DNA of 36,500 bases from Candidatus Omnitrophota bacterium (GCA_016198905.1 JACQHR010000038.1:1-36500), one strand, 5' to 3'; positions 1-36,500 are shown, counted from the stretch's first letter. Translations and numbers: made by a program. Notes: generated from the sequence alone by a model not told the origin.

Positions 1-61
1 CAGCAGTGGGAACAACAGAAATCGGCCCAGTGTCACTAATCTACTGGACGAGTACAGTGCG

Positions 62-90
62 TTGACAGCGTCGGAGGCATCTGATAAAGT
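62..90 (+). promoter_or_regulatory. Promoter of cobO-ilvD
   Basis: TTGACA at 62-67, a 17-bp spacer and TAAAGT at 85-90 make a good sigma70-type promoter. The predicted transcription start (about 97) lies only about 6 nt before the cobO ATG at 103, and no Shine-Dalgarno precedes that ATG, so the mRNA is probably leaderless. The 60 bases before it hold nothing I can assign. Confidence 0.6.
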
Positions 91-102
91 GGCGGGGTCG
101 CG

Positions 103-660
103 ATGCCCCCCACGTCCCGCCGAGGTCTCATTATTCTCTATACCGGAAACGGCAAAGGCAAGACGACCGCCTCGCTGGGAGCGGCGTTTCGCGCGCTGGG
201 ACACGGCTGGCGGGTGCTCGTGATCCAGTTCTTTAAGGGCGATTGGCCCGTGGTGTTCGGCGAGCTTGAGATGGGCAAGCGGTTGGCCCCCCAGTTTGAA
301 GTGCTGCAGCTCGGCAAGGGGTTCGTGCAACACATGGGGGATAAGAAGCCGTTTGCCGAGCACCAAGCGGCGGCGAAGGACGCGCTGCGGGTGGCGAAAG
401 AAAAGATCACCTCCGGTTCGTACGATCTGATTGTGCTCGACGAGATCGTGTACGCGATCGATTACGCCGGGGTGCAGCTGGTGACGATCGAAGAGGTGCT
501 GGCGCTGCTCGATGCGAAACCGCCGACGTTGCACCTGATCCTCACCGGGCGCAATGCGCCGCAAGCGCTGATTGACCGAGCGGATCTCGTGACGGACATG
601 CGGGAAATCAAACATCCCTGGCAGCAGAACATTCCTGCGCAAGAAGGAGTCGATTATTAA
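103..660 (+). CDS. cobO: Cob(I)alamin / corrinoid adenosyltransferase, CobO/BtuR type
   Basis: Transfers the 5'-deoxyadenosyl group of ATP to Co(I) corrinoids, giving adenosylated B12 in the cytoplasm. The 185-residue length is normal for the family. The N-terminus carries the family P-loop GNGKGKTT (about residues 15-22), followed by [10 protein letters not shown] and VIQFFKGDW, all typical of CobA/CobO; a [15 protein letters not shown] stretch near residue 110 matches the Walker-B region. The start at 103 fits the family N-terminus and sits 12 nt after a good -10 box. The TAA stop shares its last base with the ATG of ilvD, so the two are translationally coupled. The riboswitch-controlled B12 receptor elsewhere in the window suggests that the enzyme works mainly in corrinoid salvage. 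Confidence 0.93.
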
Positions 661-2423
661 TGGCTACTTCACTTAGACGCCACAGTCACGTGTTGCTCGA
701 CGGCATCGACCGCGCGCCGTCGCGGGCCATGCTCAAAGCTGTCGGGTTGACGGACGATGACTTGAAACGTCCGCTCATCGCCATCGCCAACACCTGGATT
801 GAGGTCATGCCGTGCAACTTCCATCTGCGCCGGCTGGCCGAGCGCGTGAAGGCCGGCGTGCGCGCCGCCGGCGGCACGCCGATTGAGTTCAACACGATCG
901 CGGTTTCCGACGGTGTGTCCATGGGGACCGAGGGCATGAAAGCCTCGCTGATCAGCCGCGAAGTCATCGCGGATTCCATCGAGCTCGTGGTGCGCGGGCA
1001 TCTCTTCGATGGGGTCGTGGCTCTCTCCGGCTGCGATAAAACCATTCCCGGGACGGTGATGGCGCTCTTACGATTAAATCTGCCGTCGCTGATGCTCTAT
1101 GGCGGCTCCATCGCGCCCGGCCGGTTCAACGGCCGATCGGTGACGATCCAAGACGTGTTCGAAGCGGTGGGCTCCTGCGCGGCCGGCAAGATGAGCGAGC
1201 AAAAGCTGCACGAACTCGAGGATCGGGCGTGCCCGGGTCCAGGGGCATGCGGCGGACAATTCACGGCAAATACGATGGCGATGGCCATCGAAGTCCTCGG
1301 CATGTCGCCGATGGGCAGCGCCAGCGTGCCGGCGATGGATCCGCTCAAAGATGACGTGGCGTTTCAAGCAGGGAAGCTGGCGATGGAGCTCTTGCGCCGC
1401 GACCTGCGTCCGAAACGTATCGTGACGCGACAGGCGTTGGAGAACGCCATCGCTGCCGTGGCCGCGACAGGCGGCTCAACGAACAGCGTGCTCCACTTGC
1501 TCGCCATTGCGCGCGAAGCCGGAGTGCCGCTCTCAATCGATGATTTCGATCGCATCAGCAGCAAGACGCCGCTGCTGGCGGATCTCAAACCGTGGGGCCG
1601 ATTCGTCGCCACAGACTTGTACGACGCGGGCGGCATCGCGCTCGTGGCTCAACGCTTACTTGAGGCGAAGCGGCTTCACGCCAATGCGATGACCGTGACC
1701 GGTCGCACCATCGGAGTGGAAGCACGGCGCGCGAGAGAAAAGTCGGGCCAGCAAGTGGTGCGTTCGGTGCACCATCCTTTGCAACCGACGGGCGGACTCG
1801 TCATCTTGCACGGCAATCTTGCGCCCGAAGGTTGTGTGGTGAAAATTACCGGACACGAGCCGATGCGGTACGAAGGGCCGGCGCGCGTGTTTGATTGCGA
1901 GGAAGATGCCTTCGCGGCGGTCCAGCAGCGACGGATCAAGCCAGGCGACGTCGTGGTCATCCGCTACGAAGGACCCAAAGGCGGGCCTGGGATGCGCGAG
2001 ATGCTCGCCGTGACCGCTGCGATTGTGGGGCAAGGGTTGGGCCAATCGATTGCGCTGCTCACCGACGGAAGATTCTCGGGCGCGACACGCGGCTTGATGG
2101 CTGGACACGTGGCCCCTGAGGCGGCGCGCGGTGGCGTCATTGCGTTGCTGCGCGACGGCGACCGCATCACCTTCGATGTGAAGCGTCGGCGGCTCGACGC
2201 GGCTCTCTCCGTTGCCGAATTAGAGAAACGGCGCGCTCGCTGGCGCGCTCCGGCGCCTCCCTATACGCACGGCGTCATGGCTAAGTATGCACAGCTTGTT
2301 TCCTCAGCCTCCGAAGGTGCCGTGACTTCATTTCCAACAACGAAACTTCAGCGACAAGTCGCAAGCAGCAAGCAGCAAGGGAAAAGTTTGAAGAGTAGAT
2401 CACTCATCAAATCGGTACGATAA
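660..2423 (+). CDS. ilvD: Dihydroxy-acid dehydratase
   Basis: Dehydrates 2,3-dihydroxy-isovalerate and dihydroxy-methylvalerate to the 2-keto acids, the third step of valine and isoleucine synthesis. An Fe-S cluster is the cofactor. The N-terminus ([16 protein letters not shown]), the ligand motifs SGCDKTIPG and [15 protein letters not shown], and the C-terminal [13 protein letters not shown] and SSASEGAVT blocks are diagnostic. At 587 residues it is about 30 longer than usual: the family normally ends near SEGAVT, but here reading continues through a basic, Ser/Lys-rich tail encoded by a heptanucleotide repeat array (2351-2378). It overlaps cobO by one base. The tail is probably repeat-derived and not functional. 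Confidence 0.95.
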
Positions 2424-2449
2424 ACTTGTCGTTTGTCGCTTGTCGCTGG
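2351..2449. repeat. Inverted pair of heptanucleotide arrays, locus 1
   Basis: The left arm (2351-2378) reads as four heptads: GCGACAA, GTCGCAA, GCAGCAA, GCAGCAA. The right arm (2425-2449) is on the opposite strand, with repeats CTTGTCG, TTTGTCG, CTTGTCG; its reverse complement reads as CGACAA-type heptads. The left arm lies inside the 3' end of ilvD, and the right arm lies between the ilvD stop and tRNA-Leu. The same layout recurs at 23301-23418. Confidence 0.7.
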
Positions 2450-2455
2450 TTTTTT

Positions 2456-2537
2456 GCAGGGATGGTGAAACTGGCAGACACGATAGGTTGAGGGCCTATT
2501 GCCGCAAGGCGTGAGGGTTCAAATCCCTCTCCCTGCA
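2456..2537 (+). tRNA. tRNA-Leu (anticodon GAG)
   Basis: A cloverleaf can be drawn: acceptor stem GCAGGGA (2456-2462) with TCCCTGC (2530-2536), discriminator A at 2537, anticodon stem ATAGG/CCTAT with loop TTGAGGG (anticodon GAG), a long class-II variable arm GCCGCAAGGCG typical of Leu, and a T-arm GAGGG-TTCAAAT-CCCTC. CCA is not encoded (CGA follows). It reads leucine CUC/CUU codons. Confidence 0.95.
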
Positions 2538-2562
2538 CGACTTTATCAATTTCTCAGTGATT

Positions 2563-2590
2563 ATGGCGCACCGGTATGGTGCGCCATTTT
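2563..2590 (+). terminator. Rho-independent terminator after tRNA-Leu
   Basis: A 10-bp perfect stem ATGGCGCACC/GGTGCGCCAT with loop GGTAT, followed by a short T run. Confidence 0.8.
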
Positions 2591-2635
2591 CCATTGATGT
2601 CGCGAAAAAAAATTTTTCGAACCGCAAGTATCCTG

Positions 2636-2664
2636 TTGACAAGCCTATCCGTACTTGCTACTGT
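2636..2664 (+). promoter_or_regulatory. Promoter of a candidate small RNA
   Basis: A consensus -35 TTGACA (2636-2641), 17-bp spacer and TACTGT (2659-2664). The start is expected near 2671. No coding gene begins until 2950, and a strong terminator at 2878-2910 intervenes, so the promoter appears to serve a non-coding RNA. Confidence 0.6.
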
Positions 2665-2670
2665 GGGCAT

Positions 2671-2910
2671 CAGTATTCATCCCTACTAGATGTGGGGGTG
2701 TGGGGAAGTGCAGTGAGAGGGGCCGTTTCGCAGCTTTGGGTGTGTTCGTCGTGACAAGGATAGACGGTTGCTGCGGAAGAACCGCGCAACCTGGCACTGT
2801 GGACGTGGACCACAGCTCCTCAACAACGCGGGGACGAGGAGTGTCCAGCGTATCCCAGCGACATCAATCATTGAAGACCCCCAACAACTTTGGGTTGTTG
2901 GGGGTTTTTT
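2671..2910 (+). ncRNA. Candidate structured small RNA, family not recognised
   Basis: About 240 nt lie between a strong promoter and a strong terminator without a convincing ORF. Several local hairpins can be drawn: CGCAGC/GCTGCG enclosing CGTC/GACG (about 2732-2780), GCGG-AAGAA-CCGC, TGTGG/CCACA (about 2800-2815) and CTCCTC/GAGGAG (about 2816-2841). It does not show the hallmarks of SRP RNA, RNase P RNA or tmRNA. A 6S-like role was considered, but I could not build the long closing stem. It could alternatively be a leader or attenuator for the gene at 2950, since the terminator ends only 40 nt before that start. Confidence 0.45.
2878..2910 (+). terminator. Rho-independent terminator of the candidate RNA
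   Basis: An 11-bp perfect stem CCCCCAACAAC/GTTGTTGGGGG (2878-2888 with 2894-2904), 5-nt loop and six T residues. Confidence 0.9.
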
Positions 2911-2949
2911 CTTATTTGGCGGTTCGCCGGTAAGCAAGGAGGAGCGTTC

Positions 2950-3627
2950 GTGAGCATGCACACTCGGATTCTCATTGGCGTCGTCATCGGCACCTTGGTG
3001 GTGACCGCTGGAGCAGAGCATGTCGGGCATCGCGCACTCTGGAAGCGATACCAAGAGGCCATTGCCAGCCGTCAACAACTCACCTTGCAGTTCGGCGAAA
3101 TGCTCGCGACCCATGAGCAGATCAAACGCCAACTGTCGCGCGAACAGAACCATTCCCAGCAATTGACGCAGGCGCTGACAGACGCGCAGGCGAAGCTCGA
3201 GGACGTCTCAAGCCGGCTGGCACAGCAAGGCAAGACCGTCCGGGAACTTCAGATACGGCTTGCGTCGGTGCATGAGCAGATGGATCAGCTCCAGGGAGAA
3301 TTGGCGATGACGCTGGAAGCCAAACCCTCCACGGCAAGCGCGGATCGCACAGCACCCGTGCAATTGGAGCGGATCGTCGTGACCGATCCGGCGGCACCCA
3401 CCTTGCAGGGTCGCGTCATTTCCGTCCACAGAGATTGGAATTTCGTCGTCGTGGATCTGGGCTGGAACGCCGTGAAGATCGGCGAGACCGTCTCCATCTT
3501 CCGCAATGACCAGCTCCTCGCGAAGGCGCGCATCGATCGCGTCCAAGAAGGCGTGTGCGCGGCCACCGTGCTGCCGGAGTGGCAGAGCGCGGAAATCCAG
3601 GCCAATGATCTCGTGCGAGCGCTCTGA
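2950..3627 (+). CDS. Membrane-anchored coiled-coil protein with C-terminal beta-barrel-like domain
   Basis: A 225-residue protein of unknown function. It starts with an uncleaved signal/anchor (ILIGVVIGTLVVTAGAEHV), continues as a Gln/Glu-rich coiled coil (residues about 30-120), and ends in a small beta-rich domain starting GRVISVHRDWNFVVVDLG. This domain resembles the SH3-like C-terminal module seen in many uncharacterised envelope proteins. The GTG at 2950 was chosen because an AAGGAGGAG site (2936-2944) lies 5 nt before it; an ATG at 2956 is the alternative. The next gene begins 4 nt after its stop, so it is the first gene of an operon with two PilZ proteins and probably acts in the same envelope complex. 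Confidence 0.75.
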   Translation: MSMHTRILIGVVIGTLVVTAGAEHVGHRALWKRYQEAIASRQQLTLQFGEMLATHEQIKRQLSREQNHSQQLTQALTDAQAKLEDVSSRLAQQGKTVRELQIRLASVHEQMDQLQGELAMTLEAKPSTASADRTAPVQLERIVVTDPAAPTLQGRVISVHRDWNFVVVDLGWNAVKIGETVSIFRNDQLLAKARIDRVQEGVCAATVLPEWQSAEIQANDLVRAL

Positions 3628-3631
3628 GGCG

Positions 3632-5746
3632 ATGATGACGATCAAGCGCGATACCAACTGGAGAGGCCGCACGTGGGCGTGGGTCGTTGGGGTGGGCCTT
3701 GGGCTGGCGGCAGCCTCCGGGCAAAGCTTTTGCGCAGAGACGAGCAGCGCTGCACCGGTGAGCAAGACGCTCATCGTGCTGGCCTTGGATGCGCACGCCC
3801 CGGTGCCTCTTCGAACGACATTCCAAGAGACTCCACCGACGATCATCATCACCTTTCCTCGACAGCGCGTGACGGGGGCACTCCCTGAGCATTCGGCCGT
3901 GGGGGGCGGCGCCATTGCCTCCATTGCCGCGCGATACGACAGCCGTACGAGCTCGCAGTCGAAGCGATTCTTGGACTCCATCCGCATCGTCCTGAGCGGA
4001 CCCTATCAGTATCAGGTCGACTCGCAAGCCGGCCGCATTGTGATCGAGATTCAGCATCCCGCCTCCATCCGCAGCACGTCGGTAGAAGTGGGATTGAACG
4101 GCGGCACCGTGATCGGCGGAGTCGGCCAGCGGACGATGAATGAACGGTTCCGCGCCATGCAGGAAGCGTTGGCCAGCGCCACCCCGACACCCTGGACGCT
4201 GCAGCTCACGTCAGAGCTTGAACCAGGTTCGTCAGTGGCCTCATCGCTGCGTCGAGCCTCGCCCTCCATCAACGCACGTGCAGGCGCCACCCAGGGCTCT
4301 GCGAAGGCCTCGACCGCCCCGGTCATGTCGACGACCCTCGTGCGCCGGTGGACAGCGCAGACTCGTCCGCCATGGCCGGGTGCGACGGCGTGGTGGATCC
4401 TTGCGATTGGCGGGCTGATCGCCGCCGCCGGCGCTTGGCTTCTCGCGCGCCAGGATGTGCTTGGGACATTCGTGAATCGGCAGGCCTCGCGTGGGGCGAA
4501 TCCGCGATTGGCTTCCGGCGTGCTCCTCGTTGATGAGCTCGTGTGGAGGGCGTTTGAGCAGCAAGGGTATCAGCTGGTGATCGAAAGCGCGCTGACGCAG
4601 CCCCCGCTCGGGACGATGCGCGTCATCATCAAGGACGGAGACAAATCCGCGCTGCTCTTCGTCGGCAACGGCCCGTTCTTCGAGAAGCACACGGTTGAGC
4701 GATTCGTGCAGGCGATGCGGCACGCCGGCGTGGAGCGCGGATTTTTGGTCGCCGCGGGGTCGTTTACCGTGCCGGCCCAGCGCATGGCGAAGGCACACCA
4801 TGTCACGTTGGTGGCCCGGGAACAATTGACCGAGCTATTGACCCTCGGGGCACGCAGCGAGTACTTCACCAAGCAGTTGGAGCAGCAGCATGCCAAGCTG
4901 GAAGAGGCCCGCTCGACGCTGCGCCAGTATGAGAATGAGTTGGCCACGCTGCGCCGACAGCGCAACGAGGCGAGCTGGTATCTGGGTGAGGAGCGCGCCA
5001 AATCCGCCAAGCTCGAATTGGAATTGGAGCAGGCCGGCCAAGAGCTTCGTCGGCAGGAGGCGGATCTTCAGCGATGGGAACAAGAAGCCGCGAGCTTGCG
5101 CAAGCAGTGGGAAGAAAGCCAATGGTATCTTGGAGAATCCCATGCGCGCGTGCGCCATCTCGAATCGCAGCTCAGTGACCTCCAAGGAGCGACCCAACGT
5201 GCGGAGGCTGCAGAGCGGGCCAAGAACGAGGCGCAGTGGTATTTAGGCGAAGCGCACACGAAGCGCGAGCAGCTTGAGCAGGAGCTGGCCGGGCTGCGAG
5301 AGCGCGTGGAGCAGACGGTGAGCCAGGAACATGCGCTGCGCGAGACGCTCGCCGCGCTGAAGCAAGAACTCGAGGCGCTGCGCGCCTACGGTGAGCGGCG
5401 CGCCCAGATTCGGGTGCGCGTGGACGAGGCCCGCGTGGAGCTCTTCAATGGATCGGACGACCCGGTGTTCTCAGGGTCGCCGCGCGATCTGAGTGCCAGC
5501 GGCATCGGGCTGGACACGGACCAGGAGTTGCCAACGCTGCCTTCGTTTCGGATCCGTCTGCATGTGCCAAGCCAGGAGCCCATCGAATTCAGCGCCCAGC
5601 AGGTGTGGCAACGATCCTCGACGGACACCACTGAGCGCTATCACAGCGGCTATCAATGGCTTGAGCTGTCGGATTCGGCTCGAGCGCGCATGACGCAACT
5701 CGTCACGCAACTCATCGACACGGCTCAGACATCGTCATCCAGTTGA
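3632..5746 (+). CDS. Membrane protein: AMIN-like, Mrr-like, WYLGE coiled-coil repeats, PilZ
   Basis: A 704-residue multi-domain protein. Order: signal peptide (residues 1-30), a beta-rich AMIN-like domain (about 35-145), a Ser/Thr/Ala-rich linker, one transmembrane helix (about 254-273), a domain like the C-terminal part of Mrr restriction endonucleases (about 290-400; GFLVAAGSFTVPAQRMA) lacking the catalytic D-QxK residues, a long coiled coil with three WYLGE motifs (Trp at about 449, 498, 536), and a C-terminal PilZ domain (from about 588) with the c-di-GMP residues RRAQIR and DLSASG. Topology would put the AMIN part in the periplasm and PilZ in the cytoplasm. The ATG at 3632 follows a GAGG site. 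I infer that it carries a c-di-GMP signal across the inner membrane; the output is unknown. Confidence 0.8.
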   Translation: MMTIKRDTNWRGRTWAWVVGVGLGLAAASGQSFCAETSSAAPVSKTLIVLALDAHAPVPLRTTFQETPPTIIITFPRQRVTGALPEHSAVGGGAIASIAARYDSRTSSQSKRFLDSIRIVLSGPYQYQVDSQAGRIVIEIQHPASIRSTSVEVGLNGGTVIGGVGQRTMNERFRAMQEALASATPTPWTLQLTSELEPGSSVASSLRRASPSINARAGATQGSAKASTAPVMSTTLVRRWTAQTRPPWPGATAWWILAIGGLIAAAGAWLLARQDVLGTFVNRQASRGANPRLASGVLLVDELVWRAFEQQGYQLVIESALTQPPLGTMRVIIKDGDKSALLFVGNGPFFEKHTVERFVQAMRHAGVERGFLVAAGSFTVPAQRMAKAHHVTLVAREQLTELLTLGARSEYFTKQLEQQHAKLEEARSTLRQYENELATLRRQRNEASWYLGEERAKSAKLELELEQAGQELRRQEADLQRWEQEAASLRKQWEESQWYLGESHARVRHLESQLSDLQGATQRAEAAERAKNEAQWYLGEAHTKREQLEQELAGLRERVEQTVSQEHALRETLAALKQELEALRAYGERRAQIRVRVDEARVELFNGSDDPVFSGSPRDLSASGIGLDTDQELPTLPSFRIRLHVPSQEPIEFSAQQVWQRSSTDTTERYHSGYQWLELSDSARARMTQLVTQLIDTAQTSSSS

Positions 5747-5763
5747 TGCGGCGCTGACCGGCG

Positions 5764-6753
5764 ATGCAAGAGCGCCGCACGACGATCCGCGTTCCCCACC
5801 AAAGCCATATCCAGTACTGTCCCTCCGAAGACCTCCTGCCGCGCGATGGAGGATTGATTGATCTGAGCGAGCGCGGTGTGGGGCTGCTGACGTCTGAATC
5901 GCATCCAACCGGTGAAGCGATCACGATCACCCTATCGCTTCCTGGAGCGGAAGATTCTGTGACGGCAACGGGTGTCGTGCGTTGGTCGGCGGCGCCCGCA
6001 GGGCCATGGACGCGGCACCGCGTGGGGCTTGAGTGGACACCGCTCGCCCACACGACCCAGCAGCGCCTCCACGCATTTTTGTCGACGGCGACACGAGCCA
6101 CCACGCAGTCGTTCGGACTCTGGCAGGTCATTCGTCAAGAGTGGGCCCGTCACCGACTTGGGTTGATCGTCGGCATCGTTGGCGGTGCGGTGTTCTTGAT
6201 CGCAGGAGGCTGGTGGATGTACGGCCTGCGGGAAGAGAACCGGCAGCTGCAGATGGCCATCCGGCAGCGCAGTGAGACCATTCATCAATTGGCCCAACGC
6301 GATGCGGTGCTGCAGCAGGAGTTGCGTTTGGCCAAGACGCGTCTAGCCTCAACAAGCGAAGAAGTGGCACGGCTCGATTACGAAGCCCAACAGATGGAGC
6401 GGGGGATGCAGCAGTTGACGCATGACGTGGCCCGGTTCCAGCAATCCTACGGGCCGATCAAAGAAGAGCGTCATCGCTTGGCTCAACAGGTGCTGAGCCT
6501 GGAGCAGCAGCGTGCGAACTCGCCGAGCCTCTTCGTGTCTTCGCACGAGCTGCGGCGCGTCGTCCGCGAGACCCTTGTCGCGCACCGCCAGGCCAGACGT
6601 CAGCTGCGTCTCAAAGAATTTCGAGCGATCGAGCCGCAGCGTGCATCCGCTCGCAATGGTGGCTACGTGGTGCGGGATGGTCAGCCGACGACCAACACCT
6701 CAACCATGTGGATTCGCGTCCACGATCCTGAATCACTGCCGTCGGCACCCTAG
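5764..6753 (+). CDS. PilZ-domain membrane protein with coiled coil
   Basis: A 329-residue protein with an N-terminal PilZ domain (residues 3-110), showing the c-di-GMP contacts ERRTTIR and DLSERG. A transmembrane helix follows at about 132-155 (LIVGIVGGAVFLIAGGWWMY), then a long coiled coil (about 158-260) and a basic, low-complexity C-terminus. It begins 17 nt after the upstream PilZ gene in the same operon. The order PilZ-TM-coiled coil mirrors the neighbour (coiled coil-PilZ), and the three products probably interact through their coiled coils. The function is inferred: c-di-GMP-responsive regulation of an envelope process, perhaps motility, adhesion or secretion. Confidence 0.85.
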   Translation: MQERRTTIRVPHQSHIQYCPSEDLLPRDGGLIDLSERGVGLLTSESHPTGEAITITLSLPGAEDSVTATGVVRWSAAPAGPWTRHRVGLEWTPLAHTTQQRLHAFLSTATRATTQSFGLWQVIRQEWARHRLGLIVGIVGGAVFLIAGGWWMYGLREENRQLQMAIRQRSETIHQLAQRDAVLQQELRLAKTRLASTSEEVARLDYEAQQMERGMQQLTHDVARFQQSYGPIKEERHRLAQQVLSLEQQRANSPSLFVSSHELRRVVRETLVAHRQARRQLRLKEFRAIEPQRASARNGGYVVRDGQPTTNTSTMWIRVHDPESLPSAP

Positions 6754-6802
6754 AACCGGTTTCGTCTATTCCCCCGCAGTGTTGACCGCGTCACAGCACG
6801 GG

Positions 6803-7777
6803 TTACGGCGCGGGTGATCCGCCGGGTTGACCCGCGTCGGAAGGCTGTCGGCGCTCCTTCACGTACGTGCTCCCCTCAAACCGCTTCGCGTAGGATTTCA
6901 ATTCCGCCCCGATCGTCGCCACTTGCCCAGGATGGGTGAGCGGCTGCTTCTCGCTCGTGACGAGCGCAATCGCAATCGAGAGCAGCGGGACTTTCACGGG
7001 TTGTCCCTTACGATCGGTGGCCATGAGGTAGCCGCGCAAGCGGTCGTTCTCGTCATAGAATTGAGGCGCTTCGGCATCAAAGTCGCGAATGATGGCCCGG
7101 CACAACGCCTCGGCGCACCTCGTGGACGTGATCACGATGAAATCATCGCCCCCGATATGGCCCACGAAGTCTTCCGGGCTGCCATAGGCTTTGGAGGCGT
7201 GCAGCAGCACGGTGGCCGTCCGTTGGATGACATCATCTCCTCGCTTGAAGCCGTAGTGGTCGTTGAAGGCTTTAAAACGGTTGAGGTCCGCGTAGCACGC
7301 GGCGAAGGGCTGCTGCGAACTGATGCGCCGCTCCAACTCTCGCTGAATGGAGATATTGCCGGGGAGCTTTGTCAGCGGGTTGGCTTCGAGGTCGATCAAG
7401 GTGCGCCGCAACGCCATGTGGACGCGCGCGAGCAACTCCTGCGGCTCGAAGGGCTTCACGAGATAGTCATCGGCGCCGGCGTTGATGCCGTGCACCTTAT
7501 CCTGCAGTTCGCTTTTGCCGGTGAGCATGAGGACCGGAATGTGGCGCAGGAGCATGTCTTGCTTGATCTGCTCGCACAGCTCAGGGCCTGTCAGGTTGGG
7601 CATGATGCAATCGAGGATCATGAGATCCGGCGGGATAGCACGGACGGCCTCGAGCGCTTGCCGGCCGTCGACCGCTTCGGTGACGACGAATCCGGCCGGC
7701 TCCAGGATCGAGCGCAGGATATCCCGCAGATCGGGATCGTCATCCGCGATGAGAATGCGTCTGGCGTGAGGCGTCAT
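6803..7777 (-). CDS. Response regulator with GGDEF-type output (GGDDF)
   Basis: A 324-residue protein: receiver domain (residues about 7-120) with acidic pocket ADDD, phosphoacceptor Asp in LMILDCIMP and conserved Lys in LVKPF, then a GGDEF domain (about 140-300) with YADLNRFKAFND and the active-site variant GGDDF. The RxxD inhibitory site expected five residues before GGDDF is replaced by SPED, so product inhibition is probably absent. It may make c-di-GMP when phosphorylated, but activity of the variant is uncertain. The start at 7777 was chosen because it begins the receiver fold and follows GGAG, and it lies 7 nt after the stop of the histidine kinase. An in-frame extension upstream to 7867 would overlap that gene. 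Confidence 0.88.
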   Translation of the reverse strand: MTPHARRILIADDDPDLRDILRSILEPAGFVVTEAVDGRQALEAVRAIPPDLMILDCIMPNLTGPELCEQIKQDMLLRHIPVLMLTGKSELQDKVHGINAGADDYLVKPFEPQELLARVHMALRRTLIDLEANPLTKLPGNISIQRELERRISSQQPFAACYADLNRFKAFNDHYGFKRGDDVIQRTATVLLHASKAYGSPEDFVGHIGGDDFIVITSTRCAEALCRAIIRDFDAEAPQFYDENDRLRGYLMATDRKGQPVKVPLLSIAIALVTSEKQPLTHPGQVATIGAELKSYAKRFEGSTYVKERRQPSDAGQPGGSPAP

Positions 7778-7784
7778 CCGGCTC

Positions 7785-9323
7785 CTACGTCGTCGGCAAC
7801 GTGACGGTAAACGTGCTGCCTTTGCCTTTTTCCGAATCGACCGCAATCTGGCCGTGATGGGCTTCAATGATTCGTTTGACCAACGCGAGTCCTAGTCCGG
7901 TTCCGCGCACCTGCTGGTTGATCGGGTCATTCGCGCGATAGAACTCCTGAAAGAGCTTCGGCAGGTCCTCCTTCGGAATGCCGCAGCCGGTGTCCGTCAC
8001 CGTGGCAAGGAGCGTGTTCCCCTCTCGTTTTAATCCGAACCGGATCGACCCGCCCTCAGGAGTGTATTTGATCGCGTTGGAGAGCAGGTTGACGAAAACA
8101 CGCTGCAAGTGCTGGGTGTCCCCGAGCAGTTCCTTGACGCCGTCGCGATCGACGACGTACTGCAGGTGCTTAGCGTCCAGTTGGGGATGAATGACGTCGT
8201 GGATCGAGGTGAGGAATTCCTCAACCGGGATGGAGGCATGCTCCATCGTGATGCGTCCGGATTCGATGCGCGCGATGTCGAGCAGGTTGTTGATGAACTG
8301 CGTGAGCAGATCGGCGTGTTTTTCAATCTTTCTGATGCGTTCAACCTGAGGATCGGCAAGGCCGCCGAACTGTCCGCTGCCAAGCAGCGAGGCATAGCCT
8401 TTGATCGCGGCCAGGGGCGTGCGCAGCTCATGGGAAACCGCCGAGACGAAATCGCTCTTCGATTTGTTCAATCGCACCAAGACCGCGTTCACTTCGGCCA
8501 ATTCGCGCGTGCGGTCTTGCACTTTGCGTTCCAGCGCTTGCTGGGTCGTCCAGGATTGTTCGTACAACGCCGAGTTCTCGATGGAGGTGGCGATCTGGTT
8601 GGTGAGGATCGAGACGAGCTCCTCATCGGCCTTGATGTTGATCCCGCCGCTGTCCATGCGTCCAAGCAGCAAGCATCCCACCGGCCCGGTGTGCGGAATG
8701 ACGCCGGTCATGACGGCAAAAGACACCCCCAGCAGTTTCAAGAGCGTCTGATGGGCGGGATCCGTCGCGGATGATGGCTTGACGATCGTGGGGCCGGGAT
8801 GGCTCAGGAGCTGTTTCAATAACCCGCTGCGCTGCAGATGAGACGTGAGCTCCTCCGCTTCGGGTCGCGTGATCCCGACCAGCGATCCCCACTCCAACGT
8901 GTCGAGGGATCGGCTCATCCCTAAGAGGCCTTTGGAGAATCCAAAGTTCGTGACCACCGCCGCGTCGAGCTTGCTAAACACTTCCTCAGGCCGAAGGCTC
9001 ACTTGCAGCTGCCGTCCCAGCACGTGGAGCGACATGAGCGAGGCGAGGCGTCGGTCCAATTCTTCCTGCGTGTGGTGAAGCTCGACGTCGGTCCGAATGA
9101 TGTGCTTGGCTTGCTGATCGAGCTGGGTATACGCATCCCGCAGCCGTTGGAGCTCGGCCAAGTGTCGTCGGGCCGCTTCTGCTTTCACCGCGAGGTACGC
9201 GATGGAGCCGAGGAGCCCCACGGCAAGGCCGATCGCCTGGACGGAGAACTCCGTGCCCAAGGTGGCCACCCAGGCGAGCAAGATGGCGATGAAGAGGACG
9301 ATGTAATTGCCGTAGACGCCCAT
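7785..9323 (-). CDS. GAF-containing membrane sensor histidine kinase
   Basis: A 512-residue kinase. Two N-terminal transmembrane helices (residues about 5-45) are followed by a coiled segment, a GAF-like sensor domain (about 95-265), a second coiled segment, HisKA with the phosphorylated His in SAVSHELRTPLAAIKGY, and HATPase_c with the N box (LLSNAIKYTPEGG), G1 (DTGCGIP) and G2 (GTGLGLALVKRI). It is placed between the FIST gene (7-nt gap) and the response regulator (7-nt gap), which makes them a complete signalling operon. The partner response regulator is almost certainly the GGDEF protein downstream. The stimulus is unknown, but the FIST protein is the likely ligand sensor. Confidence 0.93.
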   Translation of the reverse strand: MGVYGNYIVLFIAILLAWVATLGTEFSVQAIGLAVGLLGSIAYLAVKAEAARRHLAELQRLRDAYTQLDQQAKHIIRTDVELHHTQEELDRRLASLMSLHVLGRQLQVSLRPEEVFSKLDAAVVTNFGFSKGLLGMSRSLDTLEWGSLVGITRPEAEELTSHLQRSGLLKQLLSHPGPTIVKPSSATDPAHQTLLKLLGVSFAVMTGVIPHTGPVGCLLLGRMDSGGINIKADEELVSILTNQIATSIENSALYEQSWTTQQALERKVQDRTRELAEVNAVLVRLNKSKSDFVSAVSHELRTPLAAIKGYASLLGSGQFGGLADPQVERIRKIEKHADLLTQFINNLLDIARIESGRITMEHASIPVEEFLTSIHDVIHPQLDAKHLQYVVDRDGVKELLGDTQHLQRVFVNLLSNAIKYTPEGGSIRFGLKREGNTLLATVTDTGCGIPKEDLPKLFQEFYRANDPINQQVRGTGLGLALVKRIIEAHHGQIAVDSEKGKGSTFTVTLPTT

Positions 9324-9330
9324 GACACCC

Positions 9331-10524
9331 TCACGTGCCTAGCGCAACAACCAGCACCGATCCGGTTTGGATGGCGGTGCGTTCGTACGCCGATTCATGA
9401 CCCAAGGGGGCCTGCTCACCATAGGTATAACAGCCTGCGAGAGGGACCGAGGGTCCGACGGCCTCTCGGATGCGCGCGATTTCCAACGCGGCGCATCGTG
9501 ACCCGAGGAGTGTTCGACGGACCGCGGAATCAAAGATCAGCACGCACGCCACATGGTTGAGCGGCCGCACGGCCTGTTGCGCGGCCTTCGACGCCGCTTC
9601 AAGGGCGAGCTCGCGACTACCGATCATGAGTTGCAACCACGCATCTTCGAAGATCTCTCCGCTGCAGGCCAAGCTGCCGTCTCCTTCGAAGGAGATGACG
9701 TTGCGCAGCAGCCACTGCGTGCTGGCGTCCCGCTGGATGCCCAGCGGATACGCAATCGCCTGGCGCGTGAGCCCTTCCCGCCGCATCCGAGCCACCAACT
9801 CGGGACCGAAGTATTCTTCATAGACCGAGGCAGCCGGTTGATGGTCGAGCTCCAGCAGCCGATTGGCGCTGGCGCGCGTGATGCGGCGCGGTTTGCTGAT
9901 CGGCAGAAACCCATGCTCGATCCCCACGCCAAGCTTCACCGGGCCGCCGACCAAGACGCCGACGACCGCTCGGCTGAGCACGCGGCCGTCACAATACTGA
10001 TAGGTTTTCGTAAATCGCAGATCATCACCCGCCATGCCGCCCACAATCAGCGCGCTGGTGCCCAACGTTTCTTGGATGCCGCGGACGACCTCCGCATAGC
10101 TGGTGACGAGCCCATCGCCGAAGAGGAGAAATCCTGCGCGCTGGCGCGCTTGGAATCCGCGCACGGCGGCATACGCGGCTTGCTGGCCGGCTTCGCGCGG
10201 GGCGCGATCAATTTCCGCGTCCATGCCGGTGCTGCACCATGGCGCGGACGCCCCAAGCAGGACCACGACGCAGCTGTGGCTCGACGGACCTTGAGTGGTG
10301 ATCTCGCCCGCCGTGCTCTCGCCGACGAGCGGGACGTCTCCCAACACGGAACGCACGCCTTGCAGCAACGCGGTTTGCCTGAACCACGATGAGCCAAACA
10401 CGATCGCCAGCTGCGGCGTGACACACGACAGCTGATCCCTCGCCTGCTGCGCGGCTTCGGCGCCGGCCTGAGCCGCATCGGGGCGTTCACTCCATCCAAT
10501 AGTCGCGGTCAGCGTTTCAGACAT
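9331..10524 (-). CDS. FIST sensor domain protein
   Basis: A 397-residue soluble protein with FIST N (residues about 1-210) and FIST C (about 215-380) domains. Recognisable blocks include VFGSSWF near the N-terminus, GESTAGEI, the central GGMAGDD and the C-terminal LAGCYTYGE and GHESAYERTA. FIST is a proposed sensor of small ligands such as amino acids, usually linked to signalling proteins. The ATG at 10524 begins a family-like N-terminus (MSETLTATIGWS); it lies 9 nt after a TATACT box and has no ribosome site, so translation is probably leaderless. First gene of the FIST-kinase-regulator operon. Confidence 0.9.
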   Translation of the reverse strand: MSETLTATIGWSERPDAAQAGAEAAQQARDQLSCVTPQLAIVFGSSWFRQTALLQGVRSVLGDVPLVGESTAGEITTQGPSSHSCVVVLLGASAPWCSTGMDAEIDRAPREAGQQAAYAAVRGFQARQRAGFLLFGDGLVTSYAEVVRGIQETLGTSALIVGGMAGDDLRFTKTYQYCDGRVLSRAVVGVLVGGPVKLGVGIEHGFLPISKPRRITRASANRLLELDHQPAASVYEEYFGPELVARMRREGLTRQAIAYPLGIQRDASTQWLLRNVISFEGDGSLACSGEIFEDAWLQLMIGSRELALEAASKAAQQAVRPLNHVACVLIFDSAVRRTLLGSRCAALEIARIREAVGPSVPLAGCYTYGEQAPLGHESAYERTAIQTGSVLVVALGT

Positions 10525-10533
10525 ACTACTGTG

Positions 10534-10563
10534 AGTATATCTGATCGGCTTGGCGGTAACCAA
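10534..10563 (-). promoter_or_regulatory. Promoter of the FIST operon
   Basis: On the minus strand, TATACT (10539-10534) ends 9 nt before the ATG. A weak -35 TTGGTT (10563-10558) is 18 bp upstream. The transcript would start at or within a few bases of the start codon. Confidence 0.45.
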
Positions 10564-10633
10564 ATCGTGGACTGAGAGTTAGGTGAAATTTGCCACGGGA
10601 AAAATAGTCGGCGGTTGATGGGAAAAAGAGGAG

Positions 10634-12064
10634 TTAGCGGGCCATCGGTTCGGTGTGGTGCCGCTTGTGCGCGTAGAGCGATTGGTCCGCCGCTTCAAGG
10701 ATCTCTTGAGCGCCGGCATAGTTCGATTCAATTTCGCCGATCCCGACGCTGAGGCTCACCGGCGGCACGCCGCGTCCGTCGCCCTCTGGGATCGGAATGC
10801 GCAGTTGGCGCAGCTTCTCGGCAACCGCGGCCGCGTTGGCATGGCTCGTTTCCGGCAAGGCGATCACGAATTCATCCCCGCCGAAGCGGGCCAAGATGTC
10901 CGACTGGCGCAGCATGGTTGTAAGTTCTTGGGCCACCTGTTTGAGCACGAGATCACCGGCGTGGTGGCCGAGATGGTCGTTCACTTGCTTGAAGCCGTTG
11001 ACATCAATCATCAGGCATGCGAGCGGGCGCTGATACCGCTTGGCGCGTTCGCATTCCCAATCCCAACGGTTGAGGAAAAATCGGCGGTTGTACAAGCCGG
11101 TCAGCTCATCCGTGATCGCCATGTGCCGCAGCCGAGTCGTGACGCGGCGAAGAGCCGCCGTCCGGCGCGTGACGGCGCGCTGCAGAATCCACGTGCGAGC
11201 CGCAAAGATCCAAATGAGCATCGTGACTCCGCAGCCGGCGACGACGCTTAAGGCCACGAGGAGCACGTTGAACCAGGACAGCGTCTGCACGACGCTGGTG
11301 TGGCCCGGCTGCATCTGGAGCGTCCAGCGGGCTGCATCGAGGTTCACGCGCCGTTCCTCAAGAATCGGAGGCGGGTCCTTGGTTGTGGCCTGCCAGCCGC
11401 TTGAGCGATAAAGGAGTGTTTCGTCGCTGAGCAGTTGGACCGGATACCGTGCGGGGAGAGTTGAGGAGAAGAAATCCTCAAAGAAGGTGTGCAAATCAAA
11501 GACGCCGAGCACGGCGCTTTGCCGGTACGACGGCGCCCGCAGCGGTTCCAACATCACGAGGAGCACGCGAGTTTTTCCCGCAGGGACAACGAACGTGGAA
11601 GGGACGCGCCACACGCCCGGTGTTTGCGTTCGTGTCACGATCGCACGCGTGAGTTGTGCGCGTTCTGCTGTGGAGACGCTCTTCGGTTCGACCCACCACG
11701 TCGGCGGCTGGGATGCCCGGATGATAGCCGTGCCGAGCAGGTGTCGTGTATGCTCGACCGCGCTGGCACCCAGTGCGCGCTGCTGGTCGAGGGTCAGATC
11801 GGATTGCCGGTTGAGCGTGTCACGCAGCAGCGTGAGCGTGCCTCGACGGCTCTGCAACGACCGCATCAGCTGATCGCCGGTCTGCTGCAAGATCGCGGTG
11901 GTGTCGTGCTGCATCGCCTGCTGGCCGCGCCAATGGATCATCGTGATCAACCCGATCAACACCACGCTGATGAAGAGCGTTGCGGCAGAGGCGATGAGGA
12001 TGCGCCGATATCGTTTTGCAGTCAGGAGAATGAAGCTGTCTCGAACCTGGTTACTGACCTGCAT
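10634..12064 (-). CDS. Membrane diguanylate cyclase with periplasmic sensor
   Basis: A 476-residue protein: transmembrane helix at about 22-44, a periplasmic region of about 210 residues with CHASE-like character but no family I can name, a second helix at about 262-288, then GGDEF (about 310-470). The catalytic GGDEF is intact (ARFGGDEFVIALPET) and preceded by an I-site RQSD with the correct five-residue spacing, so it should make c-di-GMP from two GTP and be feedback-inhibited. It stands alone: a stem-loop separates it from the upstream gene, and a TAGAAT box sits 6 nt before the ATG. No clear -35 accompanies that box. Confidence 0.93.
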   Translation of the reverse strand: MQVSNQVRDSFILLTAKRYRRILIASAATLFISVVLIGLITMIHWRGQQAMQHDTTAILQQTGDQLMRSLQSRRGTLTLLRDTLNRQSDLTLDQQRALGASAVEHTRHLLGTAIIRASQPPTWWVEPKSVSTAERAQLTRAIVTRTQTPGVWRVPSTFVVPAGKTRVLLVMLEPLRAPSYRQSAVLGVFDLHTFFEDFFSSTLPARYPVQLLSDETLLYRSSGWQATTKDPPPILEERRVNLDAARWTLQMQPGHTSVVQTLSWFNVLLVALSVVAGCGVTMLIWIFAARTWILQRAVTRRTAALRRVTTRLRHMAITDELTGLYNRRFFLNRWDWECERAKRYQRPLACLMIDVNGFKQVNDHLGHHAGDLVLKQVAQELTTMLRQSDILARFGGDEFVIALPETSHANAAAVAEKLRQLRIPIPEGDGRGVPPVSLSVGIGEIESNYAGAQEILEAADQSLYAHKRHHTEPMAR

Positions 12065-12073
12065 GCTCGTATT

Positions 12074-12094
12074 CTAAGAGATGGGCTCTCTTAG
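12074..12094 (-). terminator. Short stem-loop between the minus-strand genes
   Basis: A 7-bp inverted repeat CTAAGAG/CTCTTAG with a 7-nt loop directly after the TAA stop of the membrane-protein gene. There is no proper T tract, so it is a weak terminator or a regulatory hairpin overlapping the TAGAAT box of the downstream cyclase. Confidence 0.35.
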
Positions 12095-12709
12095 TTAGGG
12101 CGCCTGCTGCAGCCGGGCGCCGGTCTCGTAGGCGTACCATAACGCCAGGAGGGCGACCATTTCAGCGTACAGAAGCAACGTGTACCCGGTTCCGCATCCG
12201 ACCAGGAACACGCTCACTCCCAGATATCCGTAGGCGAAGACAAGACCCAATAAGGCTCGTTGGATGGGCCAAGAGGGAATCTTTCGCCACAGCATGAGGC
12301 ATACGCCGACAAACCCGATGAGGAAGATCACCTCTACCGCGATCGGCGCAATGGCGGGGCCCATGAGAGCCGCTCCTTGGATGATGGGAAACGGGGCATA
12401 CCATCTCAAGAGCTTATGCGGGGTCATCGCCGGATGACGGATCAATTGGTCAATGGCGAACACGGCCGGAAGCGTGAGGCCAATCGAACGCGCCATCCAG
12501 GCCACGAAGCCCCAGACGACAGAGACGCTGCCAGGGTGAGGGCTTGCGAATACCGATGAGCAGTCGCGACCGATCAGCAGCATCCCGCTGCCGATCAGCA
12601 GCGCCTTCAGCCAGGGAGGCGAGACGTGACGGTAGGACGTGATGGCCAAAAGCGCGAACCCGCTCGCGAGTCCCAGAAGAAACGCGTGGGTGCTCGTGAG
12701 CGGGCTCAT
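12095..12709 (-). CDS. Polytopic membrane protein of unknown function
   Basis: A 204-residue hydrophobic protein with about six predicted helices (including LLGLASGFALLAITSY, IAVEVIFLIGFVGVCLML, ALLGLVFAYGYLGVSVFLV and LLLYAEMVALLALWYAY). I do not recognise the family. It begins 10 nt after the DUF6580 gene ends, with no ribosome site of its own, which suggests translational coupling and a place in the cobalamin-riboswitch operon. A part in inner-membrane transport of corrinoids is an inference from position only. Confidence 0.6.
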   Translation of the reverse strand: MSPLTSTHAFLLGLASGFALLAITSYRHVSPPWLKALLIGSGMLLIGRDCSSVFASPHPGSVSVVWGFVAWMARSIGLTLPAVFAIDQLIRHPAMTPHKLLRWYAPFPIIQGAALMGPAIAPIAVEVIFLIGFVGVCLMLWRKIPSWPIQRALLGLVFAYGYLGVSVFLVGCGTGYTLLLYAEMVALLALWYAYETGARLQQAP

Positions 12710-12719
12710 GCAGGAGCGG

Positions 12720-13244
12720 TTACGGCGCCGGTTGGCGCGCGAGGCGCGTGTGCGTCACCGCGTTGTATCCCACGAAGAGCACGGCAGTGTAGAGCAGATC
12801 ACCGACGAGTGTGCCGCGAAAGAAAGGAATCGCTGCAAGATAACATTCCCACACGCCGGCGATGGTTCGAGGGTACAGGCCGCCGGCGACCCAGACGCCG
12901 AAATTCGTCAGCACGAAGAAGAGCAGCGATCCGCCGAGAGCGCCTGCGAGGACTCGAGTCGCCGTTGGGCGTGAGCGGATGCCCCATGCGAGGATACCGG
13001 TCAGGAGAAACGCCCCCCAGGTAAACGGCACGGTGTTGTGCCAGCCGATGATCAGGTCGCTGACGGCGACGATGATCAGCGGCAACAGGATCGCCCAGCG
13101 CTTGGACAGATATGTGCCGGCAAAGAGCGCGATCGCCATCACCGGTGTCGCGTTCCATGGATGGGGCACGAGTCGCGACACGATGCCCAGCGCGATGAGT
13201 CCATAGACCAGCCACGAAGACGTGCGGGACGCCGGTGTTTCCAT
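12720..13244 (-). CDS. DUF6580-family membrane protein, possible transporter component
   Basis: A 174-residue protein with about five transmembrane helices. The conserved start RLVPHPWNATPVMAIALFAG and the intramembrane SDLIIGWH match what I know of DUF6580, whose size and shape resemble S-components of ECF vitamin transporters. A strong site AAGGAGG precedes the ATG. It lies 72 nt after the BtuB-like receptor gene without an obvious terminator, so it is probably under the same cobalamin riboswitch. No BtuCDF genes are visible in the window. It could therefore serve as inner-membrane corrinoid uptake, although this is not shown. Confidence 0.7.
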   Translation of the reverse strand: METPASRTSSWLVYGLIALGIVSRLVPHPWNATPVMAIALFAGTYLSKRWAILLPLIIVAVSDLIIGWHNTVPFTWGAFLLTGILAWGIRSRPTATRVLAGALGGSLLFFVLTNFGVWVAGGLYPRTIAGVWECYLAAIPFFRGTLVGDLLYTAVLFVGYNAVTHTRLARQPAP

Positions 13245-13316
13245 GATGAACCTCCTTTTACGTGTGCAAGACAGCTCTCATTCTATCGCGCAGGCCACAG
13301 CGCGTAAAGCGCAGTC

Positions 13317-15350
13317 TTAGAACGCGAGATTAAACCCTCCAATGAAACTGGTCGGAGGCATGGGGGCTTCTCCGGCGCCTGCGAGCGTGGTCCCGTTGCT
13401 GGATTGGTACGTGTTGTATTCTTCGTTCGTGATGTTCTCGATTTTGAAGTAGACGCGCAGGCTGCGCAGCGGGTGCCACGCTTTGGGTTGCGGCACCTCA
13501 TACTGGGCCAATAGGTTCAGCACGCCGTAGTTATCCGCCTTCCCCAGCCGGTTCTCGAGATCGTTGACGCGGAAGAAATCATTGACCACAGACCAGTCGA
13601 GGTCGATCCAGCATCCGTGAATGGGTGAGACGCCGGCACCCGCGTTCAGGGTCTGGCGGGGCGTGCCGGGGATCGTGTTGCCGGAGAACTGGCCCTCGTG
13701 AAATGTCGCGTCAATCACCGTGTAGTTGGCGTACAGGCGCACGCGATCCGGAAGTTCGTAGCGTCCTGACAGCTCAACCCCGTACCGGCGGGTATCGAAA
13801 TTCTCATTAGTCTGGAAGGGAAGGGCGAGCGAGTTGAGCAAAATCTCCCGGTCGATGAACGTGTAGAACCCGGTGATCCCTGCGCGAAACGGGGCCCGCG
13901 TGAATCGGGTGCCGAGCTCGAAGCTGTTGCCTTGTTGCGGTTTCAGATCGGCATTGCCGCTGAAGGAGCTGCCCAAGCGCGAGGAGAAATCATCCACGTT
14001 CGGCGCTTTGAAGGGGCGCGCGTACGAGGCGAAGACATCGAGAGTGTCCGGGATCGCGCTGACGCTGATGCCGATTTTCGGGCTCCATCCTTGAAAGCGC
14101 AGCGTCCCATCGAATGCGGGGAACGTCAGCGACTCTTCATAGCGCGATCGGTCATAGCGCACACCGACGATGAGCGAGACGCGTTCGTAGAACGTAAGCG
14201 TGTCCTCAAGATACAGTCCGTAGCCGGCGCGATTCGATTCGCTGTCCGGTCCGGCGCCCGGATCACCCGTCGTCGCTTTGTCCTCTCCAAGCTCGACGCC
14301 GCTGACGAGGAGGTTGGAGACCGAGCCTGCCGTGGCCGCGTAGTCCGTCCGCAGGTTCAGCCCGTGCGACGGCGTGACGGTGAATGCGTTGAAGTTGATC
14401 GAGTCTTCGGAAAATTGCAGCCGGCGGCGCCAGAAGAAGTTGACCAGCCCGGTTACCCCCTCCCACGGACCGGCCCGCAGATCGAGCGAGACCTGATCGG
14501 TCTCATTGTCGTTCAGCCCGTGAAACGAGTTTGTCTGCTCCTGTCGCTGCTGGCTTTGGGCGAGGGTGAGCAGGCCGGGAAATCCCGTCGTGTCCTCGCT
14601 ATGCAGCACGGACACATCGGTGCTCAGCCATGGGGCCAGATCGACGCCGCCGTGCGCGGTGACGGTCGTCGCGCGCGCCTTCGAGGACTCACGATAGCCG
14701 GTGACGAACTGCCGCGTGTAGTTGGTGCCGTAGCGAACCGCCTTCTGCCGGCCGCGCACATTGGCGTAGTACCGCTGCCATCCAAAGGAGCCGACCTCGG
14801 CGCCTTCCTCTGATTCCAGGAGACGTTGGCTGTCATGCTTCGTCAGAATATTGATGACGCCGCCCAGAGCACCCTCTCCGTACATCAAGCCGGCGGGGCC
14901 GCGAATCACTTCGATTCGTTCGATCTGATCCACCGGGATGGACTGCCAATGGACATCATCGCCGGTGATGCGGTTCTGCCGCACGCCATCCAGCAATACG
15001 AGCGCGTTGGTGCGGGAGCTGTTGACGATCCCGCGCAGGTTCACGGTGCTGTCCGAGCCGAGGCCGAAGCCTTGCTGATCGGAGAAGGTGACGCCTTCCA
15101 GGCGTCGCAGGACGTCTTGAATCGTCGTGGCTCCGGAGCGCTTGATCTCTTCGGCGGTGATGACCGTGACATTGCCCGGGAAGCGGGATGTCTGGGTTGA
15201 GAGTCGCGGCATCCGGCGAGTCGAGAAGAGTTCTTCGTTCAGGGCAGGCGGAGGATCCTGTGTCGAGGGAACGTGATCTGCGGCAGACGCTCGTGCCGCA
15301 ATGCAGCACACCGCGATCCAGACAATGCGCGACACCCAGAGACGACCCAT
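13317..15350 (-). CDS. btuB: TonB-dependent outer-membrane receptor, BtuB-like (cobalamin)
   Basis: A 677-residue precursor: signal peptide (residues 1-25, cut after ASA), plug domain (about 50-165; VTVITAEEIKRSGATTIQDVLRRLEGV and RIEVIRGPAGLMYGEGALGGVINI), then a 22-strand-type barrel ending in the outer-membrane signature ...GGFNLAF with terminal Phe. Substrate: a cobalamin riboswitch precedes it, so it should import corrinoids using TonB/ExbBD energy. The ATG at 15350 was chosen because GGAGGAGG precedes it and a signal peptide follows; the open frame extends upstream into the riboswitch. No clear canonical TonB box was seen. First gene of a likely three-gene operon. Confidence 0.92.
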   Translation of the reverse strand: MGRLWVSRIVWIAVCCIAARASAADHVPSTQDPPPALNEELFSTRRMPRLSTQTSRFPGNVTVITAEEIKRSGATTIQDVLRRLEGVTFSDQQGFGLGSDSTVNLRGIVNSSRTNALVLLDGVRQNRITGDDVHWQSIPVDQIERIEVIRGPAGLMYGEGALGGVINILTKHDSQRLLESEEGAEVGSFGWQRYYANVRGRQKAVRYGTNYTRQFVTGYRESSKARATTVTAHGGVDLAPWLSTDVSVLHSEDTTGFPGLLTLAQSQQRQEQTNSFHGLNDNETDQVSLDLRAGPWEGVTGLVNFFWRRRLQFSEDSINFNAFTVTPSHGLNLRTDYAATAGSVSNLLVSGVELGEDKATTGDPGAGPDSESNRAGYGLYLEDTLTFYERVSLIVGVRYDRSRYEESLTFPAFDGTLRFQGWSPKIGISVSAIPDTLDVFASYARPFKAPNVDDFSSRLGSSFSGNADLKPQQGNSFELGTRFTRAPFRAGITGFYTFIDREILLNSLALPFQTNENFDTRRYGVELSGRYELPDRVRLYANYTVIDATFHEGQFSGNTIPGTPRQTLNAGAGVSPIHGCWIDLDWSVVNDFFRVNDLENRLGKADNYGVLNLLAQYEVPQPKAWHPLRSLRVYFKIENITNEEYNTYQSSNGTTLAGAGEAPMPPTSFIGGFNLAF

Positions 15351-15403
15351 GCAACCCCTCCTCCCGACCGCGCGGGATGTGATCGTGGGGCGAGTCGCGG
15401 GCA

Positions 15404-15432
15404 ACAAAAAAACCCTGACGATAGCGTCAGGG
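15404..15432 (-). terminator. Attenuator terminator of the cobalamin riboswitch
   Basis: An 8-bp stem CCCTGACG/CGTCAGGG with a 4-nt loop followed on the minus strand by a run of seven or more T. It lies between the aptamer and the btuB start, so B12 binding probably causes premature termination. A second hairpin, CCCGCC/GGCGGG, at 15485-15499 lies in the expression platform. Confidence 0.85.
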
Positions 15433-15502
15433 AAAGTCCCAATAGCCTTCACCCTGGACTCGCTCCACGGAGCAACAGTGAAGTCCCGCCGACGGCGGGA
15501 AA

Positions 15503-15717
15503 TTCGATAGGCAGGTCTTCTGGCTCCCCCACATCCCTTGCGCCTTCCCATCCACCAGCATCCACTGGCAGACAGTGGCGTCTGCAAGGGCAGAATCGAG
15601 GGTTACAGCGGCGGGTCCGCGCCCGAGTTCCCGCTTGCACCGTACGAGAGACACGGTGGGCAGGTCACGAGCTTCCCTTTTGATCCCATCACCCGAAGGT
15701 GACGAGCACCTATCGAA
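15503..15717 (-). promoter_or_regulatory. Cobalamin (AdoCbl) riboswitch aptamer
   Basis: Read on the minus strand, the aptamer shows the conserved blocks in order: 5' P1 strand TTCGATAGG, the AAAAGGGAA block, CCGCTGTAACCC, GCCACTG, and the B12 box GGAGCCAGAAGACCTGC (15527-15511), closed by 3' P1 CCTATCGAA. P1 pairs perfectly over 9 bp. It controls the BtuB-like receptor and probably the two membrane-protein genes after it. Confidence 0.93.
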
Positions 15718-15736
15718 CGTGAATTGTCTTGCGCAG

Positions 15737-15763
15737 ACTATACCGACAACGTGCACCTGTCAA
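15737..15763 (-). promoter_or_regulatory. Promoter of the btuB operon
   Basis: Minus-strand TTGACA (15763-15758) and TATAGT (15742-15737) with a 15-bp spacer; an overlapping TAGTCT gives 17 bp. The start would be near 15730, just before the aptamer. Confidence 0.55.
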
Positions 15764-15767
15764 GATA

Positions 15768-15802
15768 CAAAAAAACACCGCCCTTTTTTTTGGGCGGGGT
15801 GT
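15768..15802 (-). terminator. Terminator after the first TIGR04073 gene
   Basis: A GC-rich stem ACACCGCCC/GGGCGGGGTGT (one small bulge) with a T-rich loop; on the minus strand it is followed by seven or more T. It isolates the gene ending at 15826 from the btuB promoter. Confidence 0.75.
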
Positions 15803-15825
15803 TGGAGGTCTCCGCGCGTGCGGCG

Positions 15826-16224
15826 CTATTTGCCTTTCATGCAAAGGGGACAGTCGTTGACGAGATGGATGCCGCGATGTTTGGGCGCCCAGAACGTGAG
15901 GATTTCAGCGACTCCTGCGACCGTTCGTGTGACGGTGTGGCCCACCCCTTTGGCGATGCCGGTGACGACGTTGCCGCCGCTCTTCACTTCATTGGCGGGC
16001 TGGCGAATCAGTTCGGTCCATCCAAACAAGGTGTTCGCCCCTCCACGGACTAAGGTCGTGCCTGCCGTTGAGGCATAATTGCCGTTGTCGTTGGTGACTC
16101 TGCCGCAGATGGGACAGACCGTTTTCGGAGCGGCTGGCGTTGCCTCCTCCTCCGCCCATACGACTGAGCCGCCAACCAGCAGCCCTGCGATCAATACGAG
16201 GAAGGTGAATCGAGGTGCGCGCAT
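15826..16224 (-). CDS. TIGR04073-family exported protein with two CxxC motifs
   Basis: A 132-residue exported protein. Signal peptide 1-24 (ending VVWA-EEE), then CPICGR, the TIGR04073 core (GGANTLFGWTELIRQP; GGNVVTGIAKGVGHTVTRTVAGVAEILTF), and a C-terminal CPLCMKGK. TIGR04073 is named as an exosortase-system-associated family, but its function is unknown. The two CxxC pairs bracketing the core could bind zinc or form disulfides; the paralogue at 16386 lacks them. The ATG at 16224 follows AAGGAGA; an upstream in-frame ATG at 16254 lacks such a site. Monocistronic, with its own terminator. Confidence 0.8.
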   Translation of the reverse strand: MRAPRFTFLVLIAGLLVGGSVVWAEEEATPAAPKTVCPICGRVTNDNGNYASTAGTTLVRGGANTLFGWTELIRQPANEVKSGGNVVTGIAKGVGHTVTRTVAGVAEILTFWAPKHRGIHLVNDCPLCMKGK

Positions 16225-16326
16225 CCCTAGTCTCCTTCTGATGAGTGTGCACATAGCGTGGGGTCAACAACGGCCCTATTGTTTCACCACGGACCGGCAG
16301 AGTCAAGGTACCTTCGCGCCGAGCTC

Positions 16327-16362
16327 AAAAAAACAAGCCCTTGCGCGAGGGCAAGGGCTTGT
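16327..16362 (-). terminator. Terminator after the second TIGR04073 gene
   Basis: A 12-bp perfect stem ACAAGCCCTTGC/GCAAGGGCTTGT (16333-16344 with 16351-16362), 6-nt loop, followed on the minus strand by seven T. Confidence 0.9.
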
Positions 16363-16385
16363 GGGTGAGGCGGAACAACCAGTGA

Positions 16386-16775
16386 TTACGAGAAGAACTT
16401 CACACCGCCTCCGGGAAGGGGAGCGTCAACTTGGGGGATGGGGAAGGTGACGATATGTACAACACCCCCGAGCGTGTCCTCAATGGCATTCTTGATGCCC
16501 GTCCCGATGCCGGCGACGACATTGCCACCAGAGGCCGAGGCGTCCTTGGGCTGAACGAAGAGCTCAGTCCACCCCAGCAAGAGGTTCTTGACACCGAACC
16601 CGAGCTTGCCGACCGCTCGACTGCTCCAACCGGTTTCGCTTGTCCATGGACTGGCGGTGTAATCCTTGGTGAGAGACAACGTCAATTTCGTCTCTCCGTC
16701 AGCAGCCTGTCCAGCCACTGGACACGCTACCAACACACCGATCAATCCAACCAACAACGCGAGTTTCTTTCCCAT
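16386..16775 (-). CDS. TIGR04073-family exported protein (paralogue)
   Basis: A 129-residue protein: signal peptide 1-24 (LALLVGLIGVLVACPVAGQAA), then the family core KLGFGVKNLLLGWTELFVQP, GGNVVAGIGTGIKNAIEDTLGGVVHIVTFPIPQVDAPLPGGG, close to the family consensus. It lacks the CxxC pairs of its neighbour. The ATG at 16775 follows AGGAGGT; the open frame extends further upstream without a start site. No exosortase or PEP-CTERM gene is seen in the window, so the role remains unknown. It is likely an envelope protein. Confidence 0.82.
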   Translation of the reverse strand: MGKKLALLVGLIGVLVACPVAGQAADGETKLTLSLTKDYTASPWTSETGWSSRAVGKLGFGVKNLLLGWTELFVQPKDASASGGNVVAGIGTGIKNAIEDTLGGVVHIVTFPIPQVDAPLPGGGVKFFS

Positions 16776-16888
16776 ACCCACCTCCTGTGGTTGCCGGAAG
16801 TGTAACATGGGCTTTTGGCTGATGCAAGGGCTTTCTTCCTGCAGGTTGGGAGTGTTCTCGCACTCGACGGATTCTCTCGGCGGTTTGG

Positions 16889-16918
16889 TTGACACCCCTT
16901 CACGCTCCGTGATAGCAT
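16889..16918 (+). promoter_or_regulatory. Promoter of the DUF151 gene
   Basis: TTGACA (16889-16894), 18-bp spacer and TAGCAT (16913-16918). The mRNA would begin near 16925 and include the Shine-Dalgarno GAGGAG just before the ATG at 16949. Confidence 0.55.
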
Positions 16919-16948
16919 TGAAGTGTCCAATTTTCATGAGGAGACAGC

Positions 16949-17386
16949 ATGGCCGATCCACTACACTCAAGTAATGGGCTCGTCCAGATGGAAGTGAGCA
17001 AGATCCGCATCGACGAACGGCGCGGCGAGCAGGTCATCGTGCTCAAGGAGCATGAGGGCAGCCGCTTCCTACCCATCATCATCGGCATCTCGGAAGTGAC
17101 GGCGATTAAGATGAAGATCAGCGGGATCCAGCCGCCGCGGCCGCTGACCCACGACCTGCTCAAAGAAACCATCGCGCAGCTGGGAGCGACCCTGCAGAAA
17201 ATTGTCATCACCAAATTGGAATTCAACACGTTTTTTGCCAAGCTGGTGCTGGAAACCAAAGAGGGAGAGTTGCGGGAAGTGGATGCGCGTCCCTCGGATA
17301 GCATTGCGCTCGCCTTACGCGCGGAGGCGCCGATCTTTGTTTCCGAAGAGGTCATCAACCAAGTCGCCTCAGGCTACGGGTTGTAA
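16949..17386 (+). CDS. Bifunctional nuclease (BFN/DUF151) family protein
   Basis: A 145-residue single-domain protein. It contains the family blocks FLPIIIGISEVTAI, RPLTHDLLKETIAQLGATLQKIVITKL and VDARPSDSIALALRAEAPIFVSEEV. DUF151 members are described as nucleases with both DNase and RNase activity in plants and Thermotoga; in most bacteria the cellular role is not known. Start at 16949 after GAGGAG, 31 nt upstream of a histidine phosphatase gene and probably co-transcribed with it. Confidence 0.9.
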   Translation: MADPLHSSNGLVQMEVSKIRIDERRGEQVIVLKEHEGSRFLPIIIGISEVTAIKMKISGIQPPRPLTHDLLKETIAQLGATLQKIVITKLEFNTFFAKLVLETKEGELREVDARPSDSIALALRAEAPIFVSEEVINQVASGYGL

Positions 17387-17417
17387 GTCTTCCGTCTTTC
17401 CGAGGTTCCCTGATCAG

Positions 17418-18065
17418 ATGAAGCGTTATTATCTTGTACGCCACGCCCAAACACTCTGGAATAGCGAGAATCGCATCCAGGGTCATTCCGATCGACCGCT
17501 CAGCCCATTGGGCCTGCAGCAAGCGCAGCGGCTCGGGACGTTTTTCGCTTCGCGTCATGTGCAGGGGATTTTTACAAGTTGGTTGCAGCGCAGCCAACAA
17601 ACCGCGCACGCCATTGCCTCGGGCAATGGACACGGGGTGAGCCCGGTGGTTGAACAGGAGTTGGCGGAGATGCACTTGGGCGCGTGGGAAGGTCTCACGC
17701 CTGAGGAGGTCGACGCACAATTCCAAGGCGCCTACGAACAATGGCGTACCGTCCCGTCATCGGTCCGCATCCCGAATGCCGAGCCGGTGGAGCAGTTTCG
17801 CGCGCGGGCCCGGCGGGCGCTGGAGCGCATCGTGGCCACGGCCGGCGAAGGCGAATACGTCGTCGTCACGCATGGCGGCGTGATTGCTACGCTGCTTGCG
17901 GATGTCCTCGGCGCGGACTACGATGCGATATTACGTCGCGTGCGGTTGGATAATGCGGGGATTACGGCGCTGGAGTTCGGAGTCGGGTTGCCGCACGTGC
18001 TCTGGATCAACTGGACCGCCCACTTGCAGGACGGATCACTGCCGCTGCCCGGCGGGTGGTTCTAG
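17418..18065 (+). CDS. Histidine phosphatase (phosphoglycerate mutase-like)
   Basis: A 215-residue enzyme of the histidine phosphatase superfamily. The catalytic phospho-His lies in YLVRHAQTLWN; the second catalytic set is SWLQRSQQTA (Arg), ELAEMHLGAWEG (Glu acid/base) and VVTHGGVI (second His). The fold cannot distinguish GpmB-type mutase, alpha-ribazole phosphatase (CobC) and broad phosphatases. Given the B12 genes in the window, CobC is a possibility but it is not linked to them. The ATG at 17418 was chosen at the family start; the open frame extends upstream over DUF151. Confidence 0.9.
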   Translation: MKRYYLVRHAQTLWNSENRIQGHSDRPLSPLGLQQAQRLGTFFASRHVQGIFTSWLQRSQQTAHAIASGNGHGVSPVVEQELAEMHLGAWEGLTPEEVDAQFQGAYEQWRTVPSSVRIPNAEPVEQFRARARRALERIVATAGEGEYVVVTHGGVIATLLADVLGADYDAILRRVRLDNAGITALEFGVGLPHVLWINWTAHLQDGSLPLPGGWF

Positions 18066-18103
18066 CGTTCCTCAACTCCTCGCCTGACGCTTCAATATCT
18101 CGC

Positions 18104-18688
18104 CTATCGTCGTTTCTTCGAGGCCTTGCGGGGTCGAGCCGGTTTCTTCGAACGGGGGCTACGCTTTTTTGCCGTCTTCTTCTTCGCCGTCTTGTCACGT
18201 TTCTTCTTGGCCGGGCCGCTGATGGGCTGGCCGAAGTTGCCGACCTTCGGTTTCACCAGCCCGAGGAAGTCTTGCGCGCGCATCTTGATCGTCTCGGTGT
18301 GCGAACCGGCATTGAAGACGATGTCTCCCACCTCGCTAAGCCCGCGATCGGCGACGACGGAAACGTTGTACAAGTTGCCAAACGGCGACATGGCGCCTAC
18401 TTCAACATCCGGAAACTGCGTTTTGATATCCGCTTCCTTGGCGATGCTCAACGTCTTGGTGCCAAGCAGCGCCTTGAGTTTTTTCAAGTCGATGAGGTGG
18501 ATGGCGGGCAGGACCGCGAGGAACAAGCCGCGATCCGTCTTGACGAGGACGCTCTTGGCGAGCTGCCGTCCGGGCACGTGCTGCGCGGCGGCAATTTCCT
18601 GCGCCGTGTAGACAACCGGATGCTTGGCTGAGGTGTACTTCACGCGTGATGATTGAAGAAACGCTTCAAGCCGCTGCGAAATCGCCAT
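18104..18688 (-). CDS. YbaK/aminoacyl-tRNA deacylase family, with Lys/Arg-rich tail
   Basis: A 194-residue protein. Residues 1-150 form a YbaK/ProX-type editing domain (HPVVYTAQEIAAAQHVPG; AKSVLVKTD; AVLPAIHLIDLKKLK; GAMSPFGN; FNAGSHTETIKM), which hydrolyses mischarged tRNAs. The last 40 residues are nearly all Lys, Arg, Ala, Pro and Ser, like histone H1 or AlgP tails, and could bind nucleic acid. A good site AAAGGAGG precedes the ATG. The domain is complete. The catalytic Lys region KSVLVK is present. Confidence 0.88.
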   Translation of the reverse strand: MAISQRLEAFLQSSRVKYTSAKHPVVYTAQEIAAAQHVPGRQLAKSVLVKTDRGLFLAVLPAIHLIDLKKLKALLGTKTLSIAKEADIKTQFPDVEVGAMSPFGNLYNVSVVADRGLSEVGDIVFNAGSHTETIKMRAQDFLGLVKPKVGNFGQPISGPAKKKRDKTAKKKTAKKRSPRSKKPARPRKASKKRR

Positions 18689-18751
18689 CAGATGCTCCTC
18701 CTTTAAGTCCGTTCGGTGATGAGCGCGCTAGGATCGGGTCTTGCTGTGCGT

Positions 18752-18780
18752 ATACTAACTCAAGGCCCCGATCTTGACAA
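18752..18780 (-). promoter_or_regulatory. Promoter of the YbaK-family gene
   Basis: Minus-strand TTGTCA (18780-18775), 17-bp spacer and TAGTAT (18757-18752), giving a leader of about 55 nt that contains the ribosome site. Confidence 0.65.
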
Positions 18781-18792
18781 TCCCTCTCATCT

Positions 18793-19017
18793 CTGGGTGA
18801 TGGTCAAGTTTGGTAGGGCCTGCCGCTGCGCCACCCACCAAACTTGACCACTACCCAGCTCCGCGTCACCCGCGAAAGGCACCCACGTGAGTTTCATCAC
18901 TTCATCATATGGGGGACGGGTGACGCCGGAGAGGAGGCCCCTGACGGCCGGACGTTCGGCATCGCTTAAGAACGCGACGTCGCCCCAATGACATTACCAA
19001 GGCCAGGCGGCGTCAGG
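18793..19017. repeat. Intergenic region with three consecutive inverted repeats
   Basis: No gene in this stretch (18689-19145). First: arms TGGTCAAGTTTGGT (18801-18814) and ACCAAACTTGACCA (18837-18850), 14 bp perfect, extended by CTGGGT/ACCCAG to 18793-18858. Second: GCGTCACCCG (18863-18872) with CGGGTGACGC (18917-18926), extended by CTCC/GGAG with one bulged base. Third: CCTGACG (18940-18946) with CGTCAGG (19011-19017). It lies between divergent promoters (18780 and 19107), so neither neighbouring mRNA should include it. Confidence 0.65.
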
Positions 19018-19106
19018 ACGGCCGGCGGGGTCTCCTGCAGGCGGCAGGACCCGTCCCATACGATGGGTGAAATGAATTGAAGTCACTTGTTTGAGGTGGT
19101 TTTATT

Positions 19107-19136
19107 TTGACGCTCTCCACGCAAGGCAGGTACAAT
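19107..19136 (+). promoter_or_regulatory. Promoter of the GAF-GGDEF gene
   Basis: TTGACG (19107-19112), 18-bp spacer, TACAAT (19131-19136). The ATG is at 19146, 9 nt after the -10 box, so the mRNA has at most a few bases of leader. Confidence 0.65.
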
Positions 19137-19145
19137 TAGGTCGAC

Positions 19146-20522
19146 ATGAGTTTCCTCAGGGGGCTGCTGTGGTTCCTGCTGGCCATGCTGCTGATTGTTG
19201 TGGCCACCTATGTCACCGGCAACTATGAGGTGACGGACCGTTTCACCGGCGTGTTCCTCACGGTCCAACAGTGGCTGCCGGTCACCCTCAATTTTGAGCA
19301 GTTCCTCGTCATCCTCACCGTCGTCAGTCTCCTCCTCGTCGGGCTCTTCGTCAGCGGCTGCGTGGCGGCCCTCGTCTTCATGGGTGGGCGGCTCTCGCTG
19401 GCGCATCAGAAAGTTTTTGCCCAAGCCGGCGCCTCGAAGAAAGAAGTCGGCCATATCAAGGAACAGCATCAGCGGCAGTACGAGCAGTTATTGTCCTTCG
19501 GACAGACGCTGACGAAACGCCTTGATAAGCGCATGCTCATCCAAGGCATCGTCGAAGCGGCCAGCCGGGTCGTCAGCGTCTCTCAGGCCAATGCGGTGGT
19601 CAGTTGCTGGCTGCTGAACTTTGAGACGGACACCTTCCGGTTTGAGATGGGCCGCTACTGCGATGAGACGTTCTTCACAAAAAAGGAGTGTCTGCCGACG
19701 GAGCAGCCCTTTGCCCGCGTGTTGACCGCGCAGAAGTCGCTGATCTTTTCCGTGCGCGATGAGAGCATCACGCTGCTCAAGCCCGACCAAATGGCGAAGC
19801 TCGGCGCGGCCACCGGCCTGCTCGTCGTGCCGCTCATAGTGGAGAGCAGCGTCCTGGGGATGCTCATCATGTTCTGCCACCCGGATGTCTTGAAAGGCTA
19901 CGAGGAGCAGCTGCCGTTCTATAATGCGATCTGGGCGGAGCTGAGCCTGGCGCTGGCCATTGCCATCCAAGGTGAAGTGGCCATCCTTGATCGGTTGACC
20001 GGTGTGCATAACCGCGAGTACTTCATGAAGCGGTTCATGCAGGAATTGGAACGGGCGAATCGCTTTCAACAGCCGCTGTCCTTGCTGATGATCGACATCG
20101 ATGATTTCAAGGCGGTCAATGATACGCTCGGCCATCCGCAGGGCGATGCGGTGCTGAAGATCATCGCGAAGCTCATTCGGCAGGAAGTGCGCGCCATCGA
20201 TCTCGTCGGCCGCTACGGCGGGGAAGAGTTCATCGCGATGCTTCCGGAGACAGGGTACGGGGAAGAGAGCGCCAGCGCGGTCGGATCGATGGCCCTGGCG
20301 GAGCGCATCCGCAAGGCGGTCGACGAAGAGTTTAAGGGCATGCAAAAGCCGCTCAACCTGACGGTGAGCGTGGGGTTGGCGGTGCGTCGGTTTCCCGAAG
20401 ACCGGCAAGTCGACCACCGCGAGCTGTTGCGCTTGGCGGATGAGCAATTGTATCGCGCCAAAACGAGCGGGAAGAACAAAGTGTGCGCCGTCGTGCCGGA
20501 GAAGCCCGAAGCCGTTTCTTGA
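19146..20522 (+). CDS. Membrane diguanylate cyclase with GAF-like domain
   Basis: A 458-residue protein. Two transmembrane helices (about 5-22 and 53-80) enclose a short periplasmic loop. A coiled segment and a GAF-like sensor domain (about 115-280) follow, then GGDEF (about 285-450) with LDRLTGVHNREYF, MIDIDDFKAVNDTLGH and an intact GGEEF site. The I-site RAID precedes GGEEF by the right five residues, so it should be an active, feedback-inhibited c-di-GMP synthase. A second in-frame ATG is not needed: the first lies 9 nt after the -10 box and has no Shine-Dalgarno. Confidence 0.93.
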   Translation: MSFLRGLLWFLLAMLLIVVATYVTGNYEVTDRFTGVFLTVQQWLPVTLNFEQFLVILTVVSLLLVGLFVSGCVAALVFMGGRLSLAHQKVFAQAGASKKEVGHIKEQHQRQYEQLLSFGQTLTKRLDKRMLIQGIVEAASRVVSVSQANAVVSCWLLNFETDTFRFEMGRYCDETFFTKKECLPTEQPFARVLTAQKSLIFSVRDESITLLKPDQMAKLGAATGLLVVPLIVESSVLGMLIMFCHPDVLKGYEEQLPFYNAIWAELSLALAIAIQGEVAILDRLTGVHNREYFMKRFMQELERANRFQQPLSLLMIDIDDFKAVNDTLGHPQGDAVLKIIAKLIRQEVRAIDLVGRYGGEEFIAMLPETGYGEESASAVGSMALAERIRKAVDEEFKGMQKPLNLTVSVGLAVRRFPEDRQVDHRELLRLADEQLYRAKTSGKNKVCAVVPEKPEAVS

Positions 20523-20574
20523 TGAACCATCTGAGACACGAGCCCCTTCCTCAAGTTATTGCCGCATCCCCTAC

Positions 20575-21978
20575 ATGACGACATCACGCGTTGATCTGGC
20601 CGTGATCGGCAGCGGACCCGGAGGATGCGCGGCAGCGCTGACCGCGGCCCGGCGTGGATTGCGCGTCGGTCTCATCGAACGCGAGCAGTGCGGCGGCGTC
20701 TGCCTCAACGTCGGCTGTATTCCGACGAAGGCGCTCGCGACGGTGGCGCATGCCATGCGCCGCATCCGCGAGGCCGCACGGCTTGGGATCATCGTCCGGG
20801 GCTGCGAGCTTGACTATGCAGCGGTGCGGGCGCGCAACGAGCGGATCGTCACCACGCTGCGCCGCGGCCTGACGGATCTGCTGCAGCGCGAGCGCGTGGA
20901 GCTGATCGCGGGAACCGCCGCCTTCGAAGGGCCCCAGCGGCTGATCGTGACGCGCGAGGGCCACTCACAACGGCTCGACGCGGAGCGGATCGTGATTGCG
21001 ACCGGCGCGCGACCGCTGGCCGGACCCTGGACATTCGATGAACAGCGCATCGTCTCCTACCGCGGCCTTCTCTCGCTCTCGGCGCGCCCCCAGTCGCTGC
21101 TCATCATCGGCGGGGGTGCCATCGGGTGCGAATTCGCCTCCATCTTCGCCGCGTTCGGCACGCGCGTCACGATCGTGGAGCAGCAGTCGCAGCTGTTGCC
21201 GGCCGATGATCCGGAAGCGGTGCGATGGTTGACGCGTCGATTCACCGCGGACGGGGTCACGGTGCTCACCGGCACGACGGTGGAACGCCTCGAGACGTCG
21301 GCAACCGGGATCACGGCGACACTCGCTGACGGCACGCGGCAGACCGCGGAGTGCTGCGCGATTGCAATCGGCCAGCAGCCCAACATCGATTCGTTGCAGC
21401 TTGCCGCGGCCGGCGTGAAGGCGGGGCGCGGCATCGAGGTGGACGCATCGTTGCGCACGAGCCAGCCGCACATTGCCGCCATCGGTGATTGCATCGCCGG
21501 TCATGGGCTGGCTCACTGGGCGAGCGCCGAAGGGGCACTGGCCGTGCGCAATCTGCTGGGTGATCCGCCGCAATCGCTTGAGCCCAGCGACGTGCCGCGC
21601 TGTGTGTTTGCCACACCGGAGCTCGCGCACGTCGGTCCGCTTGAATCGCAATGCGGCGAGTCGGTGCGCGTGAGTCGTTTCTCCTTTGGAGCGCTCGGCA
21701 AGAGTCATTGCGATGAAGACACGGAAGGATTCGTGAAGCTGCTGGTAGATGGCGCGACGGATCGGATTCGCGGGGCGACCATCATCGGCGCCAACGCCTC
21801 CAGCCTCATTCACTACGCCGTGGTCGCGATGCAGCATGGATTGACCGCGAAGCAGCTGGCGCGCACCATCACCGCGCATCCGACATTGCCCGAAGGAATC
21901 ACCGAGGCCGCGGCACACCTCTACGGCGAATCGCTGTGCGTGGCGGCGCGTCCCGCAGCGGGGGCGAGCCGTCGGTGA
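20575..21978 (+). CDS. lpdA: Dihydrolipoamide dehydrogenase-like pyridine nucleotide-disulfide oxidoreductase
   Basis: A 467-residue flavoprotein. FAD-binding GSGPGGCAAALTAARRG (residues about 11-27), redox disulfide in GGVCLNVGCIPTKAL (C-x4-C), NAD-binding GGGAIGCEFASIFAAFG (about 178-194), a second FAD motif IAAIGDCIAG, and the C-terminal base HPTLPEGITEA (His-Pro and Glu) mark dihydrolipoamide dehydrogenase. It oxidises dihydrolipoyl groups of 2-oxoacid dehydrogenase or glycine cleavage complexes. No E1 or E2 gene is adjacent. The ATG at 20575 was chosen at the family N-terminus; no ribosome site is obvious. The last codons overlap the M23 gene. Confidence 0.88.
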   Translation: MTTSRVDLAVIGSGPGGCAAALTAARRGLRVGLIEREQCGGVCLNVGCIPTKALATVAHAMRRIREAARLGIIVRGCELDYAAVRARNERIVTTLRRGLTDLLQRERVELIAGTAAFEGPQRLIVTREGHSQRLDAERIVIATGARPLAGPWTFDEQRIVSYRGLLSLSARPQSLLIIGGGAIGCEFASIFAAFGTRVTIVEQQSQLLPADDPEAVRWLTRRFTADGVTVLTGTTVERLETSATGITATLADGTRQTAECCAIAIGQQPNIDSLQLAAAGVKAGRGIEVDASLRTSQPHIAAIGDCIAGHGLAHWASAEGALAVRNLLGDPPQSLEPSDVPRCVFATPELAHVGPLESQCGESVRVSRFSFGALGKSHCDEDTEGFVKLLVDGATDRIRGATIIGANASSLIHYAVVAMQHGLTAKQLARTITAHPTLPEGITEAAAHLYGESLCVAARPAAGASRR

Positions 21979-22604
21979 CTCCACACGCGACGCACGCGGA
22001 AAGTTCGAAACGATGGCGATCACTTGGCCGTCCATCCTTTTGGGGCGGCGGTGTTCTTGGTTGTGTGTTGACGCTGATCGCGTTTCAGGTGCCGTACGTC
22101 AACTGGGTCTCGGTGATGCCGCCGGTAGATGCGCGGCCGCTCGTCATCCGTCATGATGCGAAAGGCGACGGGCATTTTGCGTCGCCTCGCAGCGGCCGTC
22201 GACAACACCGCGGAGTGGACCTGGCGGCGGCGCTTCACAGTCCGGTGCGGGCGATTCGCAGCGGCACGGTCGTGCAGGTGGGCATGCATCGAGGGATGGG
22301 ACGCTTCGTCGAGATTGATCACGGCCACGAGTTGCACAGCCTCTATGCGCATTTGAACGACGTGCGGGTCGACGCGGGAGAAAAAATCAAGCAAGGCGAT
22401 CTCGTGGGCACGGTCGGCAAAACCGGCAACGCGCGCCACCCGTGGATTACGCCGCACCTGCATTTGGAAGTGGTGCGGGACGGGGTGCCGATTGATCCGC
22501 TGACACTCGGCTTACGAGTGGTGGAGCCGCCGGCATCGCCAAGCGATCGACGGGCACTGGCGAACGAGACTTCGGGGTCCTCCGATGCTGCTGAAGACGA
22601 ATAA
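21975..22604 (+). CDS. M23 (LytM-type) metallopeptidase, membrane-anchored
   Basis: A 209-residue protein: one N-terminal helix (about 24-45; GVLGCVLTLIAFQVPYVNW) and an M23 domain with zinc ligands HRGVDLAA (H-x3-D) and HLHLEV (H-x-H); YAHLNDVRV and GDLVGTVGKTGNA are typical. It cuts peptidoglycan peptides or serves as a LytM activator of amidases in the periplasm. The GTG at 21975 overlaps the TGA of the upstream gene (GTGA), a usual coupling signal; the open frame continues upstream to 21936. Its 3' end overlaps pgeF by 20 nt, a second envelope-linked gene. Confidence 0.88.
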   Translation: MTPHATHAESSKRWRSLGRPSFWGGGVLGCVLTLIAFQVPYVNWVSVMPPVDARPLVIRHDAKGDGHFASPRSGRRQHRGVDLAAALHSPVRAIRSGTVVQVGMHRGMGRFVEIDHGHELHSLYAHLNDVRVDAGEKIKQGDLVGTVGKTGNARHPWITPHLHLEVVRDGVPIDPLTLGLRVVEPPASPSDRRALANETSGSSDAAEDE

Positions 22605-23295
22605 CGCGTCCGCGTTGGAACCGATCCGTGGCCATGGATGGTGGCTGCGACGGTGGGCCGGCGATCGCATCCTCGCAGGGATCACCGGCCGCGAGACCGA
22701 TGTCGCCTCGCTGCTGCAGCAATCCGCACGACCCTTGACGACCGTGGCTGCCGAGCAAGTGCACGGGGCAAGCGTGGCTATCGTTGAGCGAGCGCATGCA
22801 ATCGTGGATGTCCTGCCTGGATGTGACGCGCTGCTGACGAGCCTGCCTGGGATTGCGCTCTTGATCAGAACTGCGGATTGCTTGCCGGTTTTTTTCTCGG
22901 ATCCCTCCCGCAATGTTGTCGGCTTGGCGCATGCAGGCTGGCGCGGGCTGGCGGCCGGGCTGTTGCCTCGCGTCGTCGCGGCCTTTCAGCATACATATCA
23001 CATCACGGCGGATCACCTCGATATCGCAATCGGCCCGGCCATCCACGCGTGCTGCTATGACGTCGGGCCGGAATTTGTCGCGCGCTTCGGTGCCTACATC
23101 GAGATGCGTGAAGGCCATCGCACGTGCAACCTCATCGCAGCCGCCACGGATCAGCTCCAGCAGGCGGGTGTGCGTTCGCAGAAGATCATGGAGACCGGCC
23201 ACTGCACGGCGTGCGAAATCGACCAGTGGTTTTCGCTGCGCCGCGAAGGTCCCTCGACGGGACGGATGACCTCGCTCATCGCAGTCAAACCATGA
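22585..23295 (+). CDS. pgeF: Peptidoglycan editing factor PgeF (YfiH, laccase domain)
   Basis: A 236-residue multicopper polyphenol oxidase-fold protein. Key blocks: AAEQVHGASV, RTADCLPVFF, HAGWRGLAAG and GPAIHACCYDVG, holding the His/Cys metal-site residues. PgeF removes misincorporated L-Ser from muropeptide precursors. The protein is complete and of normal length. It overlaps the M23 gene, so cell-wall maintenance genes form a small operon. A heptanucleotide array begins 6 nt after its stop. Confidence 0.92.
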   Translation: MLLKTNNASALEPIRGHGWWLRRWAGDRILAGITGRETDVASLLQQSARPLTTVAAEQVHGASVAIVERAHAIVDVLPGCDALLTSLPGIALLIRTADCLPVFFSDPSRNVVGLAHAGWRGLAAGLLPRVVAAFQHTYHITADHLDIAIGPAIHACCYDVGPEFVARFGAYIEMREGHRTCNLIAAATDQLQQAGVRSQKIMETGHCTACEIDQWFSLRREGPSTGRMTSLIAVKP

Positions 23296-23300
23296 TCGCA

Positions 23301-23418
23301 GCACAAAGCACAAAGCAGAAAGCACAAAGCAGAAAGCAGAAAGCACAAAGCAGACAGCGGACAGTCAAAGCCGACTTGAAGTTCTTTCTGTGTGCTGTGT
23401 GCTGTGTGCTGTGTGCTG
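23301..23418. repeat. Inverted pair of heptanucleotide arrays, locus 2
   Basis: Left arm (23301-23370): ten 7-bp units such as GCACAAA, GCAGAAA, GCAGACA, GCGGACA. Right arm (23384-23418): CTTTCTG and four copies of TGTGCTG; its reverse complement reads GCACACA. Arms are separated by 13 nt. Left follows pgeF, right touches the start of the NTT gene at 23425. The same organisation occurs at 2351-2449. Confidence 0.85.
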
Positions 23419-23424
23419 ACCGCG

Positions 23425-25737
23425 ATGCATAGAACGATCGGTTACATCTCGAAACGATTCGTCCAGATTCAGCCGGGCGAAGGCCGCAAGGTTCTTCTCA
23501 CCTTCCTGTACTTCTTCCTCATCATCACCGCGTACTACGTGATCAAGCCGGTGAGCCGCTCTCTTATCCTCGGCGACCTCGGCTCGAGGATGATCCCCTA
23601 CATGGATCTCATCTGCGCGATCCTCATGGGCCCGCTCGTGACACTCTTTGCGCGCCTCGTGGACCGGATCTCGAAACCGCGGTTGGTCACGTACTCGTTC
23701 TGGACGGTCACCGGCATCCTGCTCCTGTTCTGGGCGCTGTTGGGCGGCACCTTCCCGGTGGTGACCGGCGCGTTCTACATCTGGGTGGCGATCTTCTCGG
23801 TGCTGGTGGTCACCCTGTTCTGGCTGGTGGCGAATGACCTCTACCATCCGCGCGAGGCGAAGCGATTGTTCGGCTTCATCGGATCGGGCGGCATTCTCGG
23901 AGGCATCGTGGGCTCTTCCATTGCGGCGATGGGCGCGCAGGTGATGGGGACTCGGCATCTGCTGTTGCTCTCCGCAGGGCTACTCATGCTGTGTTGGGTG
24001 GTGGTCGAACAACTCTGGCGTTTAGCTCCTGTGCACGAGGCGGCGGAACCGGTAGCGCGGCGCCATGAAACCTTTCTGGCGCATCCCAAGGCGTTTGCGA
24101 AACTCATCCTGCAGTCGCGGTACCTGATGCTGCTGATCGCGCTCGTGGGGTTGAGCAAGATCGTCTCCACGCTCGTCTACTATCAGTTCAATCCCTTCAT
24201 CGAGCAGATGTTTCCGGATGCAAACGCCAGGACGACGTTCACCGGGATGTTTTTCGGCGGCATGAACATCGCCGCGTTTGTGATTCAGTTCTTCTTCACC
24301 AGCTGGATTCTTCGGCGCTGGGGGTTGCCCGTGGCGTTGCTGGCGCTGCCGATCGGGCTGCTGGCCGGCACGACGACCCTGCTGTGCCTGCCGGTGTTTC
24401 TGTGTGCGGCCGGCGTCGAGCTGTACGACGGGTCGATGAACTACTCACTGCAGCAGACGACGAAAGAAGTGCTCTACCTGCCGATCGATCGCTCGATCCG
24501 GTACAAGGTCAAGCCGTTCATCGACATGGTCGTGTTTCGCTTCGGAAAGGGGATCGCGGCGGTGATCGGGATTCTCATGCTCGATTGGCTGCATCTGCCT
24601 GCGCGCGTCCTGGGGTATCTGTCGGTGCCGCTGCTCATCGCGTGGGTCGTCGTCGCGGTATGGCTGCGGCGAGACTATATCGCGACGATTCGCACGATGC
24701 TGCAGGCGCGCGCCCAGGCCAAGCGCCGCTCCACGCCGACGGCGTTGTTGAACGAGGCCGACGCGGTGGGCACCGTCTCGAGCGCGGAGCTCATCGAGCT
24801 CTTTGGCTCGCTGACGGATGGTCAGCCGTCAGGGAAGAAGCTGGAGCTGCTCGATCGCCTGATGAGCGGCAAGCGCGTGCCGGCGACTCAAATGAAGGAG
24901 CTCCTGACGGAGCTGACCGCGTACGAAGCGCGGTTGGCCAACCCGCTGGAGCTTGAAGCGCAGATTCCGCAGCTGAAGACGGTCATCGGCAGCCAACGCG
25001 AATCGATGGCCAAACGCCGGCAGGCCATCCGGCTGCTCGCGCGGCTTCCCAGCCAGGACACCGTCGACTATCTCTTCGGCATCATCTTGCTTGAGGGCGA
25101 TGCGGTGTTGCGCGAGGAAGCCGTGAAGGGGTTGGTGAAGTTGCGGCTGCACGGGGTGCGGTTCGATTTTCCCGCGGAAGCGATTCGGCGGCAGATCGCG
25201 CATGAAAGGGAGAATTACCAGCGGGTGATCCATGTGGCGACGGTGTATCGCCAGCATCATCCCGGCGCGCTCGACGCGGATGATCCGGTGCTGGCCCTGC
25301 TGCGCGTCTTGATGGAAGAGTCCATGGAGCAAATCTTTCGTTTGCTCATGTTGCTCTATCGTCCGGAGGATATCCACCTCATCTACGAGCAGCTGCGCGC
25401 CCCGGAGCCTTTCATCCGCGCGGATGCCATCGAGCTGCTCGATAACCTCGTGGATTCGTCGACCCGCGCGTTGTTGTTCCCCATCTTGGATGACGATCCG
25501 TTGCTGTTCTTCTCGGAGCAGCGCTCTGCGCAGGTCCATGAGCCCGCGGCGGCCTACCGCGTGTTGCAGGAGGCGATCTGGGATCACAATTGCTGGCTGA
25601 GCGTGACGACGTTGTGCGCGGTCGGACACTTGCAATTGAGCACGATGCGCCAGGAGCTGGAAAAGGCCTCGCGTCAGCGCACTCCCATCCTCGCGATGGC
25701 CGCGAAAGTCGCCCTGCATCTGTCGAGCTTGCCGTAA
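23425..25737 (+). CDS. NTT/Npt-type nucleotide carrier with HEAT-like C-terminal domain
   Basis: A 770-residue protein. Residues about 10-430 form a 12-helix domain with the start ISKRFVQIQPGEGRKVLLTFLYFFLI, TAYYVIKPVSRSLIL and later WLVANDLYHPREAKRLFGFIGSGGILGGIVGS, matching the NTT (ATP/ADP translocase-like) family. The second part (about 450-770) is soluble and helical with repeated hydrophobic periodicity, as in HEAT-repeat-fused NTT proteins. Function: exchange or transport of nucleotides, as in chlamydiae, but the free-living members are uncharacterised. Start at 23425 is by similarity; upstream in-frame bases are repeat DNA. It is followed 1 nt later by a kinase-like lipoprotein gene. 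Confidence 0.85.
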   Translation: MHRTIGYISKRFVQIQPGEGRKVLLTFLYFFLIITAYYVIKPVSRSLILGDLGSRMIPYMDLICAILMGPLVTLFARLVDRISKPRLVTYSFWTVTGILLLFWALLGGTFPVVTGAFYIWVAIFSVLVVTLFWLVANDLYHPREAKRLFGFIGSGGILGGIVGSSIAAMGAQVMGTRHLLLLSAGLLMLCWVVVEQLWRLAPVHEAAEPVARRHETFLAHPKAFAKLILQSRYLMLLIALVGLSKIVSTLVYYQFNPFIEQMFPDANARTTFTGMFFGGMNIAAFVIQFFFTSWILRRWGLPVALLALPIGLLAGTTTLLCLPVFLCAAGVELYDGSMNYSLQQTTKEVLYLPIDRSIRYKVKPFIDMVVFRFGKGIAAVIGILMLDWLHLPARVLGYLSVPLLIAWVVVAVWLRRDYIATIRTMLQARAQAKRRSTPTALLNEADAVGTVSSAELIELFGSLTDGQPSGKKLELLDRLMSGKRVPATQMKELLTELTAYEARLANPLELEAQIPQLKTVIGSQRESMAKRRQAIRLLARLPSQDTVDYLFGIILLEGDAVLREEAVKGLVKLRLHGVRFDFPAEAIRRQIAHERENYQRVIHVATVYRQHHPGALDADDPVLALLRVLMEESMEQIFRLLMLLYRPEDIHLIYEQLRAPEPFIRADAIELLDNLVDSSTRALLFPILDDDPLLFFSEQRSAQVHEPAAAYRVLQEAIWDHNCWLSVTTLCAVGHLQLSTMRQELEKASRQRTPILAMAAKVALHLSSLP

Positions 25738-25738
25738 C

Positions 25739-27052
25739 GTGAACCTGCCATTTTCGATAGCGCAGCGTCAGATTCTGCGGCACGCCGCTGTTTTGTCGCT
25801 CGTATTCTGTGTGACCGGCTGCGCGTCATGGCCGCGCAGTTGGGGGGCGCGCCCGTGTTGCATCCAAGCCAAACCGGTCGTGCATCGCGAGCCGGTGTGG
25901 TGGCATCTCTTCGATGTCACCGTGGTCTCCCAGGTCGAAAACAGTTTCGAGCTGGCTCGCGTGGGTCGCCGGCTGTTTGGCTCTCCGGTGCGCGCCCAGA
26001 ATCTGCACGACGGGTATGTGGGCAACAGCGCCTTTTTTACCGATCGCGATCCGGTGGAGCTCTCCCTGGAGCAGGTGCGCTGGGGACCGACCCGTCCGGA
26101 TGACGTGGCCGTCGCGCCCTTCACGATCACGAAACCGAAAACCGAAGGCAAGACGCCGGGATTGTTCGTCACGGATGCGCGCGGCCGTCGCTACTTGCTC
26201 AAGCTCGATCCGATCGAGGCCCCGGAGCTGCTCTCCGGTGCCGAGGTGGTGACCAGCAAGCTGCTGTATGCGCTGGGCTACCATGTGCCCGGCTACGAGG
26301 TCGGGTTCATCACACCCGGCGAGTTGCAGATCGCCTCCCCTGCGACGCACCACGATGGACGCGGCGTGTCACCTCCATTTACCGACGAGGCGTTGCGCGC
26401 CATCGTCGAGCCGCGGCTGCGCGATGGGGTCATGCGGGTCGGCGTGACCAAAATCTTGGAAGGGGACATCCTGGGCCCGGCGCGCTTTAAACGGTTTCGC
26501 GATTGCGCGGAAATCCGCGCGTTGCGCGTGGCGTACGCGTGGCTGAACAATATCGACGCGAAGGATCACAACTCGCTGCTGGTCTGGAACGGGCGCGAAA
26601 CGGTCGGCTATCTCATCGATTTTGGCACGTCGCTCGGCGCGGATGCCGGAGCGGCGGGTCCGAAGCAGCCGTGCGCGGGATGGACGAACATCGTGGATCT
26701 TCAGGAAGCCTCACTCACATTCCTGACGCTGGGATGGCATCATCCGACGTGCGATGTGCAGCGCAATCCGGAGAGCTCGAGTGTAGGCCTGTTTTCGCCG
26801 CACGTGAATCCGGATCGATGGAAACCTTATGCGCCGAACCTGGCGTTTCAGGAAATGACGGAGTCCGATGCGCGCTGGATCGCGCGTCGCATGGCGCGTC
26901 TGACGCGCGCGCAGATCACAGCGGCCGTGTCAGCCGGGCAGTATCATGATCCGGCCGATGCGGCGTACCTCGTCAACATGCTGGAGCAGCGCCGGCGCGC
27001 CATCATCTCGCAGTATCTTGACGACCCATCACAGGAGGACCCAACGCCATGA
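25739..27052 (+). CDS. Lipoprotein with HipA/FAM20-like kinase motifs
   Basis: A 437-residue protein not assigned to a named family. A signal peptide ends in a lipobox (LSLVFCVTGC, Cys28), so the product is lipidated and extracytoplasmic. Kinase-fold hallmarks appear in order: Lys155 in YLLKLDP, Glu169 in SGAEVVTSKLLY, a catalytic loop NNIDAKDHNS (Asp273/Asp276-His277-Asn278, like HipA) and DFG (294-296). This resembles atypical kinases (HipA, FAM20, PI3/4-kinase-like). The GTG at 25739 is 1 nt after the NTT stop, and the stop overlaps the start of the carbonic anhydrase (ATGA), so it sits in a tightly coupled operon. The substrate is unknown. Confidence 0.62.
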   Translation: MNLPFSIAQRQILRHAAVLSLVFCVTGCASWPRSWGARPCCIQAKPVVHREPVWWHLFDVTVVSQVENSFELARVGRRLFGSPVRAQNLHDGYVGNSAFFTDRDPVELSLEQVRWGPTRPDDVAVAPFTITKPKTEGKTPGLFVTDARGRRYLLKLDPIEAPELLSGAEVVTSKLLYALGYHVPGYEVGFITPGELQIASPATHHDGRGVSPPFTDEALRAIVEPRLRDGVMRVGVTKILEGDILGPARFKRFRDCAEIRALRVAYAWLNNIDAKDHNSLLVWNGRETVGYLIDFGTSLGADAGAAGPKQPCAGWTNIVDLQEASLTFLTLGWHHPTCDVQRNPESSSVGLFSPHVNPDRWKPYAPNLAFQEMTESDARWIARRMARLTRAQITAAVSAGQYHDPADAAYLVNMLEQRRRAIISQYLDDPSQEDPTP

Positions 27053-27561
27053 TCCTGTCATATCAACGCACGCAGCCGGTGATTCACCCGAGCGTCTACG
27101 TGGCCCCGAGCGCGGACATCATCGGCCGGGTGCGCGTGGCGAAACACGCCAGCGTCTGGTTCAACTGCGTGTTGCGCGGCGACGTCAACCGCATCGAGAT
27201 CGGGGAAGGGACGAACATCCAAGATGGCTCCATTCTGCACGTGGATGACGACCATCCGTGCGTCATCGCGCACCACGTGCATGTCGGGCACCACGTGAAC
27301 CTGCACGGCTGCCGCGTGGAGACCGGAGCGCTGATCGGGATTGGCGCGATTGTCTTGAGTGGAGCGCGCATCGGTGCGGGGGCCATCATCGGCGCGGGCA
27401 GCGTCGTGCTTGAGGGGATGAAGATTCCGCCGCGCGTGTTGGCGGTGGGCGCACCGGCTCGCGTCGTGCGTCGCGTGACCGCGCGCGATCTGCTGTATAC
27501 TCAGCGATGGATTCGAACATACATCCAACTTGCGAAGCAGTATCGGAGGGAGGAGAAGTAA
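27049..27561 (+). CDS. Gamma-carbonic anhydrase family protein (YrdA-like)
   Basis: A 170-residue left-handed beta-helix protein built of hexapeptide repeats (VAPSADIIGRVRVAKHASVWF... ALIGIGAIVLSGARIGAGAIIGAGSVV). The metal-site histidines of the family appear in ILHVDD, VGHHVNLHG. Either a gamma-carbonic anhydrase or one of its inactive relatives; the sequence alone does not decide. A good site AGGAGG precedes the ATG. Its final codons lie in a 26-bp direct repeat that also contains the 3' end of the tRNA-Leu. Confidence 0.9.
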   Translation: MILSYQRTQPVIHPSVYVAPSADIIGRVRVAKHASVWFNCVLRGDVNRIEIGEGTNIQDGSILHVDDDHPCVIAHHVHVGHHVNLHGCRVETGALIGIGAIVLSGARIGAGAIIGAGSVVLEGMKIPPRVLAVGAPARVVRRVTARDLLYTQRWIRTYIQLAKQYRREEK

Positions 27562-27724
27562 TGCGGAGGGAGGGAGTCGGCGCCTCCACTCGCTGCGCTC
27601 GTTCCGGTCGCCGCCCGGCCCTCCCGTGGAAGTCGCCGCTCCTATTCGTCGCGGCTCGTCCATTTTGGTCGGGCCTCCCTTCAACTCCCTCCTGCGAGGG
27701 AGAAGTAATGCGGAGGGAGGGAGT
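27552..27724. repeat. 26-bp direct repeat flanking a 121-bp insert at a tRNA 3' end
   Basis: An identical 26-bp sequence (27552-27577 and 27699-27724) covers the end of the gamma-CA gene and the 3' end of tRNA-Leu(CAG). The two copies bracket 121 bp of GC-rich sequence containing CTCGCTGCGCTCG. The rightmost copy is the real tRNA end; the left one lacks the T-arm. A 13-bp inverted repeat TTCAACTCCCTCC (27680-27692 and 27716-27728) lies at the right side. Confidence 0.8.
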
Positions 27725-27790
27725 TGAACCCTCACGCCTTGCGGCATAGGCTTCTGAGACCTACGTGTCTGCCAGTTCCACCACCTCCGC
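27709..27790 (-). tRNA. tRNA-Leu (anticodon CAG)
   Basis: Minus strand: acceptor stem GCGGAGG (27790-27784) with CCTCCGC (27716-27710), discriminator A (27709), D-arm TGGTGGAACTGGCAGACAC, anticodon stem TAGGT/GCCTA with loop CTCAGAA (anticodon CAG), variable arm GCCGCAAGGCG and T-arm GAGGG-TTCAACT-CCCTC. CCA is not encoded. It shares its variable arm with the first Leu tRNA. It reads CUG. Confidence 0.95.
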
Positions 27791-27965
27791 ACGGAGAATC
27801 CTCAGTATAGCGACCCATCCATTGTGCTGCAAGCGCCCCTCCCGTTTACGCACCTAAGACAACCCGCAACGATCGAAGGCGGCGGGCTTGGCATGTCCCG
27901 CGCTCGCCGGCACGTTCGGCAGGCCCCACCGTGGCCTGCCTTCACTCCGCTCTCGGGGTTCGCTC

Positions 27966-28014
27966 GCCCAGCACTAATTTTCTATCGTTGGCTGCATGAA
28001 AATTAGTGCTGGGC
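27966..28014. repeat. 17-bp perfect inverted repeat in an intergenic region
   Basis: Arms GCCCAGCACTAATTTTC (27966-27982) and GAAAATTAGTGCTGGGC (27998-28014) with a 15-nt loop. Flanking bases add an imperfect outer stem (CTCTCG near 27950, CGAGAG near 28030). The stretch 27791-28260 has no gene I can support: it is GC-rich and includes the motif CGAGCGCAGCGAGG near 28165. Confidence 0.7.
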
Positions 28015-28260
28015 ACCATGGCCGCTCACCCCTCGAGAGGTCCGGCTTCGTCGCGGGCCATGTCCTCCGCCGCTATCACCGGGCGCACCTCGATCTGCCT
28101 GGCTGGGGGTGGCGCGCGTTCCGCGAGGGGCAGCTGTCGACGGCCGAGCGGGCACGGGGTCCCGAGCGCAGCGAGGGACGAGCGAGGCCCAAAGACCGCA
28201 GCGACGGCGAGCCACGCCGGGGCGAGCCGAGCGGTGCCACGAGCGGAATGCGCGCCAAGA

Positions 28261-28278
28261 CCTCAGCTGAGGTATAAT
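28261..28278 (+). promoter_or_regulatory. Promoter with adjacent operator-like palindrome
   Basis: TATAAT at 28273-28278 is directly preceded by the 12-bp palindrome CCTCAGCTGAGG (28261-28272), which fills the position upstream of the -10 box. No recognisable -35. The start codon at 28289 is 10 nt downstream, so the mRNA is probably leaderless. A repressor or activator could bind the palindrome. Confidence 0.5.
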
Positions 28279-28288
28279 GCCACCCGCG

Positions 28289-29299
28289 ATGCACCTCGGA
28301 CTCGCCTTCGATCTTCAAACCGATCCCAGCGACGAGCGGCAGGCGGAGTTTGATCCGCAGTCGACCATTGACGCGCTGCGCCAGGCGCTCGAAGCGCAGG
28401 GCCATCATGTCAGCTTAGTAGGCAATGCGTCGGCGTTGCTGCAGGGGCCGGCGCGTTGCTGCGACGTCGATCTCATCTTTAATATCGCCGAGGGCGCGCA
28501 CGGGCGCTGCCGGGAAGCGTGGGCGCCGATGCTGCTCGAACTCTATCACATTCCCTATGTGGGATCGGATGCGTTAGCACTCGGTCTCGCGCTGGATAAG
28601 GTGATGATGAAACGGTTGGCGGTGGCCGATGGCGTGCCGACACCTCGATGGATCAGCATCGATGATCCCGCGCTGCTTCCGAAGGCGCTGTCGTTTGGTT
28701 TTCCCGTCATCGTCAAGCCGCGATGGGAAGGCTCAGGGCGCGGGATCAATCAGCACGCGGTGGTGCACACGCCTGAGGCGTTGCGCCAGCGAGTCCAGTG
28801 GCTCTACAACCGGGTCCAACAACCCATTCTCATTGAAGAGTTCATCGCCGGAGGAGAATTGACCGTTTGTATCATCGGCAACACGCCGCCGGTCGTCTAT
28901 CCGGCGATCCAACGACCGCTCGATCCAGCGACGACACTGTCCTATCACGTGGTGAAGCCGTCGCCGGCCACGTGGGTGGCCCCGCTCATCCTGGAGCCGT
29001 TATTGGATCAACAGGCTTGCGAGATCGCGCGAACGATGTTTGACGCGATTGGGTGTCGGGACATGGCGCGCGTCGATCTGCGCGTCGATGCGCACGGGCG
29101 CGTGCAGTTTCTGGAGATCAATCCGCTGCCGTCGTTTGATCCCGAGGGGAGCCTCGGCTTGCTGGCCGAATCGCTCGGCGTCACGTACGATGAGATGATC
29201 GGCAGCATTCTCGACGCGGCCCTGGGGCGCTTCGGGTATCCGTCACGACACCGTTCAACCGACGCGCCGATGGCATTAAGCGGGCACACCAACTCATGA
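28289..29299 (+). CDS. ATP-grasp enzyme, D-alanine-D-alanine ligase-related
   Basis: A 336-residue ATP-grasp protein. Shows FNIAEGAHGRCREAWAPMLLELYHIPYVGSD, DKVMMKRLAVADGVPTP, VIVKPRWEGSGRGI (nucleotide-binding Lys), EEFIAGGELTVCIIGN (ADP-forming site) and the Mg site LEINPLPS. It lacks the N-terminal GG-x-S-x-E start of true Ddl, so it is a Ddl-related ligase joining an unknown amino acid, not necessarily peptidoglycan Ddl. The ATG at 28289 was chosen: the earlier ATG at 28277 overlaps the -10 box. Its TGA overlaps the ATG of the methyltransferase, implying a joint pathway. Confidence 0.8.
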   Translation: MHLGLAFDLQTDPSDERQAEFDPQSTIDALRQALEAQGHHVSLVGNASALLQGPARCCDVDLIFNIAEGAHGRCREAWAPMLLELYHIPYVGSDALALGLALDKVMMKRLAVADGVPTPRWISIDDPALLPKALSFGFPVIVKPRWEGSGRGINQHAVVHTPEALRQRVQWLYNRVQQPILIEEFIAGGELTVCIIGNTPPVVYPAIQRPLDPATTLSYHVVKPSPATWVAPLILEPLLDQQACEIARTMFDAIGCRDMARVDLRVDAHGRVQFLEINPLPSFDPEGSLGLLAESLGVTYDEMIGSILDAALGRFGYPSRHRSTDAPMALSGHTNS

Positions 29300-30108
29300 G
29301 CGACTCCAAAGTGTATCAATACCCGCGCTACTACGCGATCGGCTATCGGTGGAACACCGACGTCGAAGCCGATTTCATCGCCACCTGCGTGAAGCTCTAC
29401 GGTTCGGAGTCCCTGCCTGCGCCGCCGGCGCGGCAGGCAGGGGCGAAACGGTTCCTGGATATCGGCTGCGGCTCCGGCCGGCACATGGTGGAGCTGGCGA
29501 CGCGCGGCTATCAGATGACGGGCATCGATCTCTCGCCGGAAATGGTCGCCTACGTAAAAGAGGAAGCGGCGAAATCCAAGTTGCCCATCACGGCATCGGT
29601 CGGCGATCTGCGCGATCTCAAAGTGACCGGCAGGTTCGATGCGGCGTACTGCTTCATGGATACGTTCCGGTTCTTGCTCACGAACAAAGTCATCGTGTCG
29701 CACCTGCGACGCGTCGCCGACCTGCTCGTGCCGGGCGGCTTGTACCTCCTCGACTTTTGGATTCCGCATCAATGGGATCAGATGAGCAACGAGATCCATC
29801 AATGGGAACAGACCGAAGGCGAGACGACCGTGCGCGTTTTCTATCTGCAGCACCCGGAAACGGTCGATCCGATTGCGCAGACGTTTGAGGACGAGCTCGT
29901 GTTTGAAGTCCGAGAAGGCGATCAGACGAAGGAGATCCGAGGCGGCCCGACCCGCACGCGGCTCATCCTCCCGCAGGAGTTTCGCGCGCTCGTGGACAAC
30001 TCTGGCGTCTTCGATCTCATGGCCACGCACGGCGAGTTTGATGTGACCGAGCCGCTGTCGCGCGAGTCGCTGACGTGGCGGATGATCAGCGTGCTGCGCA
30101 AGCGCTGA
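29296..30108 (+). CDS. Class I SAM-dependent methyltransferase
   Basis: A 270-residue enzyme with SAM-binding motif I FLDIGCGSGRHMVELA (about 56-72), acidic MTGIDLS, and RFDAAYCFMDTFRFL as motif IV region. The acceptor is unknown. Linked by ATGA overlap to the ATP-grasp gene, so both may modify one small molecule or peptide. A GC-rich palindrome (29411-29442) is inserted in frame just before motif I, encoding LPAPPARQAGA; such segments look repeat-derived. Confidence 0.85.
   Translation: MSDSKVYQYPRYYAIGYRWNTDVEADFIATCVKLYGSESLPAPPARQAGAKRFLDIGCGSGRHMVELATRGYQMTGIDLSPEMVAYVKEEAAKSKLPITASVGDLRDLKVTGRFDAAYCFMDTFRFLLTNKVIVSHLRRVADLLVPGGLYLLDFWIPHQWDQMSNEIHQWEQTEGETTVRVFYLQHPETVDPIAQTFEDELVFEVREGDQTKEIRGGPTRTRLILPQEFRALVDNSGVFDLMATHGEFDVTEPLSRESLTWRMISVLRKR
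29411..29442. repeat. GC-rich palindrome inside the methyltransferase gene
   Basis: Perfect arms CCCTGCCTGC (29411-29420) and GCAGGCAGGG (29433-29442), with an inner GCGCC/GGCGC stem. It occupies about eleven codons without breaking the frame, as palindromic elements in coding genes do. Confidence 0.65.
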
Positions 30109-30113
30109 CCCTT

Positions 30114-30617
30114 ATGGCGGCCTCGGGTAAGGACAAAGCCCCCAAGGAAAAGGCCGAAGTCTTCGCCACCAACCACAAGGCCCGGCGCGATTATGACATC
30201 CTTGAGACGTACGAGAGCGGCATCGAGCTGCGCGGGACGGAAATCAAGTCGATCCGCCAGCACCGGGTGAGCATCGACGACAGTTTCGCCCGCGTTGATG
30301 ACGGTGAGCTGTTCTTGTATAATATGCACGTCACTCCCTACGAGCAGGGCAACCGGTTCAACGTCGAGCCGACCCGGGTGCGCAAACTGCTCATGCATCG
30401 CCAGCAGATCAATCGACTCATTGGACTCGTGAGCCAAAAGCGAGTGACGCTCGTGCCGCTGCGGTTGTATCAGCAGCACGGGCTGGTGAAAGTGGAGCTG
30501 GCGATGGGCAAGGGCAAGCGGCTCTTTGAGAAGCGTGACCGCATTCGCGAGCGTGAGACGGATCGGGAGATCCAGCGCGCGGTGCGCGTCCGACAGCGAC
30601 GGCCAATCGAAAACTAA
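30114..30617 (+). CDS. smpB: SsrA-binding protein SmpB
   Basis: A 167-residue protein, normal length. Family blocks: NHKARRDYDILETYESGIELRGTEIKSIR, SFARVDDGELFLYNMHVTPYEQGNRFN and the basic C-terminal tail (KGKRLFEKRDRIRERETDREIQRA). SmpB binds tmRNA and brings it to ribosomes stalled at the end of an mRNA. The ATG at 30114 lies 5 nt after the methyltransferase stop; the upstream frame (from 30075) overlaps that gene. The tmRNA gene follows 20 nt after its stop. Confidence 0.95.
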   Translation: MAASGKDKAPKEKAEVFATNHKARRDYDILETYESGIELRGTEIKSIRQHRVSIDDSFARVDDGELFLYNMHVTPYEQGNRFNVEPTRVRKLLMHRQQINRLIGLVSQKRVTLVPLRLYQQHGLVKVELAMGKGKRLFEKRDRIRERETDREIQRAVRVRQRRPIEN

Positions 30618-30637
30618 GAACCCAAATTTTGACATAT

Positions 30638-31021
30638 GGGGGCGATGAGATTCGATTCGGACCTGTGAGTTGCGAGGGGCATGCCGAGGTGGTCAGGAGG
30701 CCTCGTTAAACACCTGACACAATACCAAGTGCCAACTACAACCCTGTAGCAGAAGCGGAAGCAATTCTGGCTTCTGGGCACCTCGTCGCTGCCTAATTAA
30801 ATAGGCAGCGCCGTCGTCTCGTCAGCCTGCGGACGAGGCGGCGACAGTCGCAGGCTAGCTTGACGTTGTGCCACTGGGCGTCAGGTGACGGGACACAGTG
30901 GCTTAGCCCCGCCGGTCTCGCCTTGCAAGGCGGGCGGGGTGAAGCGTTCAATGTAGGGCTACGCATGTAGAGGGCTCACGCTCTCGATCCGAAGACGTGG
31001 GTGCAACTCCCACCGCCTCCA
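30638..31021 (+). ncRNA. ssrA: tmRNA (transfer-messenger RNA, one-piece)
   Basis: Acceptor stem GGGGGCG (30638-30644) pairs with CGCCTCC (31014-31020), discriminator A at 31021; the 3' end carries a T-arm GTGGG-TGCAACT-CCCAC. CCA is not encoded. The tag ORF (30731-30796) starts at resume codon GCC and encodes 21 residues, beginning ANYNPVAEAE and ending GHLVAA before TAA. Helix 5 follows as GCTGCCTA/TAGGCAGC around the stop, then a region able to form pseudoknots. Directly downstream of smpB and probably co-transcribed, since no clear promoter lies in the 20-nt gap. Confidence 0.93.
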
Positions 31022-31050
31022 CTTTTTCTCCGCCTTTGGCGGAGAAAAAG
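31022..31050 (+). terminator. Stem-loop after tmRNA
   Basis: A perfect 13-bp stem CTTTTTCTCCGCC (31022-31034) with GGCGGAGAAAAAG (31038-31050), 3-nt loop. No T tract follows on the plus strand, so it may act as a processing signal or as a terminator for the opposite strand. Confidence 0.6.
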
Positions 31051-31092
31051 TGCCCTGAGCGACCGAGGCCGTCAGCCGAGGGAGTCGAAGGG
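31051..31092. repeat. Imperfect intergenic palindrome
   Basis: GCCCTGAGCGACC ... GGGAGTCGAAGGGC: ends are complementary over GCCCT and AGGGC with GAC/GTC inside. It resembles the dispersed palindromes of the type CCCTGAGC/GTCGAAGGG that are frequent in many bacterial genomes. Confidence 0.4.
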
Positions 31093-31217
31093 CTTCTACT
31101 TCTCTTGCGCCCATAGAGGGCAACGAGGGACTTCCTCTTCTCATTATTTATAATGGTAAGAGCGTTTAAATACGACTCAGATTCTTCAAGGGTATCTACT
31201 CCACGCTCGAATTGGGC

Positions 31218-31247
31218 TTGCCGTCGGGTATACTTACCTTATACAAT
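31218..31247 (+). promoter_or_regulatory. Promoter of hicBA
   Basis: TTGCCG (31218-31223), 18-bp spacer, TACAAT (31242-31247), 36 nt before hicB. The 31093-31217 stretch upstream is AT-richer than the rest and holds no gene. Confidence 0.5.
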
Positions 31248-31283
31248 GTCACGGCTCGTTGAGGAAGATTGGGGATTGAAGAG

Positions 31284-31577
31284 ATGATCGAATACCGCGT
31301 TGCCGTGCCAGTGAACGTCTTTAATGAGGACGGACAGTTTGTCGCTCACTGCCCGGTTCTCGACTTGTCGACGTCCGGACGCACGTTTGAGCAAGCCAAA
31401 GAGCGCTTCCAGGAAGTCCTGCACATGTTTATTGAAGACCTGGTCGAGCAAGGGACGCTGAATGAAGTGCTTCAGTCCTACGGATGGCATAAGGTCAGCA
31501 AGCCCCGTCCCCACTGGACGCCCCCCAAGCTCGTGAGCTCTAGCGCACAGGAGGCTTCAATTCCTGTCGGTGCATGA
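31284..31577 (+). CDS. hicB: HicB-family antitoxin
   Basis: A 97-residue protein with the HicB partial RNase H-like fold: YRVAVPVNVFNEDGQFVAHCPVLDLSTSGRTFEQAKERFQEVLHMFIEDLVEQGTL is the family signature in outline. The DNA-binding C-terminal domain of larger HicB proteins is not visible; the tail is Ser/Pro-rich. Antitoxins neutralise HicA and often repress the operon. It precedes hicA, the reverse of the commoner hicA-hicB order. The ATG at 31284 was chosen; a TTG 15 nt upstream is possible. Confidence 0.85.
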   Translation: MIEYRVAVPVNVFNEDGQFVAHCPVLDLSTSGRTFEQAKERFQEVLHMFIEDLVEQGTLNEVLQSYGWHKVSKPRPHWTPPKLVSSSAQEASIPVGA

Positions 31578-31583
31578 TCGTGC

Positions 31584-31814
31584 ATGTCCCCAGCCATTCG
31601 GCCCATCTCCTACCAGCAATTTGAGAAGTTCCTCAAGTATATCGGTTGCGAGTTTGTCCATCAGCGAGGGAGTCATCGCAAGTGGCGGCGCAGTGATTTG
31701 AAGCGTCCGGTCATCTTTCCCGCTGACGAATTGCCCGTCTTCATCATTCAGAACAACCTGCGCGTGTTGGGCCTTTCCACCCAGCAATACCTGGCGATTC
31801 TCGAAGAGCTTTAG
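31584..31814 (+). CDS. hicA: HicA-family mRNA interferase toxin
   Basis: A 76-residue protein with the dsRBD-like HicA fold: ISYQQFEKFLKYIGCEFVHQRGSHRKWRR, with the catalytic His in GSHRKW, then PVIFPADELPVFIIQNNLRVLGLSTQQYLAIL. HicA cleaves mRNA when released from HicB. The start is 6 nt after the hicB stop. The module is complete, so probably functional. Confidence 0.9.
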   Translation: MSPAIRPISYQQFEKFLKYIGCEFVHQRGSHRKWRRSDLKRPVIFPADELPVFIIQNNLRVLGLSTQQYLAILEEL

Positions 31815-31854
31815 CCAGCCCTGTTTCCAAAATTTCCGAGCGTAAAATAGGAAG

Positions 31855-31890
31855 CAGCCCAAATAGGACTGTCTAGCTGATCTTGGCTGG
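31855..31890 (+). repeat. Cassette-boundary motif, copy 1 (degenerate)
   Basis: 36 nt beginning CAGCCCAAATAG and ending AGCTGATCTTGGCTGG. It matches copy 3 at 28 of 36 positions without gaps. Lies 41 nt after the hicA stop. Confidence 0.6.
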
Positions 31891-31932
31891 CGCAGTTGGA
31901 ATGCCTCCTGAATGACCTAAGAAACGGAGAAA

Positions 31933-32610
31933 ATGCATTGGATCTTGATGGTCATGGTTTGGGGGCTGAAGAGCCTACTGTTCCTATTTGTCTCGCTCTT
32001 CCTGACCGGACTTGTGAGGTTGTGGTGGGCCAGAAAGTACACTTACGACCTATCGATCAAGGATCCTGCCGTTTTACGCAAGGGAGATATGGTTCTCACT
32101 GGCAAGCAAAGCATCAGGGATTCCTGGTACATCCAGGTTGGCAATGTCTTGACTAGAAAACTCAAACACCGCTTCTGGACGCATGCCGCTCTTTACGCAG
32201 GAGAAGGGAAACTTTGGGAAGCGCAGCCCGAAGGTGTGCGAGAAGCGAACATCGCGTTCTACCTGGAGAACGGCTATTATGTGCGCGCGTTTCGCCATCG
32301 GTATATACAGGAAGTCAAGGTTCTTGATGACCTCGTGACGTGGTGCGCGTCCAAGCAGAGAGACGGGTATGATGTCCGGGGTGCAATCTTCTATGCGTGC
32401 TCAACGTTGGTTCCTTTAGGTTTCAACTTTATATTCGATACGTCCTGGTTGGCAAAGCTCGCGAATGTTCAGGATAAGTATTTTTGCTCTGAGCTGATCG
32501 TGGAAGCGTTCGAAGAGAATGGCTATCCAATCTCACCCTTCGATGCCTGGCGGGTGAAGCCGTCGGATTTCATCAGCAATCCGGTGCTGGCAGAGGTCAG
32601 CCCCTCGTAG
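31933..32610 (+). CDS. YiiX/YebB-like NlpC/P60 superfamily cysteine peptidase, membrane-anchored
   Basis: A 225-residue protein: N-terminal helix (about 5-30; LMVMVWGLKSLLFLFVSLFLTGLV), then a permuted papain-like NlpC/P60 domain. The His comes first (His84 in FWTHAALYAG) and the Cys late (Cys185 in YFCSELIVEAFEENGY), which is the order of YiiX-type permuted members; a conserved GD-MVLTG block is at about residue 50. Members act on peptidoglycan or lipid amides. Substrate unknown. An A-rich purine stretch (GAAACGGAGAAA) precedes the ATG as a weak ribosome site. Confidence 0.85.
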   Translation: MHWILMVMVWGLKSLLFLFVSLFLTGLVRLWWARKYTYDLSIKDPAVLRKGDMVLTGKQSIRDSWYIQVGNVLTRKLKHRFWTHAALYAGEGKLWEAQPEGVREANIAFYLENGYYVRAFRHRYIQEVKVLDDLVTWCASKQRDGYDVRGAIFYACSTLVPLGFNFIFDTSWLAKLANVQDKYFCSELIVEAFEENGYPISPFDAWRVKPSDFISNPVLAEVSPS

Positions 32611-32624
32611 CGAACCAGACGCAT

Positions 32625-32657
32625 CCTAACTGGTCCCGCCTCGCTGATCTGGGCTGG
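32625..32657 (+). repeat. Cassette-boundary motif, copy 2
   Basis: CCGCCTCGCTGATCTGGG with trailing CTGG (core 32635-32657), 15-25 nt after the stop of the YiiX-like gene. Confidence 0.75.
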
Positions 32658-32734
32658 TTCAGGCTCCCCGGCTGGTTGTCAGTTCGGTTGTCAGTGGGGG
32701 GCGAAAATAGCTGGATTTTTTATTTTCGATAGTA

Positions 32735-32750
32735 TATTATTTCGATAATA
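32735..32750 (+). promoter_or_regulatory. AT-rich palindrome, putative operator of the Fic gene
   Basis: TATTAT-TTCG-ATAATA lies within an AT-rich island (32713-32752) that also has a second TTTCGATA. The position, 23-38 nt before the fic ATG, suits autoregulation by the winged-helix tail of the Fic protein, an inference. Confidence 0.45.
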
Positions 32751-32772
32751 ACGTGAACCGGTATTTTCACCC

Positions 32773-33927
32773 ATGAAACCGCCAACCCGACCGTCAGGCC
32801 GCTCGATCCGCACCCCCCAAGGCTATACCGCCTTTGTTCCGGATCCGCTACCTCCCAAGGTGGAATGGACGCCGGTCCTGACCCGGGCGCTCTCGGATGC
32901 GGATCGCCTGATCGGCCAGCTAGCCGGGGAGGGCGGGCAACTGCCGAATCCGCACGTCTTGATTCGTCCATTTGTGCGTCGGGAAGCCGTCTTGTCCAGC
33001 CGGATTGAGGGGACCCGGGCGACGTTGGGAGAACTGTTGGCGGCTGAGGCGGGCGCCACGGTAGAGCGCAGTCCGGATGATCTGCGCGAGGTGGCCAACT
33101 ACGTCAAGGCGTTGGAGCAGGGGGTGAAGCGGCTCAAGACGCTGCCCTTGTCGCTACGGCTCATGCGCGAGCTGCATGCGACACTCATGGCGGGCGTGCG
33201 CGGGGAGCGCGCGACGCCAGGCGAGTTTAGGCGATCACAGAACTGGATCGGGCCGCCAGGCTGTACGCTGGCCAACGCGTCGTATGTGCCGCCTCCCGTG
33301 GAGGAGATGACGGAGTGCCTGGGTGCGTGGGAGCGGTTCTTGCATGACCGCTCGCTGCCCCCGTTGGCACAGGTCGCGTTCCTGCACTATCAGTTTGAAG
33401 CCATTCACCCGTTCCTCGATGGCAATGGCCGCGTAGGGCGGTTGCTGATTACGCTGTTTCTAGTCGAGCGGGAGATCCTGCCAAGCCCTTTGCTGTACCT
33501 GAGTGCCTTTTTTGAAGCCGCCCGGCGCGACTACTATGAGCGGCTGCAGGGAGTGACCGAACAGAGCGATTGGGAAGGCTGGCTGCAGTACTTCTTAAAC
33601 GGCGTCTCCAGGCAATCCGAGGACGCGCTTGGCCGCGCGGCCAAGATCAACCAGCTGCTGGCCGCATGGCGCAAGGCGGCTGCCGACACGTCCTCCAAAG
33701 TACCGTTGAGGTTGGTGGACACCTTGGCGGCGAACCCCTACCTGACCCTCACCGGTGCTGCTCGTCAGCTCAAGGTGGCGTTCACGACGGTCCAGCGGGC
33801 GGCAGAGCATTTGCAGAAACTTGGCATCGTCAAGGAAGTAAGTGGTCAGCAACGCAACCGGGTTTACTGCGCGACGTCGCTGTTGTCGATTCTTGAAGCA
33901 CCGGCGCAACTGTCACCGAACTTGTAA
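32773..33927 (+). CDS. Fic family protein with inhibitory helix and winged-helix tail
   Basis: A 384-residue protein. The N-terminal inhibitory motif (S/T)xxxE(G/N) is present as SSRIEG (residues 75-80), so it is a class II (N-terminally self-inhibited) Fic. The catalytic loop HPFLDGNGRVGRLL (His212) is intact, predicting AMP or NMP transfer to a target protein. Residues about 305-375 form a winged-helix DNA-binding domain (LTLTGAARQLKVAFTTVQRAAEHLQKLGIV). The same architecture is common in chromosomal Fic proteins. It is single-gene and in an accessory region, so it may belong to a toxin-like or regulatory module. Confidence 0.93.
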   Translation: MKPPTRPSGRSIRTPQGYTAFVPDPLPPKVEWTPVLTRALSDADRLIGQLAGEGGQLPNPHVLIRPFVRREAVLSSRIEGTRATLGELLAAEAGATVERSPDDLREVANYVKALEQGVKRLKTLPLSLRLMRELHATLMAGVRGERATPGEFRRSQNWIGPPGCTLANASYVPPPVEEMTECLGAWERFLHDRSLPPLAQVAFLHYQFEAIHPFLDGNGRVGRLLITLFLVEREILPSPLLYLSAFFEAARRDYYERLQGVTEQSDWEGWLQYFLNGVSRQSEDALGRAAKINQLLAAWRKAAADTSSKVPLRLVDTLAANPYLTLTGAARQLKVAFTTVQRAAEHLQKLGIVKEVSGQQRNRVYCATSLLSILEAPAQLSPNL

Positions 33928-34026
33928 CTGATGAGCTTGCGGCGACGCTCCCGGTAGACCACGAATTTCAGGGAATTCCATGGACACGTTGAGCTAGCCT
34001 GCGATGACAGTTTCTTTCCTGTACGC

Positions 34027-34191
34027 ATGATCGCCATGACGCTTCAGGCCTATCCTGTCTTGAAGGCCAATGGCTACAAAGATATTTATCGCCTGAATCT
34101 GTGGGTGCATAGGGAGCGGATGGTGTCGGCACAAGAGCAGGAGCAGGTGTTGGAGTTTGAAGGAACGAGCGTCAATAACCCGCCACGATAA
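34027..34191 (+). CDS. Small hypothetical protein (54 aa)
   Basis: An open frame starting ATG ATC GCC, ending TAA, encoding MIAMTLQAYPVLKANGYKDIYR at the start (in two parts: MIAMTLQAYPVLK, then ANGYKDIYR) and a Glu/Gln-rich end. No homologue recognised. No good ribosome site. Possibly a remnant of a larger gene in this module. Confidence 0.3.
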   Translation: MIAMTLQAYPVLKANGYKDIYRLNLWVHRERMVSAQEQEQVLEFEGTSVNNPPR

Positions 34192-34230
34192 GCAATCCAC
34201 AAAGAAGAAAGCCAACAGAGGGAGACGGGT

Positions 34231-34353
34231 ATGGGGAAATCCAGAGACGCGCAGAAGAACGTCAAGAAAAAAGCCAAGAGCACCATGAAAGAGAAGAAGC
34301 AGGCGAAGCGCGATAAGAGGAATCTAGACAACCAGCCGCTATTAAACATTTAG
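34231..34353 (+). CDS. Small lysine-rich conserved protein (40 aa)
   Basis: A 40-residue very basic protein: it starts MGKSRDAQKNVKKKAKST and then MKEKKQAKRDKRNL. Short proteins beginning MGKS(K/R)D with a Lys-rich KKxxKxxKEKKxxKR pattern recur in many bacteria, all uncharacterised. A good AGGGAG site precedes the ATG. It might bind nucleic acid, an inference from charge alone. Confidence 0.65.
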   Translation: MGKSRDAQKNVKKKAKSTMKEKKQAKRDKRNLDNQPLLNI

Positions 34354-34366
34354 TAAGCCCCTGAGG

Positions 34367-34402
34367 CAGCCTCAATAGTTCCGCCTCGCTGATCTGGGCT
34401 GG
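34367..34402 (+). repeat. Cassette-boundary motif, copy 3
   Basis: 36 nt: CAGCCTCAATAG then TTCCGCCTCGCTGATCTGGG and CTGG; 14 nt after the stop of the Lys-rich ORF. Followed by the stem GCCCCGGC/GCCGGGGC (34402-34409 with 34425-34432). Confidence 0.8.
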
Positions 34403-34461
34403 CCCCGGCCCGCCGAGCACGACCGCCGGGGCGGGCTATTGGAGGAAGGGGAGGCGCTACT

Positions 34462-34695
34462 ATGAGCAAGCGGACGAGTGACGCGGATTTCCCGATCGGA
34501 CGGCTAAGGAGGATCAAGGACATCCTCCCGCCGCCGGAGCAATTGGTGGTGTCGGAGGAGACGATCAAGGTCACGCTCTTGCTGAGTAAATCGAGCATCC
34601 GGTTTTTCAAGCAACAAGCTGCACAGCATCGGACGAAATATCAGCGCATGCTTCGAGAGTTGGTCGATCGGTATACGGAGCAGTTTTCGAAGTGA
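34462..34695 (+). CDS. CopG/ribbon-helix-helix-type antitoxin-like protein
   Basis: A 77-residue protein. The DILPPPEQLVVSEETIKVTLLL region and the following SKSSIRFFKQQAAQHRTKYQRMLRELVDRY helical block match the family of CopG-type antitoxins that pair with RelE- or BrnT-type toxins. Its upstream neighbour is not a toxin: only a hairpin and copy 3 of the repeat lie between it and the Lys-rich ORF. It is therefore an orphan. Strong site GGAGG at about 34440. Confidence 0.72.
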   Translation: MSKRTSDADFPIGRLRRIKDILPPPEQLVVSEETIKVTLLLSKSSIRFFKQQAAQHRTKYQRMLRELVDRYTEQFSK

Positions 34696-34756
34696 TGGGA
34701 AACTAGGGGGTGGTTCTCATTCATTCGTTGAACCAAGTTCAAGCGGCTCCGGCCTC

Positions 34757-36256
34757 ATGACGGAAACATCCCCCGACACCTTCACTGACCGCGTGGCGGC
34801 CAGCATCGATCTACTAGAAGCCATCAAATCCGACCGCGGGTTGCTCGCCCAGCTGCCGGAGGAGACGGTGATTCGATTCCTCACGGCTGCGGGCCAAGTC
34901 TCGAGACCGGATCGGGCAGAGCAAGAGCAGCTGTGGAAAGCGCGGCAGCTGAGAAAGCAATCAAAGCGCCGCGCGCAGTTCGAGGTCCTTCAGCGCCAAC
35001 TCGACAAGACCGGTATTCGCCGGCAGCGGCACGAGCAAGTCTTTCCGACGCCACCCCCCGCACCTCAGCCGTTGCTTCCACCGCCCATCGAACTCAGTGA
35101 GCCGGTGGACTGCTACATCTGCAAATATCCCTACCGCCAGGCGCATTCCTTCTATGACTGGCTCTGCCCATCCTGCGCAGAGTTTAATTGGCAGAAGCGG
35201 CATCAAACCGCCGATCTCTCGGGCCGTGTCGCCCTCATCACCGGCGCGCGCGTGAAGATCGGCTATCAAGCGGCGATTAAGCTGCTGCGGGCCGGAGCGC
35301 AGGTCATCGCGCTGACGCGGTTTCCCAAGGATGCCGTGGCGCGCTATGCCAAGGAGCCGGATTTTAACGTCTGGGGGCACCGCCTCAAGGTGTACGGGCT
35401 TGATTTGCGCCATACCCCGAGCGTCGAGGTCTTTGCCGCGCATGTGAAGACGGTCTATGACCGCCTGGACTTTCTCCTCAATAACGCCTGCCAGACGGTG
35501 CGCCGTCCGCCGGATTTCTATCAGCATCTGATGGATGGGGAGACCCAGCCGCTGGAAGCGCTACCCAGCGAGGCGCGTCGAGTGCTGGCCAACCATGAGA
35601 CCCTGCGCAGTCAGAGTCGGGCCCTGCCGCTCGAGGCGCGGATCCGCGGGTTGCGGCAGTCGGCTGCCTTATTGCAACTGCCTTTGCTCGAGGGAGAAGG
35701 CGAGCGGGGCAACCAACTATTCCCCGCGGGCCAGCTCGATGCGGATTTACAGCAGATCGATTTACGCAAGCACAATAGCTGGCGGCTGCCGCTGGCCGAA
35801 GTCTCGGCCATTGAGCTGCTGGAGGTGCACTTGGTGAATGCGGTGGCTCCGTTTATCCTGAACGCGCGGCTGAAACCGTTGATGCTGCGGCATCCCTCGC
35901 GGGATAAGCACATCGTCAATGTCTCGGCGATGGAAGGGCAGTTTTATCGCACCCGCAAGACGGATAAGCATCCCCACACGAACATGGCCAAGGCGTCGCT
36001 GAACATGATGACGCGCACCTCGGCGGCGGATTACATTAACGATGGGATTCATATGAACAGCGTGGATACCGGCTGGATCACGGATGAAGACCCTGCGGAA
36101 CTGGCGGAGCGCAAACGGGTCACCCAAGGGTTTCACCCGCCGCTGGATCACGTGGATGCCGCGGCCCGCATTTGCGACCCGATCTTTTCCGGGTTTCTCA
36201 CCGGGCAGCATGTGTGGGGGCAATTCTTGAAGGACTACCGGCCCACACGATGGTAG
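34757..36256 (+). CDS. SDR-family protein with N-terminal zinc-ribbon, catalytic Tyr absent
   Basis: A 499-residue protein. N-terminal helical/charged region (1-100), a zinc-ribbon-like CYIC...CPSC (Cys119/122/137/140), then a Rossmann SDR domain (about 155-480) with the variant cofactor loop ITGARVKIGYQ and NNACQT. The usual YxxxK is replaced: the Lys412 motif reads TNMAK with Thr408 in the Tyr place, although HTNMAKASLN itself looks conserved in a plant/oomycete/bacterial SDR subfamily. A long insertion (about 250-340) separates the nucleotide part from the C-terminal catalytic part. The reaction is unknown. No clear ribosome site. Confidence 0.75.
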   Translation: MTETSPDTFTDRVAASIDLLEAIKSDRGLLAQLPEETVIRFLTAAGQVSRPDRAEQEQLWKARQLRKQSKRRAQFEVLQRQLDKTGIRRQRHEQVFPTPPPAPQPLLPPPIELSEPVDCYICKYPYRQAHSFYDWLCPSCAEFNWQKRHQTADLSGRVALITGARVKIGYQAAIKLLRAGAQVIALTRFPKDAVARYAKEPDFNVWGHRLKVYGLDLRHTPSVEVFAAHVKTVYDRLDFLLNNACQTVRRPPDFYQHLMDGETQPLEALPSEARRVLANHETLRSQSRALPLEARIRGLRQSAALLQLPLLEGEGERGNQLFPAGQLDADLQQIDLRKHNSWRLPLAEVSAIELLEVHLVNAVAPFILNARLKPLMLRHPSRDKHIVNVSAMEGQFYRTRKTDKHPHTNMAKASLNMMTRTSAADYINDGIHMNSVDTGWITDEDPAELAERKRVTQGFHPPLDHVDAAARICDPIFSGFLTGQHVWGQFLKDYRPTRW

Positions 36257-36267
36257 GATCTTCTCAG

Positions 36268-36299
36268 GGGCCCAAATAGCCCCGCCTCGCTGATCTGGG
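36268..36299 (+). repeat. Cassette-boundary motif, copy 4
   Basis: GGGCCCAAATAG then CCCCGCCTCGCTGATCTGGG, 12 nt after the SDR stop. The rest of the window (36300-36500) holds no gene I can support; it contains a GC-rich hairpin CGCTGGGTCTCGCCCAGCG at about 36356. Confidence 0.8.
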
Positions 36300-36500
36300 A
36301 AAAACGGCGCCGGCCCACATCGTACTAGAACCGGTTTCATAAAACCCCGCGGACGCGCTGGGTCTCGCCCAGCGGCCCGTCGCGGCCACGCGAGGTTGAG
36401 GAATGGGTTCTAAGAGTGGGGTAGCGTATAGTAAAGTGTGTAAATTGCTTCAACGGACGATCCTGCCAGTGTGTATTTAAGCGATAGCACACCGCGTAGA

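Follow-up and report, generated by a model that had tools for sequence, protein, structure and literature searches.

A nucleotide carrier of the NTT-HEAT type linked to an exported kinase-fold protein in Omnitrophota: a proposed module for ATP supply outside the cytoplasm

The periplasm is normally without ATP, and from which source periplasmic enzymes could obtain it is an open question. A locus from the Omnitrophota, i.e., tiny uncultured bacteria, raises this question anew. The window studied here, 36,500 nucleotides long, corresponds to contig G000:C34 in full; the genome it belongs to measures 1.41 Mb and is 80% complete. A sequence-only reading of it had paired a nucleotide carrier with a kinase-like lipoprotein and had suggested that the former could provide the latter with ATP. 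The ends of both open reading frames agree with the extents given there, including the gap of one base (25738) between them. At its 3' end, the lipoprotein frame shares 4 bases with the following gene, which is gamma-carbonic-anhydrase-like and starts at 27049. The features used in the following are listed here (positions within the window, strand, description).

23425-25737, +, carrier ORF (ATG 23425, TAA 25735-25737)
23425..24714, +, NTT/TLC membrane domain, about residues 1-430 (PF03219, E 1.2e-21; profile matches to 9j3n/9j3j)
24547..24549, +, carrier Lys375, aligned with AtNTT1 K527 (structure-profile alignment)
24715..25737, +, C-terminal HEAT-repeat-like carrier region, through the TAA (PF13646, E 1.3e-5; alphaRep/HEAT-like chains)
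25739..27052, +, kinase-fold lipoprotein, 437 aa (GTG start 25739, stop 27052)
25820..25822, +, lipobox Cys28 (sequence; conserved in the home order)
26159..26161, +, Gly141 of the nucleotide-loop-like segment TPGxF (invariant in carrier-linked copies)
26201..26203, +, Lys155, putative ATP-binding lysine by alignment (conservation)
26243..26245, +, Glu169, candidate partner glutamate (conservation)
26555..26557, +, Asp273, putative catalytic aspartate (conservation)
26570..26572, +, Asn278, putative metal-binding Asn at D+5 (conservation)
26618..26620, +, Asp294 of DFG (conservation)

Here and below, home order and home family denote taxonomic groups of the source genome and are to be distinguished from gene order.

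The N-terminal part of the carrier belongs to the Pfam family TLC (77.6 bits, cut-off 21), and the carrier's profile matches the NTT1 structures 9j3n (E 2.5e-28) and 9j3j (E 6e-13). Further downstream, HEAT_2 is found at residues 527-574 with 25.8 bits, i.e., just under its cut-off of 27.7, and profile search relates residues 652-765 to alphaRep/HEAT-like PDB chains. Judged by this succession of an NTT domain and HEAT repeats, the carrier is a member of the NTT-HEAT fusion subfamily of Major et al. 2017, which is widespread, including in free-living bacteria, and has no characterised member (PMC5381601). The genomic partner described for NTT-HEAT proteins is a cyclic-nucleotide-binding domain; a kinase partner is not reported there (PMC5381601).

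Whether such a carrier moves ATP can be approached via AtNTT1, for which K155, E245, E385 and K527 are essential for ATP/ADP exchange (PMC3306366, PMC10654386) and where the K155E variant binds neither ADP nor ATP (PMC3306366). We placed this quartet on the 9j3j alignment by spacing, with a single offset of 84 fitting all four residues. The respective carrier residues are D61, A122, Y252 and K375. That is, only the K527 equivalent is kept (1/4), so that the carrier is not of the AtNTT1 quartet type. Lys375 is invariant in alignments of related carriers, and the E385 position is Asp in most aligned carrier copies of the other Omnitrophota class discussed below. The replacement of three out of four essential residues speaks for a reading in which the transported substrate is another nucleotide, or a compound resembling one, that the kinase-fold protein uses or phosphorylates, i.e., the module would be real without supplying ATP. 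It is also in line with NAD transport by PamNTT4, an NTT of another clade, and with the lack of any characterised NTT-HEAT protein (PMC5381601). We nevertheless consider this reading quite improbable, given that the ATP-type set of the kinase core is complete and that it is these residues which decay after carrier loss (see below).

The lipoprotein carries an N-terminal signal and a VTGC lipobox at residues 25-28, as bacterial lipoproteins do, and xxGC recurs in almost every home-order relative whose N-terminus can be read, which bears out the Cys28 lipobox noticed earlier. Together with the lipobox, the near-invariant cysteines C256, C312 and C338 of the home-order proteins (alignment, n=18) are consistent with an exported protein. 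In the other class, some N-termini resemble ordinary signal peptides. The location outside the cytoplasm assumed by the sequence-only reading is thus supported at the level of predicted export signals.

Within the 18 aligned home-order sequences, K155, E163, E169, D273, K275, D276, D294, F295 and G296 are invariant; among these are all the kinase-like positions named before, i.e., K155, E169, D273, D276 and the DFG at 294-296. The expectation that this core is conserved across homologues holds for K155, D273 and D294 down to about 30% identity and fails for D276, which is restricted to the home order. At that distance, the conserved core consists of K155, D273-x4-N278 and D294, and DFG often reads DFN. 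N278, which was not among the residues singled out earlier, belongs to this core and is located at D+5 as in HRDxxxxN. The set expected of a kinase (K, catalytic D, N at D+5 and a DFG-type D) is therefore present with K155, D273, N278 and D294.

An AlphaFold model of the lipoprotein, built from an alignment of 47 diverse sequences, reached a pLDDT of 92.9 and a pTM of 0.93. Foldseek ranks Fam20/Golgi casein kinase (4kqa, E 1.2e-4) at the top of the PDB matches and also finds CtkA (probability 1.00, TMt 0.54), followed by Fam20C, HipT, PI3-kinase-type and ordinary protein kinases, such that nearly all listed matches are kinases. A viral structure library contributes, among others, phage proteins with PI3/4-kinase and serine/threonine kinase annotations. 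The global TM-scores of the kinase matches are modest (0.3-0.54), which argues for a separate, distant kinase family. At the profile level, HipA_2 (PF20613) matches 12/18 home-order sequences (best E 5e-4) and, counted at E up to 1, 24/47 diverse relatives (best E 4.6e-4). Its gathering cut-off of 27 bits is not reached, with 18.4 bits for the best relative shown and no match for the window protein. Neither the lipoprotein nor its relatives match Fam20 or CotH in Pfam, so that membership in the Fam20 profile family is not found. Single-sequence searches of the lipoprotein (Pfam, NCBIfam, PHROGs, PDB) gave nothing useful, i.e., profiles and structure are required, and a deeper lipoprotein profile against PDB sequences returned chance matches only. 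On the basis of the predicted model, the lipoprotein has a protein-kinase-like fold, as had been proposed.

In terms of known families, the protein resembles HipA/HipT/CtkA, which provide its best sequence matches (HipA_2 PF20613, HipA_C PF07804) and structural matches (CtkA, HipT). It differs from them in being exported, in its length of about 440-550 aa and in scoring under the Pfam cut-offs; furthermore, its neighbourhoods hold no HipB antitoxin partner but the carrier and, elsewhere, a barrel. With CotH/Fam20 it shares the character of an atypical kinase outside the ordinary cytosolic setting, Fam20 being the top PDB match, whereas it has no Fam20 or CotH match in Pfam. We know of no carrier link for CotH/Fam20 kinases.

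To what extent carrier and kinase belong together was surveyed in 285 Omnitrophota genomes. The kinase is found in 53 genomes, the carrier in 41 and both in 38, i.e., 38/41 carrier genomes also encode the kinase (Fisher p 2e-31, ignoring the relatedness of the genomes). For 36 of the 38 genomes with both, the two genes are on the same strand within 2.3 kb, either carrier-first or kinase-first. Homologues far from NTT genes had been named beforehand as an outcome that would speak against the pairing; for genomes with both genes, the survey found linkage instead. Within the home family, carrier and kinase are adjacent in every case with both on a contig. Since synteny there extends over the entire block, GGDEF through methyltransferase, this adjacency is weak evidence and we set it aside.

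This synteny is what one would expect if the two genes were neighbours by inherited order with no functional tie. The linkage, however, persists in another class, in a different order and with an extra gene between, presence and absence of both genes are correlated, and carrier loss predicts kinase lesions. Inherited gene order is thus already disfavoured, and we deem it highly improbable as an explanation. In the other class, the kinase comprises about 550 aa and an Omp85-type barrel of 440 aa (PF01103) is encoded in front of it; the gene orders are NTT-barrel-kinase or barrel-kinase-NTT. Such an outer-membrane barrel accompanies every kinase found outside the home order. Within the home order, no dedicated barrel adjoins the carrier-kinase pair, and a search for a dedicated Omp85 barrel in the home family yielded no more than BamA-sized matches plus some small barrels that are unlinked. 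These data support that the carrier linkage survives rearrangement across Omnitrophota, and they confirm the carrier-kinase pairing as more than chance.

Two further observations concern the gene content of these loci. In some other-class loci, a small lipoprotein-like gene follows the carrier and precedes the barrel (L100:4479-5009, DUF5329; L107:5947-6687); the module may include a small DUF5329-type lipoprotein as a fourth part. In the home-family genome G006 (L099:4381-7316), the kinase gene is missing cleanly, and the gamma-carbonic-anhydrase gene directly follows the carrier.

The other class also offers natural cases of carrier loss. Among 49 of its genomes, the kinase is found in 47 and the carrier, by a sensitive profile, in 32. 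With the carrier in front of the barrel, the locus reads MurA-TrmD-RplS-RnhB-YraN-NTT-barrel-kinase; at least 10 genomes of the class show the same MurA...YraN-barrel-kinase string with the NTT missing between YraN and barrel. For each kinase copy we scored K155, D273, N278 and D294, leaving out two copies with obstructing contig ends. Carrier-linked copies are intact in 46 cases and altered in one (N278Q, G013), while 3 unlinked copies are intact and 15 altered. The intact unlinked copies are those of G090, with a carrier at another locus, and of G095 (93% complete) and G146 (69% complete), in both of which no carrier was found. Written in the order K155-D273-N278-D294, the lesions read E-D-D-D, R-E-N-D, K-N-N-G, R-D-T-S, K-R-N-D, K-G-N-D and E-D-N-D in different lineages, which implies that decay arose several times. 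Within the largest carrier-less clade, the lesions vary from subclade to subclade, as would be expected if the carrier was lost first and the kinase decayed afterwards.

Degenerate kinase copies are kept beside the Omp85-type barrel after carrier loss (L148-L158, L116, L163), which makes a further role of the kinase-fold protein probable, one that involves the barrel but no catalysis. Taken further, the persistence of barrel and degenerate copies without the carrier could mean that the lipoprotein is a non-catalytic pseudokinase or a scaffold for an outer-membrane barrel throughout. Given that the core of the carrier-linked copies, including that of the window, is under near-absolute constraint (46/47), we assign very little weight to this reading.

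A divergent second kinase-barrel paralogue is found in G094, G100 and G075 (L117, L181, L184). It has Asp273 replaced by Gly and is never carrier-linked; Glu163 and Glu169 are altered in its two readable copies.

At the level of copies, linkage and intactness are strongly associated (Fisher p 6e-11), the copies being related to each other. On the tree, we count 8 unlinking events, 5 of them with lesions, and 0 in the opposite direction. Among independent pairs, both traits change together in 4-5, never in opposite directions, and 2-3 pairs show no difference. The respective tree-aware sign test gives p 0.06-0.125, with only 4-5 informative pairs. Considering single substitutions, 14/15 catalytic ones fall on carrier-less branches, which make up 8.3 of 42.7 length units (19%; binomial p 1.3e-9). 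Carrier-less copies evolve faster at 39 other conserved sites too (51 events on carrier-less branches vs. 40), so the fair contrast is that between catalytic and control sites, i.e., an enrichment with p 0.008 and not 1e-9. The control set of 39 sites still includes the ATP-site positions G141, K134, E163 and E169. These four change on carrier-less branches only, with 4 substitutions for G141, while D146, D157, G180, G246, G300, W380, R418 and G116 show zero changes. We read this pattern as a decayed ATP site within a retained fold in carrier-less copies. Overall, the substitutions suggest a tie between the carrier and catalysis by the kinase, with decay mostly where the carrier was lost.

Carrier loss and kinase decay could also share a common cause. 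One such reading assumes that the carrier imports nucleotides from a host or prey; this external ATP would also be used or sensed by the kinase-fold protein, and both would be lost or decay when the ATP-rich niche is left. It accounts for the co-decay as well as a supply model does, and Seymour et al. 2023 count the ATP/ADP translocases found in two Omnitrophota classes among the symbiosis factors (PMC10066038). Taken alone, it leaves the tight linkage in two gene orders unexplained. Furthermore, NTT-HEAT fusions also occur widely among bacteria that live freely (PMC5381601), and carrier-plus genomes are no smaller than carrier-minus genomes of the same class. We therefore regard import as unlikely, while granting it some weight. 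An energy-parasite reading based on genome reduction is not supported, since genome sizes do not differ.

What we favour, with somewhat more confidence than doubt, is that both genes form one module in which the NTT-HEAT exchanger feeds an exported kinase-fold protein acting on an envelope or surface target. The inner-membrane NTT-HEAT protein would exchange nucleotides, in the simplest case cytosolic ATP out and ADP in. A 1:1 exchanger suits this job, since one ADP is returned per ATP delivered. The delivered ATP would feed the exported protein with the kinase fold, which is a lipoprotein in the home order and which in turn would phosphorylate a target in the envelope or at the surface; where an Omp85-type barrel is the partner, i.e., outside the home order, this barrel would be the first candidate. 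ATP as the substrate, the outward direction as well as kinase activity and target are what we infer here. The more specific version, i.e., a dedicated system of extracytoplasmic phosphorylation where the exchanger exports ATP and a dependent exported kinase acts on outer-membrane proteins such as the Omp85-type barrel, is plausible, yet we lean slightly against it. Points against the supply model are the AtNTT1 quartet with 1/4 kept, the intact kinases of G095 and G146 without a carrier, and the carrier of G006 without a kinase.

Among the closest known arrangements is AXER/SLC35B1, an ATP/ADP exchanger of the ER that supplies ATP to enzymes of an extracytoplasmic compartment (PMC6113206). As in the module proposed here, an exchanger is combined with enzymes outside the cytosol, in that case secretory-pathway kinases (Fam20C), and the lipoprotein is a distant relative of the Fam20 fold. 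AXER is eukaryotic, belongs to an unrelated carrier family, has unlinked genes and was measured for transport, whereas transport by the Omnitrophota carrier is only predicted. The Omnitrophota ATP/ADP translocases of Seymour et al. 2023 come from the same phylum and share the gene type K03301; they are read there as energy scavenging, and the passages found do not mention the kinase neighbour (PMC10066038). Our literature search on bacterial periplasmic ATP and carrier-fed kinases, with most subscription journals outside its coverage, found no described case.

Elsewhere in the window, the protein encoded at 3506-5746 (+) unites two domain matches in a single chain, one to an Mrr-type restriction endonuclease and one to PilZ (c-di-GMP-binding), which is an unusual combination. 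It is followed by a dense signalling region (5764-12064) with a PilZ protein, a response regulator with GGDEF, a histidine kinase, a FIST sensor and a GGDEF protein; two GGDEF proteins are also found near the carrier-kinase module. The conserved syntenic block includes a D-Ala-D-Ala-ligase-like ATP-grasp protein (28277-29299, +) that scores under the ligase cut-offs. For the Fic protein at 32773-33927 (+), L040 alone among the compared home-order neighbourhoods holds a close copy (78%) and L029 holds a weak one, i.e., the distribution of the gene looks patchy.

The proposed module provides a testable answer both to the question of periplasmic ATP supply and to that of NTT-HEAT function. The repeated loss of the carrier with kinase decay constitutes an internal control that is rare among genomic predictions. 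For the Omnitrophota, whose ATP/ADP translocases have been taken as signs of host dependence, it would mean that some of these carriers may export ATP rather than steal it.
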